A stretch of DNA of 43,253 nt from Candidatus Binatus sp. (GTDB lineage Bacteria > Desulfobacterota > Binatia > Binatales > Binataceae), in the NCBI RefSeq assembly GCF_030646925.1, contig NZ_JAUSKL010000114.1, positions 1-43,253 on the forward strand, written 5' to 3'. Made by a program: the position numbers and the translations under genes. This document shows, one piece after another, positions 1 through 43,253 of the stretch (position 1 is its first letter; the number at the start of each line of letters is the position of its first letter). Below the pieces are notes generated by a model. That model searched no databases, was not told the origin of the DNA, and was given only the letters and a program-made list of their open reading frames with translations.

Positions 1-84
1 TTGCTCGATTCAATTGAAAGGCTCCCGCTGAATGATCGTGCGCGAGCACATTACAGACAGTTCCGCGACAAGTACGTTATCTAG
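1..84 (+). CDS. C-terminal fragment of an unidentified protein
   Basis: The window opens inside a reading frame on the plus strand that runs 27 codons to a TAG stop. The visible tail is mostly charged and helical and ends in DKYVI. Codon choice resembles the rest of the window. Too little remains to assign a family, and it could be a chance open frame. No gene follows it on this strand until 18.87 kb, so it would be the last gene of a unit that converges with the minus-strand fmdB-type gene. Confidence 0.4.
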   Translation: MLDSIERLPLNDRARAHYRQFRDKYVI

Positions 85-170
85 GCGGTCTCGACTTCAG
101 TGCGAGTTCCCGAAAGCCTCGAACCTGCGGGCACGGACTGCCGCCTTTTGAGTCGGGGCTGGATTCATTG

Positions 171-226
171 TGCCTGAAGGTTTAACGGTGCCCGCGGATG
201 CGCGAGCGCCGCGAACCCTTCAGGCA
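171..226. repeat. 10-bp inverted repeat between convergent genes
   Basis: TGCCTGAAGG at 171-180 is perfectly complementary to CCTTCAGGCA at 217-226, with a GC-rich 36-nt loop between them. It lies in the 222-bp gap between the convergent ends at 84 and 307 and could help terminate either unit. No U-tract follows on either strand, so a terminator role is only a guess. I see nothing else in this gap. Confidence 0.35.
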
Positions 227-306
227 GCTCCGCCGAGGATGTAGCCCGCTGCGCGCGGCGCTATGGTCACCGCGATCGGTGATGCTGCTGTGGAAAGCTT
301 TCGAGG

Positions 307-558
307 TTAGTGGCAGCCGCAGCCGCCGCCGCAGCATCCGCCGCCCGTCATCCGGCCCGCCGACGCGCCGTTGCCCGCGATCGCGCTCATCGCAGCGCTG
401 GCGCCGTCGCCATTGCTGCCGCGCGCCGCAAACGTGGACATCTCGCGCGTCAGGTGCGAGCCGTGGCATTCGGGACAGCTCGCCTCGTCGCCGCCGCCGC
501 GCACGAACGCCTCGAAGGAACGATCGCACTCGACGCATCGATACTCGTAGATTGGCAT
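307..558 (-). CDS. FmdB-family zinc ribbon protein
   Basis: An 83-residue protein starting MPIYEYRC, the signature opening of the FmdB/CxxC_CXXC_SSSS regulatory zinc-ribbon family. One CxxC pair lies at residues 8-11 (CVEC) and the second at 28-31 (CPEC), forming a single zinc ribbon. The tail is Gly/Ala/Ser-rich and ends in a Cys/Gly/His cluster (GGGCCGGGCGCH), common in this family and probably disordered or metal-binding. The start has AGGGG just upstream. It begins 7 bp after the methylmalonyl-CoA epimerase stop, so the two are probably co-transcribed. FmdB was named as a putative regulator of formamidase genes, but the exact role of these small ribbons is unknown. Confidence 0.85.
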   Translation of the reverse strand: MPIYEYRCVECDRSFEAFVRGGGDEASCPECHGSHLTREMSTFAARGSNGDGASAAMSAIAGNGASAGRMTGGGCCGGGCGCH

Positions 559-565
559 GGACCCC

Positions 566-970
566 TCACTCGTCGATCGGCTGCGCGTACTCGACCAGCA
601 CGCCGCGGGTGGCCTTGGGATGCAGAAAACAGATCATCCCGGCGAGTCCGCGCCGCGCCTTCTGATCGATAAGCTGGATATTTTTCCCGCGCGCTATTTC
701 CAGTTCGCGATCGATATCGTCAGTTTCGAAGCACACGTGATGAAGTCCGCCGCCGCGCCGCGCGAGAAACTTGCCGACGCCATTATCCGGGTTAAGCGGC
801 TCCAGCAGCTCGATCTCGCTTTCGCCGACCTTCAGCAAGGCTGCTTTGACACCTTGCTCCTCGATCGTCTCGCTCTTGGTGAAATGCAGGCCGAGCGTAT
901 CGCGCCAGAACTTGAGACCTTCATCCAGGTTCGGCACGACCACGCCCACATGATGGATCTTCTTCAGCAT
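566..970 (-). CDS. mce: Methylmalonyl-CoA epimerase
   Basis: A 134-residue single VOC/glyoxalase-fold protein, the usual length for this enzyme, which interconverts (S)- and (R)-methylmalonyl-CoA in propionate/odd-chain metabolism. The family's metal-site segments are visible: IHHVGVVVP (His7), SEIELLEPL (acidic residues at the Gln position, 52/54), GLHHVCFETDDID (His77/78) and GVLVEYAQP (Glu128). The segment FLHPKATRGVL is typical of the C-terminal half. It follows the TPR gene by a few bases and precedes the FmdB ribbon by 7 bp. No mutase subunit is visible in the window. A different VOC isomerase is possible, but the motif match is good. Confidence 0.88.
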   Translation of the reverse strand: MLKKIHHVGVVVPNLDEGLKFWRDTLGLHFTKSETIEEQGVKAALLKVGESEIELLEPLNPDNGVGKFLARRGGGLHHVCFETDDIDRELEIARGKNIQLIDQKARRGLAGMICFLHPKATRGVLVEYAQPIDE

Positions 971-973
971 CTA

Positions 974-3382
974 CTACTTCTTGTGATCGAGGCAGATCTG
1001 TTTCTGCAGAGTGTCCCACCGCTTCTGCATTTCTTTGGAGCCCAGCGTCGGGTGCTCGGCGCGGGTCTGCGCGAGCTTGCTGCAAGCGCCCGGGACATTT
1101 TTCTGCTCGACGTACACCAGCGCGATATTGTACTTCGCCTCGTACCACAGGTTGTCCGACTCGGCGGCGGTATTCTCGACCGCGGTCCAGCTTGTGATCG
1201 CGTCCTTCCAGTTCTTCTTCGCCTGTGCGATACGCGCGAGCCCCGCATTCGCATCGGGCGACGCCGGGTCAGCCTTGACGACCTGCTGGAAGATCGTGTC
1301 GGCCTTGTCATTCTGACCGGTTGCCTGCAACGCCTGCGCGTAGATCGACAACGTACCGGTCAGGTTTTTCACCGGGATTTTGCCGGCCGCGGCCATGTCC
1401 GCGAAGTACGAATACGCCGTCACGGTCAACTTCGCGTTGGCCAGGAAAGCCTTCTGATCGTTGTTCGATTTGGCTTCCTGCGCCGCCTTCCAGAAATCGA
1501 TGCCGAGCCCCTTGATAAAATCGCTCTGCGCGCTGTTGCCCTTGTTGCGCTCGACCAGCGCTGAGACATCGCGATTGACCTCGTCATACTTGCCCAGATG
1601 ATCGAGCGCCGTGATCCGCCATTCGGCGATGTCGTGAAACTTCTCGCTCATCTTCGGGTACTGCGCTTCGTAATTGTCCAGCAGCGACGCGACTTGCGGG
1701 TAGTCGACTTTGGCGGGATCCTCTTCCAGCAACGCCGCCAGCATGAAGATCGCCTGTCCGCGAATTTCATGAATCGATTTCTTCGCGGCACCCGGCGAAC
1801 TCCGCTCTGCTTCCGGCGCCATCTTGATTGCTTCGTTCAGATTTTGGACCGCCAACTTCTTCAAAGCAGCCGTATCGACCTTAGGTGCCTTGCTGTCCTT
1901 CGGGGCTTTCGCGTCCTTCTCGGTGCCCGCCGCCAGCAGCGCCTTATAGTAGCACTCGGCGCTCTTGAACTTCGCGGTGAAAGTGAACTCAGGATTGCCC
2001 TTCACTTCGCCATAGAGCTTCGCCGCCTCCAGGAAATTGCCAGTGCGCTGCATTTGCTCGGCCAACGCCAATCGAATCTCGGCGGAATGCTCACCCTGCG
2101 CATTCTTCGCCAGGTAATCCTGTCCCGATTTGGTCCATTGATCCTCGAGCGCCTTGTCCTTCGACCCGCCCTCTTCCCAGCGATGACGCGCAAGCGCGAA
2201 CTTCGTGTACTGCGCCCATTGCGCGTCGGCGCCGCCGCCGCCCGCAATCTTGCTCAGCAAGGCTTCGACCTGATCGTAGCGCTTCTGTTTCAGATAGATG
2301 TCAGCGGCAAATTTGTAGCCCTTGGGATATTTCCCCGACGCCGCCGCTTCCGCGTAATACTTCGCCGCCGCGTTCTCGTCCTTGCGCGAGAGCAACACGT
2401 TGGCGAGCAGCCACTTCTCGAACGGATCGCTCGAATTGCCGAATTCCTCAACCACGTTGTTCGGATACTTCGAGGCCGCCGCGACGTCGATTGCCCAGCC
2501 TTCCTTGTCGTTCTCCTGGCTCTTCATCGCGTCGATGATCTGCTTGTGAATCTCCGCCTTTTTCGCCGGGTCGCTATTCGCCTTCTCTGCCGCGAACAGG
2601 GTCTGCAGATGCAGCATCTGGCCGCCGCCCTTGCTGCCACCACCGGCGGGTTGGTATTTGAGCGCCTCGTCCGCCTTGCCCATCTTCATGTAGGTGGTCG
2701 AGAGTCCTTCCTGCGCCGCCTTGTATTGCTGCGTCCCGGTGCCGCCTTCCATGATCTGCTTGAAGTCGGCGATCGCGCGGTCATAGTCAGCCTTGTTGAA
2801 CTTGCCGAGTTCGCGTTCGCAATAGGCGCGGCCGAGCGTGTTCTCGCGCACCAGGTTCGGATCGGGCATCGCGAGCGTGCTTTCGGTAAACCCGTCGATC
2901 GCCTGGTTCAGCAGCTTCTTCGATTGTTCCGCGTTGTCGTCGAACAGCGTGGTCGCGGCCTGAAACCGCAGCCATGACAGCGGATACAGCGCGCGCAGCG
3001 CGTACTGCTCAGGCTTGTCGTAGTCGCACTGGCTGCCGCTGTCCATCTGGGCAATACAGTCGTCCTTCTTTTTGCGATACGTCGTGTACATCTTGTCCAG
3101 CATCGAATCGAGCTGGCGGTACATCGGGATCAACGCGCCCTTATCGACCTTGCCGGCCGAGGCTAGCTTGGCGAAGGTCGCCTCCGCCGCGTCGAGCTTG
3201 CCGATTACCTGGTCGGCGGTCGCTTCGTTGGATTCAGCCGCGCTCATCTCGCCTGACAGGCCGGCGAGTTGACCGTTCAAATCGGCCAGACTCTGAGCGG
3301 CGGCGATACCGCCGGAAAGAGCGACGGCGGAGAGCACGATCAACGCCACCGTCATGCGATGCGAAAAGCGCACAAGATTCAT
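974..3382 (-). CDS. Large exported TPR protein
   Basis: I place the start at the ATG at 3382 (MNLVRFSHRM...), because it puts a normal signal peptide (basic n-region, hydrophobic core around residues 10-25, AAAQ cleavage region) at the N-terminus; the longer frame to 3454 would overlap the next gene. The mature protein is about 775 residues of helical repeats rich in Ala, Lys and Asp, with TPR-like units throughout (for example the AAAKYYAEAA, FLEAAKLYGEV, KADTIFQQVVKADP and YNIALVYVEQKNVPGACSKL regions). It is likely a periplasmic or envelope scaffold. It lies in a same-strand run between a HAD hydrolase and methylmalonyl-CoA epimerase. No enzymatic motif is seen and the specific role is unknown. 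Confidence 0.8.
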   Translation of the reverse strand: MNLVRFSHRMTVALIVLSAVALSGGIAAAQSLADLNGQLAGLSGEMSAAESNEATADQVIGKLDAAEATFAKLASAGKVDKGALIPMYRQLDSMLDKMYTTYRKKKDDCIAQMDSGSQCDYDKPEQYALRALYPLSWLRFQAATTLFDDNAEQSKKLLNQAIDGFTESTLAMPDPNLVRENTLGRAYCERELGKFNKADYDRAIADFKQIMEGGTGTQQYKAAQEGLSTTYMKMGKADEALKYQPAGGGSKGGGQMLHLQTLFAAEKANSDPAKKAEIHKQIIDAMKSQENDKEGWAIDVAAASKYPNNVVEEFGNSSDPFEKWLLANVLLSRKDENAAAKYYAEAAASGKYPKGYKFAADIYLKQKRYDQVEALLSKIAGGGGADAQWAQYTKFALARHRWEEGGSKDKALEDQWTKSGQDYLAKNAQGEHSAEIRLALAEQMQRTGNFLEAAKLYGEVKGNPEFTFTAKFKSAECYYKALLAAGTEKDAKAPKDSKAPKVDTAALKKLAVQNLNEAIKMAPEAERSSPGAAKKSIHEIRGQAIFMLAALLEEDPAKVDYPQVASLLDNYEAQYPKMSEKFHDIAEWRITALDHLGKYDEVNRDVSALVERNKGNSAQSDFIKGLGIDFWKAAQEAKSNNDQKAFLANAKLTVTAYSYFADMAAAGKIPVKNLTGTLSIYAQALQATGQNDKADTIFQQVVKADPASPDANAGLARIAQAKKNWKDAITSWTAVENTAAESDNLWYEAKYNIALVYVEQKNVPGACSKLAQTRAEHPTLGSKEMQKRWDTLQKQICLDHKK

Positions 3383-3450
3383 TTGTCTAGTCCCCACGTG
3401 AAATGTTCTGGATTCGGGTTGCCTTACATAAGGATAACCCGTCTTTGGCG

Positions 3451-4176
3451 TCAAGCAGATCCAAATACTTGCGTAACCTCGATCACTTGCGCAAGCGAAG
3501 CGATTTTCGCCCGCCGCGCTTCGATTTGTGGGGCGCGATTCCCCCGCCCTCGATCCACCAATACCGCCGCGATCCCCGCCGCTTCGGCCGCCGCATAGTC
3601 GAGACGCTCCGAGTCGCCGATATGCATCGCATCGCCGGCCGCTACGCCGAGCCGGCCCAGCGCCGCCTCAAAAATCTCGCGGCGCGGCTTGGCGTAGCCG
3701 ACTTCCGATGAAATTGAAATCGAATCGAAATAGCGCGCCAGGTCGAGGCCGTCGAGAATTCGATACAGCCGATGGTCGAAGTTCGAGATCACGCCCAGTT
3801 TGAATCCACGATTCTTTAGACGAAGAAGGGTCTCGCTTGCTTCAGGAAAGACGCGCCAGTGGGCGGGGTCGGCGAAGTACTCGAACAGCGCGGCAAAATA
3901 GGCGTCGAAATCGCGAAACCGGCCGAACGGCTCGAACGTCGCCACGACCCGCGCCCGCCACCACTCGCGCTCGAGGCGGCGAATCTCGTCGGCGCGATGG
4001 CCCTGCCCAAACGCCAATCCCTCCGATGCGTGAAACGCCTCGCGGAAGCGCGCCGCGACTGCGTCTTCGGAAGCATCGACGCCGAACTGCCGCGCGATCC
4101 GCGCATAGCTTCGCCCGATCGGCTCGCGCGAGTCGAACAGCGTCCCGGCCGCATCGAAGTATGCCGCGCGAATCAT
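3451..4176 (-). CDS. HAD-superfamily hydrolase (HDHD3/DREG-2 like)
   Basis: 241 residues with the HAD core: motif I YFDAAGTLFD (residues 6-15), motif II LGVISNFD, motif III with KPRREIFEAAL, and motif IV HIGDSERLDY. A helical cap lies between motifs I and II. Motif I has D-A-A-G-T, so the second aspartate of the usual DxDGT is alanine. This is typical of the HDHD3/DREG-2 branch rather than damage. Substrate is unknown, probably a small phosphomonoester. It starts just upstream of the TPR gene and follows the VOC gene by 16 bp. Confidence 0.82.
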   Translation of the reverse strand: MIRAAYFDAAGTLFDSREPIGRSYARIARQFGVDASEDAVAARFREAFHASEGLAFGQGHRADEIRRLEREWWRARVVATFEPFGRFRDFDAYFAALFEYFADPAHWRVFPEASETLLRLKNRGFKLGVISNFDHRLYRILDGLDLARYFDSISISSEVGYAKPRREIFEAALGRLGVAAGDAMHIGDSERLDYAAAEAAGIAAVLVDRGRGNRAPQIEARRAKIASLAQVIEVTQVFGSA

Positions 4177-4192
4177 CGAACTCGCTCCGCGC

Positions 4193-5068
4193 CTAATTCA
4201 ACCCGTCCCAAACCTGGATCAACACCCCGAACGCCGATTGCGGCGAGATGAAATACTGCCGCTCGCCGCGCCAGTTGAGCTTTTCATCGACCACCCGCAC
4301 GCCGTCGCGCTTCAGCCGCTCGCGCGTCTCGTCGAAATCCTTGAGATCGATCGATATGTGATGCATCCCCTCGCCGTAGCGCTCGATAAACTTCCCCACG
4401 AAATCGTTCGCCGTCCGATTTGGCGGGCTCTGGATAAATTCCAGCTTGAATTCGGCGACCTCGAGATGCCCCAGCCTGAAGTTGCCCTCCGAATTGCTGA
4501 CGTGCGGCTCGTGCTCGATTTTGGTGCCGGGAAAATAAGTGCGGAAAAACGAGTACGCCGCGTCGATATCCTTCACCGCGATCGAGACGTGATCGAAATT
4601 CGCCTTGCCGTCGGGCGCGGGCTTCGGATGCAACTGGCTCCAGTCCGGCACGTGCCAGAACTGGATCAGCGTGCCGAATGACGACCGCGGCGAGATGAAC
4701 GCCGTCGCCGAGCCCGAATCGTATTGCTGTTCATCTACGACGCGCACGCCGCCCGCCTTCAGCTTCGAGGTCAGCGCCTCGATATTGTCCACCTCAATCG
4801 ACAGATGATGCATCCCCTCGCCCTGCTTCTCGATAAACCTGGTGACGAAGCCGGGCTTGCCGGCGGGATCCTCGATCAGCTCGACGACGAATCCGCCGAG
4901 ATGAAAGTCCTGCCAGTAGAACGAGCCGCTGACCTGCTCGTCCATCGTTTTCGGGCTGCGCAGCGTGATCGGAAAATACTTCGAGAAGAAATCGTACGCG
5001 CGATCGATCGACTTCACCGCGATCGAAACGTGGTCGAACCTCATCCTGATGTCGTCAGTCCCTGCCAT
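4193..5068 (-). CDS. Tandem VOC (glyoxalase/HPPD-like) protein
   Basis: 291 residues made of two related VOC modules, each opening with FDHVSIAVK.ID.AY.FF..YFP (residues about 10-130 and 155-285). Each module also carries GEGMHHISI/GEGMHHLSIE and a terminal ISPRSSFGTLIQFW / ISPQSAFGVLIQVW strand. This two-module arrangement is that of extradiol-type and 4-hydroxyphenylpyruvate dioxygenase-like proteins and of fused epimerase/lyase VOC proteins. I chose the ATG at 5068, which has GGGAGA about 11 bp upstream; a further start at 5044 is possible. Metal-ligand His/Glu candidates are present in both halves. Substrate is not deducible. Confidence 0.75.
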   Translation of the reverse strand: MAGTDDIRMRFDHVSIAVKSIDRAYDFFSKYFPITLRSPKTMDEQVSGSFYWQDFHLGGFVVELIEDPAGKPGFVTRFIEKQGEGMHHLSIEVDNIEALTSKLKAGGVRVVDEQQYDSGSATAFISPRSSFGTLIQFWHVPDWSQLHPKPAPDGKANFDHVSIAVKDIDAAYSFFRTYFPGTKIEHEPHVSNSEGNFRLGHLEVAEFKLEFIQSPPNRTANDFVGKFIERYGEGMHHISIDLKDFDETRERLKRDGVRVVDEKLNWRGERQYFISPQSAFGVLIQVWDGLN

Positions 5069-5204
5069 CTTCGGGCCAATCTCCCTTTTCCTCGATGCGC
5101 TCGTGAGCGCGGCAAACCTCAATTCAAGTTTGCAAATCCTTCGTCAAAGCGATTCGTCTGCAATGGAAGCTGCGCCGCTGGCGCACCGTCTCGAAATGAC
5201 CGCT

Positions 5205-5360
5205 TTATCGCGCGGCGCGGCCGGGTCGAAAGCGCCACAATAATCGCAACGCGTTGCGCAGTACCAGCGGCCAGCCGTTGGCGATTTTGCTCGCGTACAT
5301 CCTGAGCGATTGATCGGCGCGCGAAATTCGCGGCACGTCAAAGAAATTCGAGCCTCGCAT
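5205..5360 (-). CDS. Candidate small basic protein overlapping the phosphoesterase 3' end
   Basis: A 51-codon frame begins with ATG at 5360 inside the last codons of the metallophosphoesterase gene and ends at TAA (5205-5207). Its product is basic and amphipathic (MRGSNFFDVPRISRADQSLR, then a Trp/Leu-rich stretch WPLVLRNALRLLW ending RAAR). Codon choice matches the window and the 22-bp overlap with the upstream gene suggests translational coupling. A GTG just after the phosphoesterase stop is an alternative start. I do not recognise a family. It could be a chance ORF in the 215-bp spacer before the VOC gene, which otherwise shows nothing. Confidence 0.35.
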   Translation of the reverse strand: MRGSNFFDVPRISRADQSLRMYASKIANGWPLVLRNALRLLWRFRPGRAAR

Positions 5361-5994
5361 CCAGCGTCCCGCCCTCGGCGCGCACCACGATATATCCGCC
5401 GCCCTTGAACGGTCCGGCGTTCAGAACTTTGGTCGGCCCGATTTGATCGACGCCCGCCGATTCATGGACGTGCCCCGAGATACAAACGTCCGGATGCACC
5501 TCGCTGATAAAGCGCCGCGCCGCCGTGCTGCCGACCGCCATGCCGCTCCTGATTCGATCGCACTTCGTTTCGAATGGCGGCGTATGACAGATCATCAGGA
5601 GCGGGCGCGCATCGCGGACCATCTCGTAGCCGGCGCGCAGCTTCTCGTAGATTTCGTCTTCGGTGAGTTCGGTCGGTGTGCCGAATGGCGTGATATTCGA
5701 GCCGCCGCATCCGAAGATGCCGACTCCATCGACGACCTGCCCGCGCCCATGCAGCGCGATTCCCTCCGCTTCGAGATACGGAATCACTTCGAGCTGATCG
5801 AGGTTCCCCGGCAACGCGAGCACGTTGGGGCACGCCGCGCGCACCTCGTCGAGCACTTTGCGGGCCTCGGCCGCGCCGCCGAAGTTGGTGAGATCGCCCG
5901 AAACAATCACGAGATCGCAATCGCGCATCACCTCATCCATGCGCGCCAGATTGCGCGTCGCCATGTGAACGTCGCCAAAGGAGATTATCTTCAT
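5338..5994 (-). CDS. Calcineurin-like metallophosphoesterase
   Basis: 218 residues starting MKIISFGDVH. The metallophosphoesterase blocks are in order: GDVHMA (residues 7-12), VSGDLTNFGG (about 33-42), LALPGNLD (the GNxD/E block), MICHTPPF and CISGHVHES. These supply the Asp, His and Asn ligands of a di-metal site. Length and the GDVH/GDLTNFG wording suit the small single-domain cytosolic phosphoesterases related to YfcE and archaeal homologues. I used the internal ATG at 5994 because the upstream extension is Arg-rich, overlaps the dapA terminus region and lacks the fold. It is 29 bp downstream of dapA. The substrate is unknown. Confidence 0.85.
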   Translation of the reverse strand: MKIISFGDVHMATRNLARMDEVMRDCDLVIVSGDLTNFGGAAEARKVLDEVRAACPNVLALPGNLDQLEVIPYLEAEGIALHGRGQVVDGVGIFGCGGSNITPFGTPTELTEDEIYEKLRAGYEMVRDARPLLMICHTPPFETKCDRIRSGMAVGSTAARRFISEVHPDVCISGHVHESAGVDQIGPTKVLNAGPFKGGGYIVVRAEGGTLDARLEFL

Positions 5995-6023
5995 CGCGTT
6001 GATGCGCCGCGCGAATTTGCACC

Positions 6024-6896
6024 TCAGATCAGGTGCGACTCTTTCATCGCGGTGCGGAGCTTTTCGGCGAGACCGGCGGTCATTGTGACCAGCGGCATCC
6101 GGAGTTCGTTGGCGCACTTGCCCATGAACGCCAGCGCTTGTTTCACGGGGATCGGATTGGTCTCGATGAACAGCGCGCGCATCACCGGCAGCATCTGGAA
6201 ATGAATTTCGCGCGCCCGGTCGAAGTCCTTGCCCAGTGCGGCGGCAGCGAGATCATGCATCTCGCGCGGCATGATGTTGCTGGTCGTCGAGATCACGCCC
6301 TTCGCGCCGAGCGACATCAGCGGCAGCGTCAAGGCGTCGTCGCCGGACAGGATCGTCAATTTCTCGCCGCATAGGTGCAGGATGTCCGACGACTGATCCA
6401 TCGAGCCGGAAGCTTCCTTCACGCCGACGACATTCTTGATTTCGGCCAACCGCGCGAACGTCTCGGGCGCGATATTCGAGCCGGTGCGGCCCGGGATGTT
6501 GTACACGATCAGCGGCAGATCGACGCTCGCGGCGATCGTCTTGTAGTGGCGGAAGATGCCGTCCTGCGTGGGCTTGTTGTAGTACGGCGAGATCAACAGC
6601 GCGCCGTCGGCGCCCATCTCGCGCGCGGCGGCGGTGAGCCGAATCGCCTCGGCGGTCGAGTTCGAGCCGGTGCCGGCGACGACGGGCACGCGCCTCCGCG
6701 TTTGCTCGATCGTGATCTTGATCACGGCGTCGTGCTCGGAATGTGAAAGCGTGGCGGATTCGCCAGTGGAGCCGCACGGCACGAGGCCGTCGATGCCGCT
6801 TTGAATTTGCCATTCGATCAAATCGCGCAGCGCGGTTTCGTCCACCGAGCCGTCGCGAAACGGGGTAACGAGCGCGGTCAATGCACCGTTGAACAT
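6024..6896 (-). CDS. dapA: 4-hydroxy-tetrahydrodipicolinate synthase
   Basis: 290 residues, the standard size. DapA condenses pyruvate with aspartate semialdehyde, the first committed step to diaminopimelate/lysine. Visible signatures: GALTALVTPF, the phosphate/carboxyl loop CGSTGESATLSHSEH, GADGALLISPYYNKP, the Tyr in LIVYNIPGRTG and the Schiff-base Lys in VVGVKEASG. It follows dapF by 18 bp in a lysA-dapF-dapA order, so the genes form one lysine/DAP unit behind the arginine genes. dapB is not in the window. Confidence 0.96.
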   Translation of the reverse strand: MFNGALTALVTPFRDGSVDETALRDLIEWQIQSGIDGLVPCGSTGESATLSHSEHDAVIKITIEQTRRRVPVVAGTGSNSTAEAIRLTAAAREMGADGALLISPYYNKPTQDGIFRHYKTIAASVDLPLIVYNIPGRTGSNIAPETFARLAEIKNVVGVKEASGSMDQSSDILHLCGEKLTILSGDDALTLPLMSLGAKGVISTTSNIMPREMHDLAAAALGKDFDRAREIHFQMLPVMRALFIETNPIPVKQALAFMGKCANELRMPLVTMTAGLAEKLRTAMKESHLI

Positions 6897-6914
6897 GATG
6901 GGCCTCCGCGTCTG

Positions 6915-7811
6915 CTACGCTTTGCGGGCGGAAATTAGTTCGTCGGCGCCGAGTTCGATTCCGCCGCGAAACACTTCGATTGCGTTACCGGTCATGAAGA
7001 CGTGATTTGCGTCGGGACCGCTCTCACGCCATTCGATTTCGAGATTGCCGCCGCGCAGTTCGACCGTCGCGGCGCGCTCCGCATGTCCCGTGAGCACTGC
7101 GCCGACCAGCGCCGCGCAAGCGCCAGTGCCGCAGGCCCAGGTCTCGCCCGAACCGCGCTCCCACACACGCATCTTGAGCCGGGTGCGGGAGATCGGCTGG
7201 ATAAATTCAGTGTTCACGCGCTTCGGAAAAAACGGGTGATGCTCGAACTTCCGGCCCAGCGCGGCAAAATCGAGATCGCCGAGTCCGAACACGGCGTCGT
7301 CGCCGACGAAAATGACGCAATGCGGATTGCCCATCGAGACCGCGGTGATTTGCTCGATCTGTCCCGCGACTTCGAGCGGATAGTCGATGATGCGTCCTTC
7401 GGCATTGACGGGAATCTCGCGGCCCTCGAGAATCGGCTCGCCCATATCGACCGTCGCGGCGACAACTTGGCGGCCTTCGAGTTTCAGCGAAACGGTTTTG
7501 AGCCCCGCGTCGGTCTCGACGATCATCGGATTTGCGCGCACGATCCCGCGTTCGAAGGCGAGCCGCGCAAGGCATCGGATGCCGTTGCCGCACATGTCGC
7601 CGCGGCTGCCGTCGGCGTTGTACATCTCCATCCGCAGGTCGGCGTTGCTCGACGGCGCCAGCATGATCAAGCCGTCGCCGCCGACGCCGAAGTGGCGATC
7701 GGAGAGCCTGACGGAAAGCGCGGCAGGATCGGCGGGGCGGGTCCGCGTCGCGACTACGTAAATGTAGTCGTTGCCGCATCCGTGCATCTTGGTGAATTCG
7801 AGTTTGGCCAT
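6915..7811 (-). CDS. dapF: Diaminopimelate epimerase
   Basis: 298 residues starting MAKLEFTKMHGCGNDYIYV. DapF converts LL-DAP to meso-DAP for peptidoglycan and lysine. The two catalytic cysteines are in DMCGNGIRCLAR and ETWACGTGACAAL, and the symmetrical halves carry MGNPHCVIFV and LRGGNLEIEW. The gene sits 4 bp after lysA and 18 bp before dapA, consistent with co-translation. Length and motifs show an intact enzyme. Confidence 0.96.
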   Translation of the reverse strand: MAKLEFTKMHGCGNDYIYVVATRTRPADPAALSVRLSDRHFGVGGDGLIMLAPSSNADLRMEMYNADGSRGDMCGNGIRCLARLAFERGIVRANPMIVETDAGLKTVSLKLEGRQVVAATVDMGEPILEGREIPVNAEGRIIDYPLEVAGQIEQITAVSMGNPHCVIFVGDDAVFGLGDLDFAALGRKFEHHPFFPKRVNTEFIQPISRTRLKMRVWERGSGETWACGTGACAALVGAVLTGHAERAATVELRGGNLEIEWRESGPDANHVFMTGNAIEVFRGGIELGADELISARKA

Positions 7812-7815
7812 GCGA

Positions 7816-9081
7816 CTATGCCGACGCCGGCTTCAGCGTGACGATGTTTTCGCCGCGCACCAGATCGTCGAAGCTTTCGCGCTCGCGGATCACGTGGGCG
7901 TCGGCGCCATCGACGAGAATCTCGGGCGCGCGCGGGCGGCTGTTGTAATTCGACGACATCACAAAACCGTAAGCGCCGGCGCTCATCACGGCGAGCAGAT
8001 CGCCGGATTTGGGCTCGGGCATCTCGCGATCGCGCGCGAAGAAATCGCCGCTCTCGCAGACCGGGCCGACCACATCGGCAGTTACCGAATGTCCGGGCTT
8101 GCGGCGATCGACAGGAATGATGTTGTGATACGCCTCATATAATACGGGACGAATCAGATCATTCATCGCGCCGTCGATCACGACGAATCGCTTCACGTCA
8201 GTTTCCTTGTTGTACAGCACGCGCGTGACGAGGATACCCGCGTTGCCGACGATCACGCGGCCCGGCTCGGTGATTATTTTGAGTCCGAGGCCGGCGATTG
8301 GCTTCAGCAAAGCGGCGGCGTATTCCGACGGCAGGGGCATCGCTTCCTGGTACGGGATGCCGAGGCCGCCGCCCAAGTCGAGGCATTTGAGCATGATACC
8401 GGCGGTGCGCAGCCGGCCAACGATCGCAGCAACCTTCTCGCCCGCTTCGGTGAATGGATCCAGTTCGGAAATCTGCGATCCGATATGCGTGCTGAGGCCG
8501 ACGATTTCGAGATTCTTTAGACTGCGCGCCTCCGCGTAATACTCATCAACCTGCGACAGCGGCACGCCGAATTTGCTGTCGCGATGCCCCGTCGAAATGT
8601 GCGGATGCGTGCCCGGATTGAGATCCGGATTCACCCGCAGGCTCACCGGCGCGCGGCGTTTCATCCTGCCCGCGACTTCGGCGATTCGATGCAGCTCGGG
8701 GCGCGACTCGACGTTGATCATCAGGATGCCGGCTTCGAGCGCGGCCGCGATTTCCTCGTCGGTCTTGCCGACGCCCGAAAAAACGATTTTGCCGGGGTCC
8801 GCGCCGACCCGCAGGCATCGCATCAGCTCGCCGACCGAAACGATATCGAAGCCGGCGCCGAGCGACGCGAACAGTTTCAGGATGCTGAGATTCGACAGCG
8901 CCTTCATCGCGTAGCAAATCAGATGGTCGGTGCCGGCGAAAGCCTCGTCGAAAACGCGGAAGTGACGCCGCAATGTGCGCGCGCTGTAAACGTAAAGCGG
9001 TGTGCCGATTCGAGCCGCGAGATCGGCGATCGATACATCCTCCGCGTAAAGCTGGTCGTCTCGATAATCGAAGTAGTTCAT
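7816..9081 (-). CDS. lysA: Diaminopimelate decarboxylase
   Basis: 421 residues; PLP-dependent fold-type III decarboxylase that makes lysine from meso-DAP. The PLP lysine is in CYAMKALSNL near residue 57. Other blocks are HIGSQI, LDLGGGLGIPY, ITEPGRVIVG and CESGDFFARDR; the last contains the cysteine contributed across the dimer interface. It starts MNYFDYRDDQLYAEDVSI, typical of the family. The gene lies between an LptM-like lipoprotein gene and dapF, as in many proteobacterial lipoprotein-lysA-dapF arrangements. Confidence 0.96.
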   Translation of the reverse strand: MNYFDYRDDQLYAEDVSIADLAARIGTPLYVYSARTLRRHFRVFDEAFAGTDHLICYAMKALSNLSILKLFASLGAGFDIVSVGELMRCLRVGADPGKIVFSGVGKTDEEIAAALEAGILMINVESRPELHRIAEVAGRMKRRAPVSLRVNPDLNPGTHPHISTGHRDSKFGVPLSQVDEYYAEARSLKNLEIVGLSTHIGSQISELDPFTEAGEKVAAIVGRLRTAGIMLKCLDLGGGLGIPYQEAMPLPSEYAAALLKPIAGLGLKIITEPGRVIVGNAGILVTRVLYNKETDVKRFVVIDGAMNDLIRPVLYEAYHNIIPVDRRKPGHSVTADVVGPVCESGDFFARDREMPEPKSGDLLAVMSAGAYGFVMSSNYNSRPRAPEILVDGADAHVIRERESFDDLVRGENIVTLKPASA

Positions 9082-9131
9082 TGGTTCCGGATGCGGCCCT
9101 CTGCGCGCATCGCCACGGTGAGCTGGTGAGC

Positions 9132-9169
9132 GTCGTTTTTATCACACGCGGGCCGTGCGAATAAACGAC
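9132..9169. other. Inverted repeat upstream of lysA
   Basis: GTCGTTT (9132-9138) pairs with AAACGAC (9163-9169) around an inner CACACG/CGTGCG-like arm, in the 114-bp spacer between the lipoprotein gene and lysA. The run of T at 9136-9140 becomes A on the minus transcript, so it does not look like a terminator for lysA-direction transcription. It could be a processing or attenuation hairpin. No lysine-riboswitch consensus is present. Confidence 0.3.
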
Positions 9170-9195
9170 CGCGCACTAGCGGGTGCGGTGGGCGG

Positions 9196-9705
9196 CTAGG
9201 GGAGCTGGGTCGGAGTCGGCAGCATAAAGGTTTCCGGGTTGGGCGGCGGCGGCGGAACTTTGCGGAGAATCGTCACCTCGTTCGACGGCTGGCTGTGATA
9301 GTCATCGGTGGTGTTGGACGTCACCGTGTAACGATACGTCTTGCCGACCTGCGTCGCGTCGTCGGTGATCGTGAAGGTCGGCTGAACCTGGAAGCGGCCC
9401 TGATCGGTGACCGGCACATCGCGGACATTCTGAAACGCGCCGTCCGCTTCGGCGCGCGACACGGTGAAGCCGCTGAGATCGGTGAGTTTGTCGCCGCCGG
9501 CATATTTCTCAGGACGACTCCAGGTCAGGCGGACGCCATTTTTGGCGCTCGCCGCTTGAAGGTCGAGAATTCGTTCGGGCCGTGCGGATTCTGGCGGAAT
9601 CGGCGCCGACTTAACGCCGCATCCGAGCCACGTCAATTCACAGATCGCGACGAGGACCGCGAAATAGAGAAATGCTCTCGATCGATTGATTTCGGTTCTC
9701 GTCAT
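9196..9705 (-). CDS. LptM-like lipoprotein with fibronectin type III-like domain
   Basis: 169 residues. A hydrophobic signal (residues 11-27) leads to a lipobox-like LGC with Cys29. The mature start CGVKSAPIPPE resembles the CGxKGPLxPP motif of LptM (YifL), a small lipoprotein often encoded next to lysA/dapF that assists LPS-translocon (LptDE) assembly. The rest (residues about 45-150) resembles a beta-sandwich: ILDLQAAS...VRLTWSRP...LSGFTVSRA...YRYTVTSNT, the pattern of a fibronectin type III fold. A Pro-rich tail follows. Trp at position -3 of the lipobox is unusual. It sits between argH and lysA on the same strand. The LptM relationship is inferred from motif and position. Confidence 0.72.
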   Translation of the reverse strand: MTRTEINRSRAFLYFAVLVAICELTWLGCGVKSAPIPPESARPERILDLQAASAKNGVRLTWSRPEKYAGGDKLTDLSGFTVSRAEADGAFQNVRDVPVTDQGRFQVQPTFTITDDATQVGKTYRYTVTSNTTDDYHSQPSNEVTILRKVPPPPPNPETFMLPTPTQLP

Positions 9706-9742
9706 TCTTGATTTCGCTCGATTCGTTGCAGGCGCGCGTCCA

Positions 9743-11164
9743 TCATCGCCGTTCGAGTTCCTTGAGACGCCGCCTCACGGTCGAAGGGGCTGGTCCGCCT
9801 TCGATTGTACGCGCCGCGACGGAATTTTCCGCGCGCAGCAGATTGCTCGCGTCGTCGCCGAAAGTAGTTGAATGACGGCGGAGATCTGCCACGCTCAAAT
9901 CCTCGAGCGATTTCCCTGCGCCGATTGCCTCGCGCACGATCGCGCCGACGATCTCGTGCGCCTCGCGAAACGCCATCCCGCGGCTCACGAGATATTCAGC
10001 CAAATCGGTCGCGAGCGCGAAGCCGCCCGCCGCCGCCTTCATCCGCGCGGGCTCGAAAATGAGCGCCGGCCAGAATTTCGCCGTCAGGTCGAGCGCGGGC
10101 TTCAGCGTATCGAGCGCGTCGAACACGCGTTCCTTGTCTTCTTGCAAATCGGAATTGTAGGCGAGTGGCAAGCCTTTCAGCACCGTCAGCATCGCAACCA
10201 GGTCGCCGATGACGCGGCCGGTCTTGCCGCGAATCAATTCGAGCAGATCGGGATTTTTCTTCTGCGGCATCATCGAGCTGCCGGTCGAAAATTCATCGGG
10301 CAGAAGCGCGAAGCCAAATTCGGCGGTCGTCCAGAGAATGATCTCCTCGCACATTCGCGATAGATGAACCGCCGTCAGCGCCGACGCCGAAAGAAAATCC
10401 ACGGCGAAATCGCGATCCGCTACCGCGTCGAGGCTGTTCGCGGTGACCGACTTGAATCCCAGTTCGCGCGCAACCATCCGGCGATCGAGCGGCAGCGTCG
10501 TCGCGGCGAGAGCGCCCGCGCCGAGCGGCATCACGGACATGCGCGCCGCGGTTTGCTCGAATCGTTCGCGATCGCGCGAGAGCATTTCGATGTACGCGAG
10601 CAAATGGTGCGCGAGCGTGATCGGCTGCGCGCGCTGCATATGCGTGTAGCCCGGCATGATCGTCTCGACGTGCCGCTTCGCGACCGCGATTAGAGAACGG
10701 CGCAAATGTTCGATCAGTTCGATCACGGCGGCGATTTCGTCGCGCAGAAAAAGCCGCAAATCCAGTGCGACCTGATCGTTGCGCGAGCGCGCCGTATGCA
10801 ACTTGAGTCCCGGCGCTCCTGCGATCGCGATCAGTCGGCGCTCGATCGCGAGATGAATGTCTTCGTCGGCGATATCAAACTTGAAGCTGCCACTCTCGAT
10901 CTCGACCCGAATCTGCTCGAGACCGCTGATGATCGCGCCCAGCTCGGCAGGCGTCAGCAATCCAACTTTGGCGAGCATCCGCGCATGCGCGATCGAGCCC
11001 AGTATGTCGTGGCGAAAGAGCCGGCGATCGAATGGCAGCGACGCGGTGAAGGCCTCGACCTCCGGCAATCGCGCGCGCGCGAATCGCCCCCGAATCAGGT
11101 TCTTGCCGCTGCCGGCGGGCGCGACGGAACCACGCTTCGGTTTGCGATCGCGCGATTTTTTCAC
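9743..11164 (-). CDS. argH: Argininosuccinate lyase
   Basis: Final step of arginine synthesis: cleaves argininosuccinate to arginine and fumarate. The fumarase/ASL signature GSSMMPQKKNPDLLE is present, with HTARSRNDQVALDLRL and PGYTHMQRAQPI earlier and the C-terminal DLRRHSTTFG. The conserved region begins around IRGRFARARLPEVEAF. The frame stays open to a GTG at 11242, but the first 26 residues there are not typical, so I chose the GTG at 11164 (473 aa); neither has a strong Shine-Dalgarno. It lies downstream of argG and the 58-residue Cys-rich ORF. Confidence 0.93.
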   Translation of the reverse strand: MKKSRDRKPKRGSVAPAGSGKNLIRGRFARARLPEVEAFTASLPFDRRLFRHDILGSIAHARMLAKVGLLTPAELGAIISGLEQIRVEIESGSFKFDIADEDIHLAIERRLIAIAGAPGLKLHTARSRNDQVALDLRLFLRDEIAAVIELIEHLRRSLIAVAKRHVETIMPGYTHMQRAQPITLAHHLLAYIEMLSRDRERFEQTAARMSVMPLGAGALAATTLPLDRRMVARELGFKSVTANSLDAVADRDFAVDFLSASALTAVHLSRMCEEIILWTTAEFGFALLPDEFSTGSSMMPQKKNPDLLELIRGKTGRVIGDLVAMLTVLKGLPLAYNSDLQEDKERVFDALDTLKPALDLTAKFWPALIFEPARMKAAAGGFALATDLAEYLVSRGMAFREAHEIVGAIVREAIGAGKSLEDLSVADLRRHSTTFGDDASNLLRAENSVAARTIEGGPAPSTVRRRLKELERR

Positions 11165-11207
11165 TGTGGGAGAAGCGATCGGAGACGCGAAGTATTTGCG
11201 ATGCGCA

Positions 11208-11384
11208 TCAAGTGGTGGGCCGCAAATGGCACGAGCATCCACGCGCCGCGCAACTCATCGAGCCGTCGGGATGCGTGATGTGAACGTCGAGCTTGTGATG
11301 GCAATGATCGCATTCTCCGGTGCGCGGACGCGGCACCAGCTTCGGCTGCGAGCGCGGCGGCTTGAACTGGAGTACCTTGCCCAC
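11208..11384 (-). CDS. Small Cys/His-rich putative metal-binding protein
   Basis: A 58-codon frame starting GTG at 11384, 7 bp after the argG stop, with AAGGA and GAGG sequences upstream. A basic, Pro-rich front (KPPRSQPKLVPRPR) is followed by CDHCHHKLDVH and CAARGCSCH, giving Cys25, Cys28, Cys45, Cys50 and Cys52 with several His: a plausible one-zinc site. The composition is too ordered for a random frame, and its position inside argG-argH argues that it is expressed. I do not recognise the family. It overlaps the upstream extension of argH, which supports the shorter argH start. Confidence 0.6.
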   Translation of the reverse strand: MGKVLQFKPPRSQPKLVPRPRTGECDHCHHKLDVHITHPDGSMSCAARGCSCHLRPTT

Positions 11385-11391
11385 GACCTCG

Positions 11392-12609
11392 TTAATCCTT
11401 CGCGGTCGCGCGCGCCAATGCGCGAAGCCGCACGCCGGCGAGCCGGATGAAGCCTTCCGCATCGGCCTGATTGTAGCCGCCCGCTTCCTCGAAGCTCGCG
11501 ATTTTCTGATCGTAGAGCGAGTTGGGCGATTTGCGGCCGGCAATCCAGACGCCGCCCTTGAACATCTTCAAGCGCGCGATCCCGTTTACGTTTTTCTGCG
11601 TGTCGTCCACCAGCGCCTGCAACGCCTCTCGCTCCGGGGCAAACCAGTAACCGTAATACACCATTTCGGCGTAGCGCGGGATAAGCGAGTCGCGCAGATG
11701 CATCACTTCGCGATCGAGCGTGAGTTGCTCGACCGCGCGATGCCCGTGAAAGAGCAGGGTCACGCCAGGCGTTTCGTAAACGCCGCGCGACTTGATGCCG
11801 ACGTAGCGGTTCTCGACCATATCGACGCGGCCGATACCGTGGCGGCCCGCGATTTCATTCGCGCGCTCGATTATTCGCGCGGGCGAAAGATGCTCGCCGT
11901 TGATCGCGATCGGATTGCCGTGCGCGTATTCGATCTCGGCGTACTCGGGCTGATTCGGCGCATCTTCGGCGGCGACCGTCAGCCGAAACATGTCGTTGTA
12001 TGGCTCGCGCCACGGATCCTCGAGAATCCCTCCCTCGTAGCTGACGTGCACCAGGTTGCGATCCATCGAGTACGGTTTCTCGGCGGTCACCGGCAACGGG
12101 ATTTTCTTTTGATTGGCGTAGGCGATCATGTCGGCGCGGCCCGTGAACGTCCATTCAGGACGACGCCACGGCGCGATGATTTTCAAATCGGGCGCGAGCC
12201 GCGCAAAAGTCAGCTCGTAGCGAACCTGATCGTTGCCCTTGCCGGTCGCACCATGCGCAACGGCGTCGGCGCCTTCTGCGATCGCAATTTCGACCTGCTT
12301 CTTCGCGATTATTGGCCGCGCGATCGAAGTGCCGAGCAGATAGTAGCCTTCGTACACGGCGTTCGCGCGCATCATCGGAAAAACGAAATCGCGGGCGAAT
12401 TCCTCGCGCAGATTGGAGAGGTAAAATTTGCTTGCGCCGGTCTTGAGCGCCTTTTCTTCGAGGCCTTCGGTCTCCTCGGCCTGCCCGACGTCCGCGCAGT
12501 AGGCGACCACCTCGCAGCCGAACTCGTCCTTGATCCAGCGCAGTATCACCGACGTATCGAGACCGCCGGAGTAGGCCAGCACTACTTTTTTGATCTTCTC
12601 TTGCGCCAC
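11392..12609 (-). CDS. argG: Argininosuccinate synthase
   Basis: 405 residues with the ATP pyrophosphatase loop [11 protein letters not shown] near the N-terminus and the signatures [18 protein letters not shown] and [14 protein letters not shown]. It joins citrulline and aspartate with ATP. I start at GTG 12609, which has AGAGGA four bases upstream and gives the usual family N-terminus; the longer frame runs into argF's C-terminal coding region. It follows argF by about 19 bp and precedes the small Cys-rich ORF and argH. Confidence 0.95.
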
Positions 12610-12628
12610 GATTCCTCTGCGAAACGCC

Positions 12629-13612
12629 TCAGTGATCCTTCTTGAAACGCCGCAAGTCCGGCGATGGGGCAATCCGCAAAATGTCGGGCCGCAACAGCCA
12701 GACCATCACGGCTTTTTGCGCGTGCAAACGATTCTCTGCCTGATCGAGCACGACCGAGCGCGGGCCGTCGATCACGTCGTCGGTGATTTCCTCGCCGCGA
12801 TGCGCCGGCAGACAATGCATCACGATCGCGTCCTTTCGCGCATGCTTCAACAGCGCGTCGTTAACCTGGAAGCCCTTGAAATCGCGCCGCCGCTGCGCCG
12901 CCTCTTTCTCGCGGCCCATCGAGGTCCACGTGTCGGTGTACACCACGTCGGCGTCGGTGACCGCCTCGACCGGATTGTCGCTGATGGTGCCGCTTTCGTC
13001 GTTGCGAAGGAGCTCCACGAAACTTTTTTCAGGCTCATAGCCCTTCGGACACGCGAGTCGCAGTTCAAATCCCGCGAGCGACGCCGCTTCGATCCAGCTC
13101 TGCGCGAGGTTGAATCCGTCGCCGACGAACGCAACCCGAAGTTTGCTCAAGTCGCGGCCAAATCGCTCCTGCATCGTGAGGAGATCGGCGAGCAACTGGC
13201 ATGGATGAAGCAAGTCGGTGAGGCCATTGATCACCGGCACCGTCGATTCGCGCGCCAACTCGACCGCAGTCTCGTGCGAGAACGTGCGAATCATGATCAG
13301 ATCGACGCATCGCGCCATGTTGCGCGCGACATCCTTGACCGATTCACGCTCGCCGATCCCGATATCGTTGGGCGCGAGATAAATCGCGTGGCCGCCGAGC
13401 TGCGCCATCCCGGTCTCGAACGTGATCCGCGTGCGCAGCGACGGCTTTTGAAAAATCATCGCCAGCGTTTTGCCGCGCAGATACGGATGCTCGATACCGA
13501 TTTTCAACTCGGCCTTGAGGCGCGCGCCAAGTGCGAGCAGGCCCGCCAGTTCGGCCTCGCTGAGCGAGCTGAAATCGAGAAAGTCGCGCTTGGTCTGCGT
13601 GGCGGCGTTCAC
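12629..13612 (-). CDS. argF: Ornithine carbamoyltransferase
   Basis: 327 residues. Carbamoyl-phosphate loop [18 protein letters not shown] and the ornithine-binding [11 protein letters not shown] are all intact, as is [12 protein letters not shown]. It makes citrulline from ornithine and carbamoyl phosphate. The start is GTG at 13612, overlapping the argD stop as GTGA, so translation is probably coupled; the long upstream frame extension is shadow of argD. Standard OTC length. Confidence 0.95.
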
Positions 13613-14808
13613 TTCGCGACCGGCACCGTCGTGAGCGCGTTTTCGATAATCGCGAGGCCCGCGTCGGCTTCTTCGCGCGTGAGATTGAGCGGCGGCAGCA
13701 AGCGCAAAACATTGCCCGCGGTGCCGTTGACCAGCAAACGATCCTTCACGCACGCATCGACGATCGGGCGCGCGTCATGCTTCAGCACCACGCCGATGAT
13801 CATGCCGAGGCCGCGCACTTCGACGATCCGATCGCAGGTCTTCGCGAATTTGCCGAGCCGCTCGAGCATGTACGCGCCGACCGTCGCGGCGTTATCCATC
13901 ACGCCGTCCTGCTCGAGGGCGTCGAGCACCGCGAGCGCCGCCGCGCACGCGACCGGGTTGCCGCCAAAGGTGCTGCCGTGACTGCCGGGCGTAAAGCTCG
14001 CGCCGATTTCCGGACGCGCGATCATCGCGCCGATCGGCAGTCCGCCGCCGAGCGCCTTGGCCAGCGTCACGATGTCGGGCTTGATGCCCGCGTGCTCGTA
14101 CGCGAAGAATTTGCCGGTGCGGCCGATGCCGGTTTGCACTTCGTCGAGAATCAGCAGCACGTTGTTGCGATCGCACCATTCGCGCATCCGCTTCAGGTAA
14201 TCGTTGTGCGGGACGACGACGCCACCCTCGCCCTGAATCGGTTCAATCAGGATGCCGACAGTCTGGTCCTGGCGCGCCTTGTCGAACGCCGCGACATCGT
14301 CGAACGGCACGAGCCTGAACCCGGGCATCAGCGGATGAAATCCCTGGTGATATTTTTCCTGGCCGGTGGCGCTCAAAGTCGCGAGCGTGCGGCCGTGGAA
14401 TGAACCGAGCGTCGCGAGAATTTCGAAACGTCCGCCGCCTTCGTTGCTGCCCCATCGACGCGCGAGCTTGATCGCGGCCTCGTTGGCCTCGGCGCCCGAG
14501 TTGCCCAGAAATACTTTGCCTCCGCCGAATCGATTTGCGAGCCGCTCGAGCAAGCGCGCCGTCGGTTCGGTGTGAAATACATTCGAGACGTGAGTGAGCT
14601 TTTCGGCCTGCTCCTTGATCGCGCGAACCACGCGCGGATGGCCGTGGCCGAGACTGGTGACGGCCAAGCCGCAAAAGAAATCGAGAAAGCGATTGCCGTC
14701 CGCATCATATAGATAGGAGCCGTGACCGCGCGCGAAGGCGAGCGGCAGACATCCGTAAACATCGACCATGTTTCGATGCGCGAGTTCGATGATTTCAGTA
14801 TTGTTCAT
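13609..14808 (-). CDS. argD: Acetylornithine aminotransferase
   Basis: 399 residues, class III PLP aminotransferase. Blocks: ARGHGSYLYDADGNRFLDFFCG, GNSGAEANEAAIKLAR, FHGRTLATLSATG, LILDEVQTGIGRTGKFFAYEH and the PLP lysine in TLAKALGGGLPIGAM. It converts N-acetylglutamate semialdehyde to N-acetylornithine and may also serve as succinyl-DAP aminotransferase in lysine synthesis, which would suit its neighbours. Follows argB by about 27 bp and overlaps argF by 4 bp. Confidence 0.94.
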   Translation of the reverse strand: MNNTEIIELAHRNMVDVYGCLPLAFARGHGSYLYDADGNRFLDFFCGLAVTSLGHGHPRVVRAIKEQAEKLTHVSNVFHTEPTARLLERLANRFGGGKVFLGNSGAEANEAAIKLARRWGSNEGGGRFEILATLGSFHGRTLATLSATGQEKYHQGFHPLMPGFRLVPFDDVAAFDKARQDQTVGILIEPIQGEGGVVVPHNDYLKRMREWCDRNNVLLILDEVQTGIGRTGKFFAYEHAGIKPDIVTLAKALGGGLPIGAMIARPEIGASFTPGSHGSTFGGNPVACAAALAVLDALEQDGVMDNAATVGAYMLERLGKFAKTCDRIVEVRGLGMIIGVVLKHDARPIVDACVKDRLLVNGTAGNVLRLLPPLNLTREEADAGLAIIENALTTVPVAK

Positions 14809-14835
14809 CGCGATTCCACATTGCTCATGCCTTGG

Positions 14836-15783
14836 CTAACTGTTTGCTCTGCGACCGTTCGATGCTCGGCGCGAATTGGCCGAGAGGTCCGATACTTTCG
14901 CGCGCCGCGCGACGACTTCGGTGCCGATTCCGGCGCGAGTGAAAATCTCAAGCAGCACGGCGTGCCTCACGCGGCCGTCGATAATATGCGTCTTCGCGAC
15001 GCCCTTGCTGAGCGCGTCGATGCAGCATTCGACCTTCGGGATCATCCCTTCGTGAATCACGCCGCGCGCGATCAGCCGTTTCGCCTCGGCCGCATCGAGC
15101 GTCGGCAGCAATTTGCCGTTTTGATCCTTCACGCCTTCGACGTCGCTCAGCAGAATCAATTTCTCCGCCTTGAGCGACGCGGCGATTTCGCCCGCGACGA
15201 CATCCGCGTTGATATTGTAGGTCTCGCCGTCGCTGCCAAATCCGGTCGGCGCGATCACCGGTATGAAATTGTTGGCCTCGAGCGTGCGCAACAATTCCGG
15301 ATTCACGCGGTCAACTTCGCCGACCAATCCGATATCGACGCGGCTGCGTTTGCCGTTTTCGTCGGTGACGACCATGCGCATCTTGCGCGATCTGATCAGG
15401 TCGCCATCCTTGCCCGAGAGTCCAACCGCGCGGCCGCCGTTGCGTGAAATCGTCGCGACGATATCCTTATTGATTCGCTGCAGGACCATCTCGGCGGCTT
15501 CCATCGTGGCCGGATCGGTCACGCGCATCCCGCGCACAAAACGCGACTTGAGGCCGAGCTTGCCGATCAGTTCGGTGATTTGCGGACCGCCGCCATGCAC
15601 CACGATCGGATTGATCCCGACCAAGTCGAGCAGCACCACCTCTTGCGCGAAACTTTCGCGCAGTTCCGGCGTCAGCATCGCATGGCCGCCGTACTTGATC
15701 ACAAAAGTTTTGCCGCGAAAGCGCCGGATATACGGCAGCGCCTCGATTAGCATTTCGGCGCGCTGGTGGATGGTGTCTTTCAC
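14836..15783 (-). CDS. argB: Acetylglutamate kinase
   Basis: About 315 residues from the GTG at 15783 (VKDTIHQRAEMLIEALPYIRRF), which matches the family start better than the ATG at 15831. Visible: KYGGHAM (phosphate-binding Lys/Gly), VVHGGGPQIT, FIPVIAPTGFG, YNINADVVAGEIA and LLSDVEGVKD. It phosphorylates N-acetylglutamate, the regulated step of arginine synthesis. A short Arg/Ser-rich tail (RRASNGRRANS) exceeds the usual end. It heads the argBDFGH series; the 128-bp spacer to hslU probably holds its promoter, but I cannot define one securely. Confidence 0.93.
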   Translation of the reverse strand: MKDTIHQRAEMLIEALPYIRRFRGKTFVIKYGGHAMLTPELRESFAQEVVLLDLVGINPIVVHGGGPQITELIGKLGLKSRFVRGMRVTDPATMEAAEMVLQRINKDIVATISRNGGRAVGLSGKDGDLIRSRKMRMVVTDENGKRSRVDIGLVGEVDRVNPELLRTLEANNFIPVIAPTGFGSDGETYNINADVVAGEIAASLKAEKLILLSDVEGVKDQNGKLLPTLDAAEAKRLIARGVIHEGMIPKVECCIDALSKGVAKTHIIDGRVRHAVLLEIFTRAGIGTEVVARRAKVSDLSANSRRASNGRRANS

Positions 15784-15911
15784 GGTGTGGGGCTGGTCCT
15801 CTGAAAAAAGAAAATCAAAACAGTATTGCACGCGCGGCGCAATCGCTCCGCCGGCTAATTAATTCGACTCGGCCGGTCACGCCTCTCCCGTATCGAGGCG
15901 AGCGAAGCAAA

Positions 15912-17282
15912 TCACAGAATATAGCGCGAGAGATCCTCGTCCTCGACGATTGCGTCGAGGCGCCCGTGCACGTAGTCAGCATCGATTGTGAGTTCGTGAT
16001 CGTGCATCTCGGGCGCGTTGAACGACAACTCTTCGAGCAGGCGCTCGAGGATCGTGTGCAGGCGGCGCGCGCCGATATTTTCCGAACGTCCGTTGACCTT
16101 GGCCGCGATATCCGCGAGCACGCCGACGCCTTCGGCGGTGAACGCAATCCGCACGCCCTCGGTCGCGAGCAACGCGACGTATTGGCGGGTCAGCGCGTTC
16201 TCGGGCTCGGTCAGGATGCGGATGAAATCCTCGCGAGTGAGCGCTTTCAGCTCGACGCGAATCGGAAAGCGGCCCTGAAATTCCGGAATCAGGTCCGACG
16301 GCTTCGAGGTGTGAAACGCGCCCGACGCGACGAACAATATATGATCGGTCTTGACCGCGCCGTACTTGGTGTTGACCGTCGAGCCCTCGACGATCGGCAG
16401 CAAGTCGCGCTGCACGCCGGCCCGCGAGACGTCCGGACCGTGCGCGTCGCGCGCCGCAATCTTGTCGATCTCGTCGATAAACACGATGCCCGATTGCTCC
16501 GCGCGCTGAATCGCTTCCTGCGCGACGCTTTCCATATCGACCAGCCGCGCCGCCTCTTCCTGGATCAGCAATTCCATCGCCTCGGGAATCTTGACCTTGC
16601 GGTTGCGCGTTTTCTTCGGCATCAACTGATTCATCAGGTCCTTCATGTTGAGGCCCATCTCTTCCATCCCTTGCGGGGTGAAAACCTCGACCATCGGCGA
16701 GGCGTTCGCGCTGACTTCGAGTTCCACTTCGCGATCGTCCAGATGCCCATCGCGGAGCAGCTTGCGCAATTTTTCGCGCGTGTCCTTGTGCGAGTCGCTG
16801 GCGACCGGCTCGATATGCCCGTCCGGCGTGATACCCGCCGCCCTGCGCACCTTGGTCGGCGCGGGAAACAGGATATCGAGCAGGCGTTCTTCGGCGCTTT
16901 CGCGCGCCTTCACCGCGACCCGTTCGCGCGCTTCCTCGCGCACCATCTTGACCGAGATTTCGACGAGATCGCGGATCATCGATTCGACGTCGCGGCCCAC
17001 GTAGCCGACTTCGGTGTAGCGCGAGGCTTCAACTTTAATGAACGGCGCTTGCGCGAGTTTGGCGAGCCGCCGCGCGATTTCGGTCTTGCCGACGCCGGTC
17101 GGCCCGATCATCAGGATGTTCTTCGGCGCGATTTCGTCGCGCAACTCGGGCGCGACATTCTGCCTGCGCCAGCGATTGCGCAGCGCGATCGCCACGGCGC
17201 GCTTGGCTTCGTGCTGGCCGATAATGTAGCGGTCGAGCTCGGAGACAATCTCGCGCGGGGTCATTACTTGTGGAACTGACAT
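15912..17282 (-). CDS. hslU: HslU ATPase subunit of the HslVU protease
   Basis: 456 residues, full length. N-terminal [17 protein letters not shown], Walker [16 protein letters not shown], Walker [13 protein letters not shown], Sensor-1 region FVASGAF, and the C-terminal tail ending DLSRYIL, which inserts into HslV to activate it. The pore segment [13 protein letters not shown] is present. An intermediate I-domain lies between the Walker motifs. It unfolds substrates for HslV in the cytosol. It begins 30 bp after hslV. Confidence 0.97.
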
Positions 17283-17312
17283 CAGGTTACGACGCCACGA
17301 TGCGTCAAGAAA

Positions 17313-17870
17313 TTAAATCTCCTCGATCACAAATTGATCGTTGGTGTAAACACAAATCTCCGAGGCTATCTTGAGCGAACTTTCGGCGATTTGGCGAGCG
17401 CTCATGCCGTTACCATGCCGCACCAGCGCGCGCGCTGCCGAGAGTGCGAAATTGCCGCCCGAGCCGATCGCCAGGATGCCGTCGTCGGGCTCGAGCACGT
17501 CACCCACGCCAGAAATCAGCAGCGAGCTTTCCTGATCCGCGACGATGAGCATCGCCTCGAGCCGGCGCAGTATTCGATCGGTGCGCCAATCCTTCGCGAG
17601 TTCGACCGCCGCGCGGCGCAGCACGCCATTGTACTCCTGCAGCTTCGATTCGAATTTGTCGAACAGCGTGAGCCCGTCGGCGGTCGAGCCGGCGAATCCG
17701 CCGATCACGCGATCCTGATGCAGCCGGCGAACCTTTCGCGCGGTGCCTTTCATGATGGTCTGGCCGACGCTCACCTGCCCGTCACCCGCCATCACCACGT
17801 GCCCGCTATGGCGCACGCACAAAATGGTGGTGTGGCGAAAAATCTCGGCGTCACGCTCGCGGATGGGCAC
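17313..17870 (-). CDS. hslV: HslV peptidase subunit
   Basis: 185 residues. The catalytic N-terminal threonine is in [11 protein letters not shown], so the mature enzyme would begin at Thr14 after removal of a 13-residue leader, as in HslV forms with a propeptide. [23 protein letters not shown] and [18 protein letters not shown] are the family core, and [14 protein letters not shown] matches the C-terminal half. The gene overlaps xerC by 20 bp. Start alternatives within the leader exist and would not change the mature protein. Confidence 0.96.
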
Positions 17871-18753
17871 GCTTATAAACCTCTTTCAAATGATTCACGC
17901 TCACATGAGTATAGCGCTGCGTAGTCGCCAGGCTCGCATGACCGAGCATTTCCTGGATCGATCGTAAGTCCGCTCCATTAGAAAGCATATGCGTTGCGAA
18001 GCAGTGACGCAGCCCATGCGGGGTAAATCCCGCGGTCAGCCCCGAGTCCACAATTCGCTGCTGGAGAATCTTTTCGACGCTGCGAGTGGTCAGGCGCGTG
18101 CCGCGCAGATTGACGATCACGGGGCCGTCGGGCTCCCATGCGATCGGCATCGCGCGCCGCCACGCCAGTAGCGCATCGAGCGCCGGCTCTCCCAACGGCA
18201 CCAGGCGATCCTTGTTGCCCTTGCCCGCTCGCACCATAACCATGCCTACTTCCTCGTTAATATCGCGCCAATCGAGCCCGACCAGTTCGCTGACGCGAAG
18301 GCCCGACGAGTAGAGCGTCTCGAAGATCGCGCGATCGCGGAGCGCCGCGGGCGATGAATTTTCAGAATTGACTTCGATCAATTGTTGAACTTCATTTTGC
18401 TGAAGCACCGAGGGCAGGCGGCGTTCGTTCTTTGGCGAACGAATTGTGCGGGCTGGACTGGCTTTCCCGAGTGTGGTCTCCCGGTAACGAAAAAATGCTT
18501 TTATCGCGCTGAGGCGTCGTTGCACGGTTGCTCGCCGCGCGGTTTTCATCAAGTCGGCAAGGTACGAACGGACGTGATCGGCGGTGATGCCGCTGACGCT
18601 GATTTCTTCGACCGCTTTGCCAATCAGCGATGCGCGTTCGAGGAGAAAATTTCGGAACGCGAGCAGATCGCGGCGATAGTTCGTTACGGTATTTTCCGCA
18701 GCGCGCGACGCCTTCTGCAGCGCCGCGGCGAAATCCTCGATTGCATCAAGCAT
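17851..18753 (-). CDS. xerC: Tyrosine recombinase XerC/D family
   Basis: 300 residues. N-terminal SAM-like core-binding domain (about 1-95) and C-terminal catalytic domain. Catalytic set intact: Arg153 (SSGLRVSEL), Lys178 (GKGNK), His246/Arg249 (HGLRH), His272 (LGHAS) and the nucleophile Tyr281 (QRYTHV). Chromosome-dimer resolution is the expected role. The xerC-hslV-hslU order is a known chromosomal arrangement, so this is a housekeeping recombinase and not an integrase of a mobile element. Its promoter should be in the 119-bp divergent gap 18754-18872. Confidence 0.92.
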
Positions 18754-18872
18754 CGTCTCGCCGCATCGTCTCGCACAACCAAAGTGCCGCAGCTATGCTA
18801 TCAGCGGCGATTTGGGGGGAAAAGCGGGTGCAAACCGCGCCGCGTGCAGCGCCGGTTCCCGTTCGGTGAGAG

Positions 18873-19169
18873 ATGAATTGCTGGCATTGCGGCCGCGCGA
18901 TCGAAATCGTTGCAGGCAAGGATCGCGTCGGCTTTCGCGAAGACTGCGCATCATGCGGCCGGCCGCTGCACGTCTGCCGCAACTGCGGATTTTACGACCC
19001 GGCCTTTAACAACAGTTGCCGGGAACCGATGGCCGAACTCGTAGCCGACAAGGAACGCGCGAACTTCCGCGAGTATTTCAAACCGGCCGGCGGCAGGTCA
19101 GTTCAAGCGGCGCCGCCGAAGTCCGAGGCGCAGAAAAAACTGGAGGCTCTGTTCAAGAAAAAATCATGA
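18873..19169 (+). CDS. Zinc-ribbon protein of unknown function
   Basis: 98 residues: MNCWHCGRAIEI, then CASCGRPLHVCRNCGFYDPAFNNSC. Cys3/Cys6 and Cys25/Cys28 can form one ribbon and Cys35/Cys38/Cys49 part of a second. The C-terminal third is charged, with EAQKKLEALFKKKS. Such small ribbons are widespread in deltaproteobacteria without known function. GGTGAGAG precedes the ATG. The stop overlaps the next start as ATGA, so the lipoprotein gene is coupled. Divergent from xerC. Confidence 0.75.
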   Translation: MNCWHCGRAIEIVAGKDRVGFREDCASCGRPLHVCRNCGFYDPAFNNSCREPMAELVADKERANFREYFKPAGGRSVQAAPPKSEAQKKLEALFKKKS

Positions 19170-19600
19170 CGACCCACACGAGCCTCTTTCGATCGCGCCG
19201 CGATTTCAGTCTGTTGATTGCTCTGTTTGCGTTTGCTGCACTGATTTCCAGCGGATGCCATCCCGCCAATTCCGCGCGCGGCGTCGTCGATCGATTCGTC
19301 GATCAGTATTACTTGGCAATCAATCTCAAAGCAGCCGAACCATATTGTGTCGGCCTCGCGCTCGATAAACTTCATCACGAAATTGAATTGACCGCGGGCC
19401 AGCGAATCGACGCCAACACGCGCAAGCCCGTGGTGCATTACAAGCTCACGGCGCAGCGCGACGCCAAGGATCATACCGAGTTCCTGTTCCGCGCGACGAT
19501 CGACGTGCCCGAGGGCGGCTCGTTTCAGCGCAACTGGCTGATCGCGGCGCGCAAGGACGGCGATACGTGGAAGGTTTCGAATTTCGGCGAGTACGAGTGA
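19166..19600 (+). CDS. Small exported lipoprotein
   Basis: 144 residues from the ATG that overlaps the preceding stop. Basic n-region (FRSRRDF), hydrophobic core (LLIALFAFAALI) and lipobox ISSGC with Cys about residue 30. The mature part has a region like SnoaL/NTF2-type folds (ARGVVDRFVDQYYLAINLKAAEPYC near the start, ending with a strand pair NWLIAARKDGDTWKVSNFGEYE). The NTF2-like suggestion is inference. It sits 13 bp before glmU. Confidence 0.72.
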   Translation: MTTHTSLFRSRRDFSLLIALFAFAALISSGCHPANSARGVVDRFVDQYYLAINLKAAEPYCVGLALDKLHHEIELTAGQRIDANTRKPVVHYKLTAQRDAKDHTEFLFRATIDVPEGGSFQRNWLIAARKDGDTWKVSNFGEYE

Positions 19601-19613
19601 TAACCTCAACGTT

Positions 19614-21056
19614 ATGAGCGTTGCCGCGATTATTCTGGCCGCCGGCAAGGGCACCCGGATGCGATCCGCACGCGCCAAGGTGCTGCACGAGATCGCAGGC
19701 GAGCCGATGATCGCGCGCGTGATTCGATCGGTGCGCGCGCTCGCGCCGGATCCGCTGGTGGTCGTCGTGGGGCATCAGGCAGCCGAGGTCGAGGCGGCAG
19801 TCGCTGCCAGCGATGCAACGTCGTCATGCAGATTCGCGCTCCAGGAGCCGCAGCGCGGCACCGGCGACAGCGCACGATGCGGGCTCAGCGAGATTGCTCC
19901 GACGTTCAACGGCGAGGTGCTGATTACGTACGGCGATATGCCGAGCATTTCGCCGGCGACACTGCGGGACTTTGTCGAGTCCCATCGCCAAAGCGGCGCG
20001 AAGTTGTCCTTCATCAGCATCAGGCTTGCCGATCCTGCGGCATACGGCCGCGTGATTAGAGACAGCGCGGGCCGCGTGATATCGATCAGGGAAGCACGCG
20101 ACGCGTCGCCCGCCGAGCGCGCGATCGGCGAAATCAACACTGGCGTTTACCTGGTCGAGGCATCGTTGCTGCGCTCTGCGTTGGCAAATCTGAAACCCAA
20201 CAATGCGCAAAAGGAATACTACCTGACCGACATTGTCGCGGACGCGGTGAGTCGCGGCGAAAAAGTTGCAGCGTGGATTGCGCACGATCCGGCTGAGTTC
20301 GCCGGAATCAATTCGCGCGAGGAGTTGGCATCGATGGAAAAGCAAACTCGCGAGACGATTAACCGTAAGCTGATGGATGCGGGCGTGACCTTAATCGATC
20401 CTGCGACCGCGTACATCTCGGAGCAGGCCGCGATTGCGCCTGACTGCGTGATCGGGCCCAACGTGCAAATCCTCGGCAAATGCAAAATCGGCGCGGGCGT
20501 GAAAATGGATGGCACCGCGTGGCTGTCGAACGTCACCGTCGGCGCGCGTAGTCACTTGAAGCTCGGCGTGCGCGCGGAGGATTGCACCATCGGCGAGGAT
20601 TGCGACATCGGACCCTTCGCGCATCTGCGCGCCGGCACCGAGCTCCTCGGGCACAATCGGATCGGCAATTTCGTCGAGACCAAGAAAGCGCGGCTCGGCC
20701 ATGGCAGCAAGGCGAGCCACCTCAGCTATTTGGGCGATGCGACGATCGGCGACGATACCAACGTCGGATGCGGCGTTATCACCGTGAACTACGACGGCTA
20801 CGAAAAGCATCACACGACGATCGGCGATCGATGCATGGTGGGATGCGACACGCAGCTCGTCGCGCCGGTGAAGGTCGGCGATGACGTGTACGTCGCGTCG
20901 GGCACGACGATCCTGCGCGAGGTGCCCAACGGCGCGCTCGCGATGTCGCATCATCCGCAGCGCGAAAAGCTCGGCTGGGTCGCGAATTGGCGGCGGCGTC
21001 ACAATGATACGCGCGCGGTCAACGGCGAGCATCAGGCCGAAATCAAGAGCAAGTGA
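19614..21056 (+). CDS. glmU: Bifunctional GlmU
   Basis: 480 residues. N-terminal uridylyltransferase domain with ILAAGKGTRMRS (residues 7-18), EPQRGTGDS and YGDMPSI; C-terminal left-handed beta-helix from about residue 255 with hexapeptide repeats, HLRAGTELLGHNRIGNFVETKKARLG, LSYLGDATIG and VNYDGYEKHHT containing the acetyltransferase residues. It acetylates glucosamine-1-P and transfers UMP to make UDP-GlcNAc. With the downstream glmS it forms a hexosamine cluster, but glmS has its own leader. Confidence 0.96.
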   Translation: MSVAAIILAAGKGTRMRSARAKVLHEIAGEPMIARVIRSVRALAPDPLVVVVGHQAAEVEAAVAASDATSSCRFALQEPQRGTGDSARCGLSEIAPTFNGEVLITYGDMPSISPATLRDFVESHRQSGAKLSFISIRLADPAAYGRVIRDSAGRVISIREARDASPAERAIGEINTGVYLVEASLLRSALANLKPNNAQKEYYLTDIVADAVSRGEKVAAWIAHDPAEFAGINSREELASMEKQTRETINRKLMDAGVTLIDPATAYISEQAAIAPDCVIGPNVQILGKCKIGAGVKMDGTAWLSNVTVGARSHLKLGVRAEDCTIGEDCDIGPFAHLRAGTELLGHNRIGNFVETKKARLGHGSKASHLSYLGDATIGDDTNVGCGVITVNYDGYEKHHTTIGDRCMVGCDTQLVAPVKVGDDVYVASGTTILREVPNGALAMSHHPQREKLGWVANWRRRHNDTRAVNGEHQAEIKSK

Positions 21057-21098
21057 CGCACCGAGAAATCGCCTGATCCGAACGGCTGCATTTTTTCC

Positions 21099-21127
21099 TT
21101 GTTTGAAGATGCATTAAAATGAATAAT
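21099..21127 (+). promoter_or_regulatory. Candidate promoter of the glmS leader
   Basis: TTGTTT (21099-21104) and AATAAT (21122-21127) are separated by 17 bp in an AT-rich island between glmU and the ribozyme. The -10 matches TATAAT at 5 of 6 positions and the -35 matches TTG only. Transcription from here would start near 21134, about 70 nt before the ribozyme cleavage site. Confidence 0.5.
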
Positions 21128-21202
21128 CGAAACTAAGGGGCGCGATGCGCCAAATCACAACGAAGAGGTGACGGCGCCAGCGAGCGAAAAATTTTCGAGA
21201 GT

Positions 21203-21345
21203 AGCGCCAGGACTCATGGCTCGAAGCCGTGAGTTGACGAGGTGGAAGCAGTATCGAGAGTGATCGGCGGATGGCTTCCCGGCTCCACAGTCGAAAGAGA
21301 TGCTTCAAACCGCGCGGGTGACCGCGCGACAAACGTATCTCAGGT
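21203..21345 (+). ncRNA. glmS ribozyme: glmS ribozyme (GlcN6P-activated self-cleaving leader)
   Basis: The catalytic core is recognisable by sequence: A|GCGCCAGGACU with the expected scissile bond between 21203 and 21204, GUUGACGAGGUGGA at 21233-21246, and AUCGAGAG...CGGCGGAUGGC before a CCCGG. P1 is a 9-bp hairpin CUCAUGGCU/AGCCGUGAG at 21213-21233; GGAAGC (21244-21249) pairs perfectly with GCUUCC (21273-21278). The 3' accessory part has GAGAUGC/GUAUCUC enclosing a 7-bp CGCGCGG/CCGCGCG hairpin with a GUGA loop (21311-21328). Known glmS ribozymes (Rfam RF00234) cleave their own mRNA when glucosamine-6-phosphate binds and repress glmS. Here it lies 314 bp upstream of the glmS start, same strand. 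Confidence 0.92.
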
Positions 21346-21516
21346 GGCAGGGCAATCGGCCCGGTTCTGAATTTCTAAACTCTCCCGCTTAGCCGTTTCA
21401 TCGCGTGGTTGTATCCGGGTCAGAAAACCCGGTACCGGCCGCATCGTTCCCTGACGAGCGCACGGATGTCCGTGTGCGATGCGATAACTCCGCAACCGGG
21501 AACGGGAGAGAATCAG

Positions 21517-23352
21517 ATGTGTGGAATCGTCGGATATGTAGGAACGGGCGAAGCGTACCCGATTTTGCTCGATGGGCTTGGACGTCTCGAATATCGCGGC
21601 TACGATTCGGCCGGCGTCGCGACGCTGCTCGCTGACGGCAAGCTCGAAATTCGGCGCACCAAGGGGAAGCTCGAGAACCTGCGCAAGCTACTCGCCGAGG
21701 CGCCGTATCTGGGCGGCAATATCGGAATCGGACATACGCGATGGGCCACGCACGGGCGGCCGTCCGAAGAGAATGCGCATCCGCACAAAGCCGGCCCGGT
21801 CGCGGTCATCCACAACGGAATCGTCGAAAATTTTATCGAGCTGCGCGCGGAATTGATCGGTCGCGGCCACAAACTCCGATCTGAAACCGACACCGAGCTG
21901 ATTTCTCACCTCATCGAGGAGAACATCGCGCGCGGGCTCGCGCTGACCGAGGCCGTGCGCGAAGCGGTGCTGCGCCTTCGCGGATCGTTCTCGATCGTCG
22001 TGCTCTCTGAAACCGAGCCTGACAAATTAGTGGCCGCCAAAACCGCGACGCCGCTGGTGCTGGGCCTCGGCGACGGCGAAAATTTTATCGCGTCGGACAT
22101 CCCCGCGATTCTCGAACACACGCGGCGCGCAATCATTTTGGAAGACGGCGAAATCGCGGAAGTCACCGCCGACAGTATCCGGCTGATGAAGTTCGACGGC
22201 ACGCCGGTCACGCGAGCGCATCGCGATATCGAATGGGACGCGGTCGCAGCGACGAAGGGCGGCTTTCGCCACTTCCTGCGCAAGGAAATCAACGACCAGC
22301 CGCAGGCCTGGATCGACACGATGGCGGGACGCGCCAGTGCGGGCTCGCCCAAAGTGCGCTTCGAGAGCGAGTTGCTGCCCGCGGCGGGACCGCCGGCGAT
22401 CTCGCGAATCGTGATGGTGAGCGCGGGCGCGTCGTGGATCACGTCGCAGATCGGCAAATTCATGATCGAGGATCTCGCCGGGATTCCGGTCGAGGTCGAT
22501 TACTCCTCGGAGTTCCGCTACCGCCGTCCGCCGATCGACGATCGCACGATGATCATCGCGGTGTCGCAATCGGGTGAGACGGCCGACACGCTCGCCGCGA
22601 TGGAGGAAGGGCGCGCGCACGCGGCGCATCTGCTGGCGATCACCAACACCGTCGATTCGTCGATCGCGCGCAAGGCCAATGCACAACTGTACACGCGATG
22701 CGGCCCCGAGATCAGCGTGACGACGACGAAATGCTTCATCACGCAGCTCGAATCATTTTACCTGCTCGCGATTCATCTCGCGTCGCGGATGGGCAAGCTC
22801 ACCGACGCCCAGGCCGAAGAACTTCTGCGTCCGGCGTTTGCGATTCCCGGCCAGATCGAGGCGATCATCGCACTCGAGCCGCAAATCCAGCAGATCGCGC
22901 GCAAGTTCGCGATGGCGCGTGATTTTCTGTTCCTCGGACGCGGAATCAACTATCCGGTCGCGCTCGAAGGCGCGCTGAAGCTCAAGGAAATTTCCTACAT
23001 CCATGCCGAGGGCTATTCGGCGGGTGAGATGAAGCACGGGCCGATCGCGCTGATCGACGACCAGATGCCGGTGGTGGTGATCATTCCCAACGACGAGCTG
23101 TTCGACAAGTCGATGTCGAATCTGAAGGAAGTCGAATCGCGCAACGGGCGGATTATCGCGGTGACGAATCGCGCGACCGACGAACTGCGCGCGATCGCCG
23201 CCGAAATTATCGAGGTGCCGGAGACGAATCGGATGCTCACGCCGGTGCTGATGACGGTGCCGTTGCAGTTGCTCGCGTACCATATCGCGTCCGAGCGGGG
23301 CGCCGACGTCGATCAGCCGCGCAACCTCGCGAAGTCAGTCACGGTGGAATAG
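21517..23352 (+). CDS. glmS: Glutamine-fructose-6-phosphate aminotransferase
   Basis: 611 residues starting MCGIVGYVG, so the nucleophile Cys becomes residue 1 after Met removal. N-terminal Ntn glutaminase domain: LEYRGYDSAG, GHTRWATHG, HNGIVEN. Then two SIS sugar-isomerase domains (about 290-430 and 460-600) with VSQSGETADT, and the conserved C-terminus DQPRNLAKSVTVE. Makes glucosamine-6-phosphate, the first step to UDP-GlcNAc, peptidoglycan and LPS. GGGAG lies about 10 bp upstream. Expression is very likely feedback controlled by the glmS ribozyme in its leader. Between ribozyme and start there are two more hairpins (CCGGGT/ACCCGG at 21415-21432 and CACGGA/TCCGTG near 21461-21474). Confidence 0.97.
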   Translation: MCGIVGYVGTGEAYPILLDGLGRLEYRGYDSAGVATLLADGKLEIRRTKGKLENLRKLLAEAPYLGGNIGIGHTRWATHGRPSEENAHPHKAGPVAVIHNGIVENFIELRAELIGRGHKLRSETDTELISHLIEENIARGLALTEAVREAVLRLRGSFSIVVLSETEPDKLVAAKTATPLVLGLGDGENFIASDIPAILEHTRRAIILEDGEIAEVTADSIRLMKFDGTPVTRAHRDIEWDAVAATKGGFRHFLRKEINDQPQAWIDTMAGRASAGSPKVRFESELLPAAGPPAISRIVMVSAGASWITSQIGKFMIEDLAGIPVEVDYSSEFRYRRPPIDDRTMIIAVSQSGETADTLAAMEEGRAHAAHLLAITNTVDSSIARKANAQLYTRCGPEISVTTTKCFITQLESFYLLAIHLASRMGKLTDAQAEELLRPAFAIPGQIEAIIALEPQIQQIARKFAMARDFLFLGRGINYPVALEGALKLKEISYIHAEGYSAGEMKHGPIALIDDQMPVVVIIPNDELFDKSMSNLKEVESRNGRIIAVTNRATDELRAIAAEIIEVPETNRMLTPVLMTVPLQLLAYHIASERGADVDQPRNLAKSVTVE

Positions 23353-23426
23353 CTGGAGCGTATCGAAAAGGTCGGGCGTCGCGGCGGATGCCAAACGCCC
23401 CAATCTCTCATACTATTAGTGGTCCT

Positions 23427-26123
23427 ATGCGCTGGACTACTGACGTAATCAGAAAATCGTTCCTGGATTTCTTCGAGGAGCGCGGCCATGCGATCCTGCC
23501 GTCGGCGCCGCTGGTTCCCAAGGGCGACCCGACGCTGCTCTTCACCAACGCGGGCATGGTGCCGTTCAAGGATTATTTTCTCGGACTCCGCACGCCGCCG
23601 AATCCGCGCGTCGCCGATTGCCAGAAGTGCCTCCGAATTTCCGGCAAGCACAACGATCTCGAAGCGGTCGGCCGCGACACTTATCATCACACCTTTTTCG
23701 AGATGCTCGGCAACTGGTCGTTCGGCGACTACTACAAGGAAGACGCGATTCGGTGGCATTGGGAGCTGATCACGAAAGTCTGGGAAATCGATCCCGCGCT
23801 GCTCTACGCGACCGTGCATCACGAAGATCAGGAGGCCGAGGACATCTGGCTAAAGCTCGGCGTGCTGCCGAAGGACCGCATCCTGCGTTTCGGCGACAAG
23901 GACAATTTCTGGGAGATGGGCGAGACGGGGCCCTGCGGCCCCAACTCGGAAATCGATATCGATCGCGGCGAAGGCGCGTGCGAGCCCGAGAAAAATCATC
24001 CGGGCGAGAAATGTTTCGTCAACGTGGACGGATGCTCGCGCTTTATCGAGCTCGGCAACCTGGTGTTCATCCAGTACAACCGCGACGCGTCGGGTACGCT
24101 GACGCCGCTGCCGAAGAAGCACGTCGATACGGGCACCGGGCTCGAGCGGGTCGCGGCGGTGATGCAGAGCATCGAGCAAGGCAAGCTGCTCGGCAACTAC
24201 GACATCGATTTGTTTCAGGCGATCATTAAATCAATCGAGCGAGTAGCTGAGCAATTCGAGAGTATAGCGAGAACTTCTGACCGTGTGGTGTCCCTTGCGA
24301 GGTATGGTGACTCGATCGAAACCGATGTCTCGTATCGGGCAATTGCGGATCATGCCCGTGCGATATGCTTCCTGATCGCAGACGGTCTCATTCCGGGGAA
24401 CACCGATCGCGAGTACGTTCTGAGACGGCTAATTCGCCGCGCTGCACGCCACGGACGACGCATTGGGTTCGACGATAGCTTTCTGTTTGACGTTTGCCGG
24501 GCGGTTATCGCCGCGATGGGTTCGGCGTATCCCGAGCTCGATCAAAAGAAACACAAAATCATCAACGAGGTACACATAGAGGAAGAACGTTTTGGGAAAA
24601 CCCTGAACATTGGGCTTTCCTTGTTAGGCGACGCGATCAAGCAACTGCGTCTTCGAGGAAAAAGCATTCTGCCCGCCGACTCTGCTTTCAAACTCTATGA
24701 CACGTACGGCTTCCCGCTCGATCTGACGCAGGACGTTCTACGCGAAGACGGATTTACCGTGGACGTCGCGGGCTTCGATAGCCTGATGGAGCAGCAGAAG
24801 AAGCGCGGACGCGCGGCGCGCAAGGACGACGCTATCGCACCCGAAATCAGCCTCGGCGCGCACGTATCGTCGCGCTTCGTCGGTCACCACAACTACCAGG
24901 CCGAGTCGGAAGTGCTCGCCACCGGTGGCAAAACCGGCGAGCAGGTCGCCGTCGTCGTCGCGGAGACGCCCTTCTACCCCGAGGGCGGCGGCCAGGTCGG
25001 CGATCGCGGCGTGATCGAAACTGAAGCAGGCGCGATTCTCGAAGTGTCCGATACGCGGAAGTCCGACGGCTCGATCGTGCATCTCGGACGAATCATTCGC
25101 GGCGACGCCGCCGACTTCGGGCGCGGCGCGCGGGTCAAGCTGACGGTCGATCGGCTGCGGCGCGACGCCACGATGCTGAATCATTCGGCGACGCATATTC
25201 TGCACTACGCACTCCGCGAGGCGCTGGGCAATCAGGTGCATCAAGCGGGATCGCTGGTGGCGCCGGATCGGTTGCGCTTCGATTTTGCGCATCAGGGAGC
25301 AATCAAGGACGACGCGCTCGAATCGATCGAGGAAGAAATCAACGCGCGCATCCGCGAAAACGCGGAAGTCACCACCGAGGAGATGGCGCACGACGACGCG
25401 TTGAAAGCCGGCGCGCTCGCATTCTTCGGCGACAAGTACGGCGACCGCGTGCGCGTGGTCAGGATGGGCGATTTCTCCGTCGAGCTATGCGGCGGCACGC
25501 ACGTCTCGCGCACCGGCGACATCGGATTTTTCAAGCTCGAGAGCGAATCGGGCGTAGCGGCGGGCGTGCGCCGAATCGAGGCCGTCACCGGCCGGGGCGC
25601 GCTCGAGACCGTTCGCAAACGCGAGAAGATTCTCGAGGAGATCGGCGCGCACTTGGGCGCGCGCGATTCCGCCGCGGTCGATCGCCTGGAAAAATTGCTC
25701 GCGCGTGAAAAAGAGCTCGAGAAAAAACTCCGCGCGATGGAACAAAAGCTGGCTGGCGGCGCGGCGGGCGCTGCCACCGACGAGGATGTCCGCGAGATCG
25801 CGGGCGTCAAGCTGGTCATCCGCAAGCTCGACGGAGTCGAGCCCCGCGCGATGCGCGAAATTGCCGATCGGATGCGTCAAAAGCACGGCTCGGCTGTGGT
25901 CGCGCTCGGCTCGATTCACGGCGAGGGAAAAGTCGCGCTGCTGGTCGCGGTGACGCCGGATCTGATCGATAAAATCAAAGCGGGCGACATCATCAAAGCG
26001 ATCGCGCCGATCGTTGGCGGTACCGGCGGCGGACGTCCTGACCTCGCGCAGGCCGGCGGCAAGGACGCAAGCAAGCTCGACGATGCGCTCGCGAAAGTCG
26101 CTTCGATGATCAAGCCGCAGTAG
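23427..26123 (+). CDS. alaS: Alanine-tRNA ligase
   Basis: 898 residues from the ATG at 23427 (MRWTTDVIRKSFLDFFEERGH). Class II catalytic domain with LLFTNAGMVPFKDYFLG, KCLRISGKHNDLE and HTFFEMLGNWSFGDYYK; tRNA-recognition domain; editing domain with HSATHILHYAL and the CGGTHVSRTGDIGFF zinc/editing residues; C-terminal coiled coil (LLAREKELEKKLRAMEQKL) and the C-Ala DHHA1-type domain with GGGRPDLAQAGG. All elements are intact. Codon use changes markedly at about 24230-24735, in the tRNA-recognition part: hand counts give 31/60 GC at 24241-24300 and 21/60 at 24541-24600, against 45/60 at 25561-25620. Confidence 0.97.
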   Translation: MRWTTDVIRKSFLDFFEERGHAILPSAPLVPKGDPTLLFTNAGMVPFKDYFLGLRTPPNPRVADCQKCLRISGKHNDLEAVGRDTYHHTFFEMLGNWSFGDYYKEDAIRWHWELITKVWEIDPALLYATVHHEDQEAEDIWLKLGVLPKDRILRFGDKDNFWEMGETGPCGPNSEIDIDRGEGACEPEKNHPGEKCFVNVDGCSRFIELGNLVFIQYNRDASGTLTPLPKKHVDTGTGLERVAAVMQSIEQGKLLGNYDIDLFQAIIKSIERVAEQFESIARTSDRVVSLARYGDSIETDVSYRAIADHARAICFLIADGLIPGNTDREYVLRRLIRRAARHGRRIGFDDSFLFDVCRAVIAAMGSAYPELDQKKHKIINEVHIEEERFGKTLNIGLSLLGDAIKQLRLRGKSILPADSAFKLYDTYGFPLDLTQDVLREDGFTVDVAGFDSLMEQQKKRGRAARKDDAIAPEISLGAHVSSRFVGHHNYQAESEVLATGGKTGEQVAVVVAETPFYPEGGGQVGDRGVIETEAGAILEVSDTRKSDGSIVHLGRIIRGDAADFGRGARVKLTVDRLRRDATMLNHSATHILHYALREALGNQVHQAGSLVAPDRLRFDFAHQGAIKDDALESIEEEINARIRENAEVTTEEMAHDDALKAGALAFFGDKYGDRVRVVRMGDFSVELCGGTHVSRTGDIGFFKLESESGVAAGVRRIEAVTGRGALETVRKREKILEEIGAHLGARDSAAVDRLEKLLAREKELEKKLRAMEQKLAGGAAGAATDEDVREIAGVKLVIRKLDGVEPRAMREIADRMRQKHGSAVVALGSIHGEGKVALLVAVTPDLIDKIKAGDIIKAIAPIVGGTGGGRPDLAQAGGKDASKLDDALAKVASMIKPQ

Positions 26124-26134
26124 CCGTCCCGTCC

Positions 26135-26170
26135 GTCATCTTGAGCGGAGGCCGCCGGAGTCGAAAGATC
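26135..26170. repeat. Dispersed repeat, copy 1 (after alaS)
   Basis: A 36-nt unit beginning GTCATCTTGAGCGGAGG and ending GTCGAAAGATC. It matches the reverse complement of 36976-37011 at 33 of 36 positions by direct comparison. It lies 12 bp after the alaS stop. The rest of the 192-bp gap to phoH shows no other gene. Confidence 0.75.
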
Positions 26171-26315
26171 TCGTCTTATGCTTCGCCCGTTATTCAATGA
26201 AAAATTCGCGAACCCACTTTCACATCACCGCTGAATTGGACTACGATTATGTAGCCGGCGTACGCAGGATCGGCTGGCGTTAGCGACGAAAGCAGCACTT
26301 CCAGAGGCCCCGGCG

Positions 26316-27329
26316 ATTTCCCAGTTAGCTAGCGAAGACTCGCTCGAACTTCATTTCGACGATCCCCGCCTGTTCACCGATCTACTCGGCCAACATGACG
26401 CGCACGTGCGTACGGTCGAGAATGCGCTCGGCGTCCGCATCGGCGTGGCGGGGACCGCGCTCAAAATTTCGGGAGCGCACGCCGAGCAGGCGCTGGCCGG
26501 CAAGGTGATCAGCGAACTCTACGATTTGCTCAAGCGCGGCTATCAGGTTTTTCCGAGCGACGTCGAATACGCGATTCGTATCATCCGCAGCGATCGCAAC
26601 GCCGAGCTGAGAGATATCTTTCTCGACACCGTCTACGTGTCAGCGAACAAACGCGTCATCTCGCCGAAGAGCACCAATCAGAAACTCTATATCGACGCGA
26701 TACGGGGCCACGATATCGTGTTCGGAATCGGCCCCGCGGGCACCGGCAAGACCTATCTCGCGATGGCGATGGCGCTCGCGTCGCTCATGAAAAACCAGGT
26801 CACGCGGATGGTGCTATGCCGCCCCGCGGTCGAGGCCGGCGAGAAGCTCGGCTTTCTGCCAGGCGATCTCGCCGAGAAAGTCAATCCCTATCTCAGGCCG
26901 CTCTACGACGCGCTGCACGACATGGTGGATTTCGACCGCGCGCGCCGGATGCTCGAGCGCGGCACCATCGAAGTCGCGCCGCTCGCCTTCATGCGCGGCC
27001 GCACGCTCAACGACTCGTTCATCATTCTCGACGAAGCGCAGAACACCACCTCGGAACAGATGAAGATGTTTCTCACGCGGCTCGGTTACAACTCGAAAGC
27101 CGTCATCACCGGCGACGTCACGCAGATCGATTTGCCGAGCGGCAAACTGTCGGGGCTGAAGGAAGCGAGTATCGTGCTGGGCAACACGGCGGGAATCAAA
27201 TTCATCCGCTTCAACGATCGCGACGTGGTGCGCCATCGCCTGGTGCAATCGATCATCAAGGCCTACGAGTCTTTCAGCGACGACGCGCTTCCCCCGCCGC
27301 CGCCATCCGACGGCAATCATCGAGACTGA
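26316..27329 (+). CDS. PhoH-family ATPase (YbeZ-like)
   Basis: RNA-associated P-loop ATPase that works with YbeY. Walker A GIGPAGTGKTYLAMA, Walker B FIILDEAQNTTSEQMKMFL, RPAVEAGEKLGFLPGDL and VITGDVTQIDLP are intact. The first canonical start is GTG at 26406, but the family's conserved N-terminus (SLELHFDDPRLFTDLLGQHD) is encoded in frame upstream of it, in a frame open from 26235 with no ATG, GTG or TTG. I therefore place the start at ATT 26316, which has AGAGG eight bases upstream; CTG at 26274 (AGGA nearby) is an alternative. An upstream assembly error cannot be excluded. ybeY follows after 4 bp. Confidence 0.85.
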   Translation: MSQLASEDSLELHFDDPRLFTDLLGQHDAHVRTVENALGVRIGVAGTALKISGAHAEQALAGKVISELYDLLKRGYQVFPSDVEYAIRIIRSDRNAELRDIFLDTVYVSANKRVISPKSTNQKLYIDAIRGHDIVFGIGPAGTGKTYLAMAMALASLMKNQVTRMVLCRPAVEAGEKLGFLPGDLAEKVNPYLRPLYDALHDMVDFDRARRMLERGTIEVAPLAFMRGRTLNDSFIILDEAQNTTSEQMKMFLTRLGYNSKAVITGDVTQIDLPSGKLSGLKEASIVLGNTAGIKFIRFNDRDVVRHRLVQSIIKAYESFSDDALPPPPPSDGNHRD

Positions 27330-27333
27330 CCGC

Positions 27334-27870
27334 GTGGCGGTGGAGTTCCGATCCGCGACGGCGCGCGCGCGCGGCTATGCTCGCGCTCTTCGCACGGACG
27401 CCGAACTTCTGATGCGCGCGGCCGGCGTGCCCGATTGCGAACTCTCCGTGATGCTCGTATCGGACCGCGCGATCCGCGCGCTTAATCGCAATTACCGCCA
27501 TCTCGATCTGCCCGCCGACGTGCTCTCATTTTCGCAACTCGAAGAGGTCGATGTGCCGCCACCCGATCCTCGCGCGCTGATCAATCGGCGCGGATTGCCG
27601 CTCGGCGACGTCGTCATCTCGATCGATACCGCGGCTCGGCAAGCGCGCGAACTCAGCATCGATATTCCATCGCGGCTGCGTGCACTTTTGATTCACGGCT
27701 TTCTGCATCTGATCGGATACGATCACGAGCGCTCGCCGGCCGAGGCGCGGCGGATGTTCGCGCGAGCGCGCGCGCTCGAATCCAGGATCGCGCCGCCGAA
27801 AGAAATCTCCAGACCGCGAACGAAAACTCGCGCTCGCAAGGCCGCATCCGGCCGCGTCATCGCACGATGA
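27334..27870 (+). CDS. ybeY: Endoribonuclease YbeY
   Basis: 178 residues from a GTG start. The zinc-binding active site HGFLHLIGYDHE is present near residue 114, preceded by RALNRNYRHLDLPADVLSF and GDVVISI. YbeY processes the 16S rRNA 3' end and helps ribosome quality control. A basic tail (SRPRTKTRARKAASGRVIAR) extends beyond the usual 150-160 residues. The stop overlaps the next start as ATGA. Confidence 0.94.
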   Translation: MAVEFRSATARARGYARALRTDAELLMRAAGVPDCELSVMLVSDRAIRALNRNYRHLDLPADVLSFSQLEEVDVPPPDPRALINRRGLPLGDVVISIDTAARQARELSIDIPSRLRALLIHGFLHLIGYDHERSPAEARRMFARARALESRIAPPKEISRPRTKTRARKAASGRVIAR

Positions 27871-28424
27871 AACGCGTGAGCGTGAAGATTCCCGCGGCGG
27901 CGATGCTCACGCATTTTACCCGCGCCTCGAAGACCGCGTCGGCACTCGACAATCTGATCGCGATCTTGAAGTGCGGCACGATTCGCGGCGGCCGCCGGAT
28001 GGTCGGCGGAGGACGCGCCGCAGTATGCCTCTTCGACGTCCCGATCGCCGAATTGGGCGCGCTGCTTGATCGCCGAAATCGCCGCCGCTATGAACCTTTC
28101 GGCATCGCGATCGACAAACGCTATGCTTTCAAAACGGGCGCGCGGCCGGTGATTTACCTGCCGGCAATCGAGGCGCGGCAAATTCTGGATGAAGAGGAGC
28201 GCTGGCGCGTCGTGACGATCGATTTGAATGGCGCGCCGCCGATCGACTGGACCTTCGAGCGCGAATGGCGCCTTGCGGGCGACCTCGTGTTCGAGCCGAA
28301 CGAAGCGGCGGCGCTGGTGGAGAGCTGGAAGGACGTAGATGAAATTTTCGATCGCTTCGACGGACGGCCGCCGTGCGCCGGCGTAATTCCGATCGGCGAA
28401 ATCTTCGCGCCGCGCAACGCATGA
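27867..28424 (+). CDS. AbiGi-like protein embedded between ybeY and lnt
   Basis: 185 residues. I see the layout of the AbiGi (PF10899)/DUF2971-like families: an N-terminal LTHFT (14-18) followed by DNLIAILKCGTIRG, then AVCLFDVPI (52-60), YEPFGIAIDKRYAFKTGARPVIYLP (positions about 75-99, key residues G79, D83, P94, Y97) and FEREWRLAGDL (130-140). AbiGi was named from lactococcal abortive phage infection; the biochemical activity is unclear. Here the gene overlaps ybeY and lnt by 4 bp each (ATGA at both ends), in a place where many bacteria have corC/ybeX. That argues for a core cellular role or a fixed ancient insertion, not a mobile defence cassette. The assignment is from motif memory without a search. 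Confidence 0.62.
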   Translation: MKRVSVKIPAAAMLTHFTRASKTASALDNLIAILKCGTIRGGRRMVGGGRAAVCLFDVPIAELGALLDRRNRRRYEPFGIAIDKRYAFKTGARPVIYLPAIEARQILDEEERWRVVTIDLNGAPPIDWTFEREWRLAGDLVFEPNEAAALVESWKDVDEIFDRFDGRPPCAGVIPIGEIFAPRNA

Positions 28425-30037
28425 TCTCGTCGAACAACCTCACGCGCGCGGGGCTGCTGATCGCGAGCGGCCTCGCGGTCGGACTTGCCTTCCCGAAATT
28501 CGACCTGAGCCTGCTCGCCTGGATTGGCTTCGTGCCGATGTTCTACGCGCTCGAGGGCGAGACCCTGCGCCGCGTGTTCTGGTGGGCGTTTCTGCAGGGC
28601 TTCGCCGCCAACCTCGTGGGGCTTTACTGGATTCCGATTCCGATTCACGACTTCGCTGACGTTCACCTCGCGTTCGCGATCCTGCCGATGTTCCTGCTCG
28701 CGGGCATCGTCGCGCTTTTCACCGCGCTCGCGATCTGGAGCGGCGAATTCGTCGCGCGCCGCGCGCGCATTCCTATCGTCGTCACGATGCCGCTCGCGTG
28801 GACCGCCGTCGAATGGATTCGCACCTATTATCCCATCGGCTTTCCGTGGAACCTGCTCGGCTACACCGCCTATCGCAATCTCGAATTGATCCAATTCGCC
28901 GAATTCACCGGCGTTTACGGCATCTCTGCGCTGATCGTGTTTTTCAACGCGGTCGTGTACACCGTGATTTTTCGCCGCGGCAGTAATCGCCTGCTGATCG
29001 CGAGCCTCGCCGCGCTGACCTCGCTGATGCTGATCCTGTTCGGCTTCGGCGCGTGGCGAATCGCCAACCTCAAGACCATCGCACCCGAAGGCAGTTTCAG
29101 GGTTGCGATGGTGCAAGGCAACATCCCGCAATCGCTAAAGTGGAATCCCGAATTCCTGCCGCATAGCTACAAGGTCTATCAGGATGAAAGCGTCGCGGCG
29201 GCCCGGCGCGGCGCCGATTTGATCGTATGGCCGGAAGCGGCGGCGGCCTTCCTCTTCCAGCCCGACGATCGATACCCCGCCGATTGGGCCGAGGACGCCG
29301 CGTACCGAACCGCGCTGCTTACGATGGCGCAGCGCATCGGCGATCCGATTCTCTTCGGCGCGCCTGCGATGGCGCATAGCGACGGCCGCCCGGGATTCTA
29401 CAATCGCGCGTACCTCGTCTCCGCCAGGGGCGAGGTTACCAGCCACTACGACAAGATGCAGTTGGTGCCGTTCGGCGAATACGTGCCCGCCCGCGCGCTG
29501 CTTGGATCTTTTGTGAATCGCATCGTCGAGGGCTTCGGCGATTTGATCCCCGGCGATCGGCAGACGCTCTTTTCCGTGAAGGGCGCGACGCTCGGCATCC
29601 TGATTTGCTACGAGAGCATCTTTCCCGACTTCACGCGGCGCGAGGTCGCGGACGGCGCCACCGTGCTCATCAATATCACCAACGACGCGTGGTATGGGCA
29701 AAGCTCCGCGCCGTATCAGGCGCTCGCGATGGCCGCGATGCGTTCGGTCGAGACCAAGGTGCCGATGGTGCGCGTCGCGAATACCGGCATCAGCACGATC
29801 ATCGAGCCGTCGGGGGAAATCACGCATCGCACGCCGCTATTCAAGCGCGGCACTGAGATCGAAACCGTCAGGTGGCGCCGCGTGCAAACCGCGTACACTC
29901 GCGTGGGCGATTTGTTTTCCGAGATTTGCTTCGTGCTGATGGCGATAGGATTGATATTCGCATGGCGATGGCCGCGCGAGGCGCTTCCTATCACCGTCAT
30001 CGCGTCGCCCGCGCTGCACAGCAACGGCCGCGGCTAA
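28421..30037 (+). CDS. lnt: Apolipoprotein N-acyltransferase
   Basis: 538 residues from the ATG overlapping the previous stop. About six to seven membrane segments in residues 8-205, then a periplasmic nitrilase-type domain and a last membrane helix near 500-520. Catalytic Glu in LIVWPEAAAAF, Lys in YDKMQLVPFGEYVP and Cys in ILICYESIFPD are present. It adds the third acyl chain to lipoproteins; several lipoproteins are predicted in this window. Last gene of phoH-ybeY-abiGi-like-lnt. Confidence 0.95.
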   Translation: MISSNNLTRAGLLIASGLAVGLAFPKFDLSLLAWIGFVPMFYALEGETLRRVFWWAFLQGFAANLVGLYWIPIPIHDFADVHLAFAILPMFLLAGIVALFTALAIWSGEFVARRARIPIVVTMPLAWTAVEWIRTYYPIGFPWNLLGYTAYRNLELIQFAEFTGVYGISALIVFFNAVVYTVIFRRGSNRLLIASLAALTSLMLILFGFGAWRIANLKTIAPEGSFRVAMVQGNIPQSLKWNPEFLPHSYKVYQDESVAAARRGADLIVWPEAAAAFLFQPDDRYPADWAEDAAYRTALLTMAQRIGDPILFGAPAMAHSDGRPGFYNRAYLVSARGEVTSHYDKMQLVPFGEYVPARALLGSFVNRIVEGFGDLIPGDRQTLFSVKGATLGILICYESIFPDFTRREVADGATVLINITNDAWYGQSSAPYQALAMAAMRSVETKVPMVRVANTGISTIIEPSGEITHRTPLFKRGTEIETVRWRRVQTAYTRVGDLFSEICFVLMAIGLIFAWRWPREALPITVIASPALHSNGRG

Positions 30038-30069
30038 AGACTCTACTCACCAATGATAGGTACGTTGCA

Positions 30070-30096
30070 GCAGGCTGGCCTTTGCGACCAGCCTGC
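30070..30096. terminator. Hairpin between convergent lnt and S74 protein genes
   Basis: GCAGGCTGG (30070-30078) and CCAGCCTGC (30088-30096) form a perfect 9-bp stem with a 9-nt loop in the 96-bp convergent gap. No U-tract follows on either strand, so it may act as a bidirectional barrier or stabilising hairpin. Confidence 0.5.
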
Positions 30097-30133
30097 CAGA
30101 GTTATCCTCGCGCGCTATAGCTGCGGGATCTGA

Positions 30134-31816
30134 CTAATGATTGAAAGCCGCCTGCACCTCGCGCCCGCGATGCTCCGCGACAATCGTCTGCTCCAGCTTC
30201 GCGAGTCGCTGCTCGAGCGTAATGCGCGTCGCCGATTCCCGCTCGCGGGCTGCTTCCAGCCGGGCAACCCGATGCTCGGTTGAAGCCGTCTGTGATGCTA
30301 TTTCCGCGGCCAGCCGAGCTATCCGCTCAGCCTGTTGCTGGTTCAGGGTAGCTTGCTTCTTCAGTTCGTTCAGTAGCATCGAGGTGAGCATCGAGTAACG
30401 TACCGACTCGACCTTGCCATCCGAACCATGAACTACTAACTCGGGATAGACCTGATCGACTTCCTCCGCGACGAGGCCATATTGCTTGGTTGCTTGCGGG
30501 TCGTCTTTGTAGCGGAATGTCACCGGATGGAGCTTCATAAGGCCGTCGGTCGAGTTATCCATGCTATGGATGTCGCGCTTGTAGCGCGCCGACGACACTA
30601 CGACACCTAGCCGCCCGCTGCCATTGACTACCACGTCGCTACCCGATACCGCGCTGCCGGTGATGCCCGCGATGTAAGTCGCCGTCTGTTTGCCCGCCGT
30701 GCCGATGCGAATGGTGCCGGTGTCGGTCGAAACGCCCAGGTTGGCGACCTCGATATTGTCTTTACCAGTGGTTAGGTTAAAGCCAGCCTGAAACCCAAGC
30801 GCGGTATTCGATGGGCCGGTCGTGTTCTTGTATAGCGCTTGCAGTCCAGCCGCCGTGTTATAGCTGCCGCTCGTGTTGCTGTACAGAGCTTGCGCTCCAT
30901 TGACGGTGTTCTGGATGCCGGTGGTATTGCTGAAAAGAGCACTCGCTCCCTGGGCGCTATTGTTCCTACCCGTGGTGTTGTTCCTAAGAGCGGACATCCC
31001 GGCGGCGGTATTGTCATTGCCCGTCGTGTTCTGATCGAGGGCGTTGTATCCAATGGCCGTGTTGTTGTAGCCGTTAGTGTTGCCGAACAGAGCAAACTCT
31101 CCGACCGCGACGTTGCGGAAACCAGCGATGTTGTGGTACAGGGCGTCCACGCCATCGGCAGCATTACTGTAGCCCGTGGTGTTGAAAGCGAGGGCGCCCA
31201 CTCCATCAGCGGTATTGTCATGGCCAGTGGTGTTGGAGTAAAGGGCTTGCAATCCGGTGGCGGTATTGTAGCTGCCAGTGGTGTTACTGAAGAGTGAGTC
31301 CCATCCGGTGGCGGTATTGTAGCTGCCGCTGGTGTTGCTCAGGAGTGAGTTTGCTCCGGTCGCAGTATTGTCATTGCCGATGGTGTTGTGCCACAGCGCT
31401 TGCACTCCAGTGGCAGTATTTTCCTGGCCCGTGGTGTTGAGCTCCAAGGAGTAGTATCCGGTGGCGGTGTTGTAGTAGCCGCCGGTGTTGGAAAAGAGCG
31501 CCCTATCCCCGTCGGCAGTATTGTAGTAACCGCTCGAGTTACTGTAGAGAGCATTCACTCCTGTCGCGGTATTGTAATAGCCGGTGGTGTCGTTCAACAG
31601 CGCTTGCGCTCCCACGGCCGTATTCTCCCAACCCGAGCTGTGGGTGGAGAATGCATAGTACCCGAGCCCGGTATTGTAGCCGCCAGTGTTGCCCCCAATG
31701 AACGCGCCGTCCCCGAGGCCGGTGTTGGTTCCGCCGGATGCGCTGGTCGCGAGCGATAGCGCGAAAACCAAAACCGCCGAGATCGAAAAGAGAAGATTCG
31801 TCGCCGTCTTTTTCAT
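30134..31816 (-). CDS. Secreted 17-residue-repeat protein with peptidase S74 C-terminal domain
   Basis: 560 residues from ATG 31816, with GAGGGTGGG upstream. Signal peptide (MKKTATNLLF...ATSASG). Residues 31-353 are 19 consecutive 17-residue units of the form NTAxGxxALxxNTTGxx, reminiscent of YadA-type head or phage tail-fibre beta-prism repeats. Residues about 405-490 carry SSARYKRDI, LMKLHPVTFRYK, YGLVAEEVDQVYPELV and SMLTSMLLNELKKQ, the peptidase S74 intramolecular chaperone/autoprotease found at the ends of phage tail spikes; cleavage would be next to the Ser of SSARYK. A trimeric coiled coil follows (490-550). Probably a trimeric surface fibre. No phage genes are nearby. Confidence 0.85.
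   Translation of the reverse strand: MKKTATNLLFSISAVLVFALSLATSASGGTNTGLGDGAFIGGNTGGYNTGLGYYAFSTHSSGWENTAVGAQALLNDTTGYYNTATGVNALYSNSSGYYNTADGDRALFSNTGGYYNTATGYYSLELNTTGQENTATGVQALWHNTIGNDNTATGANSLLSNTSGSYNTATGWDSLFSNTTGSYNTATGLQALYSNTTGHDNTADGVGALAFNTTGYSNAADGVDALYHNIAGFRNVAVGEFALFGNTNGYNNTAIGYNALDQNTTGNDNTAAGMSALRNNTTGRNNSAQGASALFSNTTGIQNTVNGAQALYSNTSGSYNTAAGLQALYKNTTGPSNTALGFQAGFNLTTGKDNIEVANLGVSTDTGTIRIGTAGKQTATYIAGITGSAVSGSDVVVNGSGRLGVVVSSARYKRDIHSMDNSTDGLMKLHPVTFRYKDDPQATKQYGLVAEEVDQVYPELVVHGSDGKVESVRYSMLTSMLLNELKKQATLNQQQAERIARLAAEIASQTASTEHRVARLEAARERESATRITLEQRLAKLEQTIVAEHRGREVQAAFNH
30758..31726 (-). repeat. 19 tandem 51-bp coding repeats
   Basis: In-frame 51-bp units (17 codons) inside the S74 protein gene; 19 units fill exactly 969 bp. 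Units are diverged (for example unit 12 opens NAADG, unit 13 NVAVG), but each keeps the Asn at position 1 and most keep Gly at 5 and Ala-Leu at 8-9. This is a protein repeat, not a CRISPR array: no spacers, and codon periodicity throughout. Confidence 0.9.
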
Positions 31817-32068
31817 GGACCCACCCTCGCGAAGGTCGTTGAAACCGCACCATCGAGAGCTTGAGCCCACACTGCGATCGCTGCGAACGCTATGAGAGAA
31901 CTCTCCTGCCCGATGATGGCGCAAGGGTGAGCCATCGCGCAACCGCTTGAGATGAGCAAGGCGTCTGACCTGAAGTGGGCGCTCGCATTCCGCAATTCAA
32001 GCTCGCCTGGTCACCCTCCTTATTGCGGTAGCCTTTGCAAAGGAGCATCGTACTCGACTGTACGCATT

Positions 32069-32398
32069 ATGCTGGCCGGCAAAATTGACCTAGATCCAAT
32101 TCAGGTAGCGCGCCGTCCGAAGGGGCTGCTTGCGCCGAACCGTCCAGGCGTGGCCGCAATCCTGTTGCTTGCTTCTCTGTTAGCTGCCGGATGCGCTGAT
32201 AACAGCGAAACCAAGGCGATGGCCAGCCGATGCCAAAGCGACGATCGCGCCGCCTGCGCCAAGCTCGACGACCAACGCCAGGTCCGCGACCAGGCCGACT
32301 ACCAGGTTGAACCCGCGCTCGGGTACCTCACTCTGCCGCCAGGAATCTTTCTGCCGATGCCGGTAGCTGCGCACGCACACGCCGATCCATCTATGTAG
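32069..32398 (+). CDS. Small lipoprotein
   Basis: 109 residues from ATG 32069. A long n-region precedes the hydrophobic core AAILLLASLLAAGC, which ends in a good lipobox with Cys at about residue 42. The mature part is short and hydrophilic with two cysteines (CQSDDRAAC) and a Pro-rich, His-containing end (LPMPVAAHAHADPSM). No family recognised. The frame continues upstream to 31952 without a signal-like start; a GTG nearer the core would lack positive charge. The 252-bp gap upstream, divergent from the S74 gene, contains a 12-bp palindrome CCTTTGCAAAGG (32032-32043) that could be an operator. Confidence 0.6.
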   Translation: MLAGKIDLDPIQVARRPKGLLAPNRPGVAAILLLASLLAAGCADNSETKAMASRCQSDDRAACAKLDDQRQVRDQADYQVEPALGYLTLPPGIFLPMPVAAHAHADPSM

Positions 32399-32442
32399 AC
32401 CGCGCGCCATGTAGCGCTGGGATAGCGGCATAGGCGCAAACC

Positions 32443-32475
32443 AAAAAAAGGGGCCGCCGGAAATTCCAGCGGCCC
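32443..32475 (-). terminator. Rho-independent terminator after the acyl-CoA dehydrogenase gene
   Basis: Read on the minus strand, GGGCCGC (32475-32469) pairs with GCGGCCC (32457-32451), followed at once by CTTTTTTT (32450-32443). It lies 24 bp past the dehydrogenase stop. Confidence 0.85.
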
Positions 32476-32498
32476 TTACGCATTGAACCAAAATCGAC

Positions 32499-33626
32499 TT
32501 AGCCGAGCAGCGACTTAGCCACGGTCTCGCGATGCACCGGTGCGTTGCCGAAATTCGCTTCTCCAGCCAGCGCGCGCCGATGATACAGATGCATATCGTG
32601 CTCCCACGTGAAGCCGATTCCGCCGTGCACCTGGATTGCCTCCGACGTGACGTTCTTCGCCATGTCCGACGCGTATGCTTTCGCCATCGGCACCGCCGTC
32701 GCGGCCTCCTCGCCTTTCGTATCGACCGTCCAGCACGCGTAGTAGGTCAGCGAGCGCGCGTTCTCGACCGCAACCATCATATCGACGCACTTATGCTTGA
32801 CCGCCTGGAACGATCCGATCGGCTTGCCGAATTGCACGCGCGTCTTCGCGTACTCGACCGACATGTCGAGCGCCTTCTGCGCGGTCCCGACCATCTCCGC
32901 CGAGAGGCCCGCGGTCGCGATATCGAGCGTGCGGCGCAGAATCGGCCATCCCTCGCCTTCCTTGCCGATCAGTTCCGAGGTTTTCGCGTTGTCGAATTTC
33001 ACATGGCAGAGCCGCCGCGTCATATCGACGGTCTTGAGCTGCGTGATCGTCACGCCCGGCGAATTGGTCGCCAGCGCAACCAGCGTGATGCCTTTTTCGC
33101 CGCTGCCACCGGTGCGGACCGCCACCGCCATCCCGTTGGCGACGTGCGCGTCCGGCACGAAGAACTTCTCGCCGCTCAGCGTGTACTCGTTGCCGCTCTT
33201 GGTGGCCTTCATCTGGATTCCGTCCGCGTCGAATCGGCCCGATGCTTCCGCAATCGCGACCGTCCCGATAAACTCACCCTTGGCCATCCGCGTCAGGATG
33301 TTCTTTTTCTGCTCCTCGGAGCCGCCCTCGATCACCAGTGGCGCCGCGAGCAGCGCGGTCGTGAAGAGCGGTCCCGGCACCAGCGCCTTGCCCGCCTCTT
33401 CGACGACAACCGTCATGTCGAGAAAGTTGCCGCCCTGGCCGCCGTACTCTTCGGGGATCAAAAGTCCCGGCCATCCCAGATCGACCAGTTTCTTCCAGAA
33501 ACCGGCGTCGTGCGCGGTGGCATCCGCCATCATCTGGCGAACAAACTTGGTCGGGCAATTGTCGGCCAGAAAGCGCTTGGCCGCATCCCGCAGCATCTCT
33601 TGTTCTTCTGAAAACCCGAAATCCAA
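32499..33626 (-). CDS. Acyl-CoA dehydrogenase
   Basis: 375 residues, FAD-dependent. Conserved pieces: SEEQEMLRDAAKRFLADNC at the start, FIGTVAIAEASG, YTLSGEKFFVPDA (substrate/FAD-binding middle strand), TRVQFGKPIGSFQAVKHKCVDM and the C-terminal QVHGGIGFTWEHDMHLYHRRA. No ATG lies near the conserved N-terminus. GGAGG occurs 10 bp before a TTG at 33626, which I use; an ATC at 33632 is only 4 bp from that site. The specific substrate (short- or branched-chain, or steroid/aromatic-derived) is not evident. Divergent from the methyltransferase across a 207-bp gap. Confidence 0.9.
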   Translation of the reverse strand: MDFGFSEEQEMLRDAAKRFLADNCPTKFVRQMMADATAHDAGFWKKLVDLGWPGLLIPEEYGGQGGNFLDMTVVVEEAGKALVPGPLFTTALLAAPLVIEGGSEEQKKNILTRMAKGEFIGTVAIAEASGRFDADGIQMKATKSGNEYTLSGEKFFVPDAHVANGMAVAVRTGGSGEKGITLVALATNSPGVTITQLKTVDMTRRLCHVKFDNAKTSELIGKEGEGWPILRRTLDIATAGLSAEMVGTAQKALDMSVEYAKTRVQFGKPIGSFQAVKHKCVDMMVAVENARSLTYYACWTVDTKGEEAATAVPMAKAYASDMAKNVTSEAIQVHGGIGFTWEHDMHLYHRRALAGEANFGNAPVHRETVAKSLLG

Positions 33627-33833
33627 CTTGATTGAACCTCCGTTGCTTCGATGGGGGAATCCGGCGCCAGACCGCGCTCGGATCCATGATTCAGCTACCA
33701 TTAACGCTTTCGCGCGCGCAAGCGCGCCACGGCCGTCGATCGCGGTTTGGTCCTGCTTGATTCGTTTGTGCAAGATTCGCGAGAGTAAGCGGCTACGCTT
33801 GAAAGATGCGCGATCCCAAGCGCGGAGTTTACG

Positions 33834-34616
33834 ATGGAACATAAGGATCTGGTTCGCGAGGAGTTCACCCGCCAAGCCCCCGGTTACGCCGACGCGCCGG
33901 TGATCAAGGATCCGCTTCATCTGCAAAAACTGCTCGACCAGGTCAAGCCGGATGCCGCCGCGCGCGTGCTCGAAATCGCCACCGGACCCGGCCACGTCGC
34001 ACTCGCGTTCGCGCGCGTGTGCCGCGAGGTCATCGGCGTCGATTTGACCGAGGCGCCGCTCAAGATTGCCGAGCGGATGCGCGCCGAACGCGGCCTCGCG
34101 AACGCCCGCTTCATGCAGGGCGACGTTGAAGCGCGCCTGCCGTTTGCCGACGGCGAGTTCGACGTCGTGATTTGCCGCTTCGCGGTCCATCACTTCGAGC
34201 ATCCCGAAAAAGTGATCGCCGAGATGAGCCGGCTATGCCGCGTCGGCGGCGCCGTCGCGATCGAGGATCTGATTTCGAGCGAGCATCCCGAGCGCGCGGA
34301 CTATTACAATCGCTACGAGCGACTGCGCGATTCGTCGCATACGCGGGCGCTGCCCCTCAGCGAGTTGGTGCGCACGATAGCATCGGTCGGACTCGAGCTC
34401 GTGCGCTTCGGCTCCGACGGTTTGATGAATCCGGTCGAGCGATGGCTCGACGCGGGCTTCACGCCGGCCGACAAGCGCGCCGAGGCGCTCGCAATGATCG
34501 AGCGCGACCTCGCCGAAGATTTGACCGGGGCGAATCCGCGCCGCGTCGATGGCGAGCTGTTTTTCACGCATCGCACCGCGATCGTCGTCGCGCGCAAGCT
34601 GAAGCCCCGCGGGTAG
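33834..34616 (+). CDS. Class I SAM-dependent methyltransferase
   Basis: 260 residues of the Methyltransf_11/UbiE-like type. Motif I VLEIATGPGHVALAFA (residues about 45-60), acidic loop VIGVDLTEAPL, motif II region GDVEARLPFADGEFDVVICRFAVHHFEHPEKVIAEM, then RVGGAVAIEDLIS. The opening VREEFTRQAPGYA is typical of ubiquinone/menaquinone-type and related C-methyltransferases, but the substrate cannot be read from sequence. GGAG lies 7 bp before the ATG. Confidence 0.85.
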   Translation: MEHKDLVREEFTRQAPGYADAPVIKDPLHLQKLLDQVKPDAAARVLEIATGPGHVALAFARVCREVIGVDLTEAPLKIAERMRAERGLANARFMQGDVEARLPFADGEFDVVICRFAVHHFEHPEKVIAEMSRLCRVGGAVAIEDLISSEHPERADYYNRYERLRDSSHTRALPLSELVRTIASVGLELVRFGSDGLMNPVERWLDAGFTPADKRAEALAMIERDLAEDLTGANPRRVDGELFFTHRTAIVVARKLKPRG

Positions 34617-34633
34617 GAGAGAAGCTTCGGAGT

Positions 34634-34655
34634 GCGAAACCCACCCGGGTTTCGC
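34634..34655 (+). terminator. Hairpin after the methyltransferase gene
   Basis: GCGAAACCC (34634-34642) and GGGTTTCGC (34647-34655) form a perfect 9-bp stem with a 4-nt loop 17 bp past the stop. No U-tract follows, so termination strength is uncertain. Confidence 0.5.
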
Positions 34656-34734
34656 GCTTCCCTGGGCGACGAGTCGCCGGCTAAGCGGTTGAATCGCGAT
34701 CAGCAGATGCGCGCTACGCGCTGCCAGTAATTGG

Positions 34735-34766
34735 AAAAAAAGAGGCGGCTGAATCACAGCCGCCTC
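34735..34766 (-). terminator. Strong rho-independent terminator of the sulfur operon
   Basis: On the minus strand GAGGCGGCTG (34766-34757) and CAGCCGCCTC (34751-34742) form a perfect 10-bp stem with a 5-nt loop, followed by a run of seven T. It lies 40 bp after sat and closes the minus-strand series that starts at the SAM-I riboswitch. Confidence 0.9.
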
Positions 34767-34806
34767 CGAGAAAGCACCGGCGCTCGACAGTAGATGAGCT
34801 GAAAAA

Positions 34807-35982
34807 CTACTTCGATTCCTTCATCGCGGCGACCAAAATTGCGGCCAGCTCGGGACGCGTAAATTCCGGCGGCGGCGGCTGGCCCGCGCGCAGCATTTCG
34901 CGCACCTTGGTGCCCGACAGGATCAAGCGGTCTTCCTCGGTATGCGGGCAGGTCTTGAACGACGCCATCCCGTTGCATCGCTTGCAGTAGAAGGTGTTTT
35001 CGAACATCAGCGGCGTGATGCCGATTTCTTCCGGCTTGAAGCGATCGAAAATCTTCTGCGCGTCGTAGCTGCCGTAGTAACTGCCGACGCCGGCGTGATC
35101 GCGGCCGACGATGAAGTGGGTGCATCCGTAGTTGCGCCGCACGATCGCGTGCAAGATCGCTTCGCGCGGACCGCCGTAGCGCATGTGCGCCGGAAACACG
35201 CCGAGCATCGCGCGGTCCTTCGGATAGTAATGATCGAGCAGCACCTTGTAGGTTTCCATCCGGACCGCGGCCGGCACGTCGTCGCCCTTGGTCTCGCCGA
35301 CCAGCGGATGAATCATGATGCCGTCGCAAATTTCGAGCGCGGCCTTCTGGATATACTCGTGCGCGCGATGAGTCGGGTTGCGGGTCTGGAAGGCGACGAT
35401 TTTGCGCCATCCGCGCTTGCGGAACTCGGCTCGGGTCTGGCGCGGCTCACGCGGATATTCGAGGAACGTGCGGCCGGGAATTTCGTCGATCAGCGTGATG
35501 CATCCGGCGAGGCAATAGGGCGGCATCGAGGTGACGTTCTTGGCGCCGGGGTGCGCATCCTCGTCGGTGCCGAACACGGCTTTGGCTTCGGCGCGGCGAT
35601 CGACCTGGTAGATTTCCGCGAGCTGCATGATCGCGAGGCGCTTGCCGTCTTCGGTCGCGAGTGCGATGTCGCTGCCGATTTTGAGCGAGCGCGCCGTGGC
35701 TTCATCGACGGCGAGCGTGATCGGAATCGACCACGGTATTCCCGAGGCGAGACGCATCTCGTCGCGGCTCCGCTTGTAATCCGCCTCGCCCATGAAGCCG
35801 GTGAGCGGCGAGAACGCGCCGGACGCGAGCATCTCGAGATCGGCGAGGTCGCGCGCGTTGAGCGTGACGACCGGCAGCGTCGCGGCGCGCGCGCGCAGAC
35901 TGGCTTGCTCGGAGGCGGTCGCTTTCAGATCGACCAGTTCGCCGCCGCCGTGCGCCGTGATTGGATCTTCATGCACGCTCAT
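34807..35982 (-). CDS. sat: Sulfate adenylyltransferase (ATP sulfurylase)
   Basis: 391 residues, single-chain Sat/MET3-type. Nucleotide site [11 protein letters not shown] (199-209), [20 protein letters not shown] and the [12 protein letters not shown] loop. Zinc-type cysteines occur in [15 protein letters not shown] near the end. It activates sulfate to APS. The start overlaps the cysC stop (ATGA), so APS production and phosphorylation are coupled. Without APS/PAPS reductase in the window, the downstream route (assimilation or sulfation) is not shown, but the cluster context favours assimilation. Confidence 0.95.
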
Positions 35983-36521
35983 CGGCGTGCTCCTTTGTTG
36001 ATGTAGTTCAGCTCTTCGAGGCGCGCGATCAATTTCCCGAGGCTCTCCGCGACGCTTTCGATGCTGCTATCGACAACCAGTTCGGGGGTGTGCGGTTCCT
36101 CGTACGGGTCGGAAACGCCGGTGAAGGATTTGATTTCGCCGGCGAGGGCTTTTTTGTAGAGGCCTTTGACGTCGCGCTCGACGAGTTTGTCGATGGTGCA
36201 GCGGACGAAGACTTCGACGAAGCGATCGTGGAGGCGGCGGACTTCGTCGCGGACTTCGCGGTAGGGGGAAATGGCGGCGGAGATCACGATCACGCCGTTG
36301 CGCGCAAGCAGATGGCTCACGTAGCCGATGCGGCGAATATTGATGTCGCGATCTTCCTTCGAAAAACCGAGTCCCTTGGAGAGATTGGTGCGGACTTCGT
36401 CGCCGTCGAGGATTTCGACGCGATGGCCCCGTTCGCGGAGTTCAGTCGCGAGCAATTCAGCGAGGGTGGACTTTCCGGCCCCGGACAGACCTGTAAACCA
36501 CAAGGTAAAACCCTGATCCAT
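35979..36521 (-). CDS. cysC: Adenylylsulfate (APS) kinase
   Basis: 180 residues. P-loop GLSGAGKST (10-18), [33 protein letters not shown] and [25 protein letters not shown] are the family hallmarks. It phosphorylates APS to PAPS. Overlaps sat by 4 bp. The 140-bp leader upstream separates it from the HAD gene. Confidence 0.95.
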
Positions 36522-36589
36522 GCGCGATGTATAGCTCCCTTTAATCGAATAGATTACTTGGCGAACTGGTGAGGTTGATTAACCCTGCG

Positions 36590-36618
36590 AAGTTACTGAA
36601 TCGGGGGTGATGTGACAA
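36590..36618 (-). promoter_or_regulatory. Candidate internal promoter for cysC-sat
   Basis: On the minus strand TTGTCA (36618-36613) and TAACTT (36595-36590) are 17 bp apart, ahead of cysC. The -35 is 5/6 to consensus and the -10 only 3/6. It may allow cysC-sat expression independent of the SAM-I leader. Confidence 0.35.
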
Positions 36619-36661
36619 GGGGCCGCGGGAGGGCGAATGGCGGAGAGAAAGAACTGGAACC

Positions 36662-37711
36662 TCAGGATGAAGAGAAAATCAGGTTGAGATGAATCGAGAG
36701 GGCGGCGGGAGAGGAATAGATTTCGCCGGCGCCGGCGGCCAGTAATCGATCGCGCGATTTATCGTCGTGCGCGATTCCATAGAAGCGAACGTGCGCGGAG
36801 CGGGCCGCGACGAAGTCGGCCTCGCTGTCGCCGACGAATGCTGCGTCGTCGGCGCGCGCGGACAATTGCTCGAGCGCTCGAATGATCATGTCGGGCGCGG
36901 GCTTGAGGGGGAGCATCGAGTCGCGGCCGACGATTACTGCGATCCAATCGGGCGGGTCGGAGATTACGGCATTGAGATCCTTCGACTCCGGCAGCCTCCG
37001 CTCAGGATGACGGAGGGGAGGCAGCCTGCCCCGTTCGACTTCGCTCAGGGCTTCGGCTGCTGGATGACGGAGGGGAGGAACGGACTGGGCATCGCGCGGT
37101 GCGTTAGCGTGCGATCCGGCACCCTCACCTACCTCGTCCCCGGCGGGACTCGGCCTCCCTTCGACAGGCTCAGGGCAGGCTCTCAATGGTCTGATAACGG
37201 GCGAGGTATAAGAGCCGGCAGCTTGCGCGTCGGGATGACGGTGTGAGGCAGGCGACGACTCCGGATTATGGAGGGGAGCGGCGGGCGGCAGCGGGGGGAG
37301 GGGGTGGAGCTCGAACCAGCGGCGGATCGTGCGCGAGGAGTTCGAGGAGACGATCGCGACCTGTGCGCCGCGGTCGCGCAGTGCCGCGAGCAATGCGATT
37401 GCGCCTTCGAGCGGCTTCGCGCGATCGACGCCGGCCAGTTCGATCTTCTCAATCATCGCGGAGGCGGAGCGGAGATTCTGGCGTTCGCTCGGGCCGATGC
37501 CGTCGGCGACGAGCAGTTTGCGGTAGGCGTCGTAGAGCGGGAGATTGCCGCGCGGAATCCGCTCGAAAATATCCGCCGGCGCGCCGACCGAGCGGAGAAA
37601 CGGCTCGAGCTGTAGGCGGCCGCCGGCCCAATCGACCTCGGGCTCGAGGCGGGCGATGGTGTTATCGAAATCGAAGATCCAGAACTTTGTCATCGTGATT
37701 GAGGGTAGCAT
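36662..37711 (-). CDS. HAD hydrolase interrupted in frame by repeat-derived DNA
   Basis: 349 residues from ATG 37711 (AGGGG five bases upstream); ATG 37693 is the alternative. HAD motif I FDFDNTIARLE, motif II AIVSSNSSRTIRRWFE, motif III KPAPDMIIRALE and motif IV AFVGDSEADFVAA are all present and in order. Between motif II and III a stretch of about 113 residues (about 137-249) of low-complexity Pro/Arg/Ser/His sequence, including PEPVEG and PESKDLN, interrupts the fold exactly where the core strand should continue (IAVIVGRD). Those peptides are translations of short dispersed repeats. Reading frame is kept. Whether the enzyme still folds is open. Confidence 0.75.
   Translation of the reverse strand: MLPSITMTKFWIFDFDNTIARLEPEVDWAGGRLQLEPFLRSVGAPADIFERIPRGNLPLYDAYRKLLVADGIGPSERQNLRSASAMIEKIELAGVDRAKPLEGAIALLAALRDRGAQVAIVSSNSSRTIRRWFELHPLPPLPPAAPLHNPESSPASHRHPDAQAAGSYTSPVIRPLRACPEPVEGRPSPAGDEVGEGAGSHANAPRDAQSVPPLRHPAAEALSEVERGRLPPLRHPERRLPESKDLNAVISDPPDWIAVIVGRDSMLPLKPAPDMIIRALEQLSARADDAAFVGDSEADFVAARSAHVRFYGIAHDDKSRDRLLAAGAGEIYSSPAALSIHLNLIFSSS
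36965..37303. repeat. Mosaic of dispersed repeats inserted in the HAD gene
   Basis: About 339 bp (113 codons) with no HAD homology. It contains the 36-nt unit at 36976-37011 that matches 26135-26170 inverted (33/36), a TTCGACTTCGCTCAGGGC unit at 37034-37051, a CCTTCGACAGGCTCAGGG unit at 37158-37175, and the 17-mer GGATGACGGAGGGGAGG twice (37005-37021 and 37062-37078). Length divisible by three and no stop codon in the HAD frame. Confidence 0.7.
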
Positions 37712-37831
37712 CGCGACCCCTGGATTCATCCTTCGCAATTCGGCGGGCCCGCGCGATCATTTCGGGACCGGGATTCTTTTCTTCGCTCAGAATTTGTGAA
37801 TTTTTAATAGCGAGCGAACCAGACCAACCTT

Positions 37832-37897
37832 GTCATTCTGAGGCGAAGGTGGTGAAGTTCGCTGGCTAGAGAAAGTTTCACAGACTTTCAGGATGAC
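37832..37897. repeat. Palindromic repeat at the 3' end of the degenerate E1 gene
   Basis: GTCATTCTGA (37832-37841) and TCAGGATGAC (37888-37897) are inverted with one mismatch and bound a 66-bp unit related to the other dispersed repeats (compare GTCATCTTGAGCGG at 26135). The right arm supplies the TGA stop of the degenerate E1 gene. Confidence 0.6.
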
Positions 37898-38559
37898 GGA
37901 ACGGAGCGATCGTGGGCGCCGCAAGTGCAGGCGGAAGTCACCGGGTGCGGGCGGGTGGCGTAGCCCTCGAAATCGATTATCACCGAAGACGGATTCTCGG
38001 AGTAACCCGCCAGCAGTTTGAGGGACTCGGTGGTCGCGAGCATCGCGACGAAATCTGCTGACGCGGAATGATTCGACACGGATTGTGCGAGCAACGATGC
38101 GTCGGCGCATCGCGGACACGACGATGCCGCGGCGAGAATTGCGAGCCTCGATGGATCGTCGAGGCGCGCGATGACGTATGCGGTTGCGTCGATGCGATCC
38201 GCGAGCGTGGCGGCGAGATCGCGCAATGCGTCGTCGCCTATGAGGAGCATCGCGAGGTCGAATCGATTCGGCGAATCGATATCGAGGACGCTACCCAGAT
38301 CGATGGTGACGTCGGGATTCAGCACGCGCATTTTATCTAGATGATCGGATTTTTTCAGGCGATCGGAGTTATCAGCTAACGCGAGTCGAATTGAGCCGAC
38401 GCCGGCGCCGACGAGATATGCGAGCGGTTGTTCAATATCGTGCAGTTCGCCGGCGAGCAGCATTTTGGCGCCGAGCAGGCGCTCCTGGGCGCGCCCGCCG
38501 ATGCCAGGAACGATTATCTGGCGGCTGTAGCGTTCGATTTGCGCGTCAGTCAGGGGCAT
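37888..38559 (-). CDS. Degenerate (non-adenylating) E1/ThiF-MoeB-like protein
   Basis: 223 residues. The N-terminus is canonical for MoeB/ThiF: RYSRQIIVPGIGGRAQERLLGAK (starting at Arg10). At the place of the GxGGLG ATP loop it has LAGELHDIEQP (36-45), the SNLxRQ arginine is gone, and DATDN is replaced by LLIGDDALRD. The C-terminal cysteine pairs CPRC (148-151) and CTCG (211-214) are retained. So it kept the part that reaches into the partner's active site but lost its own nucleotide site. It lies 38 bp after the NIL gene, in the same operon as an intact E1-like gene (41511-42245). The stop lies in a repeat just past the CTCG motif. Could also be a decaying paralogue. Confidence 0.78.
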   Translation of the reverse strand: MPLTDAQIERYSRQIIVPGIGGRAQERLLGAKMLLAGELHDIEQPLAYLVGAGVGSIRLALADNSDRLKKSDHLDKMRVLNPDVTIDLGSVLDIDSPNRFDLAMLLIGDDALRDLAATLADRIDATAYVIARLDDPSRLAILAAASSCPRCADASLLAQSVSNHSASADFVAMLATTESLKLLAGYSENPSSVIIDFEGYATRPHPVTSACTCGAHDRSVPSS

Positions 38560-38597
38560 CGTGGGATTGCAATTCGGCCCGCGCGGGGCGCGCGCCG

Positions 38598-38843
38598 CTA
38601 CTCGATGACGTTCTTTTCAATCGGCTCGACGGTGACACCAGTGTCGCGCAGCCAGGTGAGCGCGCGCTCGATTTGATCGCTGCTGCCTTCGAACTCGACG
38701 GCGACCAGGCCCATCTCCTCGGACACGCTCGCGCCGCGGATATTGAAAATCAGGTCGAACTTTTTCACGAGGTGATAAAGGATCGGCTCCTTGATCAGGG
38801 CGCGCGGATAACTCAGGTAGTAACGTTCGTGAATTCGGTCCAT
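38598..38843 (-). CDS. NIL-domain protein
   Basis: 81 residues, a stand-alone NIL domain (ferredoxin-like; PF09383): RYYLSYPRALIKEPILYHLVKKFDLIFNIRGASVSEEMGLVAVEFEG, then a helix and a last strand. NIL domains occur at the C-terminus of MetN methionine transporters and with archaeal/bacterial homocysteine synthesis proteins, so it fits sulfur amino-acid metabolism. Located 36 bp after the CysM-like gene. Confidence 0.85.
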   Translation of the reverse strand: MDRIHERYYLSYPRALIKEPILYHLVKKFDLIFNIRGASVSEEMGLVAVEFEGSSDQIERALTWLRDTGVTVEPIEKNVIE

Positions 38844-38879
38844 TAGTCAGTCACTTTTCCCAGATAGTCACTTGAATAG

Positions 38880-39911
38880 TCACTTGTTGCGCTTGAGGCG
38901 CCACTCCTGCCATCCGATCCACAAGTTGGTGGAGAGATACTTGTCGCCGAAATCGCTAAACACGGTGACGATTGTGCCGTGGCGGATCGAGTTGGCGAGC
39001 TTGATCGCGGCGACCATCGCCGCGCCCGACGATTGTCCGACCAGCAGGCCTTCGGTCTCGGCGAGGCGGTAGACCATCTCGTAGGCGTCTTCGGTGCTGA
39101 CCGGGATTTTCCCGTCGAGCTGATTTTCGTGATAGATGCCCGGCACGATCGACGACGCCATGTGCTTGAGGCCCTCGAGGCCGTGGAACGGATCGTCGGG
39201 CTCGACCGCGATCACCTGGACGTTGCGATTCTGCGTTTTCAGGAATCGGCCGACGCCCATCACGGTGCCGCCGGTGCCGATCGCCGCGAGGAAGTGCGTG
39301 ACCTCGCCGCGCGTCTGGCGCCAGATTTCGGGGCCAGTGGTTTTGAAGTGGGCGAGCGAGTTCGCCTCGTTGTTGTACTGATCGGGCTTGAAGAAGCGAT
39401 CGGGATTTTGCTCGAGCATCTGGCGGCACATGATAATCGCGCCGTCGGAACCTTCCTGCGGATCGGAATAGTGGATGGCCGCGCCGAAGGCCTGGATAAT
39501 TTTTTTGCGTTCGCGGCTGACATTCGACGCCATCACTAGTTCGACCGGGTAGCCGAGCGTCGCACCGAGCATCGCAAGCGCGATACCGGTATTGCCTGAG
39601 GTGGATTCGAGGATCACTTTGCCGGGTTTGAGCTTGCCCTCTGCGATGCCGACCTCGAGCATGTTTTTGGCGGGGCGATCTTTCACCGAGCCGCCGGGAT
39701 TGAAGCCCTCGAGCTTGGCGAAGATACGCACGCCGCGCGGAATCAAGCCCTCGGTGAGGCGCCTGATTTCGAGGATCGGCGTGTTGCCGACCAGATCGAG
39801 CACGCTTTGTGCGCGCGCGATCGGGGCGACTTCCACGCCTGCCCGCGTCGAGCCGCCGGATGGTCTAGCGTCCGCCGGCAATCGCGGGAACGATTGAGAT
39901 GTCGTCGCCAT
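38880..39911 (-). CDS. CysM/CysK-family PLP synthase, probably sulfur-carrier dependent
   Basis: 343 residues. PLP lysine in NPGGSVKDRPAKNML, substrate loop STSGNTGIALA, GTGGTVMGVGRFLK phosphate-binding loop and VGQSSGAAMVAA. Beta-substitution enzymes of this group make cysteine from O-acetyl- or O-phosphoserine. The adjacent MoaD-like gene recalls mycobacterial CysM, which takes sulfur from CysO thiocarboxylate. The ATG at 39911 has AAGGT upstream but overlaps the carrier gene by 47 bp; GTG at 39836 is the alternative and gives a more typical N-terminus. A homoserine-derived acceptor is possible given the SAM riboswitch. Confidence 0.88.
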   Translation of the reverse strand: MATTSQSFPRLPADARPSGGSTRAGVEVAPIARAQSVLDLVGNTPILEIRRLTEGLIPRGVRIFAKLEGFNPGGSVKDRPAKNMLEVGIAEGKLKPGKVILESTSGNTGIALAMLGATLGYPVELVMASNVSRERKKIIQAFGAAIHYSDPQEGSDGAIIMCRQMLEQNPDRFFKPDQYNNEANSLAHFKTTGPEIWRQTRGEVTHFLAAIGTGGTVMGVGRFLKTQNRNVQVIAVEPDDPFHGLEGLKHMASSIVPGIYHENQLDGKIPVSTEDAYEMVYRLAETEGLLVGQSSGAAMVAAIKLANSIRHGTIVTVFSDFGDKYLSTNLWIGWQEWRLKRNK

Positions 39912-40143
39912 CCTTGACCTTGGAATTCAGCGAATCGAGGAAGCGGACGTCGTCGCCGTTCAGGTAGATATTGACGAAGCGGCGGATGTCGCCTTTCTCG
40001 TCGAGCAGCCGCTCGCGCATCCCGGGATGCCGCCGTTCGAGATCCTCGATTACGGCCTTGATCGACGCGCCATCGGCGGGGACTTCATCGACACCTGCGG
40101 TGAACCTTCTAAGTGGGGTTGGAACCCTGACCCGTACTCCCAT
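39865..40143 (-). CDS. MoaD/ThiS/CysO-like sulfur carrier with GG-Arg tail
   Basis: 92 residues, ubiquitin-like: VRVRVPTPLRRFT, SIKAVIEDLERRHPGMRERL, FVNIYLNGDDVRFL, DGDDISIVPAIAGG and a final Arg92. GG at 90-91 would be adenylated by an E1 and converted to a thiocarboxylate. Because Arg follows GG, the tail must be trimmed first, as with HcyS of Wolinella, which ends GGA. No JAMM/Mec-type protease gene is in the window. GGAGG lies 10 bp before the ATG. Partner genes flank it: thrC upstream and the CysM-like gene downstream. Confidence 0.88.
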   Translation of the reverse strand: MGVRVRVPTPLRRFTAGVDEVPADGASIKAVIEDLERRHPGMRERLLDEKGDIRRFVNIYLNGDDVRFLDSLNSKVKDGDDISIVPAIAGGR

Positions 40144-40226
40144 GGAATGAACAATGCCTCCGAGTTGAAATTCTAGATTTATGCGGTGTCAGTCATCCAA
40201 ACAAGGCGCCCCTCGCGGCGAGCCGA

Positions 40227-41489
40227 TCACGCGGCGCCCGCGGCGGCGCGCTTGCCGTTGGTGAGGCGCTCGAACAACGCGTCGAAATCCTTGAGGCGAG
40301 CGTCGATTATCGAGGGCTGCTCGATCGCGCTCACAACCGCCTCGAGCGTCTTGTAGCCGTTGCCGGTAATCGAGACGACTACTGTTTCGTCGGGCTTGAT
40401 GCGTCCCTGGTTCAGCAGCTTCAGGGTGACCGCGAGCGTAGTGCCGCCGGCCGGCTCGGCGAAGATTCCTTCGGTGCGCGCGAGCAGTTTGATCCCGTCG
40501 ATGATCTCGGCGTCGGTCGCAACGTCGCCCCATCCGCCGGACTCGCGCACCGCTTTCAGTACGTAGTAGCCATCGGCGGGATTGCCGATCGCGATCGACT
40601 TGGCGATCGTGTCGGGTTTCACCGGCGTGATCAGGTCGGTGCCCTTGTGCAGCGCGTGGATCACGGGCGCGGAGCCAGCGGCCTGCGCCGAATGAATCTT
40701 GAAATCGCCGCTTTTGATCAGGCCGACTTCCTTGAACTCCTTAAATGCCTTGGCGATCTTCGGCAGAATCGTGCCGCCGGCAGTCGGGACGACGATGTGA
40801 TCCGGCAGACGCCATCCGAGTTGCTCGGCGACTTCGAAGCCGAAGGTCTTGGCGCCTTCGGTGTAGTACGGGCGGAGATTGATATTGACGAAGGCCCAGC
40901 CGTACTTGTCGGCGATTTCGCTGCACAGGCGATTGACGTCGTCGTAGTTGCCGCGAATCGTGATCACGCGGGCGCCGTAGATCGTCGAGCCGACGATTTT
41001 TCCCGATTCAACGCCCTCGGGCATGAAGATGTAGCATTGCAGGCCGGCGCGCGCGGCGTGGGCGGCGACCGCGGTCGCGAGATTGCCGGTAGAGGCGCAT
41101 GACACCGTCTTGAAGCCGAACTCGCGCGCCTTGGTGATCGAGACTGCCACGACGCGATCCTTGTACGAGAGCGTCGGATGATTGACGGTGTCGTCCTTGA
41201 CGTAGAGATGCTTGAGGCCGAGTTCCGCGCCAAGGCGTTTGACGTGCAGCAGCGGGGTGAAGCCACTGTTGGGGCCGATGTCGGTGTCGCTATCGACGGG
41301 CAGCAGTTCGCGGTAGCGCCAGAGGTTGTGCGGGCGCTTTTCGATAATCGAGCGCGAGATGGCGGCGCGAATTTTCGCATAATCGTACACGACTTCGAGC
41401 GGGCCGAAGCAGGTCTCGCATACGTGCAGCGGCTCGATTGGATATTCCTGGCCGCATTCGCGGCATTTGAGAAATTTGACGTAGCTCAT
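40227..41489 (-). CDS. thrC: Threonine synthase (or related O-phosphohomoserine enzyme)
   Basis: 420 residues, with an N-terminal zinc ribbon CRECGQEYPIEPLHVCETC (residues 9-27) and a PLP core: HPTLSYKDRV with the PLP lysine, CASTGNLATAVAAHAA, VPTAGGTILPKIAKAF and SITGNGYKTL. Known threonine synthases convert O-phosphohomoserine to threonine. Its place under a SAM-I riboswitch, next to a sulfur carrier and its E1, is unexpected for plain threonine synthesis, so a sulfur-accepting side role (homocysteine from O-phosphohomoserine) is conceivable but not shown. GGAGCAGGA precedes the ATG. Confidence 0.88.
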   Translation of the reverse strand: MSYVKFLKCRECGQEYPIEPLHVCETCFGPLEVVYDYAKIRAAISRSIIEKRPHNLWRYRELLPVDSDTDIGPNSGFTPLLHVKRLGAELGLKHLYVKDDTVNHPTLSYKDRVVAVSITKAREFGFKTVSCASTGNLATAVAAHAARAGLQCYIFMPEGVESGKIVGSTIYGARVITIRGNYDDVNRLCSEIADKYGWAFVNINLRPYYTEGAKTFGFEVAEQLGWRLPDHIVVPTAGGTILPKIAKAFKEFKEVGLIKSGDFKIHSAQAAGSAPVIHALHKGTDLITPVKPDTIAKSIAIGNPADGYYVLKAVRESGGWGDVATDAEIIDGIKLLARTEGIFAEPAGGTTLAVTLKLLNQGRIKPDETVVVSITGNGYKTLEAVVSAIEQPSIIDARLKDFDALFERLTNGKRAAAGAA

Positions 41490-41510
41490 GGTTGGTCCTG
41501 CTCCAGTTTC

Positions 41511-42245
41511 TTAAGGGCGCGCGACGGGCAATGTTCGCGACGTGCTTGATGTTCTCGATGGCTGCGACTTTGATGCGCCGCAGATGCATCCGCGCCGCGG
41601 CGATATCGGCGTGAGGCGGACGCGCGCGTTCGCGGCGGCATCGTAAGTCAGAATTTTTCCGGTGAGTGCGAGTTCTTCTGCGCGCGAGGCGCGCATCGCC
41701 TCGGCCGCTTGCATCGCGCCGATTGCGCCGGCGACGGGTCCTAAGATTCCTGCCTCGCGGCAGCTCGCGATTTCAGTTTCGTCGGGCGCGTTCTCGAAGA
41801 CGCATCGGAGGCAGGCGGTCGCGCCGGGAATCACCGACATCGCCTGTCCCGTCATCCCGATCACGCCGCCGTACACGAATGGCGTGCGCGAATCGAGGCA
41901 GACATCGTTGATAAGGAATTTCGCGACGGGGCTGTCGGTCGCGTCGATAATGAAATCGTGACGCGCGATCAGCCGGGCGGCGTTGGATGAATCGAGCGAG
42001 GTTGTGTGCGTCTCGACGGCGCAATCCGGAAATTTGGCGGAGATCCATCGCGCGGCGGCGACGACTTTCGGCGTGCCGAGATCGTCAGTCGTGAAGATCA
42101 CCTGGCGCGCGAGATTCGAGAGATCGATCGGGTCGGGATCGACGAGCGTCAATCGTCGAGCGCCGTCGCGAGCGAGCGTACACGCGGCGGGGACGCCGAG
42201 TCCTCCGATTCCCACGATCAGGATTGAAAATTCTCTCGTAGTCAC
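41511..42245 (-). CDS. E1-like adenylating enzyme (ThiF/MoeB/HesA family) lacking the RYxRQ helix
   Basis: 244 residues from GTG 42245 (GTG 42248 is adjacent; AGG lies 7 bp upstream). ATP site intact: GIGGLG (12-17), VDPD (35-38), SNLARQ (43-48), Lys60 and DATDS (101-105). Zinc-type pairs CLRC (145-148) and CICG (220-223) and a candidate catalytic Cys162 are present. The protein starts directly at the first Rossmann strand, so the usual N-terminal RYSRQ segment of MoeB/ThiF is missing; nothing like it is encoded in the upstream 35 open codons, which are riboswitch leader. The downstream degenerate E1 (37888-38559) carries that segment. Expected substrate: the MoaD-like carrier. Confidence 0.88.
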   Translation of the reverse strand: MTTREFSILIVGIGGLGVPAACTLARDGARRLTLVDPDPIDLSNLARQVIFTTDDLGTPKVVAAARWISAKFPDCAVETHTTSLDSSNAARLIARHDFIIDATDSPVAKFLINDVCLDSRTPFVYGGVIGMTGQAMSVIPGATACLRCVFENAPDETEIASCREAGILGPVAGAIGAMQAAEAMRASRAEELALTGKILTYDAAANARVRLTPISPRRGCICGASKSQPSRTSSTSRTLPVARP

Positions 42246-42346
42246 CACTTCACCTAAACCTGCCGCCGCGACCCAAGCTCGAAGAGACTTCGAGGCCCGA
42301 GAGCCGAGGACTCTCTCCCGCGATGACGATAAAGACGAGGTGGTGA
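42242..42346 (-). promoter_or_regulatory. Possible start-codon sequestering helix of the SAM-I expression platform
   Basis: In the transcript UCACCACCUC (42346-42337), just past the aptamer, can pair with GAAGUGGUGA (42251-42242), which contains both candidate GTG starts of the E1 gene: 10 pairs with one G-U. Other hairpins lie between (CTCGAAG/CTTCGAG at 42278-42294). No U-tract terminator is seen, so control would be translational. Confidence 0.5.
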
Positions 42347-42356
42347 ACACACTCGC

Positions 42357-42471
42357 CTTATCTTCCAGGATGTCTCGCTGCCGAGCATCCTGCAGGAGTT
42401 AGCACCGACACCCGTCGCGGGTGCGGTTGCTGCGGCATCAGCGGGCCAGTCCCTCCGCCGCTCTCGATAAG
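42357..42471 (-). ncRNA. SAM-I riboswitch: SAM-I (S-box) riboswitch
   Basis: Read on the minus strand, the 115-nt element opens CTTATCGAGAG and closes GATAAG, which pair as P1 (42471-42466 with 42362-42357). Between them are the highly conserved GGAGGGACTGGCCC, the GCAACC segment after the P2 arm, and GGTGCTAACTCCTGCA, all S-box core signatures (Rfam RF00162). Known SAM-I riboswitches bind S-adenosylmethionine and shut off methionine/cysteine genes. It precedes the E1-thrC-carrier-cysM-NIL operon. Confidence 0.95.
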
Positions 42472-42494
42472 GCTCAAATCGCTACAGTCGGCTA

Positions 42495-42523
42495 AGGCTA
42501 ATATGCGGTGGGCGAACTGTCAA
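42495..42523 (-). promoter_or_regulatory. Promoter of the SAM-I-controlled operon
   Basis: On the minus strand a perfect -35 TTGACA (42523-42518), 17-bp spacer, and -10 TAGCCT (42500-42495) keeping the T, A and final T of TATAAT. A start near 42487 would put the riboswitch about 16 nt into the transcript. The rest of the 239-bp divergent gap to 42711 shows no other recognised element. Confidence 0.75.
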
Positions 42524-42710
42524 TCGACGGACCATGCGGTCAGCGGCGCGCCGCGGGAGGCGAGATGAAGGTCGCGCATGGTCGAGCGGCGGTCAGAAAT
42601 GATTGCTATCGAGATTGCGAATTCGCTATCGTTGCCGCGCCCGTCCCGAGGCAGACTCAGCGATTCGACGATGAGATCTCGGCGGCGGGCTGGACGGGGG
42701 AGGATTCTCG

Positions 42711-43253
42711 ATGCTGATTCGTGCGCTCAAGTGGATGGTGCCTTTATCGGTGGTGATCGCGATGCTGCTTTCGATCAAGGGTTGCGATCCTTGCCCGAGC
42801 TGCAAACACAAGCCGGTGGGTCCGACGGCGACCCGCACGAGCACCTCGACCGGATCGCCGACGACTACGCCGACCTCGACGCCGACGCCGCTTCCGGCAA
42901 GTGCGTGCATACCGTCAAGCTCGTTGTCGGTACTGGTTCAGGGCAGCGATGTAGCTTCATACGTTCCGGATGGGAACTGGGGATCGACCAGTCCTAACGT
43001 CGAGCTGGTTCCGATCGAAGGAACCGGCATCACGCGGGCGACGGTCGTCACGCCGACGGCGGTTAATTCGTGTTCTTCCAACTCGACGACCGGACAGACC
43101 GTATGCAGCTCAAACGGTACCGACGTTTACCTCATAAACGGCAGCACCTTGAGCAATACTTTAACGAGTAGCGCAGTCGGAACGACCAGCTTTTCGGGCG
43201 GTACTTGCTCTACCTGCGGCGTGGTGGTGGATGCCACGACCAATCAGGCCTTT
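42711..43253 (+). CDS. N-terminal part of an exported Thr/Ser/Pro-rich surface protein
   Basis: The frame is open for 181 codons from ATG 42711 to the window end. GGGGGAGGA lies about 6 bp upstream. Signal segment LKWMVPLSVVIAMLLSIKGC ends in a lipobox-like KGC (Lys at -2 is unusual), then CDPCPSC and a Thr/Pro/Ser linker (TSTSTGSPTTTPTSTPTP), followed by strand-forming sequence with paired cysteines and GGTCSTCGVVVDATTNQAF, an NHL/propeller-like opening. Likely a lipoprotein or secreted protein; family unknown. Confidence 0.75.
   Translation, partial: MLIRALKWMVPLSVVIAMLLSIKGCDPCPSCKHKPVGPTATRTSTSTGSPTTTPTSTPTPLPASACIPSSSLSVLVQGSDVASYVPDGNWGSTSPNVELVPIEGTGITRATVVTPTAVNSCSSNSTTGQTVCSSNGTDVYLINGSTLSNTLTSSAVGTTSFSGGTCSTCGVVVDATTNQAF

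Follow-up and report, generated by a model that had tools for sequence, protein, structure and literature searches.

Background

In heterodimeric E1s of the SAE1/NAE1 type the inactive half retains the YxRQ arm and has no working ATP loop, while the active half has the ATP site and no arm. In the homodimers of MoeB, ThiF and Uba4, on the other hand, there are two like sites and each chain gives both an ATP site and an arm; in the Binatia loci described here these roles are distributed over two genes. With respect to the operon context, CysO-type cysteine synthesis is characterized by a JAMM protease linked in the operon, and the mycobacterial CysO-CysM-MoeZ system comprises a carrier, a cysteine synthase and a single E1 fused to rhodanese. 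The latter is described as a related carrier/cysteine synthase system (PMC3227635).

Organization of the operon

The window, i.e. the whole analysed stretch of 43,253 nucleotides from Candidatus Binatus sp. (contig NZ_JAUSKL010000114.1), carries two E1-like genes on the minus strand, exactly where the original prediction had located them (Table 1). We term their products E1act (the short active half) and E1deg (the degenerate half). As in the CysO-type set, a carrier and a CysM-like synthase are found beside the E1 in the operon. Among the nine window genes scanned by Pfam/NCBIfam there is neither a JAMM/JAB gene nor an E2 gene, and the single Prok-JAB match elsewhere in the genome is on contig C87. 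Of 20 related loci scanned, 14 likewise have a SAM riboswitch upstream of the E1.

Table 1. Features of the operon and linked genes (window coordinates)
Feature	Position	Strand	Basis or remark
SAM (S-box) riboswitch aptamer	42355..42473	-	operon leader; Rfam RF00162, 90.9 bits vs gathering 44.4
E1act, short active E1 half, ThiF family, without N-terminal YxRQ arm	41511..42245	-	Pfam PF00899 and motif checks
E1act ATP loop GIGGLG	42195..42212	-	read from sequence
E1act SNLARQ (Arg47 = MoeB Arg73)	42102..42119	-	read from sequence
Threonine synthase-like gene	40227..41489	-	NCBIfam NF006050 above cut-off
Sulfur carrier (MoaD/SAMP1-like), C-terminal GGR	39865..40143	-	Pfam PF02597; NF041918 61.1 vs cut-off 60 (just above)
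CysM-like cysteine synthase	38880..39911	-	Pfam PF00291; TIGR01138 E 1.7e-109, yet below its cut-off
NIL-domain protein	38598..38843	-	Pfam PF09383
E1deg, degenerate E1 half, RYSRQ kept, ATP site lost	37888..38559	-	motifs, profiles, alignment
E1deg RYSRQ, residues 10-14; Arg13 = MoeB Arg14 = Uba4 Arg18	38518..38532	-	numbering by alignments
HAD-like hydrolase, linked gene	36662..37738	-	Pfam
APS kinase cysC, linked gene	35979..36521	-	Pfam PF01583
ATP sulfurylase sat, linked gene	34807..35982	-	Pfam PF01747

Complementary residue patterns of the two halves

E1act (244 aa, with a putative GTG start at 42245) has one ThiF domain (PF00899, E 1.1e-62, 211.8 bits against a cut-off of 28.1), and its single-chain AlphaFold model has a pLDDT of 92.2. 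Motif and frame searches bear out the earlier reading of a complete ATP site without an N-terminal RYxRQ segment: GIGGLG, SNLARQ, Lys60 and DATDS are all present, [YWF]xR[QH] is absent from the reading frame, and the 450 bases that precede the loop contain no RYxRQ-type motif in any frame of the same strand. These frame searches led us to reject a frameshifted or mis-started gene that hides its arm. The same holds for the 32 split-type E1act rows of our first survey (same-strand frames, up to 450 bases before the loop), with the exception of G033, in which RWLRQ is out of frame and 125 codons away. Class-wide, none of the 98 short E1s has an in-frame [YWF]xR[QH] in the stretch preceding the loop (up to 34 residues), the sole loose match to the arm being HVRK in G027; Arg occupies the arm column of the full alignment in 32/98 sequences, which we read as aligned unrelated reading-frame extensions rather than a finger. 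Loop glycines 1 and 2 are conserved in 98/98 short E1s, as are the cis catalytic residues, namely Asn and the counterparts of MoeB Arg73, Lys86 and Asp130.

E1deg (223 aa) exhibits the reverse pattern. A motif search agreed with the original description of an RYSRQ segment accompanied by no ATP loop, SNLxRQ or DxTDN. At a threshold of 0.001 the protein matches no Pfam family, ThiF PF00899 included, and NCBIfam models of the MoeB/ThiF type cover just its first ~70 residues, far below their cut-offs. Its kinship to ThiF is revealed by profile comparison (profile A1 vs ThiF, E 1e-29) and by the predicted fold (single-chain AlphaFold, pLDDT 89.3). Across the family Arg13 (MoeB Arg14) and Gln14 of YxRQ are retained in 102/102 sequences; together with Gln25 and Gly53 they are the only invariant columns, the mean identity over the columns being 0.34. 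Of the cis residues of MoeB, counterparts of Arg73 are left in 0/102, of Lys86 and Gly41 in 3/102 each, and of Asp130 in 13/102. A loose GxGxxG is found within residues 25-60 of 23/102 sequences, a stricter loop pattern in one (G047), and GxGxxG together with NLxRQ in none of the 102. Loss of the ATP site is graded in these sequences, which is a point against the heterodimer discussed below. The cysteine pairs CxxC and C-x-C-G, said to be kept by both proteins, are indeed present in the window E1deg, and the claim does not extend to its family, where the first Cys is found in 79/102 and the last in 50/102. The residue pattern of active and inactive halves is seen in 98/98 and 102/102 sequences, respectively, a few E1deg still having isolated cis residues.

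Distribution in Binatia and beyond

We surveyed 148 genomes of Binatia (uncultured bacteria of the candidate phylum Binatota), 140 of which could be typed. The presence of the arm arginine and the ATP site on the same chain, a trait of MoeB/ThiF-type proteins, is replaced in 95/140 typed genomes from 13 families by a short E1act and an E1deg, so that the division proposed for the window recurs in its relatives. In seven further genomes E1deg is present, with E1act either absent or truncated by the end of a contig. Wherever both genes are in one fetched locus (86/86 genomes), E1deg is downstream of E1act on the same strand. The genomes G079-G081, initially taken to have lost both halves, were rejected as such: their fetched loci hold both genes and show the split pattern. 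Another 34 genomes from three families have one E1 and no E1deg in the fetched loci, on which its absence rests; 33 of these E1s read as complete, and that of G122 looked short because the contig starts inside the gene. In a genome-wide profile search the strongest E1deg-free matches among those listed were complete E1s, and a very diverged E1deg may be present elsewhere in such genomes. In G030 both paralogues are complete.

A short E1 retained without E1deg, the observation named originally as one that would refute the idea, was encountered in three genomes: G002 and G099, where contig ends intervene, and G063, where a contig end is not the explanation; this genome is 91% complete, linked cysC is missing as well, and the case is ambiguous. 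The original observation of a single sulfur-carrier gene beside the pair holds for the window, but in G001, G004, G005 and G006, where E1deg directly adjoins E1act, we found no close orthologue of the operon carrier or of CysM. Because of these four genomes, which keep the pair, its tie to one carrier has to be treated with care.

Among the best 80 of 248 relatives, 30 loci have E1deg, one (L159) is cut short, and the other 49 have complete E1s. The former 31 loci were taken as class genomes. From the phylum 198 genomes were drawn, and each of the 17 fetched loci of other classes that we examined contains a complete E1. Two complete E1s are found in one cluster in G206 and in G267, and G181 possesses, besides a complete E1, one copy with an internal deletion. 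In three Nitrospira loci an apparently "short" E1 was rejected, as the arm is present in the form RYSRH.

A putative heterodimeric E1

We consider it probable that E1act and E1deg are halves of one heterodimeric E1 that activates a sulfur carrier, with the inactive half lending an arginine finger and with an origin separate from SAE1-UBA2 and NAE1-UBA3. The complementary division of residues, the co-occurrence of the genes and the retained arginine, which is predicted to act in trans, are as expected of a heterodimeric E1 and lend support to the original interpretation. E1act would bind ATP and the C-terminal GG of the carrier, for which the enzyme would be specific, and form the acyl-adenylate, and a later sulfur-transfer step probably involves the crossover cysteine conserved in E1act. 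E1deg, which has the E1 fold without the ATP site, would take the place of the second subunit in a dimer of the MoeB/ThiF kind, inserting its N-terminal YxRQ arm, Arg13 contacting the gamma-phosphate of the ATP bound to E1act. The thiocarboxylated carrier would then supply the CysM-like enzyme.

Short ThiF-type E1s without the arm may work as homodimers, and E1act could act in this manner alone, E1deg being a decaying paralogue. We regard this as unlikely. E1deg does evolve faster than E1act in most pairs, some species have versions from which zinc ligands have been lost, and G063 holds E1act with no E1deg found; on the other hand, E1deg is present in 102 genomes from 13 families and is under purifying selection where tested (dN/dS 0.17-0.43 across six genomes of the genus), and in 14/15 pairs of these genomes its first 35 codons have a lower dN. 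A decaying gene would not spare just the residues that act in trans, Arg13 and Gln14, together with a confidently predicted fold. Moreover, where E1deg was not found and the start of the E1 is readable, the E1 carries an arm of its own in 33/36 genomes, and the remaining three are G002, G099 and G063 (G030 uncounted). As to the finger itself, it is called non-essential in MoeB/ThiF (PMC13139853), which would suit an E1act acting alone, whereas the site of Uba4 is described as formed by one subunit and Arg18 of the other, with R18A strongly lowering adenylation (PMC7527816); published views on the need for the finger are divided.

Alternatively, E1deg could no longer serve E1act but hold the carrier or CysM, or regulate the operon, as a scaffold or sensor. 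In most of the operons mapped it follows CysM or NIL at a short distance, which would fit such a role, as would the tendency of its evolutionary distances to follow those of CysM (partial correlation 0.38). They track E1act best, however (0.48, a value reached in 1/300 within-family permutations), and the carrier least (0.14). The most conserved part of E1deg is the arm of the E1 dimer, and the four genomes in which it adjoins E1act without a close carrier or CysM orthologue are difficult to reconcile with this role, which we find quite improbable.

As a point against the heterodimer, a complete E1 elsewhere in a genome could also provide the arginine. That E1act takes it from the rhodanese-E1 of its own cell (MoeZ-like, contig C107, 414 aa, complete and with an RYARH arm), E1deg being otherwise employed, is most improbable, as this gene is on another contig, Arg13/Gln14 in 102/102 E1deg would be left without a reason, and the single-E1 genomes G024 and G037 have the arm in cis in spite of a second E1 elsewhere.

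Evolutionary history

In the trees, which included no eukaryotic rows, the short E1s have complete bacterial E1s from the same operon as their sisters, which fits the suggestion that the split evolved independently. The complete paralogues of G030 each group with their own half (98/90 and 94/89) in an unrooted tree of 9/102 E1deg and 9/98 E1act with many long branches, in which E1deg is set apart from E1act. A duplication within the operon may nevertheless have given rise to E1deg, as the AU test does not reject a topology in which the E1s of the Binatia operon all form a single clade (p 0.078). In a further tree, which contained no E1deg rows, the complete G030 paralogue located where other genomes have E1deg falls among outside E1s. 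Since the split goes back to what is essentially a single event in evolution, the many genomes that possess it are not independent. Taken together, the data make it reasonably likely that an obligate heterodimeric E1 evolved independently in a bacterial class, by complementary loss from two complete paralogues of the same operon, and that all the stages are still living: a single complete E1, two complete E1s next to each other, and two halves that depend on one another.

Comparison with known systems

Among described enzymes, the yeast Tcd1-Tcd2 pair is similar in being a heterodimer of the E1 superfamily in which an inactive paralogue provides the finger to an active one; it differs in being eukaryotic and tRNA-modifying, with no carrier protein named in the text consulted and a finger called non-essential (PMC13139853). 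Row 4c of Iyer et al. likewise combines a carrier, a cysteine synthase and an E1, but there one E1 is fused to rhodanese and a JAB protease is present (PMC1779556), whereas in the Binatia operon the E1 is split and has no rhodanese part. MoeB, ThiF and cysteine do not occur in the main text of the Binatota genome paper (PMC8262859). PubMed Central titles and abstract beginnings revealed no earlier report of a heterodimeric bacterial E1; in the literature searched there, the E1s that possess a dead half come from eukaryotes.

The SUMO E1 (SAE1-UBA2) and the NEDD8 E1 (NAE1-UBA3) exhibit the same division of arm and ATP site as E1deg and E1act. The E1deg profile also matches SAE1, the inactive half of the SUMO E1 (E 1.7e-4), and the E1act profile matches UBA3 and UBA2. 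Unlike these enzymes, the Binatia pair is bacterial, is located in a sulfur-carrier operon, is nested among bacterial E1s, and has halves of ~220-245 aa in the window, with neither catalytic-cysteine nor ubiquitin-fold domains. The active subunit of a canonical eukaryotic E1 is described as carrying a catalytic-cysteine half domain and a ubiquitin-fold domain (PMC12355090), both of which E1act lacks. An example from bacteria that is linked with cysteine synthesis would demonstrate that complementary losses in two paralogues are enough, with no need of a conjugation cascade. With living before-and-after states, the order of the losses could be tested with small proteins, and so could the reason why the dead half is indispensable, be it the arginine finger or just the stability of the dimer. 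If our reading is true, the Binatia pair would be a replay of the step behind SAE1-UBA2 and NAE1-UBA3, but one driven by neither E2s nor protein conjugation.

Organization of the operon

In the window, a SAM riboswitch is followed, in this order, by genes for E1act (the short active E1 half), a threonine synthase-like protein, a ThiS/MoaD-like sulfur carrier, a CysM-like cysteine synthase, a NIL-domain protein, E1deg (the degenerate E1 half), a HAD-like protein, cysC and sat. Relatives of E1deg place the genome with Binatia (candidate phylum Binatota): the named ones include records of Candidatus Binatus soli and of Candidatus Binataceae, and others are titled Deltaproteobacteria or Proteobacteria.

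Features of the operon and of one further locus in the window
Feature	Position	Strand	Remarks
Whole gene set	42473 to 34807	-	riboswitch first, sat last
SAM riboswitch	upstream end of operon	-	RF00162, 90.9 bits
E1act	41511-42245	-	ThiF-family
Carrier	39865-40143	-	C-terminal GGR
E1deg	37888-38559	-	arm-bearing degenerate E1
HAD-like gene	36662-37738	-	358 aa
glmS ribozyme	21192-21351	+	RF00234, 92.1 bits; directly before a long reading frame at 21409

The carriers of most relatives likewise continue for one or a few residues beyond GG, so a tail-trimming protease would be expected; the genome has one Prok-JAB match, outside the operon, on contig C87. The HAD-like protein aligns with relatives (e.g. 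a 239-aa frame in genome G003) only through residues 12-149 and 261-354, and the approximately 110 intervening residues are therefore regarded as extra. This insert resembles translated short repeats.

Division of catalytic residues between the halves

The original observation of an active half with a complete ATP site and no N-terminal arm, beside a degenerate half of the opposite composition, agrees with our alignments. E1act belongs to the ThiF family and possesses the ATP loop and the cis catalytic residues, while the arm is absent. E1deg matched no Pfam family; its residues 1-65 align through RYSRQ with Uba4, ThiF and MoeB, and a profile built from 32 relatives hits ThiF (1e-29) and MoeB (8e-29) along almost the entire length, the ATP segment being absent. 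Arg13 of E1deg corresponds to MoeB Arg14 and Uba4 Arg18 (chain numbering in the alignments).

All 102 E1deg sequences contain the glutamine of YxRQ and the arginine just before it (the second arginine), and 89 contain the first arginine; the invariant columns are Arg13, Gln14, Gln25 and Gly53. The counterpart of MoeB Arg73 and the preceding Asn are present in none, and those of Lys86, Gly41 and Asp130 in 3, 3 and 13, respectively. A loose GxGxxG (residues 25-60) persists in 23 sequences, mostly of family f5, and GxG[GA]xG together with NLxRQ in none of the 102. All 98 E1act sequences retain the counterparts of MoeB Asn, Arg73, Lys86 and Asp130, the first CxxC, and a cysteine at the ThiF Cys184 position. 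Judging by these residue counts, E1act has retained the cis-acting residues and E1deg the trans-acting ones.

Distribution in Binatia

Of 148 Binatia genomes searched, 140 could be typed (loci of 137 fetched first and 3 later), leaving G009, G011, G059, G066, G092, G100, G108 and G118 untyped. Short E1act and E1deg co-occur in 95 of the 140: 91 genomes, G056 (E1act cut over contigs) and G079-G081. E1deg with E1act missing or cut occurs in seven (G022, G050, G052, G058, G065, G070 and G082). One complete E1 with no E1deg found characterizes 34 genomes (33 and G122, which is cut at the contig start), three of which have the carrier off the fetched contig (G111, G123 and G134). G030 is the sole typed genome with two complete E1s. 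The split form occurs in 13 families (f1, f3, f4, f5, f6, f7 and f9-f15) and the single complete E1 in f2, f16 and f17. The same operon with a split E1 is found in record CAMBFS010000033.1 (L135), titled as a Klebsiella pneumoniae MAG, which is a mislabelled record.

Short E1act with no E1deg found is limited to three genomes, and contig ends explain two of them: the G099 contig stops after CysM and the G002 contigs stop before the place of E1deg. In G063 (91% complete, also without cysC) the contig continues to another gene past NIL; in its sister G064 cysC lies close to E1deg. The G063 case reflects either a real loss or a missing contig.

Linkage and selection

Wherever a single fetched locus contains both genes (86 genomes), E1deg lies downstream of E1act on the same strand; in 6 further genomes they are on separate contigs. 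Within six genomes of the window's genus, dN/dS is 0.17-0.43 for E1deg and 0.17-0.42 for E1act. The dN of E1deg codons 1-35 is lower than that of the remainder in 14 of 15 pairs, the exception being G005-G006 (0.054 vs 0.053). Across 84 genomes, E1deg distances showed partial correlations of 0.48 with E1act (after allowing for CysM and the carrier), 0.38 with CysM and 0.14 with the carrier; the value of 0.48 was equalled or exceeded in 1 of 300 within-family permutations.

E1act adjoins E1deg in G001, G004, G005 and G006 of the window's genus (loci L053, L054, L055 and L056), and no close orthologue of the carrier or CysM was found in these genomes. It therefore seems that the pair persists there after its operon partner has gone, and it may work with a different carrier. 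The C-terminal cysteines are also gone from E1deg of these four.

Evolution of the split

A quick E1 tree, with support from SH-aLRT only, groups the single complete E1s in a clade (99) next to short E1act together with one of the G030 copies (90). In a more careful tree of 42 selected rows, a branch (98/90) sets apart E1deg together with the G030 copy that occupies its position, and the second G030 copy groups with E1act (94/89). The operon-protein tree requires a total of two state changes, so the split amounts in essence to a single event that has been maintained across 13 families. E1deg may have originated by duplication within the operon, which the AU test does not reject (p 0.078). In other classes, complete E1s accompany relatives of the carrier, ThrC or CysM at several loci, and 2 of 17 loci examined (G206 and G267) have two complete E1s in one cluster. 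In an E1 of the other-class genome G181 (L290, 3371-4210, +), RYSRH nearly abuts the last part of the ATP loop, as though a stretch of some 30 residues had been deleted.

Comparison with known E1 enzymes

Arg57 and Arg515 of human UBA1 are described as lying beside a sulfate that occupies the gamma-phosphate site (PMC12355090). Arguing against a strict requirement for the trans arginine, PMC13139853 states that the arginine fingers of MoeB and ThiF are not essential, and reports a 26% decrease in product ratio for Tcd1 R59A; the dead half may therefore contribute through docking or stability no less than through its arginine.

On the sequence evidence, E1act and E1deg are a split and probably heterodimeric bacterial E1, with a predicted joint activity. 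They resemble eukaryotic SAE1-UBA2 in the division of labour between the halves, but fall outside that family and are a new form within the MoeB/ThiF kind.
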